Below, in pieces: positions 1 through 64,000 of a stretch of DNA of 64,000 nucleotides; the stretch's first letter is position 1; every line of letters begins with the position of its first letter. The notes under the pieces were generated by a model, which was not told the origin of the DNA, did no database searches, and worked only from the letters and a program-made list of their open reading frames with translations. The translations under genes were made by a program, and so were the position numbers. The DNA lies in NCBI GenBank assembly GCA_021414085.1, contig JAIOPC010000008.1, positions 62,001-126,000 on the forward strand. The letters are read 5' to 3'. The DNA is from Actinomycetes bacterium. Lineage in GTDB: Bacteria; Actinomycetota; Acidimicrobiia; Acidimicrobiales; Ilumatobacteraceae.

Positions 1-258
1 TTCCAAGTCGACGTAGCGCAGGCCGTGGTCAGCGAGTCGCAGCTCTTCGATCACCGGGGTGGTGCGAAACGTGATGTGATCGCAATTGCAGATGTTCACG
101 GTCGCACCGGCAAACAACTCGCTGGCAGCGGTGCCGCCGACCTCGGCGCGCGCCTCAAGCAGCAGGGTGCGCAAACCGCCGCGCGCCAAGTATGCAGCGC
201 ACACCAAACCGTTGTGACCTCCGCCAACCACGATTGCGTCGAAGTCGGTAAGGCTCAC
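1..258 (-). CDS. FAD-dependent oxidoreductase, phytoene-desaturase-like (partial)
   Basis: Amino-terminal 86 codons of a flavoprotein that runs off the left edge. From GTG at 258 the translation shows a Rossmann dinucleotide-binding start: strand IVV, GGGHNG at residues 12-17 and the ribose-binding acidic residue in LLEA near residue 36, followed by VGG. This is typical of NAD(P)/FAD oxidoreductases of the phytoene-desaturase / amine-oxidase superfamily; the substrate cannot be told from this fragment. It is divergent from the creatininase-family gene with a 33-bp gap, and a CAGAAT hexamer lies 6 nt before the GTG. Confidence 0.75.
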   Translation of the reverse strand, partial: MSLTDFDAIVVGGGHNGLVCAAYLARGGLRTLLLEARAEVGGTAASELFAGATVNICNCDHITFRTTPVIEELRLADHGLRYVDLE

Positions 259-279
259 GCCGCCATTCTGCCCGGCCGG

Positions 280-285
280 TAACGT
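280..285 (+). promoter_or_regulatory. -10 element, probable leaderless promoter of creatininase-family gene
   Basis: TAACGT followed by a 6-nt spacer and the GTG start at 292. Confidence 0.45.
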
Positions 286-291
286 TCAACC

Positions 292-1074
292 GTGACCTCT
301 GCTCGCTACTTCCCCGACCTCACTGGCCCGCAGGTCGCTGAACGGTTGACGGCGAAGAGCATTTTGGTGCAGCCGCTCGGTGCCATTGAGCAGCACGGCC
401 CGCACCTCCCATTGAGCACCGACTCGGTGATCGCCACTGCTGTCGCCCAAGCTGCCGTCGCAAGAGTTGGCGACGAACTCGATGTCTGGTTGCTTCCAAC
501 CCTGGAGTACACCAAGAGCAACGAGCATGCGTGGTCGCCCGGAACGGTGTGGCTCTCGGCGACAACATTGCTGGCGGTGCTCGACGACATCGGTCGTTGT
601 GTCGCAACAACTCCGACCAAGCGGCTGGTGTTCTTCAACGGTCACGGCGGTAACAGCGCGCTTTTGAATGTGGCGAACCGCGAATTGCGTCTGGCTCACG
701 GCCTGATGACGTTTCTCACGCACCCCGGCGTTCCTCCGGATCAAGGTGGTGCATCGCCAGCCACCGAGCTGGGCATGGGCGTGCATGGCGGCACTGACGA
801 GACCGCATTGATGCTGCACGTCGCCCCGCATCTGGTGCAGATGGACAAGGCGCAGCGCCGAGTTCCGGAAGCGATCGCCAACAACAAGTACGTGCGGTTC
901 GGCGGACGCGTCAGCTTCGGCTGGATGTCAAACGACTTCTTCCCTGAGGGTTACATCGGCGATCCGACCGCGGCTACCGCCGAGCTGGGCAAGCAGCTGT
1001 TTGACGGCGCCGTGCTGGGGTTCTGTGACGCGCTACGCGAGATCGCTGCCTTCAATTTCGGTCGCAATGCGTAA
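292..1074 (+). CDS. Creatininase-family amidohydrolase
   Basis: 260-residue metal-dependent amidohydrolase of the creatininase / MftE superfamily, expected to open cyclic or linear amides in the cytoplasm. Visible family marks are GAIEQHGPHLPL near residues 30-41 (E33, H35 and later D44 as likely metal ligands), NGHGGN at 117-122, and a downstream acidic TDETALM segment. It starts at GTG 292 and overlaps the following M20 hydrolase by 8 bp, so the two are probably co-translated. No mycofactocin genes are nearby, so a role as MftE is unlikely; the hydrolase, transporter and deaminase neighbours favour a catabolic role on a ureide, hydantoin or creatinine-like compound (inference). Confidence 0.85.
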   Translation: MTSARYFPDLTGPQVAERLTAKSILVQPLGAIEQHGPHLPLSTDSVIATAVAQAAVARVGDELDVWLLPTLEYTKSNEHAWSPGTVWLSATTLLAVLDDIGRCVATTPTKRLVFFNGHGGNSALLNVANRELRLAHGLMTFLTHPGVPPDQGGASPATELGMGVHGGTDETALMLHVAPHLVQMDKAQRRVPEAIANNKYVRFGGRVSFGWMSNDFFPEGYIGDPTAATAELGKQLFDGAVLGFCDALREIAAFNFGRNA

Positions 1075-2344
1075 CGCCGAGTCCCTTTACGACTTGCGCG
1101 TCGATGGTGATCGCCTGTGGCGGCGACTAGAGGCGCTCGGCGAGGTCGGCGCGATCCTCGGCCCCAACGGCGAGCGCGGTTGTGCGCGACTCGCGCTCAC
1201 CGATGCCGACCGCGAAGGCCGCGATTTGGTTGTTGGCTGGATGCGCGACCTCGGGCTCGCGATCACGATCGACGCCGTCGGCAACGTCGTGGCCACTCGT
1301 GCTGGCACGGACGCCACCGCAGCGCCAGTGATGGTCGGCTCGCACATCGACACGGTGCGCACTGGCGGCCGCTTCGATGGCAACCTTGGCGTGCTTGGCG
1401 GATTGGAAGTGATGGAGACGCTTGAGCAGCACGGCATCAGTACGCGGCACCCAATCAGCGTTGCCTTCTTCACTGACGAGGAAGGCGCTCGCTTCCAACC
1501 CGACATGCTGGGCAGCCTGGTCTACGTCGGCGGCATGGCGCTGGAAGACGCGCTCGACGTGCGCGCTGCCGACGACAACGCGCGTCTCGGCGACGAGTTG
1601 GCGCGCATCGGCTACGCCGGCCCCACACCGTGCCCGACGGCCACCGCACCGCACGCATACGTCGAGCTGCACATCGAACAGGGCCCGGTGCTGGAGGACG
1701 AGGACATCACGATCGGCGCCGTCACCGGTGTACAAGGCATCTCGTGGACCGAGCTCACTATCGTCGGCCAGTCGGCACATGCCGGCACGACGCCAATGCG
1801 GCTGCGCCACGACGCGGGTTACGTCGCCGCAGCGATCACCGCGGGGGTGCGCGCGATTGCGCGCGAGATGGGCGGCACGCAAGTGGCGACAGTTGGTCGC
1901 TGCGAGCTGCTTCCCAACCTCGTCAACGTGATTGCGGCGAAGGCAACGATGACCGTCGATCTACGAAACACCGACGAGGCACGCCTCGAAAAAGCGGAGG
2001 CATCGTTCCACGCGCTGTGCGATCAACTCGCGAAGGATGAGGGCGTAACCATCGAGCGTCGGTCGCTCGCGCGCTTCGAACCAGTGGAGTTCGACGAAGG
2101 AATGATCAAGCTCGTGCAGCGGACAGCGCAGCGCCTCGGCCACTCGACGAAGATGATGCCGAGCGGTGCGGGCCACGATGCGCAGATGCTTGCCCGCGTG
2201 TGCCCGACATCGATGATCTTCGTGCCCAGCGTTAACGGGCTCTCGCACAACATCGCCGAGTTCACCAAGCCCGCTGATATCAGCGCTGGTGCCAATGTGC
2301 TGCTGCAAGTGGTTCTTGCGAAGGCGATGGAAGGCGCGGTCTGA
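1067..2344 (+). CDS. M20-family Zn hydrolase, N-carbamoyl-amino-acid / allantoate amidohydrolase type
   Basis: 425-residue dinuclear zinc hydrolase of the HyuC/AllC branch of peptidase family M20. These enzymes remove carbamoyl or ureido groups. Metal-site motifs are GSHIDTV near residue 91 (H93, D95), GRFDGNLG (D104), FTDEEGARF (E138/E139) and HIEQGP in the dimerisation-domain region. The open frame extends upstream to 1001, but ATG 1067 gives the family's normal amino terminus and overlaps the creatininase stop by 8 bp. Downstream lies a hairpin terminator shared with the convergent ABC-transporter operon. The exact substrate (carbamoyl amino acid, allantoate, ureidopropionate) cannot be fixed from sequence alone. 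Confidence 0.87.
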   Translation: MRNAESLYDLRVDGDRLWRRLEALGEVGAILGPNGERGCARLALTDADREGRDLVVGWMRDLGLAITIDAVGNVVATRAGTDATAAPVMVGSHIDTVRTGGRFDGNLGVLGGLEVMETLEQHGISTRHPISVAFFTDEEGARFQPDMLGSLVYVGGMALEDALDVRAADDNARLGDELARIGYAGPTPCPTATAPHAYVELHIEQGPVLEDEDITIGAVTGVQGISWTELTIVGQSAHAGTTPMRLRHDAGYVAAAITAGVRAIAREMGGTQVATVGRCELLPNLVNVIAAKATMTVDLRNTDEARLEKAEASFHALCDQLAKDEGVTIERRSLARFEPVEFDEGMIKLVQRTAQRLGHSTKMMPSGAGHDAQMLARVCPTSMIFVPSVNGLSHNIAEFTKPADISAGANVLLQVVLAKAMEGAV

Positions 2345-2356
2345 GGGAAAACGTGA

Positions 2357-2386
2357 AAGGGGCGCCGGCCGTAGCCGACGCCCCTT
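2357..2386. terminator. Bidirectional hairpin terminator
   Basis: Inverted repeat with a 13-position stem (one C/A mismatch) and a 4-nt loop, beginning AAGGGGCG and ending CGCCCCTT. It sits between the convergent M20 hydrolase and ABC substrate-binding genes, so it can end transcription in both directions. There is no long U tract on either side. Confidence 0.6.
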
Positions 2387-2407
2387 CCGGGATTCACTGC
2401 GGTTTGG

Positions 2408-3526
2408 TCAGTCGCGGCCGGGTGCGTCTGCGCAGTACTCGTTGGTGAAGAGGCCGTCAGCACTGTCGGCGATCTCAACACCCTGATCGTCGTAGATCGG
2501 CTTCAACACGTCGTACAAGCCCTGCACACGTCCGGCATCAAAGCTGCAGTACGTGCCGTCGGGGCTGTTGGTTGCGTACCCATCCGACTCCAAGAGAGCA
2601 AAGCCACCGTCGTTCACGGCCTCCGACAAGCCCCAGAAGCCGTCGTGAACCTGGTTGATCTCGATCATCTTGTCCATGATCGGCTTCGGGTCGTTCAAGA
2701 AGTCGATCCACGCCTGCTGCATGACGGGCACGAGCAACTTCAGGCAAGCATCGAGTTCCGTGACGCGGTCCCGCATCATCGTGATCACAGCTGGGTAGTT
2801 ATCGAAGCCCATGTCGCTGACGGTGAAGAACGAGACGTCGGCGGGGGCGCCATCTTTCCAGTTGATTTCATTCTCGTACTTGTAGACCTCGTTGGTGGCG
2901 AAGCCCTGCTGAATCACTCCACCGTTGCTCGACACGAACTGCGCATCTGAGCCGTCGTACGTTGGGGTGTCCTGGCTGGCATCCATGAAGCCGGCGGCGA
3001 CCATGTAGTCGATGTAGCTCGTGGCGGGGAAGTGCAACACGGGGGCGCCGGTGGCCTTGATGTCCTCCGGCGTTTGGATGTCGAACTGCGCCGGGTCCCA
3101 CATCACCATCTGCGGGTCCTTGTCGAGCGTCTTCGCAATCGCGATCATGTCGACTGCTGCTGAGTCCTTAATCACGTCGCTCATGTTGATGTACGCCATG
3201 TCGGCTTCACCATCGAGCAACGCCGAGCTTCCGGACTTATTGAAATCAACGGTCTGGATCTCGAGTTCAGTGAGGCCGCCGACTGCGTACTGTTCCTGCA
3301 CGGCGCCCGAGTAGTTGACCAAGTCCTTACTGATGGTGCCTTCGGTGCCGATGAGCTGATATGTGCCACCGTGCTCCAGCTCGGGGAACCAGTCGGTACG
3401 AATCGTCAACTTCGACGGACATGCATCGCTTGCCGGTGCTGCGTCTTTCTTCTCGTCGTCGCCACAGGCGCCGAGTAAACCGACGGCCAGCGCGGTGAGC
3501 GCTGCCAGGCTTCTCTGAGCTTTCAT
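2408..3526 (-). CDS. ABC transporter substrate-binding lipoprotein, NMT1/THI5-like
   Basis: 372-residue extracytoplasmic solute-binding protein. It starts with a lipoprotein signal peptide: basic MKAQR, a hydrophobic stretch and lipobox LLGAC with the lipidated Cys near residue 21, then a charged linker. The mature part has the two-lobe NMT1/THI5-like fold signs (LTIRTDWFPE start, LLDGEADMAYINMSD segment). Relatives bind pyrimidines, taurine, nitrate or aliphatic sulfonates; the ligand here is not known. AAGGGGAG lies 7 nt before the ATG. It follows the permease gene by 46 bp and is the last gene of a six-gene operon. Confidence 0.88.
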   Translation of the reverse strand: MKAQRSLAALTALAVGLLGACGDDEKKDAAPASDACPSKLTIRTDWFPELEHGGTYQLIGTEGTISKDLVNYSGAVQEQYAVGGLTELEIQTVDFNKSGSSALLDGEADMAYINMSDVIKDSAAVDMIAIAKTLDKDPQMVMWDPAQFDIQTPEDIKATGAPVLHFPATSYIDYMVAAGFMDASQDTPTYDGSDAQFVSSNGGVIQQGFATNEVYKYENEINWKDGAPADVSFFTVSDMGFDNYPAVITMMRDRVTELDACLKLLVPVMQQAWIDFLNDPKPIMDKMIEINQVHDGFWGLSEAVNDGGFALLESDGYATNSPDGTYCSFDAGRVQGLYDVLKPIYDDQGVEIADSADGLFTNEYCADAPGRD

Positions 3527-3572
3527 TTTGTTCTCCCCTTGTTGTTATGCGGTTGTTGTTGCTGTTGTGAGA

Positions 3573-4403
3573 TCAGGTGCGCGTTGAGGCAGATTCGTGC
3601 CAGTTACGTATCGCTCGTGTTGAAACAAAACCGATGATCAAGAACATCACGATCCCGAAGAGCGACGCCATGATCGTGCCGGCGAACATCTCCGGTCGTT
3701 CGGCCGCGCGTTGCTGTTTGACACGAATGTAGAAACCGATGCCCTTCTCGCCGCGAGTGAAGAAGAAGTCGGCAACAACCGCGCCAATGACGGCACCGCC
3801 CGAGGCGATGCGCACTCCAGTCATCATCGCCGGCATCGCGCCAGGGAGTTCCAACTTCAGCAACCTTGTGACGCGGTTCGCCCGATTCAGCGTGAACAGG
3901 TCGTGATGCAACCGATCCGCAGATTGCAAACCAAACAGAGTGTTGGTAATCACGGGGAAGATCGCGATGAGCACAACGACGACGAGCCGAACTCCGAACT
4001 CCTCGCCGAAGAGCTGGGTAAGCAGCGGCGTGATTGCGAGAATCGGAACGGTCTGCAACACGACGGCATAGGGAAAGATCGCCCGCTCTGTGCTCTTCGA
4101 CAGATTCATCAGCACGGCGATCAGAACACCAAGCACCACCGACACGGCGAGCCCGACGATGGTCACCTTCAAGGTCGGCCACAAGTAGCCGAGGATGGGG
4201 CGTAACCCGTTCTTGCTGTCCCACAATGGAAGAAAGCCGTCGCGGATCACTTCATGTGGGAACGGAAGCGTGTTGATGCGTCGCGCGGCGATGTCGTACT
4301 TCAGGCCACTGTACGCATACCAAACCCCGATAAACCCGGCGAACGTAACCGCCGGTGGCCAGACCTTGCTGAACCACGATGTCGAACGGGTCTCGCTGCT
4401 CAC
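3573..4403 (-). CDS. ABC transporter permease, ThiX/SsuC/TauC-like
   Basis: 276-residue inner-membrane permease with about six transmembrane helices and the BPD_transp_1 coupling region around VTRLLKLELPGAMPAMMTGVRIA (about two thirds along), which contacts the ATPase. The frame is open to 4442, but GTG 4403 overlaps the ATPase stop as GTGA, a standard coupling arrangement, so that start was chosen. Neighbours are the matching ATPase upstream and the substrate-binding protein downstream, which together form a complete importer. Confidence 0.88.
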   Translation of the reverse strand: MSSETRSTSWFSKVWPPAVTFAGFIGVWYAYSGLKYDIAARRINTLPFPHEVIRDGFLPLWDSKNGLRPILGYLWPTLKVTIVGLAVSVVLGVLIAVLMNLSKSTERAIFPYAVVLQTVPILAITPLLTQLFGEEFGVRLVVVVLIAIFPVITNTLFGLQSADRLHHDLFTLNRANRVTRLLKLELPGAMPAMMTGVRIASGGAVIGAVVADFFFTRGEKGIGFYIRVKQQRAAERPEMFAGTIMASLFGIVMFLIIGFVSTRAIRNWHESASTRT

Positions 4404-5197
4404 GCGTGGCCGCCCTTCAGGTCGGCACTGATCTGTCCGCACAACTCAGCGAAGGCGGGCTCGAAGCGCAGTTCGTCGACACGGGGGAACGGGAACGAGA
4501 TGGGGTAGTCGCCGACGATGCGGCCCGGCCGTGCCGACATGACGAGCACCCGCGTCGACAAATAGACCGCCTCACTGATGCTGTGCGTGATGAAGACTCC
4601 GGCGAACTGCTCGCTGTGAAACAGGCGAAGGAGTTCCGCGTTCAGATTGCCACGAGTGATTTCATCGACTGCACCAAACGGTTCGTCGAACAAGAACACC
4701 TTTGGTCGCAGGACCAGTGAGCGGGCCACGCTGCAGCGCATTTTCATGCCGCCCGACAGCTGCTTTGGGTACTTGTCCTCGTGCCCGCTGAGGTTGACGA
4801 GTCGAATCACTTCCTCGGTCTTGGCGGCGCGTTCGGCCTTCGGCATCCCGTGCAACTCGGCGTTCAGCTCAATGTTGCGCCGAACCGTTCGCCACGGCAG
4901 CAGCGTCGGATCCTGAAACACGTACCCGATCGAGTCGCGATCGACTTCGCAGGTTCCATCGGTTTGACGCGTAAGGCCGGAGGCGATGCGCAGCAGGGTG
5001 GATTTGCCGCAGCCGGACGGGCCGACGACGGAAACGAACTGCCCCGGCGCGACATCGAAGGAGACGTCGTCAAGGGCGTGTGTGCCGTCGGGAAACGTCA
5101 TGGACACGCGGTCGAACGACAGCCGGGGAATCTCAGAGCGCTCGGGTTTGGTGGCAGTCGTGGGCACGGTCGACATCCTTTGCCGATGGTAGGGCAT
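4400..5197 (-). CDS. ABC transporter ATP-binding protein, SsuB/TauB/ThiZ-like
   Basis: 265-residue nucleotide-binding subunit of the importer. It has Walker A GPSGCGKST, Q-loop in YVFQDPTLLPW, signature LSGGM, Walker B VFLFDEPFGAVDE and the switch His in FITHSISEA. ATG 5197 was taken; an in-frame ATG at 5176 is a possible later start. The stop overlaps the permease start (GTGA). A 33-bp gap separates it from the upstream amidohydrolase gene, and an AT-rich TATAAAAGG patch there might be an internal promoter. Confidence 0.9.
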   Translation of the reverse strand: MPYHRQRMSTVPTTATKPERSEIPRLSFDRVSMTFPDGTHALDDVSFDVAPGQFVSVVGPSGCGKSTLLRIASGLTRQTDGTCEVDRDSIGYVFQDPTLLPWRTVRRNIELNAELHGMPKAERAAKTEEVIRLVNLSGHEDKYPKQLSGGMKMRCSVARSLVLRPKVFLFDEPFGAVDEITRGNLNAELLRLFHSEQFAGVFITHSISEAVYLSTRVLVMSARPGRIVGDYPISFPFPRVDELRFEPAFAELCGQISADLKGGHA

Positions 5198-5230
5198 CTG
5201 AACATCCGCGAAGGGGATCGGTTGCCCCTT

Positions 5231-6418
5231 TTATAGGGCTTGAACTACCCCAGCACGAATGACGGTTCGGTCGGGGGGTGCGAATGCAATTGCCTCACGG
5301 GTCGTGTTCGCCGAGAGCAGCACAAGGTCGGCAGCCATGCCGACACCGGTCCCGGCGATCGGCAAACCCATCGCAGTTCTGGCCGCGCTGCTGACGGTGC
5401 AGTAGGAATCGTCAGGCAGCAGGTGACCAACCATCACCATCAGACTTGCCGTTTCCAGACAGTCACCACGGCCTACCGGATTGAACGGGTCCTGCAAGTT
5501 GTCGGCACCGGCAGCGACGTTCACACCCGCAGCGCGCAGTGGCGCGATTGCGGTGATCGCTCGCGGCGTGGCAACGCCGTGGTCGCGGCCTTGAAGAAAC
5601 AGATTGCTACTGGGCAACGCGATGACTGTGATCCCCGCTTCTGCGATGCGATCGCTGATCTGTGCCTGAACGCTCGGCGATTGCATCACCAGGCTGACGC
5701 AGTGACTCGCAGCAACGCGTTGCGAAAACCCGGACGCGATCACTCGTTCGGCAAGATCGGCGAGCGCAAACCGCGTTGGGTCGAGTGTCTCGTCCACGTG
5801 CAGGTCGAGCGGAAGGCGCGCGTCGGCAGCGGCGGCCAGGAACATCTCGTTTGCGGCGTGCGGATCCGACTCCAGGTGCGGGCAACCACCGATGCCGTCG
5901 ACGCCCATTGCAATCGCGTCGCGCAACAAGGCTCGGTGATCGGCACCCTCGCTGCCGATGCTCGGAAAGCCAGTGAGCGCGAACACCTCAATGTGCACGA
6001 GATCGCGTAAGCGCTCGCGCACGGCCAACAGTGCTGCCACCGACGTGAGGCCAGTTTCCTTCGTGACGTCGGCGTGAGTTCGAATCGCGGTGGCTCCGTT
6101 ACGAGCGATCAGCCGTGCTGCTCGTTCAGCGCGGGCTTCGATGTCGGGCTGCGTGATGTTTGCCTGCGCCGCGTCCATCGCCATGATGGCACCCATCAGA
6201 TCGCCGCTCGGGTTCAGTACCGTCTCGGCGAGAAACGCCTTGTCCAAATGAGCGTGCGCTTCGACCATGGCGGGCAACAACAGCGCACCGCCGGCATCGA
6301 GTAGCACGTCGTCCTTGTGGGCGCTGCCGCCGAGGGAGGCAACCAAACCATCGCTGATTCGCAGTGAGGTCGTAGTGCCGTCGGGAAGTAGCGCGTCCTT
6401 GATGAACAGGTCAGCCAC
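5231..6418 (-). CDS. Cytosine-deaminase-like amidohydrolase
   Basis: 395-residue metal-dependent TIM-barrel hydrolase of the CodA/AtzC branch of the amidohydrolase superfamily. Metal and catalytic motifs in order are HAHLDKAF, HADV, HVDE, ASHC and AGADNLQDPFNPVG, which correspond to the HxH, HVDE, SHC and late Asp motifs of cytosine deaminase. Deamination or ring opening of a pyrimidine, triazine or other cyclic amide is expected. GTG 6418 was chosen because it overlaps the upstream gene's stop by 8 bp; the frame is open further but lacks homologous-looking sequence. It sits directly before the ABC importer genes, so its substrate may be the imported compound. Confidence 0.82.
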   Translation of the reverse strand: MADLFIKDALLPDGTTTSLRISDGLVASLGGSAHKDDVLLDAGGALLLPAMVEAHAHLDKAFLAETVLNPSGDLMGAIMAMDAAQANITQPDIEARAERAARLIARNGATAIRTHADVTKETGLTSVAALLAVRERLRDLVHIEVFALTGFPSIGSEGADHRALLRDAIAMGVDGIGGCPHLESDPHAANEMFLAAAADARLPLDLHVDETLDPTRFALADLAERVIASGFSQRVAASHCVSLVMQSPSVQAQISDRIAEAGITVIALPSSNLFLQGRDHGVATPRAITAIAPLRAAGVNVAAGADNLQDPFNPVGRGDCLETASLMVMVGHLLPDDSYCTVSSAARTAMGLPIAGTGVGMAADLVLLSANTTREAIAFAPPDRTVIRAGVVQAL

Positions 6419-7991
6419 CGGCGACCGTGCCCACCACCGCGCGCGGGTCGCTGGCGCCAGCCCAAAAACCGTTGGTATCGCGCATGATGACCTGCGCGTG
6501 GCCGAAGTCGCTGCTGTACGCACCGCGTGCAACTGTCGTGTGTCCACGCGCCGCAAGGCCCGGCGCCCACGACGCAGGAGCGTGGCCTTCGATCTCGACG
6601 AGCGGTGCGCTCGGAGCCGTCCATGTGTCGAAACCTGTCTCGGGGCCGGCTAACGCAAAGCGCGCGCCGTTCATGGCGTTCGCCGGCGATTGGCCGTGAT
6701 GAAACAGGCGCGTAGCGAGTTGCAAGAGGATCTGGGGTTGCGCATCGCCGCCCATCGTGCCGAACACGGCCGCCAGCGCGTCGCCGCGAGTCGCAAGTGC
6801 CGGCGACAGAGTGTGCGGTGGACGTCTGTTCGGTGCCAACTCTGCGGGGTGCCCGGGAACGAGGTTGAAGCCCAGGCCGCGATTGTGCAGATTGATCTGC
6901 GTGTTCGGCTCGACCAGCCAAGATCCAAACCCGGAGGCGTTGGATTGGATCAACGACACACCCATTCCACTTGAGTCGGTGGTGCACAGGTAGGTGGTGT
7001 CGCCGGCGCGTGTCGCCATCGGCCAGCGCCCAGCCTTGTTGGTATCGAGCAAGTGCGCTCGGGCAGCGATCGACGCCAGCAACGCCGGGCCATCGGCGCC
7101 CTCGTGCAGCACATCGGGCCGGTCGCAGCCAGCGACCTTGGACGCTTCAATCAACATGTGCGCCCAGCGCTCGTCGTTGGGATCGTTCGGCAGGTCCAAC
7201 TGCTCGGCGAGCGCGGCAGCGGCGAGAGTGAGGTAGCCCTGCGAGTTCGGTGGCACCGTCCACAGGTCGACGCCCCATGCGGACACGCGTAGCGGTTCAA
7301 CCCATTCAGCCTGCTGCCGCTTCATGTCGGCGATGGTGAACCAGCCGTCGCTGCCTTGTTGCCGCGCAAGCTTGATGAGACCCTCGCCGAACTCGCCGCC
7401 GTAATGCGCCTCGCGCCCTCCGTCGGCGATAGCGCGCAGGGCCCGTGCCACGCCCGGTCGCCGGACTCGGCTGCCACTACGACCCGCCTGACCCACCAGT
7501 TCGTGCAGTGTGGCGCGACCCTGCTCGTCGACGTTGGCGGCCGAGCCGACCAGCAATGGGCTCGCGGGAAAGCCATCGCGAGCGAGGGCAATCGCCGGGG
7601 CGAGGAGACTTGCGAGTGGCATGCTTCCGAACCGGCTGTGTAGCGCAGCCCACCCGTCCACGCACCCAGGAATCGTGACCGTACGGATGTCGTGACGAAA
7701 CGGCATCACGTTGTGGCCCGACTTGCGCAACGCCGCCGCACTCGCGCCACTACCGGCCCTGCCGCTCGCATTCAGGCAGTGCACATGCCCGTGATAGTGC
7801 ACCAGCGCGAAGAGGTCGCCGCCCATGCCGCACAAGTGCGGACCGGTAACGGCAATCGCGGCGTTGGTGGCGATCGCCGCATCGACGGCGTTGCCGCCCT
7901 GCGCAAGAATCGCGAGGCCCGCCTGAGTAGCGAGACTGTCGGCGCTCGCCACCATGTGGGTCGATGACCGAGTCGTCGGCGCCTGGTTCAT
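6411..7991 (-). CDS. Gamma-glutamyltransferase-family Ntn hydrolase (possibly oxamate-amidohydrolase-like)
   Basis: 526-residue member of the gamma-glutamyltransferase family, autoprocessed Ntn hydrolases with a catalytic amino-terminal Thr. The conserved start region (GGNAVDAAIATNAAIAV), CGMGGD and the processing site at DTT (T332 the expected nucleophile) are all present. No signal peptide is visible, so it is probably cytoplasmic, unlike classical periplasmic GGT. The family also includes oxamate amidohydrolase (HpxW) of allantoin breakdown, which fits the neighbouring amidohydrolases better than glutathione use (inference). GGAAGGACT precedes the ATG. Confidence 0.83.
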   Translation of the reverse strand: MNQAPTTRSSTHMVASADSLATQAGLAILAQGGNAVDAAIATNAAIAVTGPHLCGMGGDLFALVHYHGHVHCLNASGRAGSGASAAALRKSGHNVMPFRHDIRTVTIPGCVDGWAALHSRFGSMPLASLLAPAIALARDGFPASPLLVGSAANVDEQGRATLHELVGQAGRSGSRVRRPGVARALRAIADGGREAHYGGEFGEGLIKLARQQGSDGWFTIADMKRQQAEWVEPLRVSAWGVDLWTVPPNSQGYLTLAAAALAEQLDLPNDPNDERWAHMLIEASKVAGCDRPDVLHEGADGPALLASIAARAHLLDTNKAGRWPMATRAGDTTYLCTTDSSGMGVSLIQSNASGFGSWLVEPNTQINLHNRGLGFNLVPGHPAELAPNRRPPHTLSPALATRGDALAAVFGTMGGDAQPQILLQLATRLFHHGQSPANAMNGARFALAGPETGFDTWTAPSAPLVEIEGHAPASWAPGLAARGHTTVARGAYSSDFGHAQVIMRDTNGFWAGASDPRAVVGTVAGG

Positions 7992-8021
7992 AGTCCTTCC
8001 AAGGTCATAGTCGTTCCCGGG

Positions 8022-8765
8022 TCATCGCCAGAGCCCGCGCTCTTCGAAGACCTGCCGTAAGACGGTAGGTCGATCAGTCATCAGGCCGTGGACACCGAGA
8101 TCGAGCAATCGATTCATCTCGGCTGGTTCGTCGATCGTCCACACGTGGACCTTGATACCGAGTTTGTGTGCCCGGGTGAGCAAACCCTTTGTCAAAACGG
8201 TGAGTGGCCCCTGACGCACGGGAATCTGCGCCGTGTTACCGGCGGCCTGCCGTGGGCGTCCGAAACGCAGCGCAGCGGTCTCTAGGGGGCCGAGCGCCGA
8301 GCACAGCCGCGGGCCGAGCAGCTCGCGCAGTCGTTTGATGCGACGGTCGCTGAACGCACCCACGCTCACGCGATCGAGCGCATCGCTGCGTTGCAGCGTC
8401 GTCACCAACGCATCTACGGCTGAGTCGCTCTTGCAATCGATGTTGACGCGTAGTTCCGGCCAAGCTCCGAGCATCTCCTCAAGAAGCGGGATCGGCGCCT
8501 TGCCATCGACCAACGCGGTGCGCACTTCGCTCCACGGCAGGTCACTGATGCGCGCGTTACGACCGCACGTGCGGCTGAGATCGTTGTCGTGGAACGCCAC
8601 CAACACGCCATCGTTGGTGACCTGCACGTCTGTCTCGACGTAGCGATACCCATGATCGATTGCGTATTGGAACGCGGGCATCGTGTTCTCGGGCATATCG
8701 CTGGCCCCGCCACGATGGGCGAACGGAATCGGGCCGTCCCACTCGAGATAGGGATGCAGTGGCAT
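8022..8765 (-). CDS. ugpQ: Glycerophosphodiester phosphodiesterase
   Basis: 247-residue cytoplasmic GDPD that hydrolyses glycerophosphodiesters to glycerol 3-phosphate and an alcohol. It has AHRGG near residue 17 (catalytic His), PENT, ETDVQVTNDGVLVAFHD (metal ligands and second His) and the carboxy-terminal VHVWTIDEP strand of the family barrel. It is first in the operon that continues into the GGT, amidohydrolase and ABC genes, with a 30-bp gap. It is divergent from the aldehyde dehydrogenase by only 23 bp. Its link to the rest of the operon is unclear. Confidence 0.88.
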   Translation of the reverse strand: MPLHPYLEWDGPIPFAHRGGASDMPENTMPAFQYAIDHGYRYVETDVQVTNDGVLVAFHDNDLSRTCGRNARISDLPWSEVRTALVDGKAPIPLLEEMLGAWPELRVNIDCKSDSAVDALVTTLQRSDALDRVSVGAFSDRRIKRLRELLGPRLCSALGPLETAALRFGRPRQAAGNTAQIPVRQGPLTVLTKGLLTRAHKLGIKVHVWTIDEPAEMNRLLDLGVHGLMTDRPTVLRQVFEERGLWR

Positions 8766-8772
8766 TGTGCCC

Positions 8773-8780
8773 AGTATCGT
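8773..8780. promoter_or_regulatory. Overlapping divergent -10 elements of GDPD and aldehyde dehydrogenase genes
   Basis: The 8 bp AGTATCGT read TATCGT on the plus strand (8 nt before ATG 8789) and GATACT on the minus strand (7 nt before ATG 8765). Both genes would then start without a leader. Confidence 0.4.
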
Positions 8781-8788
8781 CGGTTTCT

Positions 8789-10168
8789 ATGCCCGACGTC
8801 ATCACTGTTCGCTCGCCGTACGACGGCTCGGTTCTCGGAGAGATCCCCGCACAGACTGCGGCCGACGTGGATCGCGCCGTGGCGATCTGCAAGGCAGCAC
8901 TGCACGACAACCCGCTTCCGCTGTGGAAGCGCGCCGAAGTGCTCGACAATGCCGCCAACAGACTCGCCGAGCGGGTCGAAGAGTTTGCCCAGATCATCGC
9001 CAAAGAAGCAGCCAAGCCAATCAAGACTGCGCGCGTCGAAGCGCAACGGGCATCGGGCACCTTCCGGTTCGCCGCCGCGGAGGCCCGCAAACTGAGCGGC
9101 GAAATGATCCCACTCGATGCGATTCCGTCGGGGGAGGGAAAGCTGGGTTTCACGCTGCGCGTACCGATCGGTGTTGTCGGCGCGATCGCACCGTTCAACT
9201 TCCCGCTGAATCTGGTCGTGCACAAGGTCGGCCCAGCCATCGCCGCCGGTTGCCCGGTTGTGTTGAAGCCGGCAAGCCAGACGCCGTTCAGCAGCATCAC
9301 GCTGGCGAAGATGCTCGTCGAGGAGTGCGGCCTTCCGGAGGGCTACCTGCAGGTGGTCACTGGCGGCGGCGGCACCGTTGGCAACGCGATCGTTGATCAC
9401 CCTGACATTGCGCTGATTACCTTCACGGGTTCTCCCGAGGTCGGCTGGGCGATTCGGGCGCGAGCGCCACGTAAGCGCGTCGGCCTCGAGTTGGGCAACA
9501 ACGCGCCGTGCATCATCGAAGCCGATGGCGACTGGAAGGCGGCTGCAGCCAAGATCAAGGTCGCCGGTTTCAGCCATGCCGGCCAGAGCTGCATCTCCAC
9601 GCAGCGCGTGCTGGTGCACCGTTCGATTAGCGATCAGTTCACCGCTGCGCTCGTCGAGCACGTCAACACCCTGGTCGTCGGCGATCCGCTCGACGAAGCG
9701 ACCGACGTTTCGGCGCTGATCTCCACCAGCGAACGTGACCGCGTCGCAGGTTGGGTCGACGAGGCCCGCGCCGCCGGTGCCACCATTGCGGCCGGTGGCT
9801 CGCTGACTGACGACGGCGTGCTGCGCCCCACTGTGATCGCCAATGCGACTCCCGACTTGAGAGTGTGTGCGCAGGAAGTGTTCGGCCCGGTGGTTGCCGT
9901 GACCGCATACGACACGCTCGACGAGGCAATCGCGCTCGCCAACGACACGAAGTTCGGCTTGCAGGCGGCGATCTTCACGTGCGACATCGATAAGGCGCTG
10001 AAAGCGGTGCGCTCCCTCGATTTCGGTGGTGTCTTGGTCAACGAGGTGCCAACGTGGCGTGCCGACCAGCAGCCTTACGGCGGCATCCGAGACAGCGGCA
10101 ACACTCGTGAGGGGCCTGCGTTCAGCGTGAAGGAAATGACCGAGATACGAATGGTCGTTCTGGGTTAA
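8789..10168 (+). CDS. NAD(P)-dependent aldehyde dehydrogenase
   Basis: 459-residue ALDH-superfamily enzyme oxidising an aldehyde to an acid. Landmarks are FNFPLNLVVHKVGPAIAAG (catalytic Asn in FNFP), FTGSPEVG for coenzyme binding, LELG with the general-base Glu, GQSC with the nucleophilic Cys, and the EVFGPV motif. The usual ELGGN reads ELGNN here. ATG 8789 is preceded by TATCGT at 8 nt; the frame is open further upstream but runs antisense into the GDPD gene. Size and motifs resemble lactaldehyde / succinate-semialdehyde dehydrogenases; the true substrate is not clear. Confidence 0.88.
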   Translation: MPDVITVRSPYDGSVLGEIPAQTAADVDRAVAICKAALHDNPLPLWKRAEVLDNAANRLAERVEEFAQIIAKEAAKPIKTARVEAQRASGTFRFAAAEARKLSGEMIPLDAIPSGEGKLGFTLRVPIGVVGAIAPFNFPLNLVVHKVGPAIAAGCPVVLKPASQTPFSSITLAKMLVEECGLPEGYLQVVTGGGGTVGNAIVDHPDIALITFTGSPEVGWAIRARAPRKRVGLELGNNAPCIIEADGDWKAAAAKIKVAGFSHAGQSCISTQRVLVHRSISDQFTAALVEHVNTLVVGDPLDEATDVSALISTSERDRVAGWVDEARAAGATIAAGGSLTDDGVLRPTVIANATPDLRVCAQEVFGPVVAVTAYDTLDEAIALANDTKFGLQAAIFTCDIDKALKAVRSLDFGGVLVNEVPTWRADQQPYGGIRDSGNTREGPAFSVKEMTEIRMVVLG

Positions 10169-10220
10169 CAGTCGTTCTGGGTTAACAGTCGTTGAGGGTT
10201 AGCCGTCGTTCGCGGTAAGC
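10154..10220 (+). repeat. 17-bp degenerate tandem repeat at the 3' end of the ALDH gene
   Basis: Two identical 17-mers GTCGTTCTGGGTTAACA (10154-10170, 10171-10187) are followed by two decayed copies (10188-10204, 10205-10220). The first copy includes the ALDH stop codon. Confidence 0.8.
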
Positions 10221-10221
10221 G

Positions 10222-11658
10222 CTACCAATCGGTTGGTCGGTAGTCCTTCAGAAACTGACCCCACGTGTGTCGGCCGGTGTTGCTGCCGTCGATGATCGGG
10301 TCGACAATGCGGGCGGCACCGTCGACGATGTCGAGCGGCGGATGAAAGCGATGCTCGGCGCGCTTGCGTTGGGCAACATCGAAGGGATCCTCATCGCTGA
10401 CCCATCCGGTGTCCACGCTGTTCATGTGGATGCCGCTGGCGTGATAATCCGCCGCAGAGGTCCGCGTCATCATGTTGAGAGCAGCCTTGGCCATGTTGGT
10501 GTGCGGGTGGCGGGTCGTCTTCATCTTGCGGTAGAACTGGCCCTCGACCGCCGAGACGTTGACGATGTGCTTGTCGCGCGTGGGTGTACGCAGCATCAGC
10601 TGCTTGAGGCGCGCGTTCAACACGAACGGCGCTACAGCGTTCACCAGTTGCGTTTCTAGCAACTCGACCGACGACACTTCCGCCAGCGTGAGTCGCCACG
10701 AATTCCGTCCGCGCAGGTCGACCTGCTGTAGGTCTTGGTCGAGGCGGCCTTCGGGAAAGAGGTGTTGTGCGACGTCTTGATCGTCGGCGAGAAGCGGGAT
10801 CTGCGACAACTGCGCGGAGTGAGTGAGCCCGATCAAGCGCTCCTGCGTTCCGACAGGTAGTGCATCTAGTGCAGTTGACTCGCCCTCCATCATGTGGCGA
10901 TAGAACTCGGGCGGTCTACGCACCGTCTGGCATGCGTTGTTGATGATGAAGTCAAGCTGCGTGCGCGTCGCCAGCAGATGTTCGCAGAACGCCTCGACGC
11001 TCGGAGTGTGGCGCAGGTCGAGTCCGAAGATCTCAAGGCGATCTCGCCAATCGCCGAAGTCGGCCTCGCTTGCGTAGCGCGCGGCCGAGTCCCGCGGAAA
11101 TCGGGTTGTCACGATCAGCTCGGCACCGGCGCGCAGCAGCTTCAGCCCGGCCTGGTAGCCGATCTTCACGCGCCCACCAGTCAGCAACGCGACACGCCCG
11201 CGCAAGTCGGCGGTCTCGTAACGCTTGAACTCGTTGAAGTCGCCACACGCTTGGCACATTTGGTCGTAGAACGCGTGCACCGTCGTGAACTTCTGTTTGC
11301 AGACGTAGCAGTGCAGCGGCTGCTCAACGGTGCGGTCGAAGTCGGCAGTGAGCTCGGTCGGCGGGTACACGTTGGGGGAGACGTAGACATCCTTGGCCCG
11401 CAGTGTTCGAATCGCAGTCTGGTTGCGCACCGCTTCATCACGGTTGACGCGCGTTGATCGGTCGTGTTTCAACTTCTGCTTCGCTCGCTGGCGGCGCAGC
11501 TCGATGTCGGGTTGGAACACAGCGCCAGCGGCGGTGAGAAGAGCCGTGCGTTCCTCCAATGGCAACGCCTGCAGCAGGTCGCGATCGGCGACGATGGCGT
11601 CGAGCGTTTCGCGCAGTTGACGCAGCCGAGCGGCTGTCTCCTCGGCTGGCGCGTCCAT
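10222..11658 (-). CDS. Short-chain dehydrogenase/reductase with N-terminal zinc-ribbon extension
   Basis: 478 residues, about 200 more than a plain SDR. The first ~170 residues are charged and helical and then carry two CxxC pairs (CYVC and CQAC), a likely zinc ribbon. The SDR domain follows: GRVALLTGG with a modified TGxxxGxG region, FIINNA (the NNAG strand), NVSAVEG (catalytic Ser region) and a late TNMAKAAL. The usual YxxxK before KAAL is TNMAK here; a YRKMK lies nearby but at unusual spacing. The gene is divergent from the SirB1-like gene (29 bp). Substrate unknown. Confidence 0.75.
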   Translation of the reverse strand: MDAPAEETAARLRQLRETLDAIVADRDLLQALPLEERTALLTAAGAVFQPDIELRRQRAKQKLKHDRSTRVNRDEAVRNQTAIRTLRAKDVYVSPNVYPPTELTADFDRTVEQPLHCYVCKQKFTTVHAFYDQMCQACGDFNEFKRYETADLRGRVALLTGGRVKIGYQAGLKLLRAGAELIVTTRFPRDSAARYASEADFGDWRDRLEIFGLDLRHTPSVEAFCEHLLATRTQLDFIINNACQTVRRPPEFYRHMMEGESTALDALPVGTQERLIGLTHSAQLSQIPLLADDQDVAQHLFPEGRLDQDLQQVDLRGRNSWRLTLAEVSSVELLETQLVNAVAPFVLNARLKQLMLRTPTRDKHIVNVSAVEGQFYRKMKTTRHPHTNMAKAALNMMTRTSAADYHASGIHMNSVDTGWVSDEDPFDVAQRKRAEHRFHPPLDIVDGAARIVDPIIDGSNTGRHTWGQFLKDYRPTDW

Positions 11659-11665
11659 CCAGGCG

Positions 11666-11671
11666 AATGTA
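11666..11671 (-). promoter_or_regulatory. -10 element, probable leaderless promoter of SDR gene
   Basis: TACATT on the minus strand, 7 nt before ATG 11658. Confidence 0.45.
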
Positions 11672-11675
11672 CCGG

Positions 11676-11681
11676 TACGTT
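11676..11681 (+). promoter_or_regulatory. -10 element, probable leaderless promoter of SirB1-like gene
   Basis: TACGTT, 6 nt before ATG 11688; only 4 bp from the divergent SDR -10. Confidence 0.45.
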
Positions 11682-11687
11682 CACCGC

Positions 11688-12350
11688 ATGGACCCAGCCG
11701 AGCGCTTTGTGGAACTGGTCAACCAACCAGCGCCAGCGATGCATCTCGACCAGATGGCAACGCTGATCGGGGCCGCCTTCGATCCGTCAGCCGACATCGA
11801 TGGCGTCTTGCGTCGGCTCGATCAACTGGCCGCCGAGTGCGCTCCTTCGTTCGACTCGATTGTGTCGACGCTGTTCGCCTCGGGCCGATTGCGCGGAAAC
11901 ACGTCTGACTACGGCGATCCGCGGAATTCCTATCTCCACCGAGTCGTCGAACGCGGCGTCGGCATCCCCATCACGCTCAGCGTGTGCGCGATTGAGGTCG
12001 GTCGCCGACTCGGTGTTCAAATCGACGGCGTTGGCCTACCCGGCCACTTTCTCGTCGTCTGTGACGGCGAATACGCCGACCCATTTCACGGGGGCGGCCG
12101 GTACACGCCCGACGAGCTCGAGCCCGCCTGGCGCCGCATCACCGGCATGACCACAGCGCTCGATAGGCGGCTCGTGCAACCAACACATACACGCTCGATT
12201 CTGTTGCGCATGCTGAACAACTTGAAGAACACGATGGTCGCGATCGACGAACCGCTGCAGCTGCAAGTGCTCGCCAAGTTGCGTTCCGCTTTCCCGGAAC
12301 TTGCGAGCGAGCATGGCGAGCACGCTCGCTGGCTGCGACACTGGAACTGA
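11688..12350 (+). CDS. SirB1-family protein (transglutaminase-like fold)
   Basis: 220-residue protein of the SirB1 / transglutaminase-like family (DUF1347-type). Typical segments are DPRNSYLHRVVERGVGIPITLSV and the RLGVQIDGVGLPGHFLV stretch, which holds the His of the transglutaminase-like core; the usual Cys position is in the SVCAIEVG segment. Its biochemical role is not established; relatives are annotated as regulators or tetratricopeptide-linked proteins. The start at ATG 11688 is supported by a TACGTT hexamer 6 nt upstream. The stop TGA overlaps the ATG of the next gene. Confidence 0.78.
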   Translation: MDPAERFVELVNQPAPAMHLDQMATLIGAAFDPSADIDGVLRRLDQLAAECAPSFDSIVSTLFASGRLRGNTSDYGDPRNSYLHRVVERGVGIPITLSVCAIEVGRRLGVQIDGVGLPGHFLVVCDGEYADPFHGGGRYTPDELEPAWRRITGMTTALDRRLVQPTHTRSILLRMLNNLKNTMVAIDEPLQLQVLAKLRSAFPELASEHGEHARWLRHWN

Positions 12351-13381
12351 TGACACAACTCTCTGCTGGCCATCCAATCGAGACACCGCATCACCCAGTG
12401 GGTCGGCGCACGTTCCACCTCACTGACCCCACGCGGGCTAGTCGAAGCCTCGGTGTCGATCTGTGGTATCCGGCCGTTGCCAGCAACGCAGACCGCAGCG
12501 TCTACGAGTTGTTGCCCGGCATCTCCTATTCCTCCGCGCACGCGCAGCACGAGCCGGCGGCACACGCCGGGCGGTTCCCGCTCGTGCTGTTCTCGCACGG
12601 TCGCACCGGCATGCGCGTTTCGTATGCGTTTCTCTGCGAGGCGCTGGCTGCCCGTGGTGCTGTCGTTGCTTCCGCTGACCATCCGGGCGATGCGCTGGCC
12701 GATTGGTTGGTCGGCAACAACGACGACGATCGCACCAACGAGGTCAACCGCGTTGCGGATGCGCACTTCGTGCTGCATGCGCTCTTAAGCGGCGATCCGG
12801 CCCTTCCGGTCGACGTGGTGAACGCGATTGATCATGAACGCATCGTTCTCGCCGGCCACTCCTACGGCGCATACACCGCGTTCGCCACCGCGGCGGGCAG
12901 CAGGGGAGTAGCCGCACACGACCAGGTGCGCGCGATTGTTGGGCTGCAGTCGTATACGCGCACGATGAGCGACAGCCTGTTGGGGCGCATCACCCAGCCG
13001 ACGCTGATCGTTGTGTCGGGTAATGATCAGACCACGCCCGCGCCCGTAGATGCCGACCGGCCGTGGGCACTGTTGCGCGGTCACCCAACATGGCGTCTCG
13101 ATCTCGACGGCGCCGGCCATCAGGTCAGCAGCGACATCGCGTTGTACGCCGAGCTGGCCGCGCAGGTGCCCGACGTCCCGCAGTTGGTGCGGGACTATCT
13201 TGAGTTCACTGCCGCCGGGTCGCAACCGATCGGCGGACGCAGTTGGCGCGATCTCCTCGCAATTCAGGTCGCGGCGATTTGGGCGTTCCTACAGGTCGTA
13301 CTCGAACTGGACAGCGACGAAGGAATGCAAGAGGCACAGCGGTTGGAAGCAATGCCGGGTATCTCGCTGCGCCGTCGCTGA
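12350..13381 (+). CDS. Alpha/beta hydrolase, PAF-acetylhydrolase/dienelactone-hydrolase-like
   Basis: 343-residue serine hydrolase. It shows the oxyanion strand LVLFSHGRTG, nucleophile elbow GHSYGAY (Ser in GHSYG), an acidic strand after LIVVSGNDQTTP and a late GAGHQ His. The overall plan resembles bacterial platelet-activating-factor acetylhydrolase-like esterases. No signal peptide is evident. It is translationally coupled to the SirB1-like gene (TGATG). Substrate not known. Confidence 0.8.
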   Translation: MTQLSAGHPIETPHHPVGRRTFHLTDPTRASRSLGVDLWYPAVASNADRSVYELLPGISYSSAHAQHEPAAHAGRFPLVLFSHGRTGMRVSYAFLCEALAARGAVVASADHPGDALADWLVGNNDDDRTNEVNRVADAHFVLHALLSGDPALPVDVVNAIDHERIVLAGHSYGAYTAFATAAGSRGVAAHDQVRAIVGLQSYTRTMSDSLLGRITQPTLIVVSGNDQTTPAPVDADRPWALLRGHPTWRLDLDGAGHQVSSDIALYAELAAQVPDVPQLVRDYLEFTAAGSQPIGGRSWRDLLAIQVAAIWAFLQVVLELDSDEGMQEAQRLEAMPGISLRRR

Positions 13382-13394
13382 ACGAGAACGAAAC

Positions 13395-13805
13395 CTAGGC
13401 ACCCGTGTGCAGCAGAATTCCGAAGAACATCGCCGCTACTGCGCATAACGCACCGAGTGCGCCACCTACGGCGAGGGCAAGCTTGGTGCGTCCGAACTGA
13501 TGCAATGCAACGAAGGCACCGCTCGCCATGGCGAGCGCGATCTTGACCATCAGTGTTCCCTGGTACGACGAGCTCGCCGTGGTGATGTCGACCGCCATCA
13601 GGTTCCAGAGCCCAGTCGCCACCGTTACCAGGAAGGCTGGCCACGCAAGACGGGCGAAGGCTTGCGCCACGGGTTTTGTGGCGTCGCTCGCTGAGCGGCG
13701 CAGCGTCGGCACAACGCCAGCGAGTGTGAACTGACCACCCACCCAGATTGAAGCGGCAACGACGTGTAAGAAGAGTCTGATGGTGGCGGTAGTCGGCGAG
13801 AGCAC
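13395..13805 (-). CDS. CopD-like integral membrane protein
   Basis: 136-residue membrane protein with four predicted helices. The first is RLFLHVVAASIWVGGQF, a pattern of the CopD / copper-resistance D domain (His followed by W-G). Later helices are WPAFLVTVATGLWNL, IALAMASGAFVALH and a Gly/Ala-rich carboxy-terminal helix. GTG 13805 is preceded at 8 nt by TAGCCT. It lies 34 bp downstream of ispH on the same strand. A copper role is possible but unproven, as no CopC partner is nearby. Confidence 0.7.
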   Translation of the reverse strand: MLSPTTATIRLFLHVVAASIWVGGQFTLAGVVPTLRRSASDATKPVAQAFARLAWPAFLVTVATGLWNLMAVDITTASSSYQGTLMVKIALAMASGAFVALHQFGRTKLALAVGGALGALCAVAAMFFGILLHTGA

Positions 13806-13813
13806 GTCCGCTG

Positions 13814-13819
13814 AGGCTA
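13814..13819 (-). promoter_or_regulatory. -10 element, probable leaderless promoter of CopD-like gene
   Basis: TAGCCT on the minus strand, 8 nt before GTG 13805. Confidence 0.4.
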
Positions 13820-13839
13820 TCGCTCAGTACTGGCCAGCT

Positions 13840-14877
13840 TCACGAAGCGACGAGCGTCGCCAACACGTCGCTAGCCGCCAGGCCGCGATCATCAAACACA
13901 GTCGAATGACTCACCGGGCCACCGCTCATGGCGGCCGCAGCAACGCCGATGGCAGCCTGTAGGTCGCGAATGTTGCGCGGCGGAGGAAAGTATTCGTCTT
14001 CGTCGGTGACGCGCTCATGGAACACACCATGGGCGGGCGCCATGCGAGCGATGATCGCTTCGACCAACTCTTCTGGTGCCGACGCTCCAGCGGTCACACC
14101 GACGGTGCCGGAGAGGTCGTCGGGCAGCTCTTCGGCACCGTTGACGCGGTACACGCGTGGGCAGCCGGCTTCCATCGCCAGCTTCTCGAGTGCACGCGTG
14201 TTAGACGAGTTCGCCGAGCCGATGACGACGATGGCGTCGCACCGTGGCGCCATAGCCATCAAGGCCGATTGTCGGTTGGTCGTTGCGAAGCACAGATCGC
14301 TGCGCCCGGGTGACCACACGTTGGGGTAACGCTCGCGAACCGCGACAGCAACGCCCTCCCAATCGCGATGCGACAGCGTGGTTTGTGCGAGGAGCGCCAC
14401 CGGCTCGCTGAAGGCCGGAAGTGCCAGCACCTCCGCGACACTCTCCACGCGACTCATCGCTTGCGGAGCGACGGCAATGGTGCCGACCGCCTCTTCGTGA
14501 CCCTCATGGCCGACATAGACGATGTGATAGCCCTTGCCAGCGCGAACCTTGACCTCGTGGTGCACCTTGGTGACAAGGGGACAGACGGAATCGACCACGT
14601 AGCTGCCGCGAGCGCGTGCGGCGACAACGACATCGGGCGCCGAGCCGTGCGCCGACAGCATGATCGGGCAACCTGGCGGAACCTCCGCGATGTCGTCAAC
14701 AAAGACGACGCCCTGCGCCTCGAAGCGCTGGACGACGATCTTGTTGTGCACGATCTCGTGGTAGCAGTACACCGGCGGCTCGAAGCTGCGCACCATCCAC
14801 GCGAGTGCTTTGATCGCCATTTCGACCCCGGCGCAGAACCCTCTTGGTTCGGCGAGCAAGACGCGATCGACATTCAC
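13840..14877 (-). CDS. ispH: 4-hydroxy-3-methylbut-2-enyl diphosphate reductase
   Basis: 345-residue last enzyme of the MEP isoprenoid pathway. It reduces HMBPP to IPP and DMAPP using a [4Fe-4S] cluster. The three cluster Cys are in PRGFCAGV (C15), VDSVCPLV and SDLCFATT; the substrate-binding His and Glu regions (SAHGS, GHEGHEEAVG) are also present. The frame is open to a TTG at 14913, but GTG 14877 gives the normal family amino terminus and has TAGCGT 8 nt upstream. The CopD-like gene follows on the same strand. The DUF512 radical SAM gene diverges from it. Confidence 0.95.
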   Translation of the reverse strand: MNVDRVLLAEPRGFCAGVEMAIKALAWMVRSFEPPVYCYHEIVHNKIVVQRFEAQGVVFVDDIAEVPPGCPIMLSAHGSAPDVVVAARARGSYVVDSVCPLVTKVHHEVKVRAGKGYHIVYVGHEGHEEAVGTIAVAPQAMSRVESVAEVLALPAFSEPVALLAQTTLSHRDWEGVAVAVRERYPNVWSPGRSDLCFATTNRQSALMAMAPRCDAIVVIGSANSSNTRALEKLAMEAGCPRVYRVNGAEELPDDLSGTVGVTAGASAPEELVEAIIARMAPAHGVFHERVTDEDEYFPPPRNIRDLQAAIGVAAAAMSGGPVSHSTVFDDRGLAASDVLATLVAS

Positions 14878-14885
14878 TCCGTTCA

Positions 14886-14891
14886 ACGCTA
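14886..14891 (-). promoter_or_regulatory. -10 element, probable leaderless promoter of ispH
   Basis: TAGCGT on the minus strand, 8 nt before GTG 14877; it supports that start over the upstream TTG. Confidence 0.45.
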
Positions 14892-14926
14892 GCGGCGACC
14901 CCGAAGGACTCAAGGGAGCCCAGCGA

Positions 14927-14932
14927 TAGCCT
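14927..14932 (+). promoter_or_regulatory. -10 element, probable leaderless promoter of DUF512 gene
   Basis: TAGCCT, 8 nt before ATG 14941. Confidence 0.4.
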
Positions 14933-14940
14933 GATGACCC

Positions 14941-16356
14941 ATGTCATTGCCCGTCGTTGTCGCTGTCGCGCCCGGGTCCGCTGCGGAACGGGCCGGGGTT
15001 GCCGTTGGCGACGCCGTGGCCACGATTAACGGCAAGGCACCGCGCGACGTGATCGAGTGGCGCTTTGCTGCCGACGAAGCCGATCTCTCGCTGGAGGTAC
15101 TGCGCGGCGGCTTGGAGTTGACGCTGGAAGTAGCCAAGCGGGCAGGCGAGCCGCTCGGGGCTGAGGTCTCCAGCGCCGTCTTCGACAGGGTGCGCACCTG
15201 CGATAACCACTGCGAATTCTGTTTCATCTACCAACTGCCCAAGGGGCTGCGTAAGAGCCTGTACCTGAAAGACGACGACTACCGGCTGAGCTTCCTGTAC
15301 GGCAACTTCACCACCCTCACTCGGTTCACCGAGGCCGACCTCGAGCGTGTGATCACCGAACGCCTGTCGCCGCTGCATGTCAGCATCCACGCCACCGACC
15401 CCGATGTGCGCAGCCGCATGTTGAAGAACCCGCGCGGCGCGATGAGCCTGCGATGGTTGCGTGCGCTGCTCGATCACGACATCACAGTGCGTGGGCAGGT
15501 GGTGCTGTGCCCAGGCGTCAACGACGGCTTGGTGTTCGCACGCACCATGGCTGGCATTCTCGACGAGTATCCGGAACTCGAATCCGTCGCGGTCGTCCCG
15601 CTCGGGCTCAGTCGTTTCAACACCGAGACGTCGATGCGCGAGCACATTGTCGCCGAAGCGCAAGCCATCGTCGACACGATCGAAAGTTGGCAGCAGGTGT
15701 TCCTGCGCTCCATCGGGCGCCGAATGGTGTTCGCAGCCGACGAGTATTACCTCATGGCAGGGCGTCCGTTCCCCACCGCCGACGCGTACGAAGGCTTCTC
15801 GATGCACGAAGACGGCATCGGCATGGCGCGCACATTCGAGCTCGAGTTCAATGGCGCGGTCGACACCGCGACCGGCGTGCAGAGCGGCTTCTTCGCGGCG
15901 GTCGATGGCGCGCCGGCTACCGGCTACCGCGCACCGCGCAACCCAGCCGGCGATACCGGGCTGCGCGCTGAGAGCGCAGACGCCACGCCGGTGCGTCTCG
16001 CTGCGCGCCCCAACGCTCCGATTGGCATCCTCACTGGCGTGTTCGGCGCCCAAGTTTTGGAGCCATTGATACGCACGCTCGGCCGCGACGATGTGCGCGT
16101 GGTGCCTGTGGCCAACGAGTTCTTCGGGGGCAACACCGCTGTCACTGGGCTCATGGTGGGAGAGGACGTTGCGCGCACGCTCAGCGCGCAGCCTTCCGGA
16201 CACCGCTATCTACTTCCCGATGTCTGCCTCAGCGAAGGTCGCTTCCTCGATGGCACCACCGTCGCCGAATTGCCCCATCCTGTTGAGGTCGTCGCAACTG
16301 ACGGCATCTCGTTGCGCCGCGCGCTCAACACTCGCGTGCTGGAGACCGTGTCATGA
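14941..16356 (+). CDS. PDZ / radical SAM DUF512 protein
   Basis: 471-residue protein of the DUF512 family. It has a PDZ-like domain at residues 1-70 (VAPGSAAERAGVAVGD), then a radical SAM core with CDNHCEFCF (C87, C91, C94) and a carboxy-terminal DUF512 region ending in the LLPDVCLSEG and FLDGTTVAELP segments. It should bind a [4Fe-4S] cluster and S-adenosylmethionine, but the reaction is not known. The stop overlaps the ATG of der (ATGA), an arrangement also known from other phyla, which suggests a link to ribosome assembly or GTPase function. Confidence 0.88.
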   Translation: MSLPVVVAVAPGSAAERAGVAVGDAVATINGKAPRDVIEWRFAADEADLSLEVLRGGLELTLEVAKRAGEPLGAEVSSAVFDRVRTCDNHCEFCFIYQLPKGLRKSLYLKDDDYRLSFLYGNFTTLTRFTEADLERVITERLSPLHVSIHATDPDVRSRMLKNPRGAMSLRWLRALLDHDITVRGQVVLCPGVNDGLVFARTMAGILDEYPELESVAVVPLGLSRFNTETSMREHIVAEAQAIVDTIESWQQVFLRSIGRRMVFAADEYYLMAGRPFPTADAYEGFSMHEDGIGMARTFELEFNGAVDTATGVQSGFFAAVDGAPATGYRAPRNPAGDTGLRAESADATPVRLAARPNAPIGILTGVFGAQVLEPLIRTLGRDDVRVVPVANEFFGGNTAVTGLMVGEDVARTLSAQPSGHRYLLPDVCLSEGRFLDGTTVAELPHPVEVVATDGISLRRALNTRVLETVS

Positions 16357-17696
16357 CGCTGCCAACGGTTGTCATCGTCGGCCGTCCAAACGTTGGCAAG
16401 AGCACTCTGTTCAATCGCATCGTCGGTGAACAAGTCGCCATCGTTGAGGATCGCCCGGGTGTCACCCGCGATCGCAACGAGACCGAAGCCGAGTGGCTCG
16501 GGCGTCACTTCTTGCTGGTCGATACCGGTGGTTGGTTACCCGACGGTGGGTCATCGCTCGACGAGAAGGTGAGTCGCCAGGTCGAAGCCGCGGTTCGAAC
16601 GGCCGACGTAGTTCTGTTCCTCGTCGATGCCGGAGTGGGCCTCACTGACGACGATCAGTCGCTGGCTAACTGGTTGCGCCGGATCACGGCGCCGGTTTTG
16701 ATCGTTGCCAACAAGGCCGATAACGAACGCCGCGAGAACGATCGCTGGGAGTTCATGTCGCTGGGCATCGGAGAACCGATCCCGGTGAGTGCGTTGCACG
16801 GTCGACGCGCGGGAGATCTACTCGACGAAGTTGTCGCCTTGCTACCCGGCGGCGATCGCCCCGACGTCGACGAAGTGCCCATGGAAGAGGGTCCGGCGCC
16901 GCTGTGGAATCCGAACGACGTGCCACCACCGCGAGTCGCGATTGTCGGGCGGCCCAACGTGGGCAAGAGCACACTGTTCAACCGACTGGTGGGTGAAGAT
17001 CGCTCGGTCGTCCACGACATGGCGGGCACGACGCGCGATGCGATCGACACGCTGGTGGATACGCCTGACGGTCCGATTGTCTTCGTCGACACTGCGGGCA
17101 TGCGCCGCCGCAGTCGCATCGACGACTCCGCCGAGTACTACTCGATGGTGCGTGCGTTGCGCGCGATCGACGGCAGCGACATCGCGCTCTTGGTGATCGA
17201 TGCAACTGAAGGTGTGACGAACCAAGACCAGCGGCTCGCCGAGCGCGTGGATGCGGCCGGCTGTCCGATCGTTGTGATGCTCAACAAGTGGGAGCTCGTC
17301 GACGATGCCGAGCAACGGTTGAAGGTTGCAGCCGACGTGCAGCGTCAGCTCTACTTCGTCGGAGACGCGCCGATCCTCAAGATCTCGGCACTCACTGGCA
17401 AAGGCGTCAACAAACTGCGCCCCGTACTGCAGAACGCGATCGAGCAATACCACCGGCGCGTGCCAACCCGTGATGTCAATCGCGTGATCTCAGACGCGCA
17501 GCAGCGCCAACCAGCCGGCCATGGCCTCAAGGTGATGTATGCGCTGCAAGGGGCCACCGATCCGCCGACGTTCACGCTGTTCGTCAACCGCGAATTGCCA
17601 GCGACCTATCTGCGCTATCTGGAACGCAGCATCCGCGAGGCGTTCGAGTTCGGCTCGACACCGATCAAACTGCGCGTGCGTAAACGAAGCGAGTAG
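16353..17696 (+). CDS. der: Ribosome assembly GTPase Der (EngA)
   Basis: 447-residue tandem-domain GTPase that acts in 50S subunit maturation. Both GTPase domains are complete: GRPNVGKST near residue 9 and again near residue 200, DTGG and DTAG switch II motifs, NKAD and NKWE G4 motifs, and a carboxy-terminal KH-like domain ending in basic RVRKRSE. It starts at ATG 16353 overlapping the DUF512 stop by 4 bp. A small zinc-ribbon membrane protein gene begins 5 bp after its stop. Confidence 0.97.
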   Translation: MTLPTVVIVGRPNVGKSTLFNRIVGEQVAIVEDRPGVTRDRNETEAEWLGRHFLLVDTGGWLPDGGSSLDEKVSRQVEAAVRTADVVLFLVDAGVGLTDDDQSLANWLRRITAPVLIVANKADNERRENDRWEFMSLGIGEPIPVSALHGRRAGDLLDEVVALLPGGDRPDVDEVPMEEGPAPLWNPNDVPPPRVAIVGRPNVGKSTLFNRLVGEDRSVVHDMAGTTRDAIDTLVDTPDGPIVFVDTAGMRRRSRIDDSAEYYSMVRALRAIDGSDIALLVIDATEGVTNQDQRLAERVDAAGCPIVVMLNKWELVDDAEQRLKVAADVQRQLYFVGDAPILKISALTGKGVNKLRPVLQNAIEQYHRRVPTRDVNRVISDAQQRQPAGHGLKVMYALQGATDPPTFTLFVNRELPATYLRYLERSIREAFEFGSTPIKLRVRKRSE

Positions 17697-17701
17697 ACGT
17701 C

Positions 17702-17962
17702 ATGCCATGGTGCGAGGAATGCGCGAAATACTGGACGCTGTCAGCGATGAAGGAGGACGGCACCTGTCCCAAGTGCGGTCGCCCGGTGGCCGCACAGCAG
17801 CCGAGCGCGCGCCAACCCATCACTGCGAAGAACCTGAACCTTCATCGACTCGCCGCTGGCGAAGGCGACGAAGCCGACATGAAGGCGCCGTGGCATTTCA
17901 AGCTGCTGATGGTCATGCTTGGCGCGTACCTCGTCTACCGGGTCGTTTATCTGTTCGTGTAG
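17702..17962 (+). CDS. Small zinc-ribbon membrane protein
   Basis: 86 residues. Two CxxC pairs (C4/C7 and C22/C25) form a zinc-ribbon-like head, followed by a polar linker and one carboxy-terminal transmembrane helix (HFKLLMVMLGAYLVYRVVYLF). It is probably anchored with the zinc head in the cytoplasm. It lies 5 bp after der and is likely cotranscribed with it. Function unknown; similar small proteins near der are seen in other actinobacteria as far as I recall. Confidence 0.75.
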   Translation: MPWCEECAKYWTLSAMKEDGTCPKCGRPVAAQQPSARQPITAKNLNLHRLAAGEGDEADMKAPWHFKLLMVMLGAYLVYRVVYLFV

Positions 17963-18009
17963 GTCGGGCATCTAGCCGGATAGGCTCGCCGACGCATCAC
18001 GGAAGTAAA

Positions 18010-18084
18010 CGGGCTGTGGCGCAGCTTGGTTAGCGCGCTTGTCTGGGGGACAAGAGGCCGGGAGTTCAAATCTCCCCAGCCCGA
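18010..18084 (+). tRNA. tRNA-Pro (anticodon GGG)
   Basis: Complete cloverleaf: acceptor CGGGCTG pairs with CAGCCCG, D stem GCGC/GCGC, anticodon stem CTTGT/ACAAG with loop CTGGGGG (anticodon GGG at 18045-18047), T stem GGGAG/CTCCC with loop TTCAAAT, discriminator A. CCA is not encoded. No integrase or repeat of the 3' end is seen nearby. Confidence 0.95.
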
Positions 18085-18106
18085 CAATTGCAAGCCTGGA
18101 GATTGG

Positions 18107-19930
18107 CTATCTGTCGGAGACGACCCACCAGCCGTTGAGGTCAACGATGAAGTTCGTGGCTTCCAGCGTGTACAAACATCCGGCCAATTCCTCACCGACG
18201 CCAACGATCGCCCCGTTGGCGTTCGCCTCTCCAACTCGTTGGTTCACCGTCGAGACGTTCGGCAGTGCTTCGCCGCATTGAAAGGCGGTCGAGAATCCGC
18301 CGCTGCTATCTGCCACGGCCGTGACGTTGACGCTGACCGCGAGTGTCGGCACTCCAGCCGATGGCACATCGAATTCAACCTGGCTGCCGGCCTCGGTGAT
18401 GTTGTGCGGTCGTGTGTCGAGCAGTCGAATCGGCGCGGCCGGCAAGTAATCGAGTTGGCCATCAGGAAGAAACACCGATGTCACGTCGACGATGACATCC
18501 ACTTCGGCCGACGCAAACACGCACACCACTCCGCCGGCGCCCGTGGCGGCGATCGCATTGTTTGGTCGGGCCTCGCCCTCGGCGAAGTTCACGGTCGACG
18601 CATTCGGTAACGGTCCGCACGGGAAGACGGTGAGATAGCCCGCAGCGCTGGCTCCCGACGCGGTCACATTGAGCGCCACCGCGGACGCGTTCGGTTCTCC
18701 CGTTTCCACCGTGAGGACGTCACCTGCGGAAAGTCGGGTCGAGCCACCGATTCCCAAGCGCGTGTCGGCAACGCGGTGCGGAACGGCAGGCGTCATGCTG
18801 GCATCGCCCGCGGGCGAGAACCAACCATTGACGTCAATGATTACGTTCACGGCAACCGACGCGTACACACAGACGTAGCCGTCGGTCGCCAGTGTCGCGA
18901 TTGTCGAGTTGGCGACGGTTTGCCCGACGCCAAAGTTCACTGTCGATACGTTCGGCGCTGCCGCAGTGCACGGATACACCGTAAGAAATCCCGCAGCGGC
19001 AGGTTCGACTGCGGTGACGTTCAGCGCTGCGGCAGAGACGTTCGCAGGTACGCCCGTCGTGTTCGCAACGCGAACGCGCAGAACCTTGCCGCTCACTTGC
19101 GGGAAGAACCAGTCAGGCGTGAAACGGGTGTCGGCAACTCTTACGGGGTCGATTCCGGTGAAGCGGGTCTTCTCGATTGGTCGCGTGATGTCGACGAAGT
19201 TGTTGTTCGTGCTGATGCCGCCGGCTCGAGAAAGCGCACGACCATCCACCCCTGTGCCCTCACCGATGCTGATCGAGCCTTGGCTCATGATCGTTCCGAT
19301 GACGGTTGCGTGAGCGCCGATTGTGACCGAGCCAGTGACCTGCCAAAAGACGCCAGCGACCTGCGCCCCATTCAGCAATCGGACCTCGCTGAACGCGTCG
19401 AACGTCAGCGACGGCCCGGCTTGCAGGATGAAGACGGCGTTCGGGTCGCCTCCGCCGTCGAGCAAAAGAACGCCCGCGTTCGCGAGCCCGTTCGCCGAGT
19501 GGTACACCCCCGGAGGCAGCGTCCGTCCGCTGACATCACCCTCGAGCGTGGCGCTAGGCGTTCGACTGGCGGCGTCCGCGTATGCGGTGCTCAGCGCCCT
19601 CTGCGCCGCCGTTGAGTGCGAATCGCTGTAGTGGACAGCGCCCGTGATCTCGCCTGGAGGGAAGCCCGAAATGCGGCCGAGGGTGCTCACCCCGACGTTT
19701 CCGCGGACAATCGTGTGTGGGGCCTCTGGCGCGTTGGGCGTGTTGACGATGTAGTTGGCACTGAGCAGTGAGTACGTGCCAGCGACTCCAAGTGCGATGG
19801 GGGCGGTGGCGGAAACGGAGGAGCGTGGTGCGGGGGGAGCGGCGGACCCCTGGACGGAAGTCGCGGTCACGCCGGTGAGCACAGCCGCGCCTGTGAACGC
19901 GAACAGTCCGGTGACGAACCAATGCTTCAT
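18107..19930 (-). CDS. Secreted ice-binding-like (DUF3494) protein with three RLLDTR modules
   Basis: 607-residue exported protein. A signal peptide covers about residues 1-30 (MKHWFVTGLFAFTG start, cleavage after VQGSA likely). Residues ~48-248 match the DUF3494 ice-binding fold: TYSLLSANYIVN, GNVGVS, LPPGVYHS, FILQAG, VFWQVTGSVTIGAHA, GTIMSQGSI. Three ~115-residue beta modules follow at ~260-372, 384-488 and 500-604, each opening with PxR(V/L)xDTR and ending near VDVNGWF. An in-frame ATG at 19975 would lengthen the n-region by 15 residues. The frame stays open to 20206, but that overlaps the divergent SRAP gene. Confidence 0.8.
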   Translation of the reverse strand: MKHWFVTGLFAFTGAAVLTGVTATSVQGSAAPPAPRSSVSATAPIALGVAGTYSLLSANYIVNTPNAPEAPHTIVRGNVGVSTLGRISGFPPGEITGAVHYSDSHSTAAQRALSTAYADAASRTPSATLEGDVSGRTLPPGVYHSANGLANAGVLLLDGGGDPNAVFILQAGPSLTFDAFSEVRLLNGAQVAGVFWQVTGSVTIGAHATVIGTIMSQGSISIGEGTGVDGRALSRAGGISTNNNFVDITRPIEKTRFTGIDPVRVADTRFTPDWFFPQVSGKVLRVRVANTTGVPANVSAAALNVTAVEPAAAGFLTVYPCTAAAPNVSTVNFGVGQTVANSTIATLATDGYVCVYASVAVNVIIDVNGWFSPAGDASMTPAVPHRVADTRLGIGGSTRLSAGDVLTVETGEPNASAVALNVTASGASAAGYLTVFPCGPLPNASTVNFAEGEARPNNAIAATGAGGVVCVFASAEVDVIVDVTSVFLPDGQLDYLPAAPIRLLDTRPHNITEAGSQVEFDVPSAGVPTLAVSVNVTAVADSSGGFSTAFQCGEALPNVSTVNQRVGEANANGAIVGVGEELAGCLYTLEATNFIVDLNGWWVVSDR

Positions 19931-20098
19931 CACCGATCGATTTCCACGCCTGCGGGGTGGAGCGATAGAGGACATGTCGCCGCTGTCTTTCGAGTGCCGT
20001 CCCGATTGGGGAGTACAAGGGGGATGTACGGCCTTGTATCGGCCCGCTAGAACCGCTGCTAAAGCTCCTACGCGCAATAGGGCACGACGACCAGGCGA

Positions 20099-20104
20099 TA
20101 AGTT
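20099..20104 (+). promoter_or_regulatory. -10 element, probable leaderless promoter of SRAP gene
   Basis: TAAGTT, 7 nt before ATG 20112. Confidence 0.4.
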
Positions 20105-20111
20105 GCCGTTG

Positions 20112-20828
20112 ATGTGCGGCCGCTTTGTCTCGTCGAGCTCCGCCGATGCGATTTCGAAGTTCTTCGGGGCCTCGTTTGAAGGCGAGGCGCTGCCAGCCAA
20201 CTTCAACGTCGCACCAACGCAGGATGTGCTCGCAGTCCTCGCCGATGCGAGCGGCGAGCGCTCGGTGCAGACGTTTCACTGGGGACTCGTGCCGAGCTGG
20301 GCGAAAGACACCAAGATCGGCTCGAAGATGATCAACGCCCGATCCGAGACGATCGCGGAGAAGCCCGCATTCAAGGGCCTGTTCAAGAAACATCGCCTAC
20401 TCATCCCCATGGACGGCTTCTACGAGTGGCAGCAAGGCGTTGAGGGTGGGCCCGTCACGAAGGCGGGCAAGCCGGTCAAGACGCCGATGTTCATCCATCG
20501 CGCCGACGGCGAACTGCTGGCGGTTGCCGGTCTCTGGGCGACGTGGCGAGATCGCGCCCTAGGGCCAGATGCGCCGTGGCTGCATAGCTGCACCGTGATC
20601 ACCACAGCGGCCAACGAGACGATGGCACCTGTTCACAATCGGATGCCGGTGATTTTGCCGGCGAACAAATGGAGTGAGTGGCTCGACCCGACCAATGGCG
20701 ACCTCACTGCTTTGCAGGGGCTGTTGCTACCGGCGGCGAACGACGTGTTGACGATGCACGCAGTGAGCACCGAGGTAAACAATGCACGCAACACCGGCTC
20801 GCAGCTGATCGAGCCGGTGGCGCTATAG
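20112..20828 (+). CDS. SOS-response-associated peptidase / abasic-site cross-linking protein (SRAP, YedK-like)
   Basis: 238-residue SRAP-domain protein that forms a thiazolidine cross-link with abasic sites in single-stranded DNA. The mature amino terminus is Cys2 (MCGRF), as the chemistry requires, which fixes the start at ATG 20112. Other family marks are NVAPTQDVLAV (Asn), WGLVPSW, NARSETIAEKPAFK, DGFYEW (catalytic Glu) and HNRMPVIL (His). Its stop TAG overlaps the convergent HIT gene stop in the palindrome CTATAG. Confidence 0.93.
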   Translation: MCGRFVSSSSADAISKFFGASFEGEALPANFNVAPTQDVLAVLADASGERSVQTFHWGLVPSWAKDTKIGSKMINARSETIAEKPAFKGLFKKHRLLIPMDGFYEWQQGVEGGPVTKAGKPVKTPMFIHRADGELLAVAGLWATWRDRALGPDAPWLHSCTVITTAANETMAPVHNRMPVILPANKWSEWLDPTNGDLTALQGLLLPAANDVLTMHAVSTEVNNARNTGSQLIEPVAL

Positions 20829-21215
20829 CGCCTCGCGAATCGCTGCCGCGGCAGCTTCCAATTCGGCTCGATCGACGTTGGTCGCGGCGGTCGCGAAGTC
20901 GAACTGCCCGATGTGGGTCGTCGGGATCACGTGGATGTGCGCGTGGGGCACTTCGTAGCCAGCGATGATCAAGCCAACGCGTTCACAACGCAGCGCCACT
21001 TGCTGCGCCTTCCCGATGCGCTGCGCGACCGCGAAGAGATGTGCTGCGAGATCGGCGGGGACGTCGATCCAGTGATCGATCTCGGCGATCGGGACAACGA
21101 GCGCGTGCCCGGGCGCCAACGGGTTGACCGATAGAAAGACCACGCATTGGTCGTCCCTGTGCACAAACGTGCCGGGGATTTCTCCGTTGATAATGCGGGT
21201 GAAGACAGTCGCCAT
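20823..21215 (-). CDS. HIT-family nucleotide hydrolase/transferase
   Basis: 130-residue histidine-triad protein of the Hint/HIT type. Motifs are RIINGEIP near the start, FLSVNPLAPGHALVVP, and the triad HAHIHVIP near residue 100. Such proteins hydrolyse nucleoside phosphoramidates or dinucleotides. ATG 21215 was chosen by family length; TACTAT lies 9 nt upstream. Divergent from the phosphatidyltransferase gene by 33 bp. Confidence 0.9.
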   Translation of the reverse strand: MATVFTRIINGEIPGTFVHRDDQCVVFLSVNPLAPGHALVVPIAEIDHWIDVPADLAAHLFAVAQRIGKAQQVALRCERVGLIIAGYEVPHAHIHVIPTTHIGQFDFATAATNVDRAELEAAAAAIREAL

Positions 21216-21224
21216 CAGCAGGGC

Positions 21225-21230
21225 ATAGTA
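21225..21230 (-). promoter_or_regulatory. -10 element, probable leaderless promoter of HIT gene
   Basis: TACTAT on the minus strand, 9 nt before ATG 21215. Confidence 0.4.
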
Positions 21231-21234
21231 CTTG

Positions 21235-21240
21235 TACGCT
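21235..21240 (+). promoter_or_regulatory. -10 element, probable leaderless promoter of phosphatidyltransferase gene
   Basis: TACGCT, 8 nt before ATG 21249. Confidence 0.45.
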
Positions 21241-21248
21241 CGCCACCG

Positions 21249-21869
21249 ATGGACTCTGCTCAGGTCAAGCCAGAACAACTCTCGTCGCACAAGTACCTCA
21301 CCGCACCCAACGCTTTCACGCTGGTCCGGCTGTGTTGCATCCCGCTGTTTCTGTGGATGCTGTTTGGTCGCGACAACGTTGCCGGGGCCGCGTTCTTGTT
21401 GGGTGGTCTCGGCGCCACCGACTGGGTCGACGGCTGGCTCGCCCGACACTTCAACCAGACCAGCGAGTTCGGCAAGATGTTCGATCCCACCGCAGACCGC
21501 CTGTTGTTCATCGTGGCGATCACCGGAATCCTCATCAAGGGGATCCCACCTCTGTGGTTCTTCTGGCTGGTGATTGCGCGGGAAGTGATCGTTGGCGGAA
21601 CGATCGCGATCGCAACCCTGGCCTTCAAGATGAAGCGCTTCGACGTCACCTGGTGGGGCAAGACGGCCACCTTCTTGCTCATGTTCGCCATTCCTGGCTT
21701 CATGATCGGCCACTCCGATTTCACCGCTCACAAAGCGTTCTTGATCGCCGCCTGGATCCTGGCAATTCCCGGACTGGCACTGAGCTACTACACCGGTCTG
21801 GCGTACGCCCCGACAATCCGCGCCAGCGTGAAGGCCGGCCGTGGAGGCGCAGGAAACGAGCGCGGCTAA
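21249..21869 (+). CDS. pgsA: CDP-alcohol phosphatidyltransferase (PgsA-like)
   Basis: 206-residue membrane enzyme that transfers a phosphatidyl group from CDP-diacylglycerol, most likely to glycerol 3-phosphate. The diagnostic motif D-x2-DG-x2-AR-x9-G-x3-D-x3-D is complete from DWVDGWLAR to MFDPTAD, about residues 58-85. Five to six hydrophobic helices follow the usual pattern. ATG 21249 was chosen because TACGCT lies 8 nt upstream. Position next to gcvH matches pgsA2 of Mycobacterium. The final TAA overlaps the gcvH -10. Confidence 0.88.
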   Translation: MDSAQVKPEQLSSHKYLTAPNAFTLVRLCCIPLFLWMLFGRDNVAGAAFLLGGLGATDWVDGWLARHFNQTSEFGKMFDPTADRLLFIVAITGILIKGIPPLWFFWLVIAREVIVGGTIAIATLAFKMKRFDVTWWGKTATFLLMFAIPGFMIGHSDFTAHKAFLIAAWILAIPGLALSYYTGLAYAPTIRASVKAGRGGAGNERG

Positions 21870-21872
21870 CCT
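21867..21872 (+). promoter_or_regulatory. -10 element, probable leaderless promoter of gcvH
   Basis: TAACCT, 6 nt before ATG 21879; the first three bases are the stop codon of the phosphatidyltransferase gene. Confidence 0.4.
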
Positions 21873-21878
21873 GGCCGC

Positions 21879-22259
21879 ATGCAGGTACCGTCAGAGCTTC
21901 GTTACACCAGCGACCACGAGTGGGTCGCCATCACTGGCAGCCGAGTGCGAGTCGGTATCACCGACTACGCGCAAGATGCACTGGGCGACATCGTCTACGT
22001 GCAGGTGCCTGCAACCGGCAGTTCGGTGTCGGCTGGCGACGCGTTCGGCGAAGTTGAAAGCACCAAATCGGTCAGCGATATCTACGCGCCGGTGTCAGGT
22101 TCTGTCGTGGCCGTCAACGAGGCGCTCGCTAGCGCGCCCGAGTCGGTGAACTCCGATCCGTACGGCAACGGATGGCTGTGCGAGATCGAGTGCAGCGATG
22201 TCAGTCAGCTCGACTCGCTGCTCGACGCGGCGGCATATCAAGCACTCATCGCGGGGTAG
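21879..22259 (+). CDS. gcvH: Glycine cleavage system H protein
   Basis: 126-residue lipoyl carrier of the glycine cleavage system; it shuttles the aminomethyl group between GcvP, GcvT and the lipoamide dehydrogenase. The lipoylated Lys is in VESTKSVSD near residue 63, inside the hammerhead fold that ends in PVSGSVVAVNE. gcvT is 2.6 kb downstream on the same strand; gcvP is separate, on the opposite strand. Confidence 0.96.
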   Translation: MQVPSELRYTSDHEWVAITGSRVRVGITDYAQDALGDIVYVQVPATGSSVSAGDAFGEVESTKSVSDIYAPVSGSVVAVNEALASAPESVNSDPYGNGWLCEIECSDVSQLDSLLDAAAYQALIAG

Positions 22260-22262
22260 TCT
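22257..22262 (+). promoter_or_regulatory. -10 element, probable leaderless promoter of FHA gene
   Basis: TAGTCT, 6 nt before ATG 22269; it begins with the gcvH stop codon. Confidence 0.4.
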
Positions 22263-22268
22263 TCGCCG

Positions 22269-22754
22269 ATGGCCTACGTGTTCTGCAACCAGTGCGGGCA
22301 CCGAAACCCGCCCGACTCGGGCTTCTGCTCATCATGCGGTGGAGTGCTGGATCACATTGATGATCACACGATCACAATTGCCAAGGTCGACCCGCTGCAA
22401 GAGGCGCCTGGTCCCGACGACGATGTCGTCGTCAACCTGCGCGACCTGTCCACCAGTTCCGCATCGCTTGTGGTGCGCAACGGTCCGCAAGCTGGCGTTG
22501 CACTCACAATCGACGACGACCTCACTCGGTTAGGGCGTGCCACCGATTGCGAGATCAGCCTCGACGACATCACTGTGTCGCGTTGGCACGCTGAGATCTT
22601 GCGCGAGGGCGACAATTACCGAGTGCGCGATGCAGGATCGCTGAACGGGACGTACGTCAACAACAAACGTATCGATGAGGCGCCACTCCATCAGGGCGAC
22701 GAATTGCAGGTTGGCAAGTTCCGTATGGTCTTCTTCCACAAAGGCGACGGTTGA
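22269..22754 (+). CDS. FHA-domain protein, GarA/OdhI-like, with N-terminal zinc ribbon
   Basis: 161 residues. Residues ~7-24 hold two CxxC pairs (CNQCG and CSSCG), a short zinc ribbon. A linker rich in Asp leads to an FHA domain (~70-158) with GR, LDDITVSRWHAE and DAGSLNGTYVN, the phosphothreonine-binding residues. The FHA part and the gene order are those of GarA/OdhI, which bind 2-oxoglutarate dehydrogenase and glutamate-metabolism enzymes. The phospho-accepting ETTS/ETTxxF-type tail of GarA is not visible; the zinc ribbon takes its place. Control of 2-oxoglutarate/glutamate flux is therefore likely but the switch may differ. Confidence 0.85.
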   Translation: MAYVFCNQCGHRNPPDSGFCSSCGGVLDHIDDHTITIAKVDPLQEAPGPDDDVVVNLRDLSTSSASLVVRNGPQAGVALTIDDDLTRLGRATDCEISLDDITVSRWHAEILREGDNYRVRDAGSLNGTYVNNKRIDEAPLHQGDELQVGKFRMVFFHKGDG

Positions 22755-22758
22755 GCGA

Positions 22759-23682
22759 GTGGGAGACCGTCCGTATCTGTCGATCGGCGAAGTCCTGGGG
22801 ATGCTGCTTGAGGAGTTTCCTGACGTCAGCATCTCCAAGATTCGTTTCCTGGAGAGCCAGGGGCTGATCGACCCCGAACGCACACCGTCGGGGTATCGCA
22901 AGTTCTACGACGCCGATGTCGATCGCTTACGCGTGATCCTGCGCGAGCAACGTCAGAACTTCCTTCCGCTGCGCGTCATTCGCGATCGGCTGGAGAGCGG
23001 CCAAATCGACGACAGCGGGCCGATGACCCCGCCGCGCGGATTGCGCAACGTCACGGTGCTCGATACCGGCTACGGCACGAGCTACGACGAAACTGGCGAT
23101 CTGGTAGTCGCCGCCGGCACGGTCGTGCCGACTGCGCATCACCCCGCGGCCCAAGCGCAAGTCCGCGTTGCGCCGCAGCCGACTCCGGTGATGGCGAAAG
23201 GCACAACTACCCGTCCGCAAACCTCGGCGCCCACGTCACGTGCCACCGTCACCCCGAATGGTCGCGAGGCTGTGCAACATGTCGACCCAGTGCCTGCTCG
23301 ATACGAAGCACTGCTCGGCAGCGAACTGTGCGTGCGCGCTGGCATCACCGGCGCGCAACTCGCTGACCTGGTCGCGTTCGGTCTTGTTGTCGCCACTGGC
23401 ACTGGCAGCAATGCGTTGTACTCCGCCGCCGACGTCGCGATCGTCACCGCCGCCGCTGGCCTCCTTGCGCGCGGCGTGGACGCGCGGCACCTGCGCCAAT
23501 GGCGGCGATCGGCCGAACGCGAGGCAGCACTGTTCGAGCAGTTGATCCTGCCGTTGATTCGCCAGCGCAATCCGCAGAGCCGACAACTTGCGGCGAAAAC
23601 TATTAGCGACCTCTCGACGCTTGGTGGCGACCTGCGAGCCTCAATCTTGCGGGCCTTGTTGCAAGAGCATCTCGAAACCTGA
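22759..23682 (+). CDS. ftsR: MerR-family regulator, FtsR/Rv1828-like
   Basis: 307-residue transcription regulator. An amino-terminal MerR winged helix (LSIGEVLGMLLEEFPDVSISKIRFLESQGLI, PSGYRKFYDADVDRL) is followed by a long Pro/Thr-rich linker and a carboxy-terminal helical domain. Its place directly after the FHA gene matches FtsR (activator of ftsZ) of Corynebacterium and Rv1828 of Mycobacterium. GTG 22759 was taken, 4 nt after the FHA stop; the frame is open upstream inside the FHA gene. The symbol rests on synteny and domain layout. Confidence 0.83.
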   Translation: MGDRPYLSIGEVLGMLLEEFPDVSISKIRFLESQGLIDPERTPSGYRKFYDADVDRLRVILREQRQNFLPLRVIRDRLESGQIDDSGPMTPPRGLRNVTVLDTGYGTSYDETGDLVVAAGTVVPTAHHPAAQAQVRVAPQPTPVMAKGTTTRPQTSAPTSRATVTPNGREAVQHVDPVPARYEALLGSELCVRAGITGAQLADLVAFGLVVATGTGSNALYSAADVAIVTAAAGLLARGVDARHLRQWRRSAEREAALFEQLILPLIRQRNPQSRQLAAKTISDLSTLGGDLRASILRALLQEHLET

Positions 23683-23698
23683 TCGCCTGCCAGCCGGA

Positions 23699-23704
23699 TA
23701 CGAT
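23699..23704 (+). promoter_or_regulatory. -10 element, probable leaderless promoter of DUF151 gene
   Basis: TACGAT, 7 nt before GTG 23712. Confidence 0.45.
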
Positions 23705-23711
23705 CTGCGTC

Positions 23712-24206
23712 GTGATCCGTCTGGAACTCCTCGGAGTACGCGTCGAGTTGCCCGCCAACACGCCGGTTGTGATGCTGCGCGAAGATCGCCCGGAAGCTGC
23801 CCGCGTCCTGCCGATACTCATTGGCGGTCCAGAGGCATCGGCAATTCACAGCGCTATGGAAGGCATCGCTCCGCCACGGCCGCTCACCCACGATTTGCTG
23901 GTGACTATCTTGCAGACCCTTGGCGCCACACTCGAGCGCGTGGTGATCACCGAAGTGCGCGAACACACCTTCTTCGCCGAGCTGCACCTGCGGACTGCCG
24001 GGGGAGAAGCGGTGGTGTCGTGTCGACCCAGCGACGCCATTGCTCTGGCAGTGCGTACGAGTACGCCGATCTTCGCTGAGGAAGCGTTGCTCGACGAAGC
24101 CGCGGTCGAGCCAGCGGTGGTGGACGAGGGTGACGACGAGGAAGCAATTCTCGACGAGTTCCGCGACTTCCTCGACGACATCAGCCCCGACGATTTCGCC
24201 GGCTAA
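23712..24206 (+). CDS. Bifunctional nuclease-domain protein (DUF151)
   Basis: 164-residue protein with the DUF151 / bifunctional nuclease domain over most of its length: VMLREDRPEAARVLPILIGGPEA, RPLTHDLL and CRPSDAIALAVR are family hallmarks. The last ~40 residues are strongly acidic (DEGDDEEAILDEF). Orthologues (Rv1829) sit between the same two MerR genes. Plant homologues have DNase and RNase activity; the bacterial role is not established. Confidence 0.9.
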   Translation: MIRLELLGVRVELPANTPVVMLREDRPEAARVLPILIGGPEASAIHSAMEGIAPPRPLTHDLLVTILQTLGATLERVVITEVREHTFFAELHLRTAGGEAVVSCRPSDAIALAVRTSTPIFAEEALLDEAAVEPAVVDEGDDEEAILDEFRDFLDDISPDDFAG

Positions 24207-24256
24207 CCCGCCGCGGCTCCACGCGCGTACCGCGCGAGCTTTCGCGCGCAGAGTGC

Positions 24257-24285
24257 TTGACGGATGCGGCTGCTAGCCGTACGAT
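24257..24285 (+). promoter_or_regulatory. Sigma-70-type promoter of second MerR gene
   Basis: TTGACG (24257-24262), 17-bp spacer, TACGAT (24280-24285). The transcript would have a leader of about 70-75 nt before ATG 24365, with GAGAGG as ribosome-binding site. It is the best classical promoter seen in the window. Confidence 0.65.
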
Positions 24286-24364
24286 GGCGTGCCTGTTACA
24301 CGGGCGTAGTTACCAGCGTGTGATGCGCGAAACGCCGCCAGGGCGGGAACTGAGAGGCAGCAAG

Positions 24365-24829
24365 ATGACGATTGAGAACGGTTTCAGCGGTAGCAAGGCG
24401 GCCGGCGTGGTGGGCATTTCGTACCGTCAACTCGACTATTGGGCCCGCACCGACCTCATTCGGCCATCGCTTTGTGATGCAGCTGGCAGCGGCAGCCGTC
24501 GCCTGTACAGCTATCGCGATCTTCTCGAACTCCGCGTGATCAAGAGCCTGCTGGATGCTGGCATCAAGCTGGAATCCGTGCGCAAGGCGTTCACCTATCT
24601 GCGCCAGCAGACCGACACCGACATCGCCGCTGCCACCCTCGTCATCAGTGGCAACGACGTGTTGCTGTGCGACGGCGAGCAACTGATCGATATCGTGCGT
24701 CGCGGCGGCCAAGGTGTCCTCAACGTGCTTGCCATCGGTGGCGTCAAGCTCGATCTCGACAACGAGTTGGTGCTGCTCGCGCAGCCCGACGCAACGGGCA
24801 CCGCCGTCGCTGGCGCGCAGGCAGTGTGA
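24365..24829 (+). CDS. MerR-family regulator, Rv1830-like
   Basis: 154-residue winged-helix regulator: SGSKAAGVVGISYRQLDYWARTDLI is the recognition region, GSGSRRLYSYRDLLELRVIKSLLDAGI the wing and helix, then a short carboxy-terminal domain. ATG 24365 was chosen because GAGAGG stands 7 nt upstream and the family starts there. Rv1830 holds the same position in Mycobacterium. It is coupled to gcvT (TGATG), so regulator and glycine-cleavage enzyme are made together. Confidence 0.87.
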   Translation: MTIENGFSGSKAAGVVGISYRQLDYWARTDLIRPSLCDAAGSGSRRLYSYRDLLELRVIKSLLDAGIKLESVRKAFTYLRQQTDTDIAAATLVISGNDVLLCDGEQLIDIVRRGGQGVLNVLAIGGVKLDLDNELVLLAQPDATGTAVAGAQAV

Positions 24830-25890
24830 TGACCGGCTTCGAGGTCAGTCCGCTCGATGCACAACATCGCCAGCTCGGGGCCAAGATGGTTCCGTTCGGT
24901 GGGTGGGAAATGCCGGTGGCTTACTCCAGCGGCACGATCGACGAGCATCTTGCTTGTCGTAACGATGCAGTCGTGTTCGACGTGTCGCACCTCGGCACGG
25001 TTCGCGTTTCGGGTGCCGACGCGCTCGCAACCCTGCAGCGCGCCTTCACGAACGATCTCAACAAGGTCGCGCCAGGGCGTGCGCAGTACACGCATTTACT
25101 CGACGAGTCGGATGCTTCGGTGCTCGACGACATCATCGTGTGGTGGTTGCGAGACGACGTGTTCGATGTCATGCCCAACGCCTCCAACACCGACGGCGTG
25201 CGCGCTGCCATTGGTGGCAAGGAGACGACGCGCGATCGGGCCGTACTTGCTGTGCAGGGACCAAAGGCGAAAGAGCGGCTGGCCTCGGTGTTCCCGGCGG
25301 CAGCCGCGGTCGGTCGCTTTCGCGTCGAAGAGCTGGCTTGGGGGAGTGTGCCCTGCGTGGTCGCGGGCACGGGCTACACCGGCGAGGCAGGTGTAGAGAT
25401 CGCGGTGCCAGTCGAGGCTGCCGCCAACCTCTGGGACGCAATCGTTTCGTGCGGCATCATGCCCGCGGGTTTGGGGGCGCGCGACACGCTGCGCCTGGAG
25501 GCGGGCTTGCCGCTGCACGGCCACGAGCTTGGCGCCGGCATCACCACGTTGCAGGCGGGCCTCGGCTGGGTAGTCGCGTGGGATAAGCCGACGTTCCGCG
25601 GTCGCGACGCGCTCGCGGCCGAACGCGATCGCGGCGTCAGTCGCTTGTTGCGCGGTATCGCAACCGATGGCCGCCGACCGGCACGCGCCGATTGTGCAGT
25701 GATGCTCAACGACACCGCTATCGGCACGGTCACCAGCGGCAACTTCTCGCCAGTACTCGAGCACGGCATTGCGATGGCGTTCCTGCCACCAACGATCGAA
25801 GACGGCTGCGAGGTTTCCATCGACGTGCGCGGCACAGCGCTACCCGGAAGAGTGGTGCCGATGCCCTTCGTGGCCAAGGACAAATCGTGA
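24829..25890 (+). CDS. gcvT: Aminomethyltransferase (glycine cleavage T protein)
   Basis: 353-residue tetrahydrofolate-dependent enzyme that releases ammonia and forms 5,10-methylene-THF from the aminomethyl-lipoyl GcvH. It shows FGGWEMPVAY near residue 22, the DVSHLG loop, LAVQGPKA, GTGYTGEAGVEI and the LRLEAGLPLHGHEL segment. The family Asp that activates folate lies in the ARDTLRLEAG region. It is translationally coupled to the MerR gene. The stop is followed after 26 bp by the convergent response-regulator gene. Confidence 0.94.
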   Translation: MTGFEVSPLDAQHRQLGAKMVPFGGWEMPVAYSSGTIDEHLACRNDAVVFDVSHLGTVRVSGADALATLQRAFTNDLNKVAPGRAQYTHLLDESDASVLDDIIVWWLRDDVFDVMPNASNTDGVRAAIGGKETTRDRAVLAVQGPKAKERLASVFPAAAAVGRFRVEELAWGSVPCVVAGTGYTGEAGVEIAVPVEAAANLWDAIVSCGIMPAGLGARDTLRLEAGLPLHGHELGAGITTLQAGLGWVVAWDKPTFRGRDALAAERDRGVSRLLRGIATDGRRPARADCAVMLNDTAIGTVTSGNFSPVLEHGIAMAFLPPTIEDGCEVSIDVRGTALPGRVVPMPFVAKDKS

Positions 25891-25916
25891 TTGGCAGCTA
25901 GACCGCGCTGTCTGCA

Positions 25917-26558
25917 CTACAGCAGACGACGATCAGTCGCCCACGCCGTCAACTCGTGGCGGTTGGACAGCTGCAGCTTGCGCAGCACTGACGACACGTG
26001 TGTCTCGACGGTCTTCACCGAGAGGTGGATTCGCGCGGCGACCTCTTTGTAGGTGTAACCGCGGGCGATGAGGCGCAGCACTTCCTGCTCGCGCTGTGTG
26101 AGGCGATCTAGGTCGGGATCGGTGGTAACTGGCTTCGTGGATGCGAAGGCGTCGAGCACGAAACCGGCGAGTCGTGGCGAAAAGACGGCGTCGCCAGCGT
26201 GCACGCGACGGATGGCATCCAGCAACTCGTCGTGCGTAATCGTCTTGGTGACGTAACCGCGTGCACCGGCGCGAATGACAGCGATTACGTCCTCGGCTGC
26301 ATCGCTGACGGAGAGCGCCAACGACTTGGTGGCGGGCAACGAGTCACCTAGGGCCTCCAAAATCGCGACACCGCCACCGTGGGGCAGGTGCACGTCGAGC
26401 AGCACAACGTCGGGGCGCAGCTCGCGGATTGCCGAGGTGGCCTCGTCAACGCTGCCGACATCTCCCACGATGTCGACTTCGTCGCCAAGCTCGGCCTTCA
26501 CGCCTGCTCGGAACATCGCGTGATCGTCGACCACTAGTACGCGAATGCGTGCACTCAT
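25917..26558 (-). CDS. NarL/LiaR-type response regulator
   Basis: 213-residue two-component regulator. The receiver domain has VDDH at the start, phospho-acceptor Asp in VVLLDVHLP and the conserved Lys in YVTKTI. A LuxR-type helix-turn-helix covers the end (LTQREQEVLRLIARGYTYKEVA, SVKTVETHVSSVLRKL). ATG 26558 overlaps the kinase stop (ATGA); an ATG 21 nt further upstream is less likely. Partner of the PspC-domain histidine kinase just upstream. Confidence 0.92.
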   Translation of the reverse strand: MSARIRVLVVDDHAMFRAGVKAELGDEVDIVGDVGSVDEATSAIRELRPDVVLLDVHLPHGGGVAILEALGDSLPATKSLALSVSDAAEDVIAVIRAGARGYVTKTITHDELLDAIRRVHAGDAVFSPRLAGFVLDAFASTKPVTTDPDLDRLTQREQEVLRLIARGYTYKEVAARIHLSVKTVETHVSSVLRKLQLSNRHELTAWATDRRLL

Positions 26559-27754
26559 CGCGGCACTGCCAGTTCCCACTCGGTCCCACGGCCCGGGCCT
26601 GAATCGAGGATCACTCGACCGCCCGCCTGTTCGACACGATCGCGTATCGACAACGCGATGCCACGCCGATTGGCTGTGACGGACCGCGGGTTGAACCCGA
26701 CGCCTTTGTCGCGAACAAACGCAGTAACCAGGTTTGGCTCGACCTCGATGTAGATGCTGACCTGATCGGCGTGGGCGTGCTTCGCAGCGTTGACCGTTGC
26801 CTCCCGCACGGCGAGTAGTAGCGCTTCGCTGGCCGACGTGAGTTCACAGTCACCGACTACGACCAAGTCCACCGGCACTTCGTGGTCGAGCTCAACCTCG
26901 GCTGCGAGCTCCTCGGCGCGGATGCTCAGCATTCCGGCGGCGACGCCTGACTTGTTGTCGTACAGCCAGCTGCGCAGTTCGCGTTCCTGTCGGCGAGCGA
27001 GCATCAGCATGCGGCGCGGGTCGTCGGTGGCCCGTTGCATCAGCGCCAACGTCTGCAGTACGGAGTCGTGTAACTGAGCAGCCATCGCGTTGCGCTCGGC
27101 GTCGCGAATTCGCTCCCGCTCCTCGTCTCGAACCTGTGCTGTCAGGCGACCGATGTACGGGCCAATCAAGACGGCCGCGCCGGCCAGCGCCATCGCCACA
27201 GCGGCGAGTGCGGCAGGAAGCTGCTTGAGCTCGACGCCGCGCGCCACGAGTGCCACAACGCCGAAGAAGGCAAGGGCGCCACCAGCAAGCGCCCGCAGGG
27301 GAGTGGCTCGGCCCTGCAGCACACGCTCGAGCGGATCCGTCACGTCGCTCGCGCCTCGACTGCGATACCAGAACAAGGCTGACCCGCCGGCCACCACTAC
27401 CGCCGGAATCATCAACGCGTCACCCGGCCACACGTCGACATTGCGTGCGGCAATCAACAGCGCGCCGATTGCCGCCGCCGCGGCCATCGATCTCGCTTCG
27501 GCCAACCGTGGTTCCACCGGCGGGACAACCGCGGTCTCAGTTGCCGCAGAACTCAGTACCCAGCAGCCCAGATACAAGATGACCCCGAGTCCGCCGGTGA
27601 GCGTCAGCAGCAGCAGGCCGATCCGAATGAGGTATGAGTCGACGCCGTACTTGCGGGCGAACCCACCAGCGACACCCAGCATCATGCGATCGCTCGACGA
27701 GCGCACAAAGAACGGTCGCCGTTCGTCGCTGCCGATGACAGGCTGCACTGGCAT
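26555..27754 (-). CDS. Histidine kinase with N-terminal PspC domain
   Basis: 399-residue sensor. A PspC domain (RSSSDRMMLGVAGGFARKYGVDSYLIRIGLLLLTLTGG, residues ~18-65) begins the membrane part, followed by four or five further helices. The dimerisation helix has the HisKA_3 phospho-acceptor AAQLHDSVLQTL, and the ATPase domain ends with DKGVGFN and GRGTEWEL. It fits the LiaS/DesK class with a PspC input domain that may sense membrane stress. ATG 27754 was chosen after GGAG; the frame is open to 27832. Confidence 0.9.
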   Translation of the reverse strand: MPVQPVIGSDERRPFFVRSSSDRMMLGVAGGFARKYGVDSYLIRIGLLLLTLTGGLGVILYLGCWVLSSAATETAVVPPVEPRLAEARSMAAAAAIGALLIAARNVDVWPGDALMIPAVVVAGGSALFWYRSRGASDVTDPLERVLQGRATPLRALAGGALAFFGVVALVARGVELKQLPAALAAVAMALAGAAVLIGPYIGRLTAQVRDEERERIRDAERNAMAAQLHDSVLQTLALMQRATDDPRRMLMLARRQERELRSWLYDNKSGVAAGMLSIRAEELAAEVELDHEVPVDLVVVGDCELTSASEALLLAVREATVNAAKHAHADQVSIYIEVEPNLVTAFVRDKGVGFNPRSVTANRRGIALSIRDRVEQAGGRVILDSGPGRGTEWELAVPR

Positions 27755-27832
27755 TGCTCCATCGTGCCATCGATGCGTGCGGTTCGCATCCGAAGGGCGC
27801 CCTGATTGTGTGCCAGCCAGCTCAGGGTTCAA

Positions 27833-27848
27833 TCAGGGATGTCCCCGA
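27833..27848. promoter_or_regulatory. Imperfect palindrome between the kinase and PspC/toastrack genes
   Basis: TCAGGGATGTCCCCGA, 7-bp arms with one mismatch, preceded by another TCAGGG at 27822. It lies in the divergent promoter region and could be an operator for the response regulator. Confidence 0.3.
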
Positions 27849-27871
27849 TGGCGGCGGGCGAGGGGTCGCCG

Positions 27872-27877
27872 TACCGT
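27872..27877 (+). promoter_or_regulatory. -10 element, probable leaderless promoter of PspC/toastrack gene
   Basis: TACCGT, 7 nt before ATG 27885. Confidence 0.45.
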
Positions 27878-27884
27878 GCCATCC

Positions 27885-29282
27885 ATGAACTCCGTTGAGA
27901 CAGAACCCGCGCAGCTGCCACCCCCAACTGCTCCGTTGGCGGATCAACCCCCACGCCGCGAGCAGCGTTGGGCCCGATCTGACGACCGCATCATTCTCGG
28001 TGTCGCGGGTGGCCTTGGGCGCGCGCTCGCCATCGATCCACTGGTAGTACGCCTCGCCTTCGTGGCGCTCGCACTGTTCAGCGGAGTTGGCGTGCTGCTC
28101 TACATCGCCGGCGCGTTGATGCTCGCGGAGTCGTTGGCCTCGCCGCCGACGTCCACCCTGCGCAGAGCGCTTGGTGGCGTGCTCGCACTGGTCGCCCTTG
28201 CCGATCTGTTCGGCGGGAGCGCATCACTTCCCGGCGCTGGTTGGGTGGTCGCACTCGGCCTGGCCGGGATCGCGATGGCCTTGTGGCGCGGCGGTGGCTA
28301 TGCCGACACTGCGACCGCCCCACAGACGGATGGCGCTGCCGATTCACCGCCCCCCGGCGAATCCGTCGGCGCTGACGCTGGCGACCAATGGGCGGCACCG
28401 CCCGTCAAGCAGCGGCAGCCTCCGTCGCCGCTTGGCATGTTGACCATCGGCGCCGCCGCAATGACCGCCGCCATCACGTGGATGGCAAACAGCGGCTCCG
28501 ACAACCGCGGCACCGTGACGCTGAGCTTCGCCACCATCGTGCTGGGTGCGGGGTTGGTGATCGGCGCGTTCTACGGACGGGCCCGCTGGTTGATCGTGCC
28601 TGCTGCGTTCGTTGCGACGGCCGCAATTGCCGCCTCGGCAATCGCCTTCGCCGGCGCCGGCGTCACGCTCAGCAGCGTCGATTGGGGCGTCTACCTCAGT
28701 CCCGGTGATCGCGTGGAACCGCTCTACGAGACTGGACGAGGCAGCTTCAACCTGTTCCTCAACGACTACGACAGCGACCTCACCACGACCATCGAAGTCG
28801 GCGTGGGCGACCTGACGGTGTACGTCCCCGATAGCGCGCGAGTGCAAGTGGACGCACGTATCGGTGCAGGATCGATCACCGCACTCGATTCGACCGCCAG
28901 CGGTTACCGCGAGACGCTGAGGACCGATAGTGGTACGGGCACGCAGTTGATCAAGCTCACGTTGCGCGTTGGTATCGGAGAAATCGAAGTCGTGCGCGCG
29001 TCGGCCGCTGGAATCGCCCCTCAGAAACCGTCACCGCCAGGTGTTGAGGACGGCGTCTCGTCGCGCGGCGCTGCCATGAGATCGTTCGACGACGGCACGG
29101 TTGTGTTCGCTGATGGCTCGATTCAGTTCTCGGACGGTCAGATCATCGAAGCCAATCGCGCGACGCTGATTCCGATCAGCAGGCAAGTCGAAGATGGCAG
29201 TCTCGAACTCGCCAACGGGGCGATCATTCAAGCCGACGGCACTGTCATCACTCCCGGCGGCTTCATCGTCGCCAAGCCATGA
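27885..29282 (+). CDS. PspC-domain membrane protein with LiaF-like C-terminal domain
   Basis: 465 residues. After a Pro-rich cytoplasmic start, a PspC domain (WARSDDRIILGVAGGLGRALAIDPLVVRLAFVALAL) and about six membrane helices run to ~residue 265. The rest is a beta-rich toastrack-like domain (TIEVGVGDLTVYVPDSARVQVDARIGAGSI) of the LiaF/DUF2154 kind, then a tail of repeated strand-turn units (FADGSIQFSDGQI, LANGAIIQADGTVI). It is divergent from the kinase. The set looks like LiaFSR: toastrack protein modulating kinase activity (inference). Confidence 0.85.
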   Translation: MNSVETEPAQLPPPTAPLADQPPRREQRWARSDDRIILGVAGGLGRALAIDPLVVRLAFVALALFSGVGVLLYIAGALMLAESLASPPTSTLRRALGGVLALVALADLFGGSASLPGAGWVVALGLAGIAMALWRGGGYADTATAPQTDGAADSPPPGESVGADAGDQWAAPPVKQRQPPSPLGMLTIGAAAMTAAITWMANSGSDNRGTVTLSFATIVLGAGLVIGAFYGRARWLIVPAAFVATAAIAASAIAFAGAGVTLSSVDWGVYLSPGDRVEPLYETGRGSFNLFLNDYDSDLTTTIEVGVGDLTVYVPDSARVQVDARIGAGSITALDSTASGYRETLRTDSGTGTQLIKLTLRVGIGEIEVVRASAAGIAPQKPSPPGVEDGVSSRGAAMRSFDDGTVVFADGSIQFSDGQIIEANRATLIPISRQVEDGSLELANGAIIQADGTVITPGGFIVAKP

Positions 29283-29328
29283 CGCCCCACCCGATCTGTT
29301 CACCCACCGACTCAAAGAGGTATCCATC

Positions 29329-29568
29329 GTGAATCGACACAGGCTCGATCTACTGTCACTGCTGCTCGGCGCCGCCGTTATCGCCACCGGCATCTTCACA
29401 TCGACTGACCGTCTCGGTGCGCTTGTCAACGGCCGCCACGACTCGCTTGTGCCGGTTGCCTCACTGGTAGCGGGCGCGGTGCTCGTCTTCATCGCACTGC
29501 GCCGCGCGGTCAGCGACAAAGCGGCACGGCCAGCGCTCGTCGAGGCAGACCCCGACCACGCGAGCTAA
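29329..29568 (+). CDS. Small membrane protein
   Basis: 79 residues with two hydrophobic helices ([19 protein letters not shown] and [19 protein letters not shown]) and a charged tail. GTG 29329 has AAAGAGG 8 nt upstream, so this gene is leadered. It lies 46 bp after the PspC/toastrack gene and is probably cotranscribed with it. The last 4 bp overlap the convergent gcvP stop. Function unknown; perhaps an accessory of the envelope-stress module. Confidence 0.65.
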
Positions 29569-32450
29569 GCGTTGGCGTAGGTCTCGAGCGGTTCGCAACT
29601 GCACATCAGGTTGCGGTCGCCGTAGGCGCTATCGATGCGCGACACGGGCGGGAAGTACTTGCTCGCTCGCACGGAACGCAGCGGGTAGGCGCCCAGCTCA
29701 CGCGGATATGGCCGACTCCAATCGCCAAGTAGATCATCGGCGGTGTGCGGTGCCATGCGCAGTGGGCTCTCTTCCAGTGCCCACTCGCCGGTAGCGACGC
29801 GATTGATCTCACTGCTGATCGCCAACATGGCGTCGCAGAAGCGATCGAGCTCGTGCAGCGTTTCGCTCTCCGTCGGCTCGATCATCAAGGTGCCCGACAC
29901 CGGGAAACTCATGGTCGGCGCATGGAAGCCAAAATCGATCAGCCGCTTCGCAACGTCGTCGACGGTCACTCCGGTGGCTTTGGTGATCGCGCGCACGTCG
30001 ACAATGCACTCGTGGCCCACTCGGCCGTGTGCGCCGGTGTACAACACCGGAAACACGCCGTTCAGTCTGCTGGCGACATAGTTCGCGTTCAGGATCGCGG
30101 CCGCCGTAGCGGCGCGTAAACCTTCGCCGCCCATCAGCGCGATGTACACCCACGAGATCGATAAGATTCCGGCTGACCCAAAGGGAGCGGCCGAGACGGG
30201 ACCAACCGGCGAGGTACCCGCTGCGGCGAGCGGGTGGCCAGGCAGGAAGGGTTGCAGGTGGGCACGTACTGCAACCGGCCCAACGCCGGGGCCACCACCG
30301 CCGTGAGGGATGCAGAACGTCTTGTGCAGGTTGAGATGGCTGACGTCGGCGCCGAACTTGCCCGGCTGCGCCAGGCCGACCAGCGCGTTGAGATTGGCTC
30401 CGTCGACGTAGACCTGGCCACCGAACTCATGCACGATGGCGCAGATCTCGGTGATGCGTTCCTCGAACACGCCATGCGTCGATGGGTAGGTAACCATCGC
30501 CGCCGCCAGCTTCTCACCAGCCGCTGCGGCACGCGTGCGCAGGTCGTCGAGATCGATGTTGCCGTGATCGTCGCATGCAACAACCACGACTTGAAAGCCC
30601 GCCATCACCGCGCTGGCCGCGTTGGTGCCGTGCGCGCTCGACGGAATAAGACACACGTTGCGGCCGCTCTCATCACGACTGCGGTGATAGGCGCGTATCG
30701 CCAACAAGCCGGCAAGTTCGCCCTGACTGCCGGCATTTGGCTGCAAGCTCACAGCGTCGTAGCCGGTGATTGCGACCAGCATTGCCTCCAGCTGATCGAT
30801 CATCTCGCGGTAGCCGACGGTCTCGTCGTCGGGGGCGAACGGATGCACATTCGCAAACTCCGGCCACGTCACCGGAACCATCTCTGCGGCAGCGTTCAAC
30901 TTCATCGTGCACGAGCCGAGCGGGATCATGGTGCGGTCGAGCGCGAGATCCTTGTCGGCGAGGCGGCGCAGATAACGAAGCATCTCGTGCTCGGTGTGAT
31001 ACCGGTTGAAGACACCTTGCGTCAGAAACTCACTCGAGCGCCATTCTCTAATGCCATCGTGCTCGGCAGCGACATCGCTTCCCGCCGGTCCGGCATCGAA
31101 CAGCGCAAGCACGCGGTCGACAAGGGCCACAGTCGTTGACTCGTCGAAGCTGAAGGCCACGTGGCCGGCGTCGACTCGTCGCAGATCAAGCCCGGCGCGG
31201 CGGCCGGCGCTGATGACGGCATCCGAATCGCACGCCACGCACAATGTGTCGAACCAACTGTTGTGCGCCAGCGTGCGGCCGGAAGCGCGCAGTGCGGCCG
31301 CGGCGATGCTTGTCAGCCGATGAACGCGCTCGGCGATGCGACGCAAACCTGAGGGGCCGTGCCAGCAGGCGTAGAAGCTGGCCATATTCGCCAGCAGCAC
31401 CTGCGCCGTGCAGATGTTCGACGTCGCCTTCTCACGACGAATGTGCTGCTCGCGTGTTTGCAACGCCAACCGCATCGCTGGTCGACCGGCGGTGTCGGTG
31501 CTGACACCAACTAAACGCCCCGGTAGTGATCGCGCCATGGCATCGCTGGTCGCAATGAACGCAGCGTGCGGGCCGCCGAAACCCATCGGTACCCCGAAGC
31601 GTTGGGCCGAACCAATGGCGACATCGGCACCTAGCTCGCCGGGCGGAGTGATTGCTACGCAAGCGAGCGGGTCGGTCGCGACGACGACCACCGCGCCAGC
31701 GGCGTGCGCGCGCTCAATCAACTCTCGCCAGTCAGGAACTGCACCGGTCGATGTCGGCAAACTCAGCAGCAATCCGAAGCCCATGGGGAAGTCGCCGGCG
31801 AGAGCATCGTCGTCGAGCACGGCAATCTCGATCCCAATTGGCTGAGCGCGCGTGCGCAGCACTGCGATCGTTTGCGGATGCGTGTCGCGATGTACGAGAA
31901 AGGCATCGCTCGTGTTCTTCGAAACACGTCGCGCCATCGTCATGGCTTCGGCTGCGGCGGTGGCTTCGTCGAGCAGCGAAGCGTTCGCCAACTCAAACCC
32001 GGTGAGGTCAGCAACCATCGTCTGAAAGTTCAACAGAGCCTCGAGACGACCCTGACTGATCTCGGGTTGATACGGCGTATACGCCGTGTACCACGCAGGG
32101 TTCTCAAGCACGCTGCGTTGAATCACCGGGGGAGTGACCGTGCCGTAGTACCCCTGGCCAATCAAGCTCGTGCGGCCAACATTGCGATCGGCGAGGGCCC
32201 GCAGTTCGGCGAGTACGTCGGTGACGGTGCGACTGCCCGGGATCGGCAACGTCCCGGCCATGCGGATGGAGGCGGGCACCGTCTCGGCGAGCAGCGCATC
32301 GAGCGACGCGGCACTAATTGTGCGCAGCATGTGTGCTTGTTCGTCGAGTGTCGGGCCGATGTGGCGCCCGACGAAGTCGTCAGCACCGAGGAGATCGGCG
32401 AGCGCTGGGCGACCAGCTGAGGAACTACCGGAAGAGGAATAAGTGGACAC
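29565..32450 (-). CDS. gcvP: Glycine dehydrogenase (decarboxylating), P protein
   Basis: 961-residue single-chain PLP enzyme of the glycine cleavage system; it decarboxylates glycine and loads the aminomethyl group onto GcvH-lipoate. Amino-terminal FVGRHIGPT and YGTVTPPVI, and the PLP Lys in [16 protein letters not shown], are present, with both halves of the pseudo-dimer intact. GTG 32450 follows AGGAGG at 7 nt. A tandem glycine riboswitch precedes it on the same strand. gcvH and gcvT lie on the opposite strand 4-11 kb away. Confidence 0.97.
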
Positions 32451-32487
32451 TGGGAAGCCTCCTGGCGCGATTGAGTTGCTTCCCCAG
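32450..32487 (-). promoter_or_regulatory. Possible start-codon-sequestering hairpin of the gcvP leader
   Basis: On the transcript CTGGGGAAGC (32487-32478, 3' end of aptamer II) can pair with GCTTCCCAG (32458-32450), which touches the ribosome-binding site and includes the first base of the GTG start. It looks like a translational expression platform. Confidence 0.4.
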
Positions 32488-32681
32488 CTGTCATGGTTGC
32501 CTGAGAGCTTTCTCCGCAGCGTGATTCACCGCACTGCAGATTTCCCCTTCGGCGAGCCGGCGAGCCGACTTCTTTCCAGCGTTGCCACACCCGGTCGGTC
32601 CGTTGGCCTGAGAGATTCCGGGGAGGTTGCTCCTTCGGCGCCCCAACGCTGGCTGCGTTGGAAGCTCTCCCGGCCGGGTGT
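32482..32681 (-). ncRNA. Tandem glycine riboswitch upstream of gcvP
   Basis: Two glycine aptamers on the minus strand. Aptamer I (about 32681-32587) is closed by P1 ACACCCGG/CCGGGTGT and contains GGGAGAG, GCCGAAGGAGCAA and CTCTCAGGC. Aptamer II (about 32581-32482) contains GCCGAAGGGG, GGAGAAAG and CTCTCAGGCAACCATGACAG. The order and motifs are those of the tandem glycine riboswitch, which normally switches gcv genes on when glycine is abundant. Confidence 0.9.
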
Positions 32682-32723
32682 TACGGCACCCGAACCATAT
32701 ACCCGTCCTTCACACCCCTCGGA

Positions 32724-32729
32724 TATGGT
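32724..32729 (+). promoter_or_regulatory. -10 element, probable leaderless promoter of SCO6745-type gene
   Basis: TATGGT, 7 nt before ATG 32737. It supports that ATG over the one at 32725. Confidence 0.45.
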
Positions 32730-32736
32730 CGCCCGC

Positions 32737-33489
32737 ATGACCCCAATCGCGACAGGCGTCCAGTCACTCACGGAACCCATCGGCTACCTCGGCGGCCGCT
32801 GGATGCTGCACCCGGACGTGCTCGGACCTTGTCGCGAGGCTGGCTATCCACATGGCTACGCGTATTACGTCGCAGGGCGCGGTGGTGTGCTCGGCGATGT
32901 CGACGCCGACGTGATCACCGCGGCGTTCGGCTTCTTCGAACCGGCGCTCGTACGCAAGATGTGGAATGCAGGGGTTGCGGTAGAGGGCGCTGCAGCCGCG
33001 GCGAAACGTTACGGCGCGGCGTGTGCGCAGTTCGGACGGGCACGACTTGTCGGCTTCGACGGGGCTGCTCGTCTGGCCGAATTGGCGGGCCGCGTCGCAG
33101 CCGACGCCGACGTTACGGGGCTGCCATTGTTCGCTGGCTGGCGTCGTCAGCCGCTGCCCGACGACGCTGCAGGTCGGGCGTACTTCTTGCTGCACGTGCT
33201 GCGCGAGTTGCGCGGCGGCGCTCACTTGCTCGCAGTGGTTGCCACCGGGCTTGGCCCACGTGCTGCCGTGTTTGCCAGTGGCGGCACTGACAGCGCAGAT
33301 CGGTTTGGGTGGGCGGGGCCCTTCGACGATCTGGCGGGCGTGAGCAAGAAGCCAGCAGAAGACCTCACTGACGAAATCTTGACTCGGCTGTATAGCGCCG
33401 TGCTCACGACCGACGAGGTCACCGAGCTGGCCGGATTGGTCACAGCGATGCGCACGCACTTCGACGCGTACGTGCCGACGGACGGCTGA
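32737..33489 (+). CDS. SCO6745-family protein
   Basis: 250-residue helical protein of the actinobacterial SCO6745 family, recognised by GRWMLHPDVLGPCREAGYPHGYAYYVAGRGGVLGDV and the WNAGV, GRAYFLLHVLRELRGGAHL segments. The function is not established; it is often annotated as a winged-helix-like hypothetical. The frame is open back through the riboswitch, but TATGGT 7 nt upstream supports ATG 32737. It is divergent from gcvP. Confidence 0.72.
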   Translation: MTPIATGVQSLTEPIGYLGGRWMLHPDVLGPCREAGYPHGYAYYVAGRGGVLGDVDADVITAAFGFFEPALVRKMWNAGVAVEGAAAAAKRYGAACAQFGRARLVGFDGAARLAELAGRVAADADVTGLPLFAGWRRQPLPDDAAGRAYFLLHVLRELRGGAHLLAVVATGLGPRAAVFASGGTDSADRFGWAGPFDDLAGVSKKPAEDLTDEILTRLYSAVLTTDEVTELAGLVTAMRTHFDAYVPTDG

Positions 33490-33585
33490 CACGCGTTGCC
33501 AAATGTCCTAAGCTCGACATGCAAGGTCAATACAGGAAGCTACGTACGACAGCTCGCACGAGACGCCCCCTCAGGAGGACGCGCA

Positions 33586-33990
33586 ATGGGACTTTTCAAG
33601 CAGATGAAGGACATGAAAGACATGGTGGCCGCGGCACCTGGATTGATTGATCAATCGCAGGAGATGGCCGCTAACGCTCAGGTGATGCAGCAGCAGATGA
33701 TGGCGCAACAGCAGGCCGCAATGCAGCAGGCGATGGGCCAGCAAGCCGCAGCAGTTGCACCGCAGCCGGGCGGGCTCGATCCGATCGCAGGCGTCGATCT
33801 GCAGAAGTACGCCAAGATCGTGAAGGCAATCGCACCGCTTAACTACGACCAGTCGCTGCTGCCGGGCATCGCCGCCGCGAACGGCGTCGACGCCGCTTCG
33901 TGGACGCAGGCACACGATGGCTGGAACGCACGCATCAAGTCGGATCCGGGCGTCGCATCGGCGTTCTCGACCGCATACCAGGCGGCCTGA
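33586..33990 (+). CDS. Small Met/Gln-rich protein, first of a paralogous pair
   Basis: 134 residues with no known catalytic motif. It opens MGLFKQMKDMKDM, continues with a Met/Gln/Ala-rich, coiled-coil-prone stretch (residues ~25-60), then a Gly/Pro break and a folded-looking second half (YAKIVKAIAPLNYDQSLLPGIAA). No signal peptide or transmembrane segment. A strong AGGAGG lies 7 nt before the ATG. The next gene begins 5 bp later with a matching amino terminus, so this is a small operon of related proteins. Function unknown. Confidence 0.75.
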   Translation: MGLFKQMKDMKDMVAAAPGLIDQSQEMAANAQVMQQQMMAQQQAAMQQAMGQQAAAVAPQPGGLDPIAGVDLQKYAKIVKAIAPLNYDQSLLPGIAAANGVDAASWTQAHDGWNARIKSDPGVASAFSTAYQAA

Positions 33991-33995
33991 TCACC

Positions 33996-34409
33996 ATGGG
34001 TTTCATGAAGGACATGAAGAAGTTGTCCGATCAGGGCAAGGCGCTGCAGAAGCAGTACCCAGTGCAGGATCAGTTGGCCAACGCGCAAGCATCGATGGCC
34101 AACGCCAACGCGATGATGGCCCAGATGGCCCAGGCATCGGCTGCTGCAACGCAGGCAATGACCAACGGCGTCGACGCAACCGCGACGATCACCGCTGCTC
34201 GTCAGACTGGCGCACAGATGAACTTCAATCCGGTCATCGAACTGGACTTGCTGGTCATGATGCCCAGCGGCATCCCAATGCCGGTGACGCGTCAGGAGAC
34301 AGTCGCTCAGCTGCACCTGCCACGTTGCCAGGTGGGAACCAACCTGCGAGTGAAGGTCGAACCCAGCAATCCCAACAGCTTGTGGATCGACTGGAACACT
34401 CCCGTCTGA
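33996..34409 (+). CDS. Small Met/Gln-rich protein, second of a paralogous pair
   Basis: 137 residues starting MGFMKDMKKLSDQGKAL, resembling the start of the preceding gene. A helical Gln/Ala/Met-rich stretch (~20-60) leads to a beta-type carboxy-terminal half (PVIELDLLVMMPSGIPMPVTRQETV, then LPRCQVGTNLRVKV). The second half differs from its neighbour's, so the pair shares only the amino-terminal helix. Cytoplasmic by appearance. No function can be assigned. Confidence 0.75.
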   Translation: MGFMKDMKKLSDQGKALQKQYPVQDQLANAQASMANANAMMAQMAQASAAATQAMTNGVDATATITAARQTGAQMNFNPVIELDLLVMMPSGIPMPVTRQETVAQLHLPRCQVGTNLRVKVEPSNPNSLWIDWNTPV

Positions 34410-34426
34410 TCCGTTAGCTCACAGCG

Positions 34427-35674
34427 TTACTCGACAGTGCCGTAGGCGCCAAGCGCGCCTGCGGCATTTGTTGTTTTGACCTCAGCGATCGCTGCGCGCA
34501 GGTCGTCGGTAAAGGCTGCGATCTTGCCGTCGTGAACCGCGTTGACGGTGCAGTGCAGCGACGGCGGTGGCCCTTGCCGATCGACGTACCAGCCGCGCCG
34601 CCACAACGCGTCGGCAACCGCATACACATCGAGTGTTTCCGGATCGCTTGCGCCGAATGCCAGAAGCGTCGTGTCGGGTTGCGCGCGCAGCGTTAGCTCC
34701 GGCGTCGCGTCGATAACAGCGGCCAACTCTTCGCAGGCTCGCCGCGCCGCGGCAGTCACGCGCAAGTAACCATCGTCGCCGAGGTAGTGCATCACCGCCC
34801 ACGCGGCCGCCATCGCCCCACCACCTTTGGTGCCCAGCACACCCGACGAGCCATACGCGCCACCAAGCCAATTGTCAGTCGCGTACGTCTGGTAGCTGCG
34901 CAGCTTCTTGTCGCGGTACATGATCACTGAAGCGCCCTTGGACGTGTAGCCAAACTTGTGCAGGTCGACCGACATGCTGGTCACTCCTGGGACGGCAAAG
35001 TTCCACGGCGGGATCTTGTGTCCGAGTCGCCCGAGGTAGGCGAGCACTACACCACCCATGCATCCATCGACATGACAGTTGACGTCGCGGGCCGCTGCAA
35101 TTGCAGCGATTGCCTCGATTGGGTCAATGACGCCCTGGGGGTACTGCGGTGCCGAACCAACCACCAGCACCGTGTTCTCGTCGATCGCAGCCTCCATCGC
35201 GGCGACGTCGGCGCGCCAGTCGGCGCGAACGGGAACGCGACGACTCTCCAGCCCGAAGTAGTAGCAACCCTTCTCGAACGCAGCGTGCGCGCTGGTGGGC
35301 AAAACAACATTCGGCGCGGTGATGCCTCGCTCCTTGCGACCGCGTTCGCGAGCGCCCTTCACCGCCAGCAAGATGCTCTCGGTACCGCCGCTGGTCATGA
35401 ATCCGGCGCCCGTGTCGCCAGCCTGCAACCACTCAGCGACAGCGGCGACGACCTCCGCTTGAATACGACGCAAACTGGGAAAGGCATCGGTGTTCAGCGC
35501 GTTCTCGGTGGCGAAACGCGCGTATGCGGCCTCAGCAATCGCCACAACGTCGTCGCCGGCCGAATAGGCGAGCGTGAAGGCGCGCCCTTCTCGCCAGCGG
35601 ACGTCGTTGGTCTTGAAGGCATCGAGCTGAGCCAATACGTCGTCGCGACCGAGTCCATGAGCGGGGAGTGACAT
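34427..35674 (-). CDS. Group II PLP-dependent decarboxylase / sphingosine-phosphate-lyase-like enzyme
   Basis: 415-residue fold-type I PLP enzyme. Landmarks are TSGGTESILLAVKGAR, SAHAAFEKG (His stacking on PLP), HVDGCMGG (Asp), and the Schiff-base Lys in VDLHKFGYTSKG. The HKFGY and the IMYRDK pattern resemble sphingosine-1-phosphate lyase and archaeal-type tyrosine/aspartate decarboxylases more than GadB. Substrate not known. ATG 35674 is preceded by TACGTT at 6 nt; the class V aminotransferase gene diverges from it. Confidence 0.83.
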   Translation of the reverse strand: MSLPAHGLGRDDVLAQLDAFKTNDVRWREGRAFTLAYSAGDDVVAIAEAAYARFATENALNTDAFPSLRRIQAEVVAAVAEWLQAGDTGAGFMTSGGTESILLAVKGARERGRKERGITAPNVVLPTSAHAAFEKGCYYFGLESRRVPVRADWRADVAAMEAAIDENTVLVVGSAPQYPQGVIDPIEAIAAIAAARDVNCHVDGCMGGVVLAYLGRLGHKIPPWNFAVPGVTSMSVDLHKFGYTSKGASVIMYRDKKLRSYQTYATDNWLGGAYGSSGVLGTKGGGAMAAAWAVMHYLGDDGYLRVTAAARRACEELAAVIDATPELTLRAQPDTTLLAFGASDPETLDVYAVADALWRRGWYVDRQGPPPSLHCTVNAVHDGKIAAFTDDLRAAIAEVKTTNAAGALGAYGTVE

Positions 35675-35680
35675 ACGTCG

Positions 35681-35686
35681 AACGTA
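35681..35686 (-). promoter_or_regulatory. -10 element, probable leaderless promoter of PLP decarboxylase gene
   Basis: TACGTT on the minus strand, 6 nt before ATG 35674. Confidence 0.45.
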
Positions 35687-35724
35687 CCCGACCGCGGCAC
35701 CAGCGAGTGCGGTTCGGCGCCGTC

Positions 35725-35730
35725 TACGCT
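35725..35730 (+). promoter_or_regulatory. -10 element, probable leaderless promoter of aminotransferase gene
   Basis: TACGCT, 8 nt before ATG 35739. Confidence 0.45.
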
Positions 35731-35738
35731 GCCACCCC

Positions 35739-36896
35739 ATGGGTGTCCCTGCTCGTACAGATTTCCTGTTGGATCCCGACCTCGTCTTCCTCAACAACGG
35801 GTCCTTCGGCGCGGTTCCGCGCGTAGTGCAAGAGGGCTACGAAGCGCTACAGCGCGAGATGGAACGCAACCCAGTGGCCTGGCTGCAACGCCGAGCGGCA
35901 GAACTCCTCGCAGCCGCCCGGGCAAGCGTCGCCAGCTACGTCGGCGCAGAAGCCGACGATGTCGTGTTCTTTCCCAACCCAACGACGGCCGTCAACATGG
36001 TGGCTCGCACGCTGCAGCTCTCGGCTGGCGATGAGATCGTGTCTACCGATCACGATTACGGCGCGATGTTTCGCACCTGGACGCGTCTGTGCCGCGAAGC
36101 CGATGCCAGCTACGTTCGCGTACACATTCCGCTGCCACTTACAACCGCCGACGACTACATCGAGCGGGTGTGGAGTGCCGTCACGCCACGCACGCGTGTG
36201 TTGTTTCTCGATCGTCTGACCAGCAGCACCGCGCTGATTTTGCCGGTCGACGAGCTGTGCCGTCGTGCCCGCGCTGCTGGCATCATCTCCATCGTCGATG
36301 GTGCGCACGTCCCAGGGCACATTCCGCTCGACGTGTCGGCAATGGGCTGCGACGTCTTCACCGGAGCACTTCACAAATGGCTGTGCGCGCCCAAGGGTTG
36401 TTCGTTTCTGTACGCGCGCAAGGAGGTGCAGTCGTGGCTCAATCCGCTGGTCACCAGTTGGGGCTGGGAGAGTGACCACCCGACGAGCTCGCAGTTCATC
36501 GACTACCACGAGTGGCAGGGCACCCGCGACCTTTCGCCATTCTTGGCTGCTCCCTTGGCAATCGACTACTGCAACCACCACGACTGGCCGGCTGTCCAAG
36601 CCGAGGGCCATCGGCTCGCGTTGCTGACGCGCACGCGCATCAACGAATTCACCGGGCTCGATTCGATCGCACCCGACGATTGCATCGGCCAATTGGCATC
36701 GATTCGCCTACCGGATCACGTCGATCCGGTTGCTCTCAAAGACCGGCTGTTCGACGAGTTCCGTGTCGAAGTACCACTGCCGGTGTGGGACGGCCAGCCG
36801 TTCATTCGCGTCAGTTTCGCCGCCTACAACACCGAGGCCGATTCCGACGCTGTCGTTCACGCACTGCGTCTCACCTTGAACTCGCCGCCGCTCTAA
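35739..36896 (+). CDS. Class V aminotransferase-family protein (isopenicillin-N-epimerase-like)
   Basis: 385-residue PLP enzyme. It starts DFLLDPDLVFLNNGSFGAVP, has NPTTAVNMVAR, VDGAHVPGHIPLDV (Asp for the PLP ring N) and the Schiff-base Lys in ALHKWLCAPKGC near residue 212. The amino-terminal NNGSFG and the carboxy-terminal RVSFAAYNTE resemble isopenicillin N epimerases and related racemase/desulfurase-like enzymes; no SufE or antibiotic genes are nearby, so the substrate is open. The stop TAA overlaps the ATG of the transporter gene. Confidence 0.84.
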   Translation: MGVPARTDFLLDPDLVFLNNGSFGAVPRVVQEGYEALQREMERNPVAWLQRRAAELLAAARASVASYVGAEADDVVFFPNPTTAVNMVARTLQLSAGDEIVSTDHDYGAMFRTWTRLCREADASYVRVHIPLPLTTADDYIERVWSAVTPRTRVLFLDRLTSSTALILPVDELCRRARAAGIISIVDGAHVPGHIPLDVSAMGCDVFTGALHKWLCAPKGCSFLYARKEVQSWLNPLVTSWGWESDHPTSSQFIDYHEWQGTRDLSPFLAAPLAIDYCNHHDWPAVQAEGHRLALLTRTRINEFTGLDSIAPDDCIGQLASIRLPDHVDPVALKDRLFDEFRVEVPLPVWDGQPFIRVSFAAYNTEADSDAVVHALRLTLNSPPL

Positions 36897-37732
36897 TGGG
36901 CGCGGCGTTGATGCTCGCCGTTGCGGCAGCTGTGCTGTTGGGCGGCTCGGACTTCTACGCGGCTCGAGCGGCCCAAACCACGGCTTCGCTCACGGTCACA
37001 CGAACGGCGGTGCTCACGGGTGCCGTGTTGTCGCCTCTGCTCCTACTGGTGGTCGACTCGCAGTGGCTGCTGAAGGACTCCATCCTCGGCGGTATCGGTG
37101 GGCTGGCCATGATCACCGGCCTGATGCTGCTGTACCACGGCTACTCGGTGGCTCGCATGGGCGTGGTTGCGCCGCTGTCGTCGGTGCTGCTGGCGACGGT
37201 GCCGGTGCTGTCGGACCTCGTCAACGGCATCCGGCCCGGCCTCGTCTCGGGTATTGGCATGGGAATCGGCGCGCTTGCGTTGGTGCTCACGTCGTACACG
37301 CCCGATGGCAGCGGCAGTTCGAGTCAGGGAGCGCTGCTCGGCCTTGCCAGCGGGATCGCCTTCGGAGTCGCGTTCACCGTGCTCGGTCAGGTTTCGGATC
37401 CTGCTGGGCTCGCGCCAGCGATCGCGCAACGCGTCACCGGAGTCGCTCTGCTTGTCACCATCGGCCTGATCCGCAAGGAGAAGTTCATTGCCGAGGGGGT
37501 TGCCTTAGGTCGTGCAGCGATTGCTGGCGTTCTGGGTTTGATGGGAATCGCCGCGCTGCAGCTGGCATTTCGCAAAGGCGATGCTGGCCCGGTGTCGGTT
37601 GCCTCGTCACAGTTCGCGACTGTCGCGGTCGTGCTCTCCGTACTGTTCAATCGCGAGCGCATGCGCTGGTGGCAAGCGATCGGCGTTGGCAGCACCGCAT
37701 TGGCCGTCGCACTGATCGCCGCCGGTACCTAG
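36896..37732 (+). CDS. DMT-superfamily transporter (EamA-like)
   Basis: 278-residue membrane protein with about ten helices arranged as two repeats, as in EamA drug/metabolite transporters. Examples are MLAVAAAVLLGGSDFYAARAA at the start and the short HGYSVARMGVVAPLSS loop at the end of the first repeat. It overlaps the aminotransferase stop by one base, so the two are coupled and it may export or import a related amino compound. Substrate unknown. Confidence 0.82.
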   Translation: MGAALMLAVAAAVLLGGSDFYAARAAQTTASLTVTRTAVLTGAVLSPLLLLVVDSQWLLKDSILGGIGGLAMITGLMLLYHGYSVARMGVVAPLSSVLLATVPVLSDLVNGIRPGLVSGIGMGIGALALVLTSYTPDGSGSSSQGALLGLASGIAFGVAFTVLGQVSDPAGLAPAIAQRVTGVALLVTIGLIRKEKFIAEGVALGRAAIAGVLGLMGIAALQLAFRKGDAGPVSVASSQFATVAVVLSVLFNRERMRWWQAIGVGSTALAVALIAAGT

Positions 37733-37736
37733 ATCC

Positions 37737-40607
37737 TCAGCGAGGCAGTTGGGTGACCTCGATGTAGTGATCCACGGGCATCACTTGCTCAGCGAACTCC
37801 TGCAGGCTCGAGGGCGATGCATCCGCGATGATCTTCAGCTGGTTGTCGTAGTCGTCGAACGTGTCGGGGTGGACCAGCCAGCGCTCGAGCATGGTGATGA
37901 TCTGCGCATCGGAGATGAAGTTGTACGCGTCGTTCGCCTCGGCCACCGCCGCCGAATACTCCTCAGTCGACGGGCCATTCGTTCGTAGCTCTGCGAGATT
38001 CGCCTGCAGCACCCGTGCGATCTCTCCCATACCGTCCGGTGCGCCGGAGATTGAGATCGTGACGGTCGCCGCGGACTCCGGACCACTCATGATTGAGACG
38101 CCTGCGCTCGGTGAGTAGGAGGCACCGAGTTCCTCTCGAATGGCCTCTGTGAGCCGAATGTTCAACACCGATGTCAGCAGTCCTGCGAGGATCTGGTTCT
38201 CGGCAGAGTCGACGACTTTGGTGGTGTATTGAACCGTCAGCGATGCGGTGTCGCCGGAGCCTGCATGCACTGTGCGCTGTTCGATTCCTGGCGGTGGGGG
38301 AGCGTCGACGTTGAGCGCAGTCTCGTTTGTCCCGGTGGTTGGCAACGTGCCCAGGTAGCGCGCCGCGAGATCGATCGTCGTCTCCAAGTCGAGATCGCCC
38401 GACAGCATGAACACGAAGTCGCTGGCGTCGCCGAAGCGTTCCAGCCACACGCGCTCCAGGTCCGAGGTGGTGATGCTGGTCAATTCCTCCTCGCTCAGCA
38501 ACACGCGGTGTCGCGGGTCGTCTCCGTAGCGAGCATCGTTGAGCTCAAGCTGCACCGCGAGATCCGCGTCCGCCGACGGGTCGACGAGGTACTCGAGGTT
38601 GCGGTCGACGGCGTTGTCGAGAGCAACCTGAGTGAAGTTCGACGCCGAGATGTATTGGTTCAACAACTGAAAGGCCAGCTCCAAGTCGCCCGGGGAGGTG
38701 CTGCCACCGATGAACTCGCTTGCGTTGTCGACGTACGGAAACAGGTCGACGGTGCTGGCTGCCAAGATCTGAGATACGGCATCGCGACTCAGCGAACCGA
38801 AGCCGCTCTCGCTGTTGACTTCATTCATCAGCCATGCAGCCGCAGCATCGTCGGGGCTCGTCAGAGAGAACCCACCGGCACTCACCGCGTACATGACGAT
38901 GTAGTCGGCCGTGATTTGCGTTGGGTTGATGATCACGCGCACTCCGTTGGCAAACTCGATTTGCGTTGGCTCGATGTACGCGGATGGAACACCATCGATC
39001 GTGTCGCGCGAGGTGATCTCGGCTGGCTCGGGAGCGGCCATCAACTGATCGCCGACAGCTTCCGCCTCGGCGCGGGGAGTGACCTGCCGCGTGTCGAGCG
39101 CGTTCAGCTGGCCGACGAGATCCGCCTCTTCAGGAAGTCCCCCCGACCCTTCCTTCGCAGAAACGGTCAACACCGGTGGGCTAGTCGCGAACCGCGCACG
39201 CAGAGCGTTGTTCACAGCGTCGGCGTCGATCTGCTGCAACAGGTCGGTGTCGAGGTCGTGCTGATCCTGCGCCGATGAGAACGGCACACCCTCAAGGTGA
39301 AACAACACGAGGCGATCTGCATACTCGGCGGCCTGGACGGTGTCGCGCTGTTCATACGATGCGTCGACACTGGTTTGGGTCTCCTCAACCACGCGCGCGA
39401 CGTCGGCCTCCGACAACCCGAACTGCAGCACCCGTGCGTACTCGTCGAGCAACGCGCCTGTCGCGGCTCCAGCTTCGTCGTTGGTCGCCGTCAGGTAGAC
39501 GCTGGGTGCATCGAGCGCACGCACATACGAACTGGAGGAAGAGAATGCTCCGTTGAAAGGAGCCTCGCCACCGTCGATGTCGCTCTCCATGCGGTTGGCG
39601 ATGGCCGCGGTGGCGAGATAGTCGATCAGCCCCGCCGCGTGCGGTCCAACCGTGTTGCGCACGGTCTCCTGTGCCGGCAACGCAAGCTCGACTCCCGCAT
39701 CAATCAGGTCGGGATCGGTAATCAGCGAGGCGCGGGGCTCCGCACTGCCAGCCCACGTGAGCTGAGGCCGCTCGGGACTGTCGCCGCGCGGCGCAACGTC
39801 GCCGAACAGTTCTCCAATTCGTTCCTCGACATCGTCGAGGTCGATGTCGCCAACGACGATGATTGCCGCGTTATCGGGGCGATACCAATCGTCGTAGAAC
39901 GCGCGCAGTAAGGATGGCGTCATCGCCTCAATGGCTTCCGGCGTCCCGATCGGTGTGCGGTTCTCGTAGGCGGTGCCACCCAGGAAAAGGGCTTCCGACT
40001 CCGAGAAGACTCGGCCGTCGCTCGTCAGCTCGCGAGTGCGGTACTCATCGAGCACGACACCGCGCTCGGCGACGACATCGTCGTCAGTCAAGGTCGCGGC
40101 GGTGAGCCACTGGTGGAGGATGTCGAGACCGAGAGAGAGTTCGGTGCTCTCGCTGTCGACAGTGAGTTGGTACACCGTCTCGTCGTAGCTGGTGTACGCG
40201 TTGACATCGGCACCAAACTCCACACCGTTCTTCTGCAGCACCTTGATGAGGTCGTTCTTCTCGTACTTCTCGGTGCCATTGAAGAGCATGTGCTCGAGGA
40301 AGTGAGCGACAGCCGATTGGTCGTCTTTCTCCAGCGCCGAACCGGCGTTAATTGCGAGCCGCAGTTCCGCCTTCTTACCCGGGCGTTCACTTTCGCGGAT
40401 GTAGTAAGTCAGGCCGTTGTCGAGGGTGCCAGTGCGCACGGCATCGTCGAAGGGAATCGGCTCAGTCGATTGCGTGATCGTTGAGCCCGAACCGGAACTC
40501 GACGATGTATCGACCGTGACCCCTGAGTCGCTGGACGTGCATCCGGCAGCGCACAGCCCGATCACCACGAGCATGGCAGAACATGTACGCGTTCTTGGGG
40601 TCCTCAT
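37737..40607 (-). CDS. M16-family zinc metallopeptidase, lipoprotein
   Basis: 956-residue pitrilysin-family protease (PqqL-like). A lipoprotein signal (VVIGLCAAGC, lipidated Cys near residue 23) and a Ser-rich linker anchor it outside the membrane. The first M16 domain carries the inverted zinc motif HFLEH; two domain pairs cover the rest, the second without its own HxxEH, as usual. It should degrade peptides in the cell envelope. TAAGCT lies 6 nt before the ATG; the FKBP gene diverges 39 bp away. Confidence 0.9.
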   Translation of the reverse strand: MRTPRTRTCSAMLVVIGLCAAGCTSSDSGVTVDTSSSSGSGSTITQSTEPIPFDDAVRTGTLDNGLTYYIRESERPGKKAELRLAINAGSALEKDDQSAVAHFLEHMLFNGTEKYEKNDLIKVLQKNGVEFGADVNAYTSYDETVYQLTVDSESTELSLGLDILHQWLTAATLTDDDVVAERGVVLDEYRTRELTSDGRVFSESEALFLGGTAYENRTPIGTPEAIEAMTPSLLRAFYDDWYRPDNAAIIVVGDIDLDDVEERIGELFGDVAPRGDSPERPQLTWAGSAEPRASLITDPDLIDAGVELALPAQETVRNTVGPHAAGLIDYLATAAIANRMESDIDGGEAPFNGAFSSSSSYVRALDAPSVYLTATNDEAGAATGALLDEYARVLQFGLSEADVARVVEETQTSVDASYEQRDTVQAAEYADRLVLFHLEGVPFSSAQDQHDLDTDLLQQIDADAVNNALRARFATSPPVLTVSAKEGSGGLPEEADLVGQLNALDTRQVTPRAEAEAVGDQLMAAPEPAEITSRDTIDGVPSAYIEPTQIEFANGVRVIINPTQITADYIVMYAVSAGGFSLTSPDDAAAAWLMNEVNSESGFGSLSRDAVSQILAASTVDLFPYVDNASEFIGGSTSPGDLELAFQLLNQYISASNFTQVALDNAVDRNLEYLVDPSADADLAVQLELNDARYGDDPRHRVLLSEEELTSITTSDLERVWLERFGDASDFVFMLSGDLDLETTIDLAARYLGTLPTTGTNETALNVDAPPPPGIEQRTVHAGSGDTASLTVQYTTKVVDSAENQILAGLLTSVLNIRLTEAIREELGASYSPSAGVSIMSGPESAATVTISISGAPDGMGEIARVLQANLAELRTNGPSTEEYSAAVAEANDAYNFISDAQIITMLERWLVHPDTFDDYDNQLKIIADASPSSLQEFAEQVMPVDHYIEVTQLPR

Positions 40608-40613
40608 CTAGCG

Positions 40614-40619
40614 AGCTTA
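40614..40619 (-). promoter_or_regulatory. -10 element, probable leaderless promoter of M16 peptidase gene
   Basis: TAAGCT on the minus strand, 6 nt before ATG 40607. Confidence 0.45.
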
Positions 40620-40633
40620 CATTTGCAACCGAG

Positions 40634-40639
40634 TAGCGT
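40634..40639 (+). promoter_or_regulatory. -10 element, probable leaderless promoter of FKBP gene
   Basis: TAGCGT, 7 nt before ATG 40647. Confidence 0.45.
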
Positions 40640-40646
40640 CATCGAA

Positions 40647-41033
40647 ATGGGTTCACACAACGCGTCCGACAAACCGACTATCACCATTCCCGCGGGGCAG
40701 CCGCCGAGCGAGCTCGTCACTGTCGACGAGGTTGTTGGCGACGGAGCGGAAGCGACTATTGGCAAGCGCGTAGTAGTGCACTACGTCGGCGTTGCGTGGA
40801 GCAACGGTGAAGAGTTCGATGCCAGCTGGAATCGCGGCGAGACCTTCGATTTCCGTCTGGGCGCGCGCGAGGTCATTGAGGGCTGGGATCGTGGAGTCAA
40901 GGGCATGCGCGTCGGCGGCCGCCGACGACTGACCATTCCACCGGAGCTCGGCTACGGCAGCCGCGGTGCTGGCGGTGCAATCAAGGGTGGCGAGACGTTG
41001 GTGTTCGTCGTCGACCTGGTTGCCGTCAAGTAG
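40647..41033 (+). CDS. FKBP-type peptidyl-prolyl cis-trans isomerase
   Basis: 128-residue single-domain FKBP, probably cytoplasmic (no signal peptide). Conserved residues of the active-site cavity are seen in VVVHYVG, FDASWNRGETFDFRLG, EVIEGWDRGVKGM, RRRLTIPPELGYG and VFVVDLV. ATG 40647 was preferred to 40623 because TAGCGT stands 7 nt upstream of it. Its 3' end overlaps the convergent RDD gene by 8 bp. Confidence 0.94.
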   Translation: MGSHNASDKPTITIPAGQPPSELVTVDEVVGDGAEATIGKRVVVHYVGVAWSNGEEFDASWNRGETFDFRLGAREVIEGWDRGVKGMRVGGRRRLTIPPELGYGSRGAGGAIKGGETLVFVVDLVAVK

Positions 41034-41733
41034 TTCGGCGAGCTTCGACGACGAGCGTTCCGGCGGCGCGATCGTGCCACCCGCGTAGGTCGAGCATGAT
41101 CGGCAGATACACGAATGCGATAGCGAGGCCCATCACATCGCCGCCCAGACCGACCGTGAGAGCGAGGATGACGGGTGCGTAAGGGATCACCCAACGCAGC
41201 ACTACGCGCCACGGAGCCGGCGTGCGATGGCTACGGGCGCCGATCACGCGCGTGTGACAAATCAGCTTGCCGATCGACCATCCGAAGAGCGCTGTCGGAA
41301 CGACGAAGTAGAACATGTGCACGGCCATGATCAGCGACGGAGCCGCTTCGGCACGTGCTGCCAATCCGGTGGGCACACCAACCAACACCTCATCGATCAA
41401 CCCGGCGACGAGCCTTCGATAGCGAGTTGCCGGGCGCCGACCATCGGGCAGCGGCGGTCGCGAGGGTTTGACCAACGGCGGCAAAGTACCGCGGTACTCC
41501 GGATCGTCGAGTTCGGGCGCCTCGACTCGTTCCGGCGCAACTACCCAGGCAATTGCGCGTTCGACCTCATCGGTGAACGAGCCATCGGCAATGAGCTCGT
41601 TGCGGACGATCCCGAACGGGACTTCGCCAGCGCGTAGCACGGTCCCGAGTAGTTGACGCTGTTCGCTTCGCAGGTACGAGATGTCAATCGCGCACGGCAG
41701 CGACTCGTCGTCGGGTTTGCGACGGCCGGTCAT
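41026..41733 (-). CDS. RDD-family membrane protein
   Basis: 235 residues. A soluble first ~105 residues with acidic and Pro-rich parts are followed by an RDD domain: RYRRLVAGLIDEVLVG (the Arg-Asp-type first helix), a long hydrophobic hairpin near FYFVVPTALFGWSIGKLI, then RVVLRWVIPYAPVILAL and a last helix ending in DLRGWHDRAAGTLVV. Function of RDD proteins is mostly unknown. It is coupled to the LysM-NlpC gene (ATGA). Confidence 0.83.
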   Translation of the reverse strand: MTGRRKPDDESLPCAIDISYLRSEQRQLLGTVLRAGEVPFGIVRNELIADGSFTDEVERAIAWVVAPERVEAPELDDPEYRGTLPPLVKPSRPPLPDGRRPATRYRRLVAGLIDEVLVGVPTGLAARAEAAPSLIMAVHMFYFVVPTALFGWSIGKLICHTRVIGARSHRTPAPWRVVLRWVIPYAPVILALTVGLGGDVMGLAIAFVYLPIMLDLRGWHDRAAGTLVVEARRTT

Positions 41734-42581
41734 CCGCCGTTCACGAGTCGGCGCACCGCAACGACTCGTTGAAGCGGAATGTCGCTGGCACGCACGACAT
41801 CACCAGGGTTCGGAGAGTGGATCCATGTCTTAGGCCCGGTGGCGATGCCAACGTGGCTGATCGTGCCGTTCGTCGCAAGAAAGATCAGGTCGCCCGGAAG
41901 AATCGCTTGCGTCGTCCAATCGATCGCCACGCCGTACTTCGCTTGCGCCGCGCTGTAGTGCGGCAAGTTGATGCCGATCGCGGCGTACGCCCGCATGGTC
42001 AAGCCCGAGCAATCCCATGCGTTCGGGCCAGCCCCGCCCTTCTGGTATGGCTCGCCCAACTGCGCCGTTACAAAGTCAAGCACTGTCGTGACGTTGGCCG
42101 ACGGCCCACTGACGACGGGAGGCAGCGTGGCGCCAACCGGAACCTGCAGCTGATCACCGGGGTGGATCACGGTGGTCTTCTTCATGTTGTTTGCTGCCAG
42201 CAGCGCGTCCATCGATACACCGAGTGCCGCAGCGATGCGCTTGAAGTAGTCGCCTGGCTTCACTGTGTACAACCCACCAGTGACGGCGGGCGGCGGCGGG
42301 GGAGTGCCGGGCAAGACCCCACCCGCAGGCACGACCAACTGATCGCCGGGGTGAATCACGCTCTTCTTGGTGAGACCGTTGGCGGCGAGCAGCGCATCGA
42401 GCGACACCTGCAGTTTGGTCGCAATCCCGCTGAGGTAGTCACCCGGCTTCACCGTGTACACCTGAGTGGTCGGCTGCGCCGGCGCGTGCGCAGGGGCGGC
42501 CTCTGCTGGGGCGGCCATCGTCGTCAATACGACTGCGAGGGCGACCGCGCTGGCCGACGCGAGGCGAGTGATCCGGGACAT
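41730..42581 (-). CDS. Secreted LysM-LysM-NlpC/P60 cell-wall hydrolase
   Basis: 283-residue endopeptidase. A signal peptide (~1-28) is followed by two LysM domains (YTVKPGDYLSGIATKL and YTVKPGDYFKRIAAAL) that bind peptidoglycan, then an NlpC/P60 domain with catalytic Cys in AWDCSGLTM and His in ISHVGIATG. It probably cuts within peptide stems. Upstream lies a direct repeat that resembles an MtrA-type site. The last 4 bp overlap the RDD gene. Confidence 0.93.
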   Translation of the reverse strand: MSRITRLASASAVALAVVLTTMAAPAEAAPAHAPAQPTTQVYTVKPGDYLSGIATKLQVSLDALLAANGLTKKSVIHPGDQLVVPAGGVLPGTPPPPPAVTGGLYTVKPGDYFKRIAAALGVSMDALLAANNMKKTTVIHPGDQLQVPVGATLPPVVSGPSANVTTVLDFVTAQLGEPYQKGGAGPNAWDCSGLTMRAYAAIGINLPHYSAAQAKYGVAIDWTTQAILPGDLIFLATNGTISHVGIATGPKTWIHSPNPGDVVRASDIPLQRVVAVRRLVNGG

Positions 42582-42609
42582 GTTTTAGGTATCGGCAGTT
42601 AGCTCCATA

Positions 42610-42629
42610 CCTTTACGCCAACCTTTACG
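42610..42629 (-). promoter_or_regulatory. Direct repeat CGTAAAGG-N4-CGTAAAGG upstream of the NlpC/P60 gene
   Basis: Two 8-bp copies with a 12-bp period on the minus strand, 29-48 bp before the ATG. The layout resembles MtrA-type GTAAC direct repeats that control cell-wall hydrolases in other actinobacteria. Confidence 0.3.
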
Positions 42630-42652
42630 ATTTCTTGACACCAGCACCCCAT

Positions 42653-42658
42653 TAGGGT
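42653..42658 (+). promoter_or_regulatory. -10 element, probable leaderless promoter of MttB-family gene
   Basis: TAGGGT, 6 nt before GTG 42665. Confidence 0.4.
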
Positions 42659-42664
42659 TCCGAC

Positions 42665-44170
42665 GTGAGTCGAGCCAATCGTGGGCGTGAGCGGCGTCTT
42701 GGCCGTGGGCCACAGCCGGCACCCTTTCGTCCGCTGCGCAACCCGTACAGCCCCGTTCAGGTCATCTCCACCGATCAGGTGGAGGCCATCCATCGGGCAT
42801 CACTGTCGTTGCTGAGCACGAGCGGGATGCGGGTGCTTGCCCCGGCCGCCCGGCGGCTGCTGTCGCAGGCTGGTTGCGCGATTGACGACACGATCGTGCG
42901 CTTCGATCCGCAAATGGTGGAGACGATGGTGGCGCTTGCGCCCAGCGAGTTCACGTTGCGCGCTCGCAACCCTGCCCACGACCTCACTATCGGCGGCAAC
43001 CACGTCGCCTTCACATCCGTGGGCGGGCCGGCGTTCGTCAACGACCTCGAACGTGGCCGTCGGCCGGGCACGCACGCCGAGCAAGAGGAGTACCTGCGCG
43101 TCATTCAGTCGCTCGGCGTTATTCATCAAGAAGGCGGTGGGCCGTTCGAGGCGATGGATCTGCCGCCCGAAACCCGACATCTCGACTTGTGCCAGTCGCT
43201 GATTCGTCAACTCGACAAGAACTGGCAGGGGATCGCGCTCGGACGCGATCGAGCCGCCGACTGCATAGATATGGTCGCACTAGCGCTGGGCACAGATCGC
43301 GACGGGTTACGTGAGCGCCCGGCATTGATGACGATCGTCAACACCAACACGCCGCTGACACTCGATGTACCGATGGCCGACGGGTTGATCGAGCTCGCGA
43401 CTGCGGGGCAAGCCGTGTGCGTCACGCCGTTCACACTTGCGGGTGCGATGGCGCCCGCGACGCTTGCGGGAGCGCTCGTGTTGCAGAACGCAGAAGTGCT
43501 GGCTGTCACCACGTTGATTCAACTTGTGCGCAGTGGGGCGCCGGTTGTCTACGGCTCGTTCACTTCCAACGTCGATATGCGCAGCGGTTCACCTGCATTC
43601 GGCACTCCCGAATACACCAAGGCGGCGCAAGCGAGCGGACAGTTGGCCCGCAGATACAACTTGCCATTCCGTTCCTCGAACACCACGGCATCGAACACTG
43701 TCGACGCGCAAGCGGCTTACGAGAGCGCGATGTCGTTATGGGGTGCTGTGATGGGCGGAGCCAACATTGTGAACCACGCTGCGGGCTGGTTGGAGGGCGG
43801 TTTGACGGCCAGCTTCGAAAAGCTGATCATCGACGCCGAGATGCTGCAGATGATGGCCGAGTACTTGCAGCCCATCGTTGTTGACGACGACTCACTTGGC
43901 CTCGAGGCCATCGCAGCGGTGGGCCATGGCGGTCACTTCTTCGGATCTCCGCACACCATGCAGCGCTACGAGACCGCGTTCTACGCCCCACTCGTCAGTG
44001 ATTGGCGCAACTTCGAGACCTGGTCGCAGGACGGTGCGGTCGATGCATACGAACGCGCGCACACCATTTGGCGACAACTACTCGAGCAATCCGAGCCGCC
44101 GCCGCTCGACGCCACCATCGACGAAGCGATTGCGGAGTTCGTCGCCCACCGCAAAGAACAGTTGCGATAG
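42665..44170 (+). CDS. Trimethylamine-methyltransferase (MttB)-family protein, non-pyrrolysine
   Basis: 501-residue TIM-barrel protein of the MttB superfamily. It has the typical start (NPYSPVQVISTDQVEAIHRASLSLLSTSGMRVL) and glycine-rich strands (GGPAFVNDLERGRRPGTHAE, MGGANIVNHAAGWLEGGL). No in-frame TAG is used, so it lacks pyrrolysine, like the glycine-betaine methyltransferase MtgB. The open part is the methyl donor: no corrinoid protein or reactivase gene is nearby. Demethylation of a quaternary amine is a reasonable guess. Confidence 0.82.
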   Translation: MSRANRGRERRLGRGPQPAPFRPLRNPYSPVQVISTDQVEAIHRASLSLLSTSGMRVLAPAARRLLSQAGCAIDDTIVRFDPQMVETMVALAPSEFTLRARNPAHDLTIGGNHVAFTSVGGPAFVNDLERGRRPGTHAEQEEYLRVIQSLGVIHQEGGGPFEAMDLPPETRHLDLCQSLIRQLDKNWQGIALGRDRAADCIDMVALALGTDRDGLRERPALMTIVNTNTPLTLDVPMADGLIELATAGQAVCVTPFTLAGAMAPATLAGALVLQNAEVLAVTTLIQLVRSGAPVVYGSFTSNVDMRSGSPAFGTPEYTKAAQASGQLARRYNLPFRSSNTTASNTVDAQAAYESAMSLWGAVMGGANIVNHAAGWLEGGLTASFEKLIIDAEMLQMMAEYLQPIVVDDDSLGLEAIAAVGHGGHFFGSPHTMQRYETAFYAPLVSDWRNFETWSQDGAVDAYERAHTIWRQLLEQSEPPPLDATIDEAIAEFVAHRKEQLR

Positions 44171-44179
44171 CAACCGGCG

Positions 44180-45568
44180 CTAGCAGCTACTAGCAGCCTT
44201 CACGATCGGATACGGGTCGACCGCTGCACCGCCTGCCGGGTGCACCTCGAAGTGCAGGTGCGCCACTGATGCGTTGCCGGTGGCGCCGACGTAGCCGATC
44301 AGCATCCCAGCCGTCACGACCGAGCCGAGCTCGATGCCAGGAGCGAACGCCGACAGGTGTGCGTAGTAGAAGTACGTTCCACCGGCAGCAGTCAGCCACA
44401 GCGCGTTTCCTCCGAGCGAGCCGGCGAAGTTCAACTGCTTCTTGCTGATCGTGCCGTCCATCACGGCGTAGATCGGGGTGCCGCTTGCAACAATGATGTC
44501 GACACCCTGATGCTTGCGCCCACCGGATCGCGGCGCACCGAATGTGTCGGTGAAGGCACACGACGCAGCGACCGGAAACGCGGCTAGGACCACTGTCCCG
44601 GGTGACGGCGCGGGCGGCGCCGGAGCGGCGGCGACTAGCGCGGCCTTCGTTGCAGTGTCGTATGTCCCGGTCGCGGGGAGACCGACTCGCGTCTGAAACT
44701 GCTTCAGCGCGGTTTGTGTAGCGGTGCCAAACACTCCATCGGCACCACCGAATACCGTGATCCCGACGGCGATCAACTGACTCTGCATCGTCTTCACCGC
44801 GTCCCCGCGACTTCCGAGTGACAACAGCACCGCGTTCGGTGTCGTTGCCGGCGGTGTCGTTGCGGGCGGTGTAACTGGGGGAGCGGTCGTCGGGGGAGGT
44901 GTTGCTGGGGGAGGTGTTGCTGGGGGAGCGGTTGTCGGCGGAGTAACGGGAGGCACTTCTGGCGCCGGTGGAGTAGCGACGGGCGGCACGGTGGGCGGCA
45001 CTGCAGCCGGAGTTGTCGCGGCCGCCGCGTTCGCCAAGATCTCAGCGGTGCCCGCATCAAGGGCACCGCTAGCAAAGAGACCCTTGGACTTCTGGAATGC
45101 CTTGACCGTTGCAACCGTCGCGCTGCCGTACACGCCGTCAGCGCCGCCCTTCAGCGCTAAGCCAACCGTCATCAGTTGCTGCTGCACGGCCTTGACGGCG
45201 TCGCCACGGGCACCACGCGAGAGAAGCGGAGCGCCTTGCAGCAAGCCCAACACGGTCGCGGTTGGCACATCGAGCGTGCCGGTGACCGTCAGCCCGCGGC
45301 GAGTTTGATAGTCGCGGACCGCGGCTTCGGTGCCAGCACCAAAGACACCATCGACGCCACCCGCCACCGTGACACCTGCTTTGACGAGCGCCTGCTGCAT
45401 GCGCTTCACGGTCGGTGAACGATCGCCTCGTTGGGCCAAGGGCGGCTGATCGATCGAGGGTGCTGCAACGGCCGTCGCCAACGCGGCGGTTCCGGCGATT
45501 GGGGTCATCGCCTGTACCGCTACGAGTGATACGACGATCACGAGGATGCGCCGAGGGCCTTGCAACAT
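44180..45568 (-). CDS. Secreted protein with three peptidoglycan-binding domains and M23 peptidase
   Basis: 462 residues. A signal peptide/anchor (~1-38) is followed by PG_binding_1 domains (RGDRSPTVKRMQQALVKAGV, RGARGDAVKAVQQQL, and a third beginning LGSRGDAVKTMQSQL), with a Pro/Thr/Ala-rich linker of ~50 residues between the second and third. The carboxy-terminal M23 domain has GRKHQGVD (first His and Asp ligands) and HLHFEVHP (third). It should cleave peptidoglycan cross-links. Transcribed away from the next gene. Confidence 0.92.
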   Translation of the reverse strand: MLQGPRRILVIVVSLVAVQAMTPIAGTAALATAVAAPSIDQPPLAQRGDRSPTVKRMQQALVKAGVTVAGGVDGVFGAGTEAAVRDYQTRRGLTVTGTLDVPTATVLGLLQGAPLLSRGARGDAVKAVQQQLMTVGLALKGGADGVYGSATVATVKAFQKSKGLFASGALDAGTAEILANAAAATTPAAVPPTVPPVATPPAPEVPPVTPPTTAPPATPPPATPPPTTAPPVTPPATTPPATTPNAVLLSLGSRGDAVKTMQSQLIAVGITVFGGADGVFGTATQTALKQFQTRVGLPATGTYDTATKAALVAAAPAPPAPSPGTVVLAAFPVAASCAFTDTFGAPRSGGRKHQGVDIIVASGTPIYAVMDGTISKKQLNFAGSLGGNALWLTAAGGTYFYYAHLSAFAPGIELGSVVTAGMLIGYVGATGNASVAHLHFEVHPAGGAAVDPYPIVKAASSC

Positions 45569-45719
45569 TGTTTGGAAAGTCTCCTGCTCCGTCTCGCTGA
45601 GCGAGTTCCCAAACTCATCGGCGCGCGATGCGCATTCGGTTCGTCATTGTTCGGTAAAGAATCTCTCTCGGTTCTGTCTCTGCCAAGATGTGCGTCACGA
45701 TCAAAGAAGGGATGCAACG

Positions 45720-46433
45720 ATGGACTTCAACCTCAAAGACTTCGACCTCGATGATGTTGCCGGCAAGCTGATGGGCGGCGTCGACATCAAAAAGATCATG
45801 AGCATGGTCGACGCGATCTGGGACCACAAAGACGAGCTCGCGCACATTGCGCAGAACTTGCCGCAACTGCTCAGCGAGACCGGCGGCCACATGCAATCCG
45901 CTGGCGAGGGAGCACAACGCGCGAGTGCATTCCTATCGGGCGAGGTTCGCGATCTGGCCACCAACGCCGCCGACTTGCTGGAAGCCTCGAAGACTCAGTT
46001 GCGGGGTGTGTTGAAGGCGCTTGAGGGCGTCGGCAATCTGCTCAGCAACGTGCCCCTGATTGGCGACGTTGGTAAGTCAGTGGGCGATGGTCTCAAATCG
46101 CTCGGCGAAGTCGCGAACAGCCTCGACAGTGTTGGCAAGAAGGTGCGCGGGTTGGGCGATCGCCTATCCGACGTCGGTGACGACCTGGATTCGATGGGCC
46201 GCTCACTGGCCGGGGGAGGCGCCAGCCTGCTGGGTTTCAGTGGTGGTAAGTCCGCCAAGGCCGGCAAGTCGAAGGCAACGACCAGTCGAGCACACGTGCC
46301 AACGTTCGCATCCAGCGCGCGCCCAGCGAAGAAGAAAGCAGTGAAGAAGAAAGCAGCTGCCAAGAAGGCCCCGAAGAAGGCCCCAAAGAAAGCTGTGAAG
46401 AAGAAGGCCGCGAAGAAGAAGGCGCGCAGATAG
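45720..46433 (+). CDS. Helical protein with histone-H1-like Lys/Ala tail (phasin-like?)
   Basis: 237 residues. Residues ~1-180 are predicted amphipathic helix with Leu/Val heptads and Gly breaks (e.g. LLEASKTQLRGVLKALEGVG); residues ~200-237 are almost only Lys, Ala, Pro and Val, resembling histone H1 or the PhaF phasin tail. No signal peptide. AAGGG precedes the ATG by 9 nt. Candidates are a nucleoid-tethered phasin or a DNA-binding scaffold. Function unproven. Confidence 0.78.
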   Translation: MDFNLKDFDLDDVAGKLMGGVDIKKIMSMVDAIWDHKDELAHIAQNLPQLLSETGGHMQSAGEGAQRASAFLSGEVRDLATNAADLLEASKTQLRGVLKALEGVGNLLSNVPLIGDVGKSVGDGLKSLGEVANSLDSVGKKVRGLGDRLSDVGDDLDSMGRSLAGGGASLLGFSGGKSAKAGKSKATTSRAHVPTFASSARPAKKKAVKKKAAAKKAPKKAPKKAVKKKAAKKKARR

Positions 46434-46451
46434 CTACTGCGCACGTTGTGT

Positions 46452-48884
46452 TCAGCGCGGGTTGAACCATGCGGTCTTCAATCCGAAGGCAGTTCTAAAC
46501 GAGTCGCCGGTGACCGTCACGCTGCCGGCTGTGCCGTTCACGCGCAACGATGTCACCCAGCCACCCCAGTCACCGTTGCCACTGCGCGCAAGCACCGTGA
46601 TCGACACGAAGAGTCCGATGCTCGGATACTTCGCTGAGATCGCAGTGCCGCTGACCACGACAGTCCAATCGTGGCTCGGGTTCGCCGGCGTCGCGTCACC
46701 TTCATCGAGAACGGCGGGGAACGGCATCAATGGTCCAACGCCCGTTCTTGTCCATCCACCGGTCGATGCCGCGAACATCGTGAGCGCGATCGCACCCGAC
46801 GTGTCGCCCACTCGACGAACGACACCAGCGGTCGCCGCAACGGCAGCGTCCGTACTTGGATACTCCACTTGTATGTACGAGCCGTTGACGGAAGTGCGGT
46901 ACGCGACGCCCTTGTAGAACTGACAGTCGAGATCGCACGTCTTCGCGTACGAGTAGCGATTCGACGCGAGGGCGTAGCTGCGTGCCGCCACCGCCTGCGC
47001 CTGCAGCGCCTGTGCTCCCTTACCTCCACCAGCACTGGCCCACGACGGTGACATTTCCTTCGCAATGACTGCGCGCAGATAGTGCTCGATCGGCAACTCG
47101 TTGACGGTGCGATTCTCGCCGCCGGTTCCGTTCGTTGCTCTGATCACTCCGCGGTATGAACGCACGTTGCCGTTCGGCTCACACAACGCGAGCAGCTCGT
47201 TGTTCGACGTCGTTGCGACGTCGGCCTGCGACCGAATGTTGACCGCAGTTGCAACCGACGGTGCGACCAACGTCCAACCGGTCGCGTCCGGATCGTCGGT
47301 GGGGGCGGGGCACACTTGCGCATCGCTGCGCGCCCACACCGCGTACACCGACGGCGCCACTTCGCGAGCGAGTACCGACTTCCACGGGCCACCTGCGACG
47401 CCGTCAACGACCAGTAGACCGTTCGGGTTGACGACCGCCGTCTGTGCGTCGTCCAGGTTCTGCAGTCGCACGGCGATCGTCGTGTCGAGCGGAACCGTTC
47501 CGGACACCGTGCCGCCGTAGTAGTGGTCGAGAATCTGCGCCGATGACCAACCGAAGTCGACGGCGTACCCATACGCACCCCATTGGCTGAGTCCGTACCC
47601 GTGGCCAGAGCCGTGACCGTCAAGCACGAGCGAGCCGGGCGGGACCGAGATGCGGGTGTCCATCAGGCGGGTGGGGGTGAGGCCGTTGAAGGAGCCGTCG
47701 GCGGGGAACCAGCCGAGCACGTCGACCAAGACGTCGACGCTTGCATACGACCACAACGAGATTTGACCGTTGGCACCGATCGGCACGATCACCATGTTCG
47801 GGATCACTTGCCCGGCAGCGAAGTTGAGGTTCGACGCGTTCGGCCGCGCCTGACCCGCCGGCCACACCGTCATGAAGCCTGCCGCCGACGGGTTGACCGC
47901 GGTCACGTTCAACGCCACCGAACCCGCACCCGACGCCGGAACGCCGCCACGACCAGCAACCGTCAAAGTGAAGTCGGTGCCCGCAACGAGTCGCGGACCA
48001 CCGGCGAAGGCACCATCGGTGGTGCCTGACCCAGCGCGCGTGTCCATCAAGCGCGTTGGAATGAGGCCGTTGAAGGAGCCGCCGGCGGGGAACCAGCCGA
48101 GCACGTCGACCAATACGTCGACGCTCGAGTACGACCACAACGAGATCTGACCATCGGCACCGATCGGCACGATCACCATGTTCGGAATCACTTGCCCGGC
48201 GGTGAAGTTGAGGTTCGACGCGTTCGGCCGCGCCTGACCCGCCGGCCACACCGTCATGAAGCCCGCCGCCGACGGGTTGATCGCGGTCACGTTCAACGCC
48301 ACCGAACCAGCACCGGCCCCGGGCACGCCACCACGACCGGCAACCGTCAAGTTGAAGTCGCTTCCAGCGGGCAGTCGTGGGCCACCTGCGAAGGCACCAT
48401 CAACGGTGCCACCGCCCACACGGGTGTCCATCAGGCGGGTGGGGGTGAAGCCGTTGAACGAGCCGGTGGTAGGGAACCAGCCGAGCACATCGACCAACAC
48501 GTCGACGCTCGAGTACGACCACAACGAGATTTGACCGTTGGCACCGATCGGCACGATCACCATGTTCGGAGTCACTTGCCCGGCAGTGAAGTTGAGGTTC
48601 GATGCGTTCGGCCGCGCCTGACCCGCGGGCCACACCGTCATGTATCCACCGGCGAAGGGATGGACCGCAGTCACGTTCAAGGCGACAGACCCTGCACCCG
48701 ACGCCGGCACCCCGCCACGACCGGCAACCGTCAAGTTGAGAACAACGCCGCCACGCAACACGCCGATTTGGTCGAACTGGCCGTCGCCGGTCTCAGCCGT
48801 GGCGCCGGGCAGTGGGAGCGCGACAGAGCACAGTGCGACACCCAACATCAGCCGTCCGAAGCGGCGGCGAGCACCATGGAGCAT
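46452..48884 (-). CDS. Secreted SpoIID-domain protein with RLMDTR beta modules
   Basis: 810 residues. Signal peptide about 1-31. Residues 35-411 are near-identical 128-residue beta modules, each ending GWFP...SFNG-(F/L)-TPTRLMDTR; three RLMDTR marks stand at about 150, 278 and 406. A SpoIID-type domain follows: HGSGHGYGLSQWGAYGYA, NELPIEHYLRAVIAKEMSPSW, ALQAQAVAARSYAL. SpoIID enzymes cut glycan strands lacking peptide stems, and the family's catalytic Glu is in the KEMSPSW stretch. ATG 48884 was chosen after GGGAG. Confidence 0.87.
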   Translation of the reverse strand: MLHGARRRFGRLMLGVALCSVALPLPGATAETGDGQFDQIGVLRGGVVLNLTVAGRGGVPASGAGSVALNVTAVHPFAGGYMTVWPAGQARPNASNLNFTAGQVTPNMVIVPIGANGQISLWSYSSVDVLVDVLGWFPTTGSFNGFTPTRLMDTRVGGGTVDGAFAGGPRLPAGSDFNLTVAGRGGVPGAGAGSVALNVTAINPSAAGFMTVWPAGQARPNASNLNFTAGQVIPNMVIVPIGADGQISLWSYSSVDVLVDVLGWFPAGGSFNGLIPTRLMDTRAGSGTTDGAFAGGPRLVAGTDFTLTVAGRGGVPASGAGSVALNVTAVNPSAAGFMTVWPAGQARPNASNLNFAAGQVIPNMVIVPIGANGQISLWSYASVDVLVDVLGWFPADGSFNGLTPTRLMDTRISVPPGSLVLDGHGSGHGYGLSQWGAYGYAVDFGWSSAQILDHYYGGTVSGTVPLDTTIAVRLQNLDDAQTAVVNPNGLLVVDGVAGGPWKSVLAREVAPSVYAVWARSDAQVCPAPTDDPDATGWTLVAPSVATAVNIRSQADVATTSNNELLALCEPNGNVRSYRGVIRATNGTGGENRTVNELPIEHYLRAVIAKEMSPSWASAGGGKGAQALQAQAVAARSYALASNRYSYAKTCDLDCQFYKGVAYRTSVNGSYIQVEYPSTDAAVAATAGVVRRVGDTSGAIALTMFAASTGGWTRTGVGPLMPFPAVLDEGDATPANPSHDWTVVVSGTAISAKYPSIGLFVSITVLARSGNGDWGGWVTSLRVNGTAGSVTVTGDSFRTAFGLKTAWFNPR
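47650..48780 (-). repeat. Tandem 384-bp coding repeats (RLMDTR modules)
   Basis: Three near-identical in-frame copies with a 384-bp period; the marker GAAGTTGAGGTTCGA on the plus strand begins at 47820, 48204 and 48588. Confidence 0.9.
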
Positions 48885-48997
48885 TCTGTCTTGTTCTCCC
48901 GAATCTGGCCCGCCTGAATACGAACCATACATTCATCGGTTCAAGAGGGGTCCGCGGCTCGTCAGGCTTCTCTCAAGAATTCCGTATCTGACATAAC

Positions 48998-49061
48998 GGT
49001 GATTATGGGCGTTGCGACCGCAAGTTGTTAGATCCCTGCGGAGGCGCCGCCCATAATCACC
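48998..49061. repeat. 64-bp element with perfect 14-bp inverted repeat ends
   Basis: GGTGATTATGGGCG (48998-49011) and its exact complement CGCCCATAATCACC (49048-49061), 36 bp apart. A small TTGCG/CGCAA hairpin lies inside. It is downstream of the lipoprotein gene and upstream of the SpoIID gene. Confidence 0.8.
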
Positions 49062-49082
49062 ATCTCACTGTTCGGCCAGGTG

Positions 49083-49865
49083 TCAGCAGTCGCCTTCGCC
49101 GTCAACGCTGTACGGAATCGGGCGCTCGCCGGCCTGCAGGTAAGTGACCGTGGCGGCTGGCTGCGGCACGACCAGCGTGTAGCTGCCGTCGTCGCCGTAG
49201 GTTCCGAAACTGTCGCCCGATGTCGTGCGGACATCAAGCAGGATGTCGTCGACGAACACGTTGCTGTAGCCGTAGCACTCACCGGCGATCGGTGGCACGC
49301 CAGCGACAGCGCTCAGCTCGGCATTGATGGTGGCGCCAACAGCCGAGTAGAAATTGCCGAGGTTGGTTGGCGAGCCGCTCAACGTGTAGTACTCCCAGCC
49401 GACGAGGCCGAGATGAGTGGCGTCGGCTCCCCCAAAGTGAGCGCACAAATAGTTCCCGGCGCCGTCATCCCAGCACACGCTGCGACCACTCTGGTACTGG
49501 AACGTGTAGTCGCCCGCGACGTTGAGGAACAATCCGTCGCCGAAGTCGGTGGGATACGCGCTGCTGTCATCGGACAGCACCGTCAGCGACATACCCGCCG
49601 TCATGTCGGTGTCCGACGCGCCAAAGTCAAACGCCCCCAGCCCGTCGCCGCGCAAGAACGGCCTGGCGGCGACCGTCGTAGTAGGCGCCAAGGTGGTCGG
49701 TTCAATCGTGGTCGGTGCCGGCGTGGTCGGCGGATCGGTCGCCTCGACGCTGTCGGTAGGTGCGACTGTCTCGGCTGGCCCGCTCGACTTCGTAGAAGAG
49801 CACGCACCCAGGACACCCAGGGCCGCCGTCATCGCCACGACACACGCCAATCGCTTGCTGATCAT
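49083..49865 (-). CDS. Hypothetical lipoprotein
   Basis: 260 residues. A lipoprotein signal peptide (VAMTAALGVLGAC, Cys near residue 21) precedes a Thr/Pro-rich spacer (TTPAPTTIEPTTLAPTTT) that should span the wall. The mature domain (~75-260) is beta-rich and has four or five Cys that could form disulfides (SVCWDD, YLCAHF, GECYGY, final C). No family recognised. ATG 49865 was chosen for its GGGGAG 8 nt upstream. The 198 bp between this stop and the SpoIID start hold the inverted-repeat element. Confidence 0.75.
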   Translation of the reverse strand: MISKRLACVVAMTAALGVLGACSSTKSSGPAETVAPTDSVEATDPPTTPAPTTIEPTTLAPTTTVAARPFLRGDGLGAFDFGASDTDMTAGMSLTVLSDDSSAYPTDFGDGLFLNVAGDYTFQYQSGRSVCWDDGAGNYLCAHFGGADATHLGLVGWEYYTLSGSPTNLGNFYSAVGATINAELSAVAGVPPIAGECYGYSNVFVDDILLDVRTTSGDSFGTYGDDGSYTLVVPQPAATVTYLQAGERPIPYSVDGEGDC

Positions 49866-50045
49866 TGGATATCTCCCCATCGTTAGTTGTTGACCTCTCA
49901 GAGGTGAACTCGAAGCAATCCTGTCAGTTTCTTGCGCGAACCTGTGAAATCGGGCACTGACCCTTTACGGCTCCCCCGCCGATCCCGTAATCTCGGCCAC
50001 TACTTGCTCAGTGCAAGTACCTGCTCGAGCGTTTCAGGGGGCCCA

Positions 50046-50348
50046 GTGGCAGCGGTCGACACCTTCATGCAGCGGATCGCCACCGATGATCGCTGGATGA
50101 ACGACGCCTCCTGTCGTGGGCTGACCGACCTGTTCTTCCCTCCCCCGGCTGAGCGACCACAGGCCCGCGAACGGCGCGAGGCGACGGCCCGCGACGTGTG
50201 CGGCAGCTGCCCGAGCAACGAGCGCTGCCGCGACTTTGCACGCACACACCACGAGTACGGCTTCTGGGGCGGCGAAAGCGAAGACGAACGCCACGCCGCC
50301 GGCTATCGCCTGATCGCACCGATCGGCGTGCGGGCGAACATCAGCTGA
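50046..50348 (+). CDS. WhiB-family iron-sulfur transcription regulator
   Basis: 100-residue Wbl protein. The four cluster Cys are C23, C52, C55 and C61 (CxxCx5C), and the turn motif reads YGFWGG rather than the common G[VI]WGG. GTG 50046 has AGGGGG a few nt upstream; an ATG at 50067 is a possible start. The basic tail that usually follows the turn is short here. Wbl proteins bind sigma factors and control division, redox or secondary metabolism. 180 bp of leader region lies between this and the lipoprotein gene, with no clear promoter. Confidence 0.85.
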   Translation: MAAVDTFMQRIATDDRWMNDASCRGLTDLFFPPPAERPQARERREATARDVCGSCPSNERCRDFARTHHEYGFWGGESEDERHAAGYRLIAPIGVRANIS

Positions 50349-50361
50349 CCTCCGACGGTCG

Positions 50362-51498
50362 TCAGACGCTCCACGCGGCCGCAAGGGCCACCGGCTTGCG
50401 GAAGACGATTCCAGTGGTCTCCACCGCGGCCGTGAGATAGATATCGGGCAGCAGCTGCAGCACCGCTTCCACTGCCGCCCTCGTTTGCAGCCTTGCCAGC
50501 GTCGACCCGATGCAGACGTGCGGACCTTGCGCGAACGCAAGGTGCGTGCGCGCGTTCGGCCGCCGCACGTCGTAGCGACCCGGATCGGCGAAGTGCTGCG
50601 GATCGCGATTCGCTGCCGCCAGCGAGACCGCCACGAAGTCGCCAGCCGCGATTGAGACGCCGCCCAACTCGACAGCGCGCGTTGCGTAGCGGTCGACTCT
50701 GGCGGCAGCCGGTTCGAGACGCAACGACTCCTCCACTGCCGCTTCGATCAGTGACCGATCGCCACGAACAGTAGCGAGCTGCTCGGGATTACTCAGCAGG
50801 TGATGCAGCGCGTTGGCAGTCATGCCTTCGCTGGTCTCGATGCCGCCGAACAGAAACACTGCGGCGTTGGAGACGAGTTCGGTCTCGGACATGGCGTCGA
50901 CAAGCGTCGACAGCATCGTGTCGGATCGGCCAGCAACCTTGCGCAGTGCGGCGGCAAGCGAGTCGAAGGCTTCTCGCGCAGTCGCCGTAAGAGCCTCGCC
51001 TCGCGACACAGCGTCGACACCCGCAACGATGAGGTCGTACCACCCGAGCAGCACATCTGCTGGCTGCTCATCTAGGCCGAGCGAACCCGCAGCCACAGCG
51101 ACGGCCAACGGACCTGCGAGGTCTCGGCGCAACTCCGCACGCCCGTGAGGTTGCAACTCGCTCACAAGCGAATGCGCCAGGTTCGCGATGCGATCGGCGT
51201 CGCGACTCATCACATCGCTCGGGCGGAACGCCGCGGCAAAGGGTTCGCGATGGCGACGGTGCTCGCTGCCGTCCAGCGAGAGCATGCTGGGTCCGACAAC
51301 CATCGCAGTGGTGAACCGCGGATCATCGACAGTGAATGTCTCCGCGTCACGCATGACAGCCACCGCCAAATCGCGCGAGAGCACCACCCATCCCCCGATT
51401 GCCTCGAGCCAGACAATTGGCCCGCTGTTGCGCATGTCGGCCAGCACCTTGTGATGCTGGAGATCGAGCGTCGCGAGGTCGGCACCTTCGACATGCAT
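50362..51498 (-). CDS. Cytochrome P450
   Basis: 378-residue heme monooxygenase. It contains the I-helix GGIETSEGMT with the oxygen-activating Thr, the ExxR motif EESLRLEP and heme-binding FAQGPHVCIG with the axial Cys near residue 330. Substrate unknown. ATG 51498 was chosen because TACGCT lies 7 nt upstream and the longer frame would overlap the ribokinase gene. No ferredoxin gene is next to it. Divergent from ribokinase by 28 bp. Confidence 0.9.
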   Translation of the reverse strand: MHVEGADLATLDLQHHKVLADMRNSGPIVWLEAIGGWVVLSRDLAVAVMRDAETFTVDDPRFTTAMVVGPSMLSLDGSEHRRHREPFAAAFRPSDVMSRDADRIANLAHSLVSELQPHGRAELRRDLAGPLAVAVAAGSLGLDEQPADVLLGWYDLIVAGVDAVSRGEALTATAREAFDSLAAALRKVAGRSDTMLSTLVDAMSETELVSNAAVFLFGGIETSEGMTANALHHLLSNPEQLATVRGDRSLIEAAVEESLRLEPAAARVDRYATRAVELGGVSIAAGDFVAVSLAAANRDPQHFADPGRYDVRRPNARTHLAFAQGPHVCIGSTLARLQTRAAVEAVLQLLPDIYLTAAVETTGIVFRKPVALAAAWSV

Positions 51499-51505
51499 CG
51501 CGCTG

Positions 51506-51511
51506 AGCGTA
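51506..51511 (-). promoter_or_regulatory. -10 element, probable leaderless promoter of cytochrome P450 gene
   Basis: TACGCT on the minus strand, 7 nt before ATG 51498. The divergent ribokinase has CACGAT 6 nt before its GTG. Confidence 0.4.
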
Positions 51512-51526
51512 TGCCACGATGCATGT

Positions 51527-52405
51527 GTGAGAGACGAACAGACCTTCAGTTTCGACGTGTGCGTTGTTGGTAGCGCCAATCTCGATTTGGTGGCGACCGT
51601 GCAACAGCTGCCCGGCCCAGGTGAGACCGTTGCGGGCGACACTTACCGTGAGTATCCGGGCGGCAAGGGCTTGAACCAGGCGGTTGCAGCCGCACGCGCG
51701 GGCGCCAGTGTTGCGTTCGTCGGCGCTGTCGGTGGCGACGCCGCCGGAACTGTCTTACGGGCCGTACTGACGAATGACCACATCGATGCCGGCCACCTCG
51801 AAACGGTTGACGCACCAACGGGGCGCGCACTCATCGGGGTTGCCGCCACCGGCGAGAACTCGATCATCGTCGTACCGGGCGCTAACGCAGCCGTGACGGG
51901 AGCTGGCGCACCGAGCACCCGTGTCGTGCTCGCCCAGCTCGAGGTTCCGCTCGCCGCTGTCGAGTTGGCGCTGCGCAACGCGCGGTCGGCCAGATCGCTG
52001 ACGGTGCTGAACCCGGCACCGGCGCAGGCGATCGACGAATCGATTCTCCGCTGGTGCGACATTGTCGTTCCCAACGAGCACGAAATCGAGTTGCTCGGAG
52101 GCGTCGATCGCCTGCTCGATCTTGGTGCTCGCGCCGTGGTCGTCACACTCGGCAGTCGCGGTGCCGAACTGCACTCTGCCACGGGCGTCACCCACGTCGA
52201 CCCTTTCGTTGTGACCGCCATCGACACGACGGCAGCTGGCGACTCGTTCTGTGGCGCACTGTGTGCTCGCCTCGCTGCCGGCGACGAACTTCTCGTCGCG
52301 CTGCGCTTCGCTTCAGCGGCTGGCGCGTTGTGCACAACCAAAGCCGGCGCGGTGCCATCGATCCCGACGCGGGCCGAGATCGACGCTCTAATCGACGCGA
52401 CGTAA
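51527..52405 (+). CDS. rbsK: Ribokinase (PfkB family)
   Basis: 292-residue sugar kinase. Motifs are VVGSANLDLVATV, PGPGETVAGDTYREYPGGKGLNQAVAAARAGA (family signature 1), LNPAPA, VVVTLGSRGA and the catalytic DTTAAGDSFCGAL (signature 2). Phosphorylation of ribose is the likely reaction; no ribose transporter is nearby. The last 18 bp overlap the convergent gamma-carbonic-anhydrase gene. Confidence 0.87.
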   Translation: MRDEQTFSFDVCVVGSANLDLVATVQQLPGPGETVAGDTYREYPGGKGLNQAVAAARAGASVAFVGAVGGDAAGTVLRAVLTNDHIDAGHLETVDAPTGRALIGVAATGENSIIVVPGANAAVTGAGAPSTRVVLAQLEVPLAAVELALRNARSARSLTVLNPAPAQAIDESILRWCDIVVPNEHEIELLGGVDRLLDLGARAVVVTLGSRGAELHSATGVTHVDPFVVTAIDTTAAGDSFCGALCARLAAGDELLVALRFASAAGALCTTKAGAVPSIPTRAEIDALIDAT

Positions 52406-52906
52406 CTCAGCGCGGTAGCGGTGCCCACGCGCAACGTACGTCGCGACGCCGTCAGCGGTGTCAGCCGGACGCGCGCGATCAAGCTTGATGACTGCGGGCG
52501 TGCCGACGGCGAGCGCGCCCGATGGAACATCGGTGTCGTTGAGCACGACTGCGTTTGCGCCAACGACGGCACCCGAGTGCACCACCACTCGATGGAGTAC
52601 GACGCTCGCATTACCAATCAGGCAACCGGACTCGATCGTGCAACCCTCGAGGTGCACCATGTGTCCGACCACGCAATCGTCGCCGACGATGGTGGGGCTA
52701 TCCACGGTCGTGTGCAGCACGCTGTTGTCCTGCACGCTGGTGCGCGCTCCAATCACGATCGAGCCTTCGTCGCCGCGTAGCACCGCGCCGGGCCACACCG
52801 TGCTCTCCGCTCCGATGGTGACGTCGCCGATAATCACAGCGTCGGGGTGCACAAAAGCGGTCGGATGGATCGTGGGAGTGAGGTCACCGAGGGCGTAGAT
52901 GGGCAC
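52388..52906 (-). CDS. Gamma-carbonic-anhydrase-like hexapeptide-repeat protein
   Basis: 172-residue left-handed beta-helix protein (repeats such as VIIGDVTIGAESTVWPGAVLRGD). The zinc-site region reads VLHTTV and VGHMVHLEGC. In typical family members the second segment is GHxxxxH; here the usual third His position is Glu and a His stands three residues after the first. Zinc binding may therefore be altered. GTG 52906 is supported by TACCCT at 7 nt. Confidence 0.85.
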   Translation of the reverse strand: MPIYALGDLTPTIHPTAFVHPDAVIIGDVTIGAESTVWPGAVLRGDEGSIVIGARTSVQDNSVLHTTVDSPTIVGDDCVVGHMVHLEGCTIESGCLIGNASVVLHRVVVHSGAVVGANAVVLNDTDVPSGALAVGTPAVIKLDRARPADTADGVATYVARGHRYRAELRRVD

Positions 52907-52913
52907 GCCCGAA

Positions 52914-52919
52914 AGGGTA
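52914..52919 (-). promoter_or_regulatory. -10 element, probable leaderless promoter of gamma-carbonic-anhydrase-like gene
   Basis: TACCCT on the minus strand, 7 nt before GTG 52906. Confidence 0.45.
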
Positions 52920-52959
52920 CCTAGGTGTTTTGATGGGGAGCGAAGCGCCGTTCAGCAGA

Positions 52960-52965
52960 TACCGT
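52960..52965 (+). promoter_or_regulatory. -10 element of RG-rich protein gene
   Basis: TACCGT, 8 nt before ATG 52974; the spacer itself contains GGAGGG. Confidence 0.35.
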
Positions 52966-52973
52966 GGAGGGCA

Positions 52974-54494
52974 ATGTCCCGCAGGATTGATATCGAACTG
53001 ACCAGCACGCGCCCCGACGGCATGTGGACGTGGCGCGCCGCCGGAGCACAGCAGCCCAAGGGCGTGCTGGATGGCTCGATCCTGCCGAGCAATGCCGCGG
53101 CCGGCATGGTGATGAAGGCTGACGCCGAATTCGAACTGGATGGCATCACCATCCTCTCGGTTTCGGCCACTAAGCAGAAGGCCGAGAAGTCGGGACTGCT
53201 TGCGTTCATCCCCAGCGACAAGCCATTCGAAGCAGTGATGCAAACACTCGCCAAGCGCGAGCGCGGCGATCGTGGGCCGCGCCCCGACCGCGGCGACCGC
53301 CCCGATCGCGGCCCCCGTCGCGATCGTCCGGGTGGCCCAGGCGCACCCGGTGGCCCACGCACTCCCCGCTCCCCCAGCGATCGCCGCCCAGGCGAGCGCA
53401 CCCCCTCTGACCGAGGGCCGCGCCCCGAGCGCACTCCTTCTGATCGTGGCCAGCGTGCCGAGCGTGGTCCGCGCCCCGAGCGTCGCCCGCGTTTCGAAGC
53501 TCCGCCCGAGTTGCCGTTGCGTCCGAAGGCGAAGCGCCTAAAGCCCGGTCGCAATCATCGCAACGCTGCACTGTCGGCGTTACCCGAAGAACACCGCGCG
53601 GTCGCCGAACGGGCGCTGCTTGGTGGTATCCCTGCGGTTCGCCTCGCCGTCAATGAGCAAAACGAGCGTCTGAAGAGCGAAGGCAAGGAACAGATTCCGG
53701 CGGCGGGCCTACTGGCAATCGCCGAGCAACTGTTGCCAAAGCTGCGTGTCGCCGAATGGCTCGATCGCGCCGATGCTGCGATGGCCGACCTTGAGGAACT
53801 CGATCTGCGCGATCTGCGCAGCGTTGTGGCTTCGTCAGAAGACCCGATGGTGGCTCGCGACGAGACCACGCGCGAGCTCGCCGGCAAGCTGAAAGAAGGC
53901 CTGGTCGCGAAGCAGGAGAAAGAGCTGAACCTGTGGTTCGGCGATATCGATGCTGCGCTTGGCGTTGGCCGTGTTGTCCGTGCGCTGAAGCTTTCCTCGC
54001 AGCCGCCCAAGGCGGGCGTGCGCTTTCCTGCCGAACTCGGCACCAAGCTGGCCACAGCAGCAACCGGCAACCTGTCCACCGATGCACTGCCCGAGCGATG
54101 GATCGCTGTTCTTGAGGCTGTTGCCTTCAGCCCGATCCGCGCGCAGGTCAAGCCCACCGAGAAGCCCGCGCAGGTCAACGACGAGCTAATGAAGACGATC
54201 AAGCGGGTCGGCCCATTGCTGCCCGCAATCGCGGCGCTGTTTGGTGTTGAGGTCAACGCGAAGGCACAGCCCAAGCCGCTTCGCCCCACGCGCGCCACTG
54301 CGCCAGTGAAGAAGCAGATCCCCAAGCCCCCGACTGCAGTAGTCGCTGAAGCGGTCGCCGAGCCGGCTGCCGAGGCCGTCGCTGAGCCGGTTGTTGAAGT
54401 GGCTGAGCCGGTTGTTGAAGCAGTCACCGAGCCGGTTGTTGAAGTGGCTGAAATCGTCGAGCCCGCTGCCGACGAGCCAATCGTCGAATCCTGA
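52974..54494 (+). CDS. Disordered RG/RP-rich protein, possible RNA-binding
   Basis: 506 residues in four parts: (1) ~1-90, a compact beta-type domain (IDIELTSTRPDGMWTWRAAG); (2) ~98-185, low-complexity Arg/Gly/Pro/Asp repeats (GDRGPRPDRGDRPDRG, TPSDRGPRPER); (3) ~190-440, helical (NHRNAALSALPEEHRAVAERAL, NLWFGDIDAALGVGRVVRALKLSS); (4) an acidic, Val/Pro/Glu tail with repeated AEPVVE units. The RG-rich middle suggests RNA binding or phase separation. No known family assigned. ATG 52974 follows GGAGGG. Confidence 0.75.
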   Translation: MSRRIDIELTSTRPDGMWTWRAAGAQQPKGVLDGSILPSNAAAGMVMKADAEFELDGITILSVSATKQKAEKSGLLAFIPSDKPFEAVMQTLAKRERGDRGPRPDRGDRPDRGPRRDRPGGPGAPGGPRTPRSPSDRRPGERTPSDRGPRPERTPSDRGQRAERGPRPERRPRFEAPPELPLRPKAKRLKPGRNHRNAALSALPEEHRAVAERALLGGIPAVRLAVNEQNERLKSEGKEQIPAAGLLAIAEQLLPKLRVAEWLDRADAAMADLEELDLRDLRSVVASSEDPMVARDETTRELAGKLKEGLVAKQEKELNLWFGDIDAALGVGRVVRALKLSSQPPKAGVRFPAELGTKLATAATGNLSTDALPERWIAVLEAVAFSPIRAQVKPTEKPAQVNDELMKTIKRVGPLLPAIAALFGVEVNAKAQPKPLRPTRATAPVKKQIPKPPTAVVAEAVAEPAAEAVAEPVVEVAEPVVEAVTEPVVEVAEIVEPAADEPIVES

Positions 54495-54505
54495 CAGCGC
54501 ACTAC

Positions 54506-54511
54506 TAATGT
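54506..54511 (+). promoter_or_regulatory. -10 element, probable leaderless promoter of crotonase gene
   Basis: TAATGT, 7 nt before ATG 54519. Confidence 0.4.
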
Positions 54512-54518
54512 CGGCGCC

Positions 54519-55304
54519 ATGTCCGACATCGTCAAGTATCAAACTCAGGGTCGCGTTGCCGTCATCACACTGAATCGCCCCGAGGCGCGCAACGCCATCA
54601 ACGGCGACGTAGCCCAGGGCATGGAAGCGGCCATCGACAAGATGGAAGCCGACAACGAGGTGTGGGTTGGCATCATCACCGCCAACACTGAGGGCCAGGA
54701 ACGCCCGGTCTTCTCGGCCGGCGCCGATCTCAAAGCACTCAACTCCGGCCAAGCCGCACAGCTGTACACCGAGAAGGGCGGCTTCGGCGGGTTCGTCTAT
54801 CGCGATCGCAAGAAGCCGGTGATCGTGGCCGTCGACGGGCTCGCGACAGCCGGTGGTTGCGAGCTTGTGCTTGCTGCCGACCTCGTTGTGGCCACGACGC
54901 GCAGCGCGTTCGGTCTCGCCGAAGTGAAGCGCAACCTGATCGCTGGTGCCGGCGGCCTCTTCCGCCTGCCGCGTGCAATTGGTCAAGCTGCGGCGATGGA
55001 GGCCATCCTCACCGGCGAGCCGATCCCTGCGGCCCGCGCATACGAGCTGGGCCTACTCAGCCGCCTTGTGGAACCAGGTAAGGCGCTCGACGCGGCGATG
55101 GAACTGGCACTCAAGATCTGCGAGGCAGCGCCGCTCGCCGTGTGGGCCAGCCGCAAGGTTGTTCTTGCCTCGGCCACCGCCGACGACGAGACGCTGATTC
55201 GTATGACCAACGAAGGCTTCGCTGCGGTGTTCGCCTCGGAAGACACGAAGGAAGGTCTGACGGCCTTCATCGAGAAGCGACCACCGAAGTGGGCCGGTCG
55301 CTAG
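54519..55304 (+). CDS. Enoyl-CoA hydratase/isomerase (crotonase) family protein
   Basis: 261-residue crotonase-fold enzyme acting on acyl-CoA. The oxyanion-hole segments FSAGADLKAL and GLATAGGCELVLAADLVVAT are seen, with the FGLAEVKRNLIAGAGGLFRLPRAIG stretch holding the position of the second catalytic acid. Fatty-acid beta-oxidation is the likely setting; no thiolase or dehydrogenase partner is in the window. Convergent GNAT gene 3 bp downstream. Confidence 0.9.
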   Translation: MSDIVKYQTQGRVAVITLNRPEARNAINGDVAQGMEAAIDKMEADNEVWVGIITANTEGQERPVFSAGADLKALNSGQAAQLYTEKGGFGGFVYRDRKKPVIVAVDGLATAGGCELVLAADLVVATTRSAFGLAEVKRNLIAGAGGLFRLPRAIGQAAAMEAILTGEPIPAARAYELGLLSRLVEPGKALDAAMELALKICEAAPLAVWASRKVVLASATADDETLIRMTNEGFAAVFASEDTKEGLTAFIEKRPPKWAGR

Positions 55305-55307
55305 TCG

Positions 55308-55751
55308 CTAAAGCGACTTAGAGACGGTGATCTTGCGGGCAGTGATTCCCGCTCGCTCATACAAGTTCTTGGTAGCCCGATCACCGGGTAACGCGAAGCC
55401 CTCTATCACCGTGCAAGCCCGGCTGCGCGCTTCTTCGATGGCGGCTTCCAACATCCAGTCGCCGAACCCGATCTCACGCGCCTCCGGTTCGACATACACC
55501 TGCATGACTCGCGCCGTGTCGCCGGCGATCTCTAGCTCGATGTAGCCCAGCACGACATCGTCGATTGTGCTGACCCACACTGGTCGATCGGCGCAGTCGG
55601 CGAGTGCCGCCCACTTCCCCACCGGTGGCCGTTCAGCGAGGTGCGCAGGGCCGCCGCGTTGATCGAGCAACGCTGCGCGCGCGTCACGTTCGAGTTGTGC
55701 CACCGCCTCGGCATCGTCGACAGCCAATCGGCGGATGACCTGTTGCATCAC
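55308..55751 (-). CDS. GNAT-family N-acetyltransferase
   Basis: 147 residues. GNAT core: a first helix (VDDAEAVAQLERDARAALL), beta strands VLGYIELEIAG and ARVMQVYVEPEAREIGFGDWMLEAAIEEA, where the usual acetyl-CoA loop RGxG reads EIGFG, and the late NLYERAGI. Substrate not known. Start is GTG 55751 (or ATG 55748), overlapping the upstream stop. Confidence 0.83.
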   Translation of the reverse strand: MMQQVIRRLAVDDAEAVAQLERDARAALLDQRGGPAHLAERPPVGKWAALADCADRPVWVSTIDDVVLGYIELEIAGDTARVMQVYVEPEAREIGFGDWMLEAAIEEARSRACTVIEGFALPGDRATKNLYERAGITARKITVSKSL

Positions 55752-56164
55752 GAGTCGATCAGCTGATCGATCTTGGCCAACACCGTGCGTCGACCGCGCT
55801 TGCGTTGCTCGTACACCCGAATCAGGGCCAGCTCCGCAACTGGGAAGTTCGACAGCACCTGCACCAGCCGATCCGCTGGCAATTCGTCGTAGCCATCAAA
55901 CGGCGGAGGCGACTCCACCTCAGCGTCGGCTACTTCGGTGACGCCCGGCGCACCTGTGCTCGTGAGTCGGCGCTTCAGTTCGGCGCGCCCGTAGGTCACC
56001 GACATTTCGCCGATCCAATGCGCAACACGCACTCGTTCTTCCACCTCGCGACGGCCCGATGAGACCAGCGATGGCAGATCGTCGCGCAACCGACGCAGCA
56101 GCCCAACCGGGGCGAAGATCGCGATATCGAGCACCCGTTCGTGAAGTGGGCGCTGGTCGGTCAT
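55748..56164 (-). CDS. Hypothetical cytoplasmic protein
   Basis: 138 residues, rich in charged residues, helical at the start (LHERVLDIAIFAPVGLLRRLRDDLPSLVSSGRREVEERVRVAHWIGEMSV) with an ordered end (YDELPADRLVQVLSNFPVAELALIRVYEQRKRGRRTVL). The middle is acidic and Pro-rich. No known family is recognised with confidence. ATG 56164 was selected; the longer frame would cross into unrelated sequence. Coupled to the GNAT gene. Confidence 0.7.
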   Translation of the reverse strand: MTDQRPLHERVLDIAIFAPVGLLRRLRDDLPSLVSSGRREVEERVRVAHWIGEMSVTYGRAELKRRLTSTGAPGVTEVADAEVESPPPFDGYDELPADRLVQVLSNFPVAELALIRVYEQRKRGRRTVLAKIDQLIDS

Positions 56165-56184
56165 TGTCGATGAGGTACTGGTCG

Positions 56185-56826
56185 TCAGCGGAACAGTGGG
56201 CACTCGTCGTCGCCCACTGGGCACACCGGGGCACCCTGGCGTACGAGAAGGAAACAAGTAGGGCACAACTGCTCGTCGGCACGTTTGGGCTGGATGCGAT
56301 CGGCCGCCTCGCCCCGTTCTTCAGGCCCTTCTTCTTCATTCTCGTCTTCGTCGTCGGTAGCGACCATTCGATCCTTGAGGATCGTGTCGAGATCGGCCTC
56401 CACATCGTCGGGGGCTGGCGTCTCGTCGTCGTCGTCTTCGTCTTCGGCGACTACCGCACGCCGCACTGGGCCGCTGGTGTCGTCGTCGTCTTCTTCCTCG
56501 TCCTCATCGTCGGCAACGACAAACTCGTCGTCGAGAGCGACAAAGTCGTCGTCGACCTCGAGTGCATCGACTTCGAGGGCGTCTTCATCGAGTTCACCCG
56601 GGTCGAGTTCACCTGGATCGAGTTCGACCTCTTCGTCGTCGTCGACCTCATCTGCATCGTCAATGGGCAGATCGGCGTCGTCTTCGGGGTCGCTGGCACG
56701 CTTCTTATCGGCCGGCTTGTCGACGGCCTTCTTGTCGACCTTCTTGGCGACCGCTTTCTCCACCTTCTTGGCGGGCTTCTTCTCAATCTTCTTGTCGGGC
56801 TGCTTCTCAGGCTTCTTCGCCATCAT
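56185..56826 (-). CDS. DUF4193-like protein with long charged N-terminal region
   Basis: 213 residues. The first ~45 are Lys-rich (KKPAKKVEKAVAKK), the next ~120 almost entirely Asp/Glu with Val/Leu (e.g. VDDDEEVELDPGELDPGEL). The end, IQPKRADEQLCPTCFLLVRQ, resembles the close of actinobacterial DUF4193 proteins, with extra Cys (PVCPVGDDECPLF) that could bind zinc. Short DUF4193 relatives are ~100 residues, so this one is longer. AAGGA precedes the ATG; a CRP-like palindrome lies 84 bp upstream of the start. Confidence 0.75.
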   Translation of the reverse strand: MMAKKPEKQPDKKIEKKPAKKVEKAVAKKVDKKAVDKPADKKRASDPEDDADLPIDDADEVDDDEEVELDPGELDPGELDEDALEVDALEVDDDFVALDDEFVVADDEDEEEDDDDTSGPVRRAVVAEDEDDDDETPAPDDVEADLDTILKDRMVATDDEDENEEEGPEERGEAADRIQPKRADEQLCPTCFLLVRQGAPVCPVGDDECPLFR

Positions 56827-56909
56827 TGATCCTTGTCCGTGACCTGGTTATGTCACCCCGCGAGGCCCGGGATACTACGGCGGGCACCGTCGGAGGTTGT
56901 TCGCCGCTC

Positions 56910-56927
56910 ATGTGACAACCGTCACAT
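56910..56927. promoter_or_regulatory. CRP/GlxR-like palindrome
   Basis: ATGTGAC-AACC-GTCACAT, a perfect inverted repeat matching TGTGA-N6-TCACA. It lies between the ThyX stop and the DUF4193-like start (84 bp before the latter), so it may be an operator or a weak terminator hairpin. Confidence 0.5.
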
Positions 56928-56958
56928 TGCCTTCAAACTGCTGGTGCGACCACCCCGT

Positions 56959-58560
56959 TCATGTCGGACTTCGTCGGGCCTGGGCCCGCCGTTCACTGTC
57001 GAGACGTTCGAGTTCTGGCGCCTCGGTGGTCAGGTGCGTCATCGCTGAGGCCACAGCCCGGTGACCGGCCTGCTCGGCGATCAGGCGATGCATTTCGAGG
57101 ACAATGCGCCGATACGAAGGGTGGCCCTGCGGCGAGGAACGGAGTTCGAGCAAATGAATTGCCTCGCGCGCGTTGAATTGCATGGTGTAGCGCATGCGAT
57201 AGGCCATGCAGACCGCGTACGGCGCCTGTTGCGGGAACTCTTCCCTCAGTGCGTCGTATAGAGCCGCCGACCGAGCCATCGCATCATCGAAAATCTCGGC
57301 CATCCCGGCTTCTTCAACCAGTTCGGGCCGCACGTATCCGTGGTTCGGAGTCAAGCCCTGCCACTCGATGGTCAGCATCCGGTGCCGTTGCAGATCGCGG
57401 AATGCGCCGTAGTCGCTGAGTACGTCGAAGCGATAGTCCACGCGCTCGAATGCTCGGCCGGGCTTGTAGCGCCGGTTCTCGCGTTCGCCGATGTACGCCT
57501 TCAAGAGTGCGAGCCGCTCAGTTGGCCCAAGTTGGCGAACCCGTTCGGCAATCTGTTGCTCGGGAATGTGCGTGAGCGGGTAGCAGATCGCGGCGAGCAG
57601 TTTGTCTTCGGCGTCTGGGTCGAAGTCGAGCAGTTGCACGGATGGCACCTGATCGACAGGTGTTCCCGCGAAGAGTGATTCGACCAGCTCGCTCGTGTTG
57701 TCGCGAGTCGCGCCGAGGTAGTTGCTCCAGCGCCCTCCGCGATCGGCAATGTCGACGCGGCGCAGGAAGCTCGGGATGACTTTGCGCAGCTCGTGCAGCA
57801 TCAGATCGGCGTAGTGCCGCGCCTCGGGCAACGGATGCGAGCGCATGCGCACCAGCAGCGTCTCGAATGCCTGGCCAGAGGCGTAGATGCCGACGTTGCT
57901 GAGCGATGCCGCCGGCAGCACACCGCGAACAGCGTCGAGCGCCTTCGCCTTGGTGGCCATGCGGTACACGAAATCGCTGTCGCCGGATTCGCGTGGCACT
58001 GTTGCCCGAACATGTTCGGTCACCTTGTTCAGCAGCACGCTGTAACTGTCGAACATGCGGTCCATGTCGCCGACGTAGCGAGTGCCAAAGCGACTGGAGA
58101 GAATCACCGGGTCGCGATAGAAACGAAAGCGGCCACCGAGGCGCGCGTCGTAGGCGATGTAACGCGTGCTCTGCTCGAGGTAGCTCATCAGCCGGCCCCA
58201 CTCGAGCACCTTGGTCAGGATGTTCGACGCTTGTTCACACGCCAGATGCACGCCGCCAAGCTGCGCGACTGAGTCGTCGCCGTACTCGAAGAAGACCTTC
58301 TCGTACAGTTCCTCGGCGCGCTCCAAACCGACTGTGGCGTCGACGGTGATGTCGCCCGAAATGTCGAGGTCGCCCACGAACTCGTCGAGGAACAGCCGAC
58401 GCAGGCTCTTCGGACTGCGGCTGTAGCGAGCAAACAATGCTCCCTTCACAACCTCCGGAAGATTGACGAGCGCGAACACCGGACCATCGAGGTTCGTGAA
58501 GTAGCGCCGCAAAATGTCGGACTCGGCGTCGGTGTATTCCTCGGGGACATAGACCGTCAC
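56959..58560 (-). CDS. Two-domain ThyX-like flavin-dependent thymidylate synthase
   Basis: 533 residues, roughly double a normal ThyX (~220-250). The first half has GDDSVAQLGG and WGRLMSYLEQSTRY (121-134), where the ThyX signature RHRxxSxNxxSxRY is kept only in its second part. The second half has RHRMLT at 392-397 and NAREAIHLLELR, where the first part is kept. ThyX makes dTMP from dUMP using FAD and methylene-THF. The protein may form one composite active site, or be a specialised relative. GTG 58560 is preceded by TACAAT. Confidence 0.8.
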   Translation of the reverse strand: MTVYVPEEYTDAESDILRRYFTNLDGPVFALVNLPEVVKGALFARYSRSPKSLRRLFLDEFVGDLDISGDITVDATVGLERAEELYEKVFFEYGDDSVAQLGGVHLACEQASNILTKVLEWGRLMSYLEQSTRYIAYDARLGGRFRFYRDPVILSSRFGTRYVGDMDRMFDSYSVLLNKVTEHVRATVPRESGDSDFVYRMATKAKALDAVRGVLPAASLSNVGIYASGQAFETLLVRMRSHPLPEARHYADLMLHELRKVIPSFLRRVDIADRGGRWSNYLGATRDNTSELVESLFAGTPVDQVPSVQLLDFDPDAEDKLLAAICYPLTHIPEQQIAERVRQLGPTERLALLKAYIGERENRRYKPGRAFERVDYRFDVLSDYGAFRDLQRHRMLTIEWQGLTPNHGYVRPELVEEAGMAEIFDDAMARSAALYDALREEFPQQAPYAVCMAYRMRYTMQFNAREAIHLLELRSSPQGHPSYRRIVLEMHRLIAEQAGHRAVASAMTHLTTEAPELERLDSERRAQARRSPT

Positions 58561-58568
58561 GGGGGTGG

Positions 58569-58574
58569 ATTGTA
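58569..58574 (-). promoter_or_regulatory. -10 element, probable leaderless promoter of ThyX-like gene
   Basis: TACAAT on the minus strand, 8 nt before GTG 58560; the closest to consensus of the set. Confidence 0.5.
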
Positions 58575-58612
58575 CGGTGGACGCCCGAGGCCGTTAGGGA
58601 TGCACCCGAGTG

Positions 58613-59809
58613 CTACAGAACCTCGACGCCACCTGGTCGGGTAGCGAATGCGGCCTGCGTTTGGTCGAGCACGCCGGGTGACGCCCAAAGATCGATCACC
58701 GTCATCGCCATGGCCTTGGCCCCGTCCAGAACAGCCTTGTCCCCCTCGGCGGTCGCCGCCCAATGTGCGAAATCGACGCTGTGGATCGGCACGCCATCGG
58801 GCGCGACCTTGATCATCGGGTGGATCGACGGCACGAGATAGCTGATGTTGCCCATGTCGGTACTGCCGACCACGCGCCGGCCGCTGGCCACCGGATCAAG
58901 CACGGAGCGCCCGAGCCGCGCGGCATTCGCCACGTATGCCTGCACCATCGGTCCGTTGTCGACCATGTCGGCGTAGGGGTTCACGTCCCACTCATGGCTC
59001 ATCGTGCAACCGCACGCAGTCGCCGCGCTCTCCAAGCACGTCAGCACGCGCTGCTTCAACGGCTGCAGCGACGAAATGGTTCCGGAGCGCACGTACCAAT
59101 CCATCGCAGTATCGGAGGGCACGATGTTTGGCTTGTCGCCGGCTTTGGTGAAGATCCCGTGGATGCGCTCGTTTGGCCGAATGTGCTGGCGCATCGCGGC
59201 GATGTTCATGTAGCCGAGCACCGCCGCGTCGAGCGCATTGCGACCCTCCCACGGTGCTGCCGCCGCGTGTGCTGCCCGGCCTGAGAAGGCAACGGTGAGT
59301 TCGTGGATGGCGATGCAGTCCATTGCGATCAAGTCGGCATCGGCTGGGTGCACCATCATCGCCGCGTCGACGCCGTCGAAGGCACCAGCGCGCGCCATAC
59401 GCACCTTGCCGCCGCCGCCCTCTTCCGCGGGAGTGCCCATGATGCGCACTCGCCCACCGGCCTGCTCAGCCACGGCCGCCGCTGCGAGGCCAGCACCAAG
59501 CCCCGCGGTCGCGATGATGTTGTGGCCACACGCGTGGCCGATGCCGGGCAACGCGTCGTACTCGCACAGCACAGCGATCGATGCGCCTTTCGTGCCGGCT
59601 TCCGCGTCGAACGCGGTCTCCAGGTCGTAGGCATGGCGCGTCACGTTCAGGCCGTGGCGATTGAGCATGTCGGTGAGCAGGTCGTGCGCGAACCGCTCCT
59701 CGAAATTCTCTTCCGGATGCGCATGGATCTCGCGGCTGGCGTGGATCAGTTCGTCGGCCAACTCATCGACTCGGTCACACGCTGCTTGCTTCAATTCCTC
59801 GACGTTCAT
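58613..59809 (-). CDS. M20-family amidohydrolase (AbgB / IAA-amino-acid hydrolase type)
   Basis: 398-residue metal-dependent amidase. Motifs are CEYDALPGIGHACGHN (metal ligands incl. Cys-Gly-His), GTPAEEGGGG (metal Glu) and FSGRAAHAAAAPWEGRNALDA (dimerisation-domain His). The family hydrolyses aminobenzoyl-glutamate, IAA-amino acids or N-acyl amino acids. ATG 59809 begins one base after the MDR stop, so the genes are coupled. It may act on a compound linked to the oxidoreductase. Confidence 0.88.
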   Translation of the reverse strand: MNVEELKQAACDRVDELADELIHASREIHAHPEENFEERFAHDLLTDMLNRHGLNVTRHAYDLETAFDAEAGTKGASIAVLCEYDALPGIGHACGHNIIATAGLGAGLAAAAVAEQAGGRVRIMGTPAEEGGGGKVRMARAGAFDGVDAAMMVHPADADLIAMDCIAIHELTVAFSGRAAHAAAAPWEGRNALDAAVLGYMNIAAMRQHIRPNERIHGIFTKAGDKPNIVPSDTAMDWYVRSGTISSLQPLKQRVLTCLESAATACGCTMSHEWDVNPYADMVDNGPMVQAYVANAARLGRSVLDPVASGRRVVGSTDMGNISYLVPSIHPMIKVAPDGVPIHSVDFAHWAATAEGDKAVLDGAKAMAMTVIDLWASPGVLDQTQAAFATRPGGVEVL

Positions 59810-59810
59810 G

Positions 59811-60803
59811 TCATCCCTCCGAGTGCTGCAGCACAATCTTGCCGAGTTGCTCGCCCTGATCAAGCCGGGCAACCGCCGCGGCGTAGTCGGCGAGTGGATA
59901 TGTGCGGTCGATGTGCACTGCCACGCCCTGCTCGATCAACGTCGACACGGCATCGAACTCTTCGTAGCTGCCCATGGTGCTGCCGATGATTTCGTTCTGT
60001 TTGAAGAACAATCGCGGCAAGTTGACCTCGACCTTCGCTCCCGACGTGCCACCACACACGACGAGGCGCCCACCAGGCTTGAGTGAACGCACGGATTGCT
60101 CCCACGTGGCAGGCCCGACGCTTTCGATCACGACATCGGCTTGCACAGGCCACTTCGCGTCCGCGCTGTCATATGCCGCGGCGGCGCCCATTGCGAGCGC
60201 CTCGGCCCGCTTTGCCTCGCTGCGACTGGTGGCGACGACGGTGCAGCCCATGTGTTCGGCAATCGCCAATGCCGCGCATGACACGCCCGAACCAATTCCT
60301 ACGACGAGGACGGTCTGGCCGGCTTCGGCGCGGGCACGGCGCAGCATGCGATAGGCGGTGAGGTACACGAGTGGGTATGCCGCGCACTCCTCCCACGAGC
60401 GACCGGCGGGGCGCCGGCGCACGTTGCGACTGGGAGCGATGGCGAACTCGGCGTGCCCACCCCAGCAGTGCTCGCCATAGATGAAGAAGCCGGGCCCCAT
60501 CGGACTGTCGTTGCCCAGCGCGGCGATGTCTTCCAACGGAGAAACACCTGGGTTGATCACGACCTCGTCGCTGACTGCCACACTCGTGACGTCGGCGCCG
60601 ATCGCACACACGATGCCGGCAACATCGCAGCCGGGTACGTGCGGCAACGGCGGCTTAGGCATGCCACGCGTGACCCACAGGTCCATGTGGTTCAGCGCGC
60701 TGGCGACAACACGCACCTGCACGTCGTCGGCCGCGAGTGGTGGCAGGTCGATTTCGCCGAAGCGATAGGTGCCAGGAGATTCGTCGAGGATCCACGCCTT
60801 CAT
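59811..60803 (-). CDS. MDR-superfamily zinc-type alcohol dehydrogenase / quinone oxidoreductase
   Basis: 330-residue NAD(P)H-dependent oxidoreductase. It has the GroES-like amino-terminal domain (ALNHMDLWVTRG, VPGCDVAGIV) and Rossmann motif VVGIGSGVSCAALAIAEHMG. Classical ADH zinc ligands are only partly conserved and the four structural Cys are absent. Substrate unknown. TAGGGT lies 8 nt before the ATG. Confidence 0.87.
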   Translation of the reverse strand: MKAWILDESPGTYRFGEIDLPPLAADDVQVRVVASALNHMDLWVTRGMPKPPLPHVPGCDVAGIVCAIGADVTSVAVSDEVVINPGVSPLEDIAALGNDSPMGPGFFIYGEHCWGGHAEFAIAPSRNVRRRPAGRSWEECAAYPLVYLTAYRMLRRARAEAGQTVLVVGIGSGVSCAALAIAEHMGCTVVATSRSEAKRAEALAMGAAAAYDSADAKWPVQADVVIESVGPATWEQSVRSLKPGGRLVVCGGTSGAKVEVNLPRLFFKQNEIIGSTMGSYEEFDAVSTLIEQGVAVHIDRTYPLADYAAAVARLDQGEQLGKIVLQHSEG

Positions 60804-60811
60804 GACAGCCG

Positions 60812-60817
60812 ACCCTA
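60812..60817 (-). promoter_or_regulatory. -10 element, probable leaderless promoter of MDR oxidoreductase gene
   Basis: TAGGGT on the minus strand, 8 nt before ATG 60803. Confidence 0.4.
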
Positions 60818-60821
60818 ACGC

Positions 60822-61430
60822 TCAGGCGTAGACGATGAGGGCGTCCGGCTCGACTGCGACGGTTACCTCGGCGGCGGTCCCCCAGCGCACGCCATCAACC
60901 CAGATCACGAGCGGTCGCGCGAACGCCAGCGAGTATTCGCCGACTTGCCGCGCTGTCAGTCGTGGGTGCGGCAGGTGCGTTCCGGTTCGCGCTCGTCGAG
61001 CAGCTGCTCGCCGCGCGCGCCATGTCATGTCGGCGGCGACGTGCAGAATGTCGACCTTGCCATCGTTGGGGTGCGAGCGCGGCGCAACGTCGTACGGGCC
61101 GAGGAACTCGGCGTTCATTGCGAACAGCACCTCGCCGCGATGCCAGGTACGCCTCGCGACCACGTGAGCAACTGCCCAGGTGACGCGGTCGCCAGCCTGT
61201 ACGCGCAACAGATCGATGGTCGCCTGCGTCACCGTCCCCGGAAACCGATTCTGACCTCCGCCCATCGTGCGCGCCATGTCGCCACCACCAAGTCCGAGCG
61301 GTCGCAGCGTGTCGCCGCGCTCACGCTGGCGTACGACGAACTCGCGTGCATCGCGATCGGTCGGCACCACACGCAGATCGGTTGGCGAGGGCACGGCGAC
61401 ACCCCACGGCATGCCCTTCTCGATCGTCAC
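60822..61430 (-). CDS. Diacylglycerol-kinase-like protein lacking the GGDGT motif
   Basis: 202 residues. PLGLGGGDMARTMGG aligns with the PLGTGNDFARTLG motif of DAGK/YegS-type lipid kinases, and the end (PNDGKVDILHVAAD, PHPRLTARQVGEYSLAF, IWVDGVRWG, VAVEPDALIVY) matches their carboxy-terminal beta domain. The amino-terminal half with the catalytic GGDGT is missing, so kinase activity is doubtful. GTG 61430 overlaps the helicase stop (GTGA). Possibly a regulatory relic or a lipid-binding protein. Confidence 0.65.
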   Translation of the reverse strand: MTIEKGMPWGVAVPSPTDLRVVPTDRDAREFVVRQRERGDTLRPLGLGGGDMARTMGGGQNRFPGTVTQATIDLLRVQAGDRVTWAVAHVVARRTWHRGEVLFAMNAEFLGPYDVAPRSHPNDGKVDILHVAADMTWRARRAAARRARTGTHLPHPRLTARQVGEYSLAFARPLVIWVDGVRWGTAAEVTVAVEPDALIVYA

Positions 61431-64000
61431 GCGCCTTCCACCTCGACGGCGCTGGACGCGGAGACGACACCCCGGAACAATGCCTCGGCCGCCGCTTCCG
61501 CGCTGTGCCGCGTTTCCTTCAACGGAGCGATCAGCGCCAGCTGGCGCAAGAGGTCGATGAGCTGCTTCATCGTGCGCACAAAGTCGCCACCCGACAACTC
61601 CTCGGCCGCAACCACTTCCGCGAACCCCTCCCCCGCGGCCCAGGCAAAGGCGACCGCGATGAACGTCGGGTCGGGTGGCCGATGCACGGCGAGGCCCGCC
61701 TCTTCCTCCGCATCTTGCATCTCGTAGCTGATGCGTGCGATCGACTGCCAGCGTCGACGCACCATCGGCGACGAGTACCACGGTGCCGGCGGCGGCTCGG
61801 GGCTGCGGTGCTCGTACACGAAGACGCTGACCAGCCCGGCGAGCGACGGCGGATCGAGGCCGTCGAGCAATCCCTGGCGCACCGACTCGACGACGAGGAG
61901 ATCGCACTCATGAAACAGGCGGGCGAGGATGTCGCCGCCTTCCGTCAGCGACCACCCGTCGACGTAGCCCCACGTCTGCAACACGCGCAGCACGCGATCG
62001 AAGTCGCGGGCGATCGACTGGCTGCGTCCTTGCACGCGCACGCGGAGTTCCTCGACTTCCCGCGCGGCGCGGTCGGCCTGGGTTGCCGCTTTCATGCGAT
62101 CAGCCAGGTCCGGATCATCCTCTACCGGATGCTCACCGTCGTAGGCGGCTGCCGCGTGGCGACGGCTGCGGGTCACCGCCGTCACCTCCGCTTGCTCAAG
62201 CAGCGTCGCGACGCGCCGTTGAAAGTCGTTGCGGTTCGGCGCGTAGTCGGCCGGCAGTTCGATACGGCCGATGGCCGTCGGCGGCTCGTAGAAGTCGCTC
62301 GCCGACAACATCAGCAGATCGCGTCGCGTCGTCAAGGCGGTCAGCCGGATCCCACCTTTGCGGTGTGCGTTCGACAGCACGGCGGCGCGCCCCACATAGC
62401 GACCCTTCTCGACGTGCAGAATGTCGCCAGGTCGCACCCGCAGCAGCGCAAGCGTCACCGGGTCGTCGCGCACGATCGGACTCGGCGGCGGACGCTCGCC
62501 TTGCTTCTTCAACCGCCGGTACTCCTCAAGATCACCGTACGGACTACGCGCCTTCTCAAGGTGCTCGGCTAGTTGCAGTTGCCGACGCGCGAGTCGCGCT
62601 TCCAGCTTCACGACGTCGCGGTCGGCTTGGTACTGCGCAAACGACAGGTTCAGCAGGTGGTGCGCGCGCTCGCTGGTGTACGAACGCACGAGGTTGGCCG
62701 CCATGTTGTACGTCGGTCGAAACGCTGAGTTGAGGTGAAAGGTACGACTGCCGACGAGCGTGGCCACTTGTTCGAAGGGCACGAATGGGCTCCACAGCAC
62801 CACCGCGTGCCCAAGTTCGTCGAGGCCGCGGCGACCGGCACGACCGGTGAGCTGGGTGTACTCGCCAGCAGTGAGGAACGTGTGGTGATCACCGGTGAAC
62901 TTGCTCAGCTTCTCGATCACGACGGTCTTGGCTGGCATGTTGATGCCGACGGCCAATGTCTCGGTGGCAAACACCGCCTTCACCAGCCCCTCAACAAAGC
63001 AGGCTTCGACCACTTCCTTGAATGGCGGCACCATGCCCGCGTGGTGCGCGGCGACGCCAGCTTCCAGTTGTGCGACGAACTGGGCGTAGCCCAGCACGGC
63101 AAGGTCGGCAGGGTCCATCGCGCCGAGTCGCGCATCGACAATCTCGCGGATGCGGTCGCGGTCGGCGGCGGTGGTCAGGTGAATGTCGGCGGCGAGACAC
63201 GACTTGGCAGCCTCGTCGCACTGGTTGCGGCTGAAGATGAAGTAGATCGCGGGAAGCATCCGTTGGCGTTCGAGTACCTCGATGACTTCCAGCCGCGACG
63301 GTGTGAAGAGTCGACGGCGCCCGTGCTGCTTGCCGACCGGACTTCCACCGCGTCGGTCGCGACTGTGGCGAACTGCCTCGGCATCCAACCTGATCGCATC
63401 GCTGTTTGGCCGACCGCTGATCAACACCGGCAGCAAGTGCATCCGGTCGTGGGTCTGATCGCCAATCATGTAGTGGTTGTCGAGCTGCACCGGGCGCCGA
63501 TCTTCAAGCACCGTCTGCGTCGGCCCGCGCACGGTGCTGATCCACTCAGCGAGCTCCGCCGCGTTGCTCACTGTCGCCGACAGGCACACCAAGCGCACGT
63601 GAGCCGGAAGGTGAATGATCACCTCTTCCCACACTGGGCCGCGATACGTGTCCTGCAGAAAGTGCACCTCGTCGAGCACGACGATCGCCAGCTCGCGCAA
63701 ACCGGGGCTGCGCGCATAGATCATGTTGCGCAGCACCTCAGTAGTCATAACGACCACATCGGCGTCGCCGTTGATGGTGTTGTCACCAGTGAGCAGACCA
63801 ACTCGCTGCGGACCGAGACGCTCAACGAGGTCGTGATACTTCTGATTCGATAGCGCCTTGATCGGTGCCGTGTAGAACGCGCGCTTGCCATCGGCGACCG
63901 CGGCATCGATCGCATACTCGGCGACCACCGTCTTGCCGCTACCGGTTGGCGCGGCGACGAGCACGGACTCGCCTTCGTCGAGGGCGTTGAGCGCGCGTAA
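61427..64000 (-). CDS. helY: SKI2-like superfamily 2 RNA helicase HelY (partial)
   Basis: Runs off the right edge; 857 residues visible. Helicase motifs seen: Walker A APTGSGKT, motif II DEVH, SAT in LVCLSATVSNA, and later TGRAGRRG (motif VI). The long carboxy-terminal part (rRNA-processing/arch and helical-bundle regions) is complete, ending VEVEGA. It is the bacterial Mtr4/Ski2 relative typical of actinobacteria, presumably acting in RNA turnover. Coupled to the DAGK-like gene. Confidence 0.92.
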   Translation of the reverse strand, partial: LRALNALDEGESVLVAAPTGSGKTVVAEYAIDAAVADGKRAFYTAPIKALSNQKYHDLVERLGPQRVGLLTGDNTINGDADVVVMTTEVLRNMIYARSPGLRELAIVVLDEVHFLQDTYRGPVWEEVIIHLPAHVRLVCLSATVSNAAELAEWISTVRGPTQTVLEDRRPVQLDNHYMIGDQTHDRMHLLPVLISGRPNSDAIRLDAEAVRHSRDRRGGSPVGKQHGRRRLFTPSRLEVIEVLERQRMLPAIYFIFSRNQCDEAAKSCLAADIHLTTAADRDRIREIVDARLGAMDPADLAVLGYAQFVAQLEAGVAAHHAGMVPPFKEVVEACFVEGLVKAVFATETLAVGINMPAKTVVIEKLSKFTGDHHTFLTAGEYTQLTGRAGRRGLDELGHAVVLWSPFVPFEQVATLVGSRTFHLNSAFRPTYNMAANLVRSYTSERAHHLLNLSFAQYQADRDVVKLEARLARRQLQLAEHLEKARSPYGDLEEYRRLKKQGERPPPSPIVRDDPVTLALLRVRPGDILHVEKGRYVGRAAVLSNAHRKGGIRLTALTTRRDLLMLSASDFYEPPTAIGRIELPADYAPNRNDFQRRVATLLEQAEVTAVTRSRRHAAAAYDGEHPVEDDPDLADRMKAATQADRAAREVEELRVRVQGRSQSIARDFDRVLRVLQTWGYVDGWSLTEGGDILARLFHECDLLVVESVRQGLLDGLDPPSLAGLVSVFVYEHRSPEPPPAPWYSSPMVRRRWQSIARISYEMQDAEEEAGLAVHRPPDPTFIAVAFAWAAGEGFAEVVAAEELSGGDFVRTMKQLIDLLRQLALIAPLKETRHSAEAAAEALFRGVVSASSAVEVEGA

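Follow-up and report, generated by a model that had tools for sequence, protein, structure and literature searches.

Two fused ThyX domains with catalytic residues divided between them: a probable flavin-dependent thymidylate synthase with composite active sites

Thymidylate is the building block that sets DNA apart from RNA, and a thymidylate synthase is essential for the making of DNA. The window analyzed here, a stretch of 64,000 nucleotides in all, encodes a protein with two ThyX-like domains in which the ThyX signature is broken up, and the question is whether such a protein can make thymidylate and, if so, how its active site is put together. According to the original prediction, the first half keeps S...STRY (residues 126-134) without RHR and the second keeps RHR (392-394) without SxRY, so that the fusion could make a pseudo-dimer with complementary sites. 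The explanation that we favor, with a probability of roughly three in four, is a flavin-dependent thymidylate synthase in which two fused ThyX domains each contribute part of the active site, and which would form a two-chain pseudo-tetramer with two composite sites.

The features of the gene are collected in Table 1. The Pfam Thy1 model recognizes two stretches in the 533-aa protein, with a total of 116.3 bits against a cut-off of 24.8; in the genome search, the two stretches score 60.8 and 54 bits singly, both above this cut-off. The NCBIfam thyX equivalog TIGR02170 has a cut-off of 87.9, which the protein, at 36.7 bits, does not reach. Residues 121-134 read WGRLMSYLEQSTRY and residues 392-394 read RHR, and the contiguous signature RHRxxSxNxxSxRY is absent, being divided between the halves. 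The protein thereby has the pattern of the two-domain family, namely ExSxR[YF] and RxxLP in the first half and RHR and LR in the second. The loop after RHR is changed relative to ThyX. In positions 52000-62000 of the window, Rfam has no match.

Table 1. Features of the two-domain ThyX gene (positions of the window)
Feature	Position	Strand	Remark
Two-domain ThyX gene, 533 aa	56959..58560	minus	GTG start; whole length conserved in relatives
First half, residues 1-298, ThyX-like, keeps the dUMP-loop set	57667..58560	minus	Pfam Thy1 stretch
Second half, residues 305-514, predicted ThyX fold, keeps the FAD set	57019..57648	minus	Model match to T. maritima ThyX
Residues 121-123, WGR, at the RHR place of the first half	58192..58200	minus	Profile alignment with solved ThyX
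Residues 129-134, EQSTRY, places of E86, S88, R90 and Y91 of T. maritima ThyX	58159..58176	minus	Profile alignment
Residues 212-216, RGVLP; RxxLP Arg, putative dUMP-phosphate contact	57913..57927	minus	R and P in 71/71
Residues 392-394, RHR (FAD- and dUMP-binding by ThyX counterpart)	57379..57387	minus	71/71; RHNR in the Bacilli group
R474, place of R174 of T. maritima and R199 of M. tuberculosis ThyX	57139..57141	minus	71/71

The closest relatives, among the best 80 of 571 confirmed matches, include proteins from an Acidimicrobiaceae MAG (87%), an Ilumatobacteraceae MAG (85%), and Ilumatobacter nonamiensis (76%). Two records titled as Bifidobacterium breve MAGs also contain a two-domain ThyX, 72% and 67% identical to that of the window (L160 and L173, respectively); judging from the titles, these look like misnamed Acidimicrobiia MAGs.

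The division of the motifs is family-wide. We defined the split pattern as ExS[TQ]RY in the first half followed by RHR or RHNR at least 150 residues on, with no RHR near the first-half motif and no SxRY within 35 residues after RHR. This pattern is found in 164/164 two-domain proteins with no reversed case, the set (62 + 9 + 81 + 12) being redundant, with some species and at least one plasmid counted twice. The lone match to the full signature, given by a loose pattern (1/164), is due to chance and lies in the RRHKPGR region of L089. Three further phage proteins, from Microcystis phage Ma-LMM01, Microcoleus phage My-WqHQDG, and Vibrio phage BONAISHI, have the split as well (3/3), F replacing the Y of SxRY in one of them. 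The split is thus present in 167/167 two-domain proteins of the redundant set, the window's own included, and their sources are Actinomycetota, one Bacteroidota record, Bacilli plasmids, and phages. In single-domain ThyX, the two motifs stand together in 31/31 proteins by a relaxed signature and in 25/31 by the strict one; this sample, taken from the best-scoring Thy1 matches with the addition of L104, favors typical ThyX because of that choice.

Residue conservation was followed in two alignments. The first has 62 rows, consisting of 61 two-domain proteins of the phylum and that of the window, with pairwise identities down to 36%; L001, L002 and L033 (the window itself), together with L094 (cut at a contig end) and L102 (no two-domain relative), were excluded. 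The second, of 71 rows, adds nine distant proteins: two from other actinobacterial classes and one from Bacteroidota, all three from plasmid records, four from Bacilli plasmids, and two from phages. Residues conserved in 71/71 are E129, S131, R133, Y134, R212, and P216 in the first half and R392, H393, R394, G408, and R474 in the second, and no first half has a His at the middle place of RHR (71/71). With this conservation and the pattern described above, the motif content originally ascribed to each half is borne out. The sorting extends beyond the signature, R212 of the RxxLP motif going with the first half and R474 of the LR motif with the second. The second-half place of the RxxLP Arg is, by profile alignment, Y448 (57217-57219), a Tyr in 70/71. 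At the place of the folate-stacking His of T. maritima ThyX, H53, the protein has D95 (58276-58278); this is Asp in 62/62 actinobacterial proteins and His in the two-domain proteins of Bacilli and phages.

The significance of this sorting becomes clear when it is compared with the subunit roles in known ThyX enzymes. According to passages of PMC6514825, one ThyX active site draws residues from three subunits, in agreement with what the original prediction had assumed. In M. tuberculosis ThyX, subunit A provides RHR 95-97, which binds FAD (R95 also dUMP), and R199, which binds dUMP; subunit B provides S71 and R190 to the FAD phosphate; and subunit C provides R87, S105, and R107 (dUMP), Y108 (lid), and the backbone of Q103 (same passages). 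An inhibitor in the dUMP pocket of a viral ThyX contacts residues of two monomers, with Q75 and R182 from one and S88 and Q89 from the second (excerpts of PMC3498832). R174 of ThyX is described as activating dUMP, with S88, R90, and Y91 aiding methylene transfer (excerpts of PMC8316439), while R78 is placed at the flavin N1 and H53 on a third monomer (excerpts of PMC11940539). In the related enzyme PolB, the phosphate is held by F79, R82, and H83 of one monomer and by S96', A97', R98', and R166' of its neighbor (excerpts of PMC5003785).

In profile alignments, EQSTRY of the first half falls on QLSQRY of M. tuberculosis ThyX and wgR on RHR, and the RHR, NxR, and LR of the second half fall on RHR, NAR, and LR of T. 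maritima ThyX; phmmer with a single two-domain protein found no ThyX among the solved structures, which the profiles did reach. From its RxxLP motif, R212 would correspond to R166 of PolB and to the Arg of RxxLP in T. maritima ThyX, which we take to be R147. The three-monomer site of ThyX is reportedly the subject of a paper by Leduc et al. from 2004.

Counterparts of the subunit-A residues (RHR, R199) and of the subunit-C residues (S105, R107, Y108) are all present in one polypeptide, the A set (RHR, R199/R174) being kept in the second half and the C set (S, R, Y, RxxLP Arg) in the first. Because the two halves keep sets that separate subunits supply in ThyX, complementary sites, as foreseen for the fusion, are the natural reading of the sequences. 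A composite site would need the second half in role A and the first half in role C, and the reverse pairing, without most of both sets, should be dead.

The sort is not equally clean for all residues. In role B, which concerns the FAD phosphate, the Ser is found in the first half in 71/71 proteins. As for the Arg, 65/71 have it in the second half, four Bacilli proteins and that of Tunturiibacter phage Tunturi_5 have it in the first, and the Vibrio phage protein has it in neither; the window's protein has the Ser in its first half and the Arg in its second. One may speculate that this Arg has access to the FAD phosphate on both sides of a local two-fold axis. For R87 of the M. tuberculosis subunit C, the first half has N113 and thus no counterpart, and by alignment T. 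maritima ThyX has none either. The first half also has an Arg, R238, at the R174 column in 60/62 actinobacterial and 4/9 distant proteins, those of Bacilli not being among them; R238 reaches this column only through a one-residue alignment gap, and its retention means that role A is not wholly lost from the first half. A random sorting of four motif clusters would be perfect with odds of 1 in 8, and the argument therefore rests on the joint family-wide conservation and loss and not on the sort alone.

The predicted structure is consistent with this picture. A first AlphaFold2 model (pLDDT 74.7) was poor over the first half, with the ThyX match confined to the second. The second model, obtained from a more diverse alignment of 32 sequences, has a pLDDT of 84.5 and a pTM of 0.80. 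In this model, residues 305-514 match T. maritima ThyX (3g4a_B) with Z 16.5 and rmsd 2.4 over 191 aligned residues, and residues 20-278 match M. tuberculosis ThyX (3hzg_A) with Z 12.9 and rmsd 3.8 over 208 aligned residues, the matches on the first half being two of the 50 structure matches listed. In a library of viral models, the top two matches are full-length, namely the 491-aa protein of Microcystis phage Ma-LMM01 and a 461-aa protein. The modeling thus points to a ThyX fold in both halves.

Whether the protein is the thymidylate synthase of its host was approached through the distribution of the alternatives. The genome of the window (3.2 Mb, 97% complete) has no other Thy1 (PF02511) match, no ThyA (PF00303) match, no DHFR_1 match, and no thymidine kinase match. 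The check for another thyA or thyX that had been suggested thus turned up none: the PF02511 and PF00303 searches found no normal thymidylate synthase elsewhere in this genome, and the missing thymidine kinase match speaks against thymidine salvage as an escape from this requirement.

The class was sampled with 119 genomes. The two-domain protein occurs in 101 of them; in its place, 8 have a single-domain ThyX and 10 have ThyA, the eight belonging to one genus with genomes of about 1 Mb. Among the 101 matches, those in G303, G371, G374, and G375 are cut at contig ends and that in G305 is broken over two contigs. PF00303 matches occur in three of the 101 (G354, G178, G204). The one in G204 is a weak match in a 218-aa ORF, and the one in G178 was rejected as the genome's own ThyA, the gene being interrupted by about 1 kb and lying on a 7,155-base contig that resembles phage DNA. 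G354, with an intact ThyA adjoining DHFR, is the sole two-domain genome of the 101 with an intact ThyA that is seemingly its own. DHFR_1 matches are found in 11 of the 119 genomes, 7 of them among the 10 with ThyA and 4 among the 101 with the two-domain protein (G354, G178, G279, and, weakly, G303). Thymidine kinase is matched in 46/101 two-domain genomes (3 weakly) and in none of the other 55, so salvage is possible in those 46.

A similar distribution is seen in a sample of 296 genomes of the phylum, 95 of which have the two-domain protein (E up to 1e-30). No PF00303 match is present in 92 of these 95, while 88 of the 201 others have one, many of them weak; the third two-domain genome with such a match is G124, where it covers 74 model positions. 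In the class sample, then, the two-domain protein stands in place of ThyA and ordinary ThyX. We regard this replacement pattern as the main evidence pointing to a thymidylate synthase function. It falls short of proof, because a ThyX that is dispensable for thymidylate synthesis is on record, the titles of PDB entries 3fnn and 3ge9 stating that the Corynebacterium glutamicum enzyme is not required for it.

Some of the genomes in these samples have peculiarities of their own. In G178, the ThyA gene (L210, G178:C39) occupies 1965-2624 and 3602-3889, and the roughly 1 kb between these parts holds a small ORF whose beginning we take to be like that of a GIY-YIG homing endonuclease; a search for an intron there with Rfam gave no match. 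The contig also holds a DHFR gene and resembles phage DNA that ended up in the bin of an Acidimicrobiia-like genome. Five genomes of the phylum sample, G009, G039, G050, G072, and G154, all outside the 95 with the two-domain protein, have only one weak Thy1 match (E 1e-9 to 1e-11) and no good ThyA match. In the phylum families f29, f31, and f35, the PF00303 match of genomes without Thy1 is often no more than weak and partial, within a frame of about 220-330 aa and in some cases with a stop read through; these may be short archaeal-type ThyA proteins.

To examine the origin of the fusion, a tree was calculated with 29 first halves, 29 second halves, and 18 single-domain ThyX sequences. The first halves cluster together (100/99), and so do the second halves (98/98); actinobacterial, Bacteroidota, Bacilli, and phage sequences are represented in both clusters. 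The single-domain ThyX sequences do not form one group, that of M. tuberculosis standing beside the first halves (93/96). These domains are short and divergent, with several long branches, a long-branch warning, and a bootstrap that had not settled. The two separate groups of halves fit one tandem duplication followed by descent and transfer, and the pattern is most simply read as a tandem duplication and a subsequent complementary loss that would have occurred once.

Phages and plasmids carry the gene as well. In Tunturiibacter phage Tunturi_5, whose two-domain protein is at 24% identity, the gene follows that of a dCMP deaminase, and a dUTPase gene lies on the opposite strand, three genes upstream. 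In Vibrio phages, four copies bear the annotation hypothetical. The family phrog_36506 (thymidylate synthase, 491 positions) matches the Tunturi_5, Vibrio, and L206 proteins. Scans of viral contigs with alignments gave 1 and 12 loci, and those with single phage proteins as query gave none. Among plasmids, a Euzebya copy is located near dcd, and ten relatives from plasmid records carry the name FAD-dependent thymidylate synthase.

Two of the plasmid records deserve mention. One, a 278-kb record named as a plasmid of Parabacteroides distasonis (L189, NZ_OY725790.1), has a two-domain ThyX that is 46% identical to the window's, encoded by a gene adjoining those of an OmpA-family protein and a galactose-1-epimerase; it is perhaps a chromosomal piece and perhaps a sign of transfer between phyla. 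The other is a Paenibacillus plasmid record (L193), which, like an IMG/VR viral contig (L200), holds a two-domain ThyX and is 228,841 long; with these equal lengths, the Paenibacillus plasmid may be a phage-plasmid.

Other explanations of these observations have to be considered. One is that the protein combines a normal ThyX half with a degenerate structural half, making it a thymidylate synthase with one working half. Duplication of a domain with decay of one copy is common, and the second half is indeed the better fold match. However, neither half has a full set in any protein (0/164 have RHR by the first motif or SxRY soon after RHR), and both kept sets are equally invariant, which makes a single working half very improbable. 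It is also conceivable that the family is a ThyX paralogue that acts on a different nucleotide or catalyzes a different reaction, thymidylate being made by another route. The D95 in place of H53, the Y448 at the presumed R147 place, and the altered loop after RHR do suggest changed details, and PolB is a relative of ThyX that takes a different substrate, UMP (excerpts of PMC5003785). Against this stand the alternation of the two-domain protein with ThyA and single-domain ThyX in the 119 genomes, the position of a phage copy beside dCMP deaminase and near dUTPase, and that of the Euzebya copy near dcd, and we judge the paralogue to be a poor prospect.

A different kind of alternative accepts the composite sites and places them within one chain, the enzyme being a functional monomer, or in an assembly unlike the ThyX tetramer. 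The FAD-phosphate Arg moves between the halves among groups, which indicates that details of the assembly may differ. The sites of ThyX, however, use three subunits, and two domains supply two roles, so that the third, if needed at all, would have to be provided by a second chain; we therefore consider a single-chain or otherwise different assembly unlikely. Complementary sites, probably in a two-chain assembly, are the best-supported reading, and the protein is a real, family-wide, and unusual variant of ThyX.

For the divided active site in a two-chain assembly, the following scheme can be envisaged. Two chains would associate into a pseudo-tetramer like the ThyX homotetramer, with two composite sites compared to the four of the latter. 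The idea of complementary sites in the fusion is in this way retained, and the pseudo-dimer first envisaged is refined into a putative two-chain pseudo-tetramer. Each second half would hold one FAD by its RHR and place R474 on dUMP, while a first half, of the same or the other chain, would close over the site with S131, R133, Y134, and R212. The reaction would be that of ThyX, the methylene group going from CH2THF to the flavin N5 and then to dUMP, with NADPH reducing FAD. With two of the four geometric sites complete, each chain, of about 58 kDa, should bind one FAD. It is probable, in our view, that an ancient tandem ThyX has in this way turned into an enzyme that works only as a composite: two of its sites would be complete and two permanently dead, each chain would carry a single FAD, and neither half would be active alone.

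If this is true, the family would be a case of natural inter-subunit complementation and the sole thymidylate synthase of most of a bacterial class, the ancient tandem being common to several actinobacterial lineages, the Bacteroidota record, Bacilli plasmids, and phages. The division of the one site would follow the line by which the subunits of the homotetramer share it. It would also make the three-subunit ThyX site testable in one gene, the halves of which, unlike the subunits of the homotetramer, can be mutated separately. This widespread family would be a clear candidate for duplication and complementary loss in an essential enzyme, and there would be reason to trust the annotation where a two-domain ThyX is the only thymidylate synthase found.

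A literature search on two-domain ThyX found no account of divided catalytic residues, though a paper elsewhere may exist; the available parts of PMC9931769 and PMC5954106 contain no mention of a tandem, fused, or duplicated ThyX. Valas and Bourne (2009) described a domain-duplicated, uncharacterized ThyX of Chloroflexi, and the divided catalytic residues are not mentioned in the portion of their paper concerned with it (PMC3224940). Judged by this description, it probably belongs to the same two-domain family. The novelty here is accordingly the proposal on the mechanism, the sequence family being already known.

Among known systems, the Thy1 of Thermus thermophilus, with an extra C-terminal domain according to the title of PDB entry 6j61, is likewise a longer ThyX, but at 270 aa it has one matched ThyX stretch and is not a tandem. 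The two-domain thymidylate synthases of phages (Ma-LMM01, Tunturi_5; phrog_36506) share the architecture and the split and differ by their low identity, the Vibrio protein also lacking the FAD-phosphate Arg in both halves. The closest comparison is with ThyX itself (PF02511; T. maritima TM0449 and the M. tuberculosis enzyme). The likeness to it lies in the domain family, in the predicted fold of both halves, in the presence of RHR, R174, ExSxRY, and RxxLP in the polypeptide, and in genomes that are mostly without ThyA or DHFR. The two-domain protein differs from ThyX in carrying two domains per chain, with no contiguous signature, a TIGR02170 score below the cut-off, and the catalytic residues divided between the domains.
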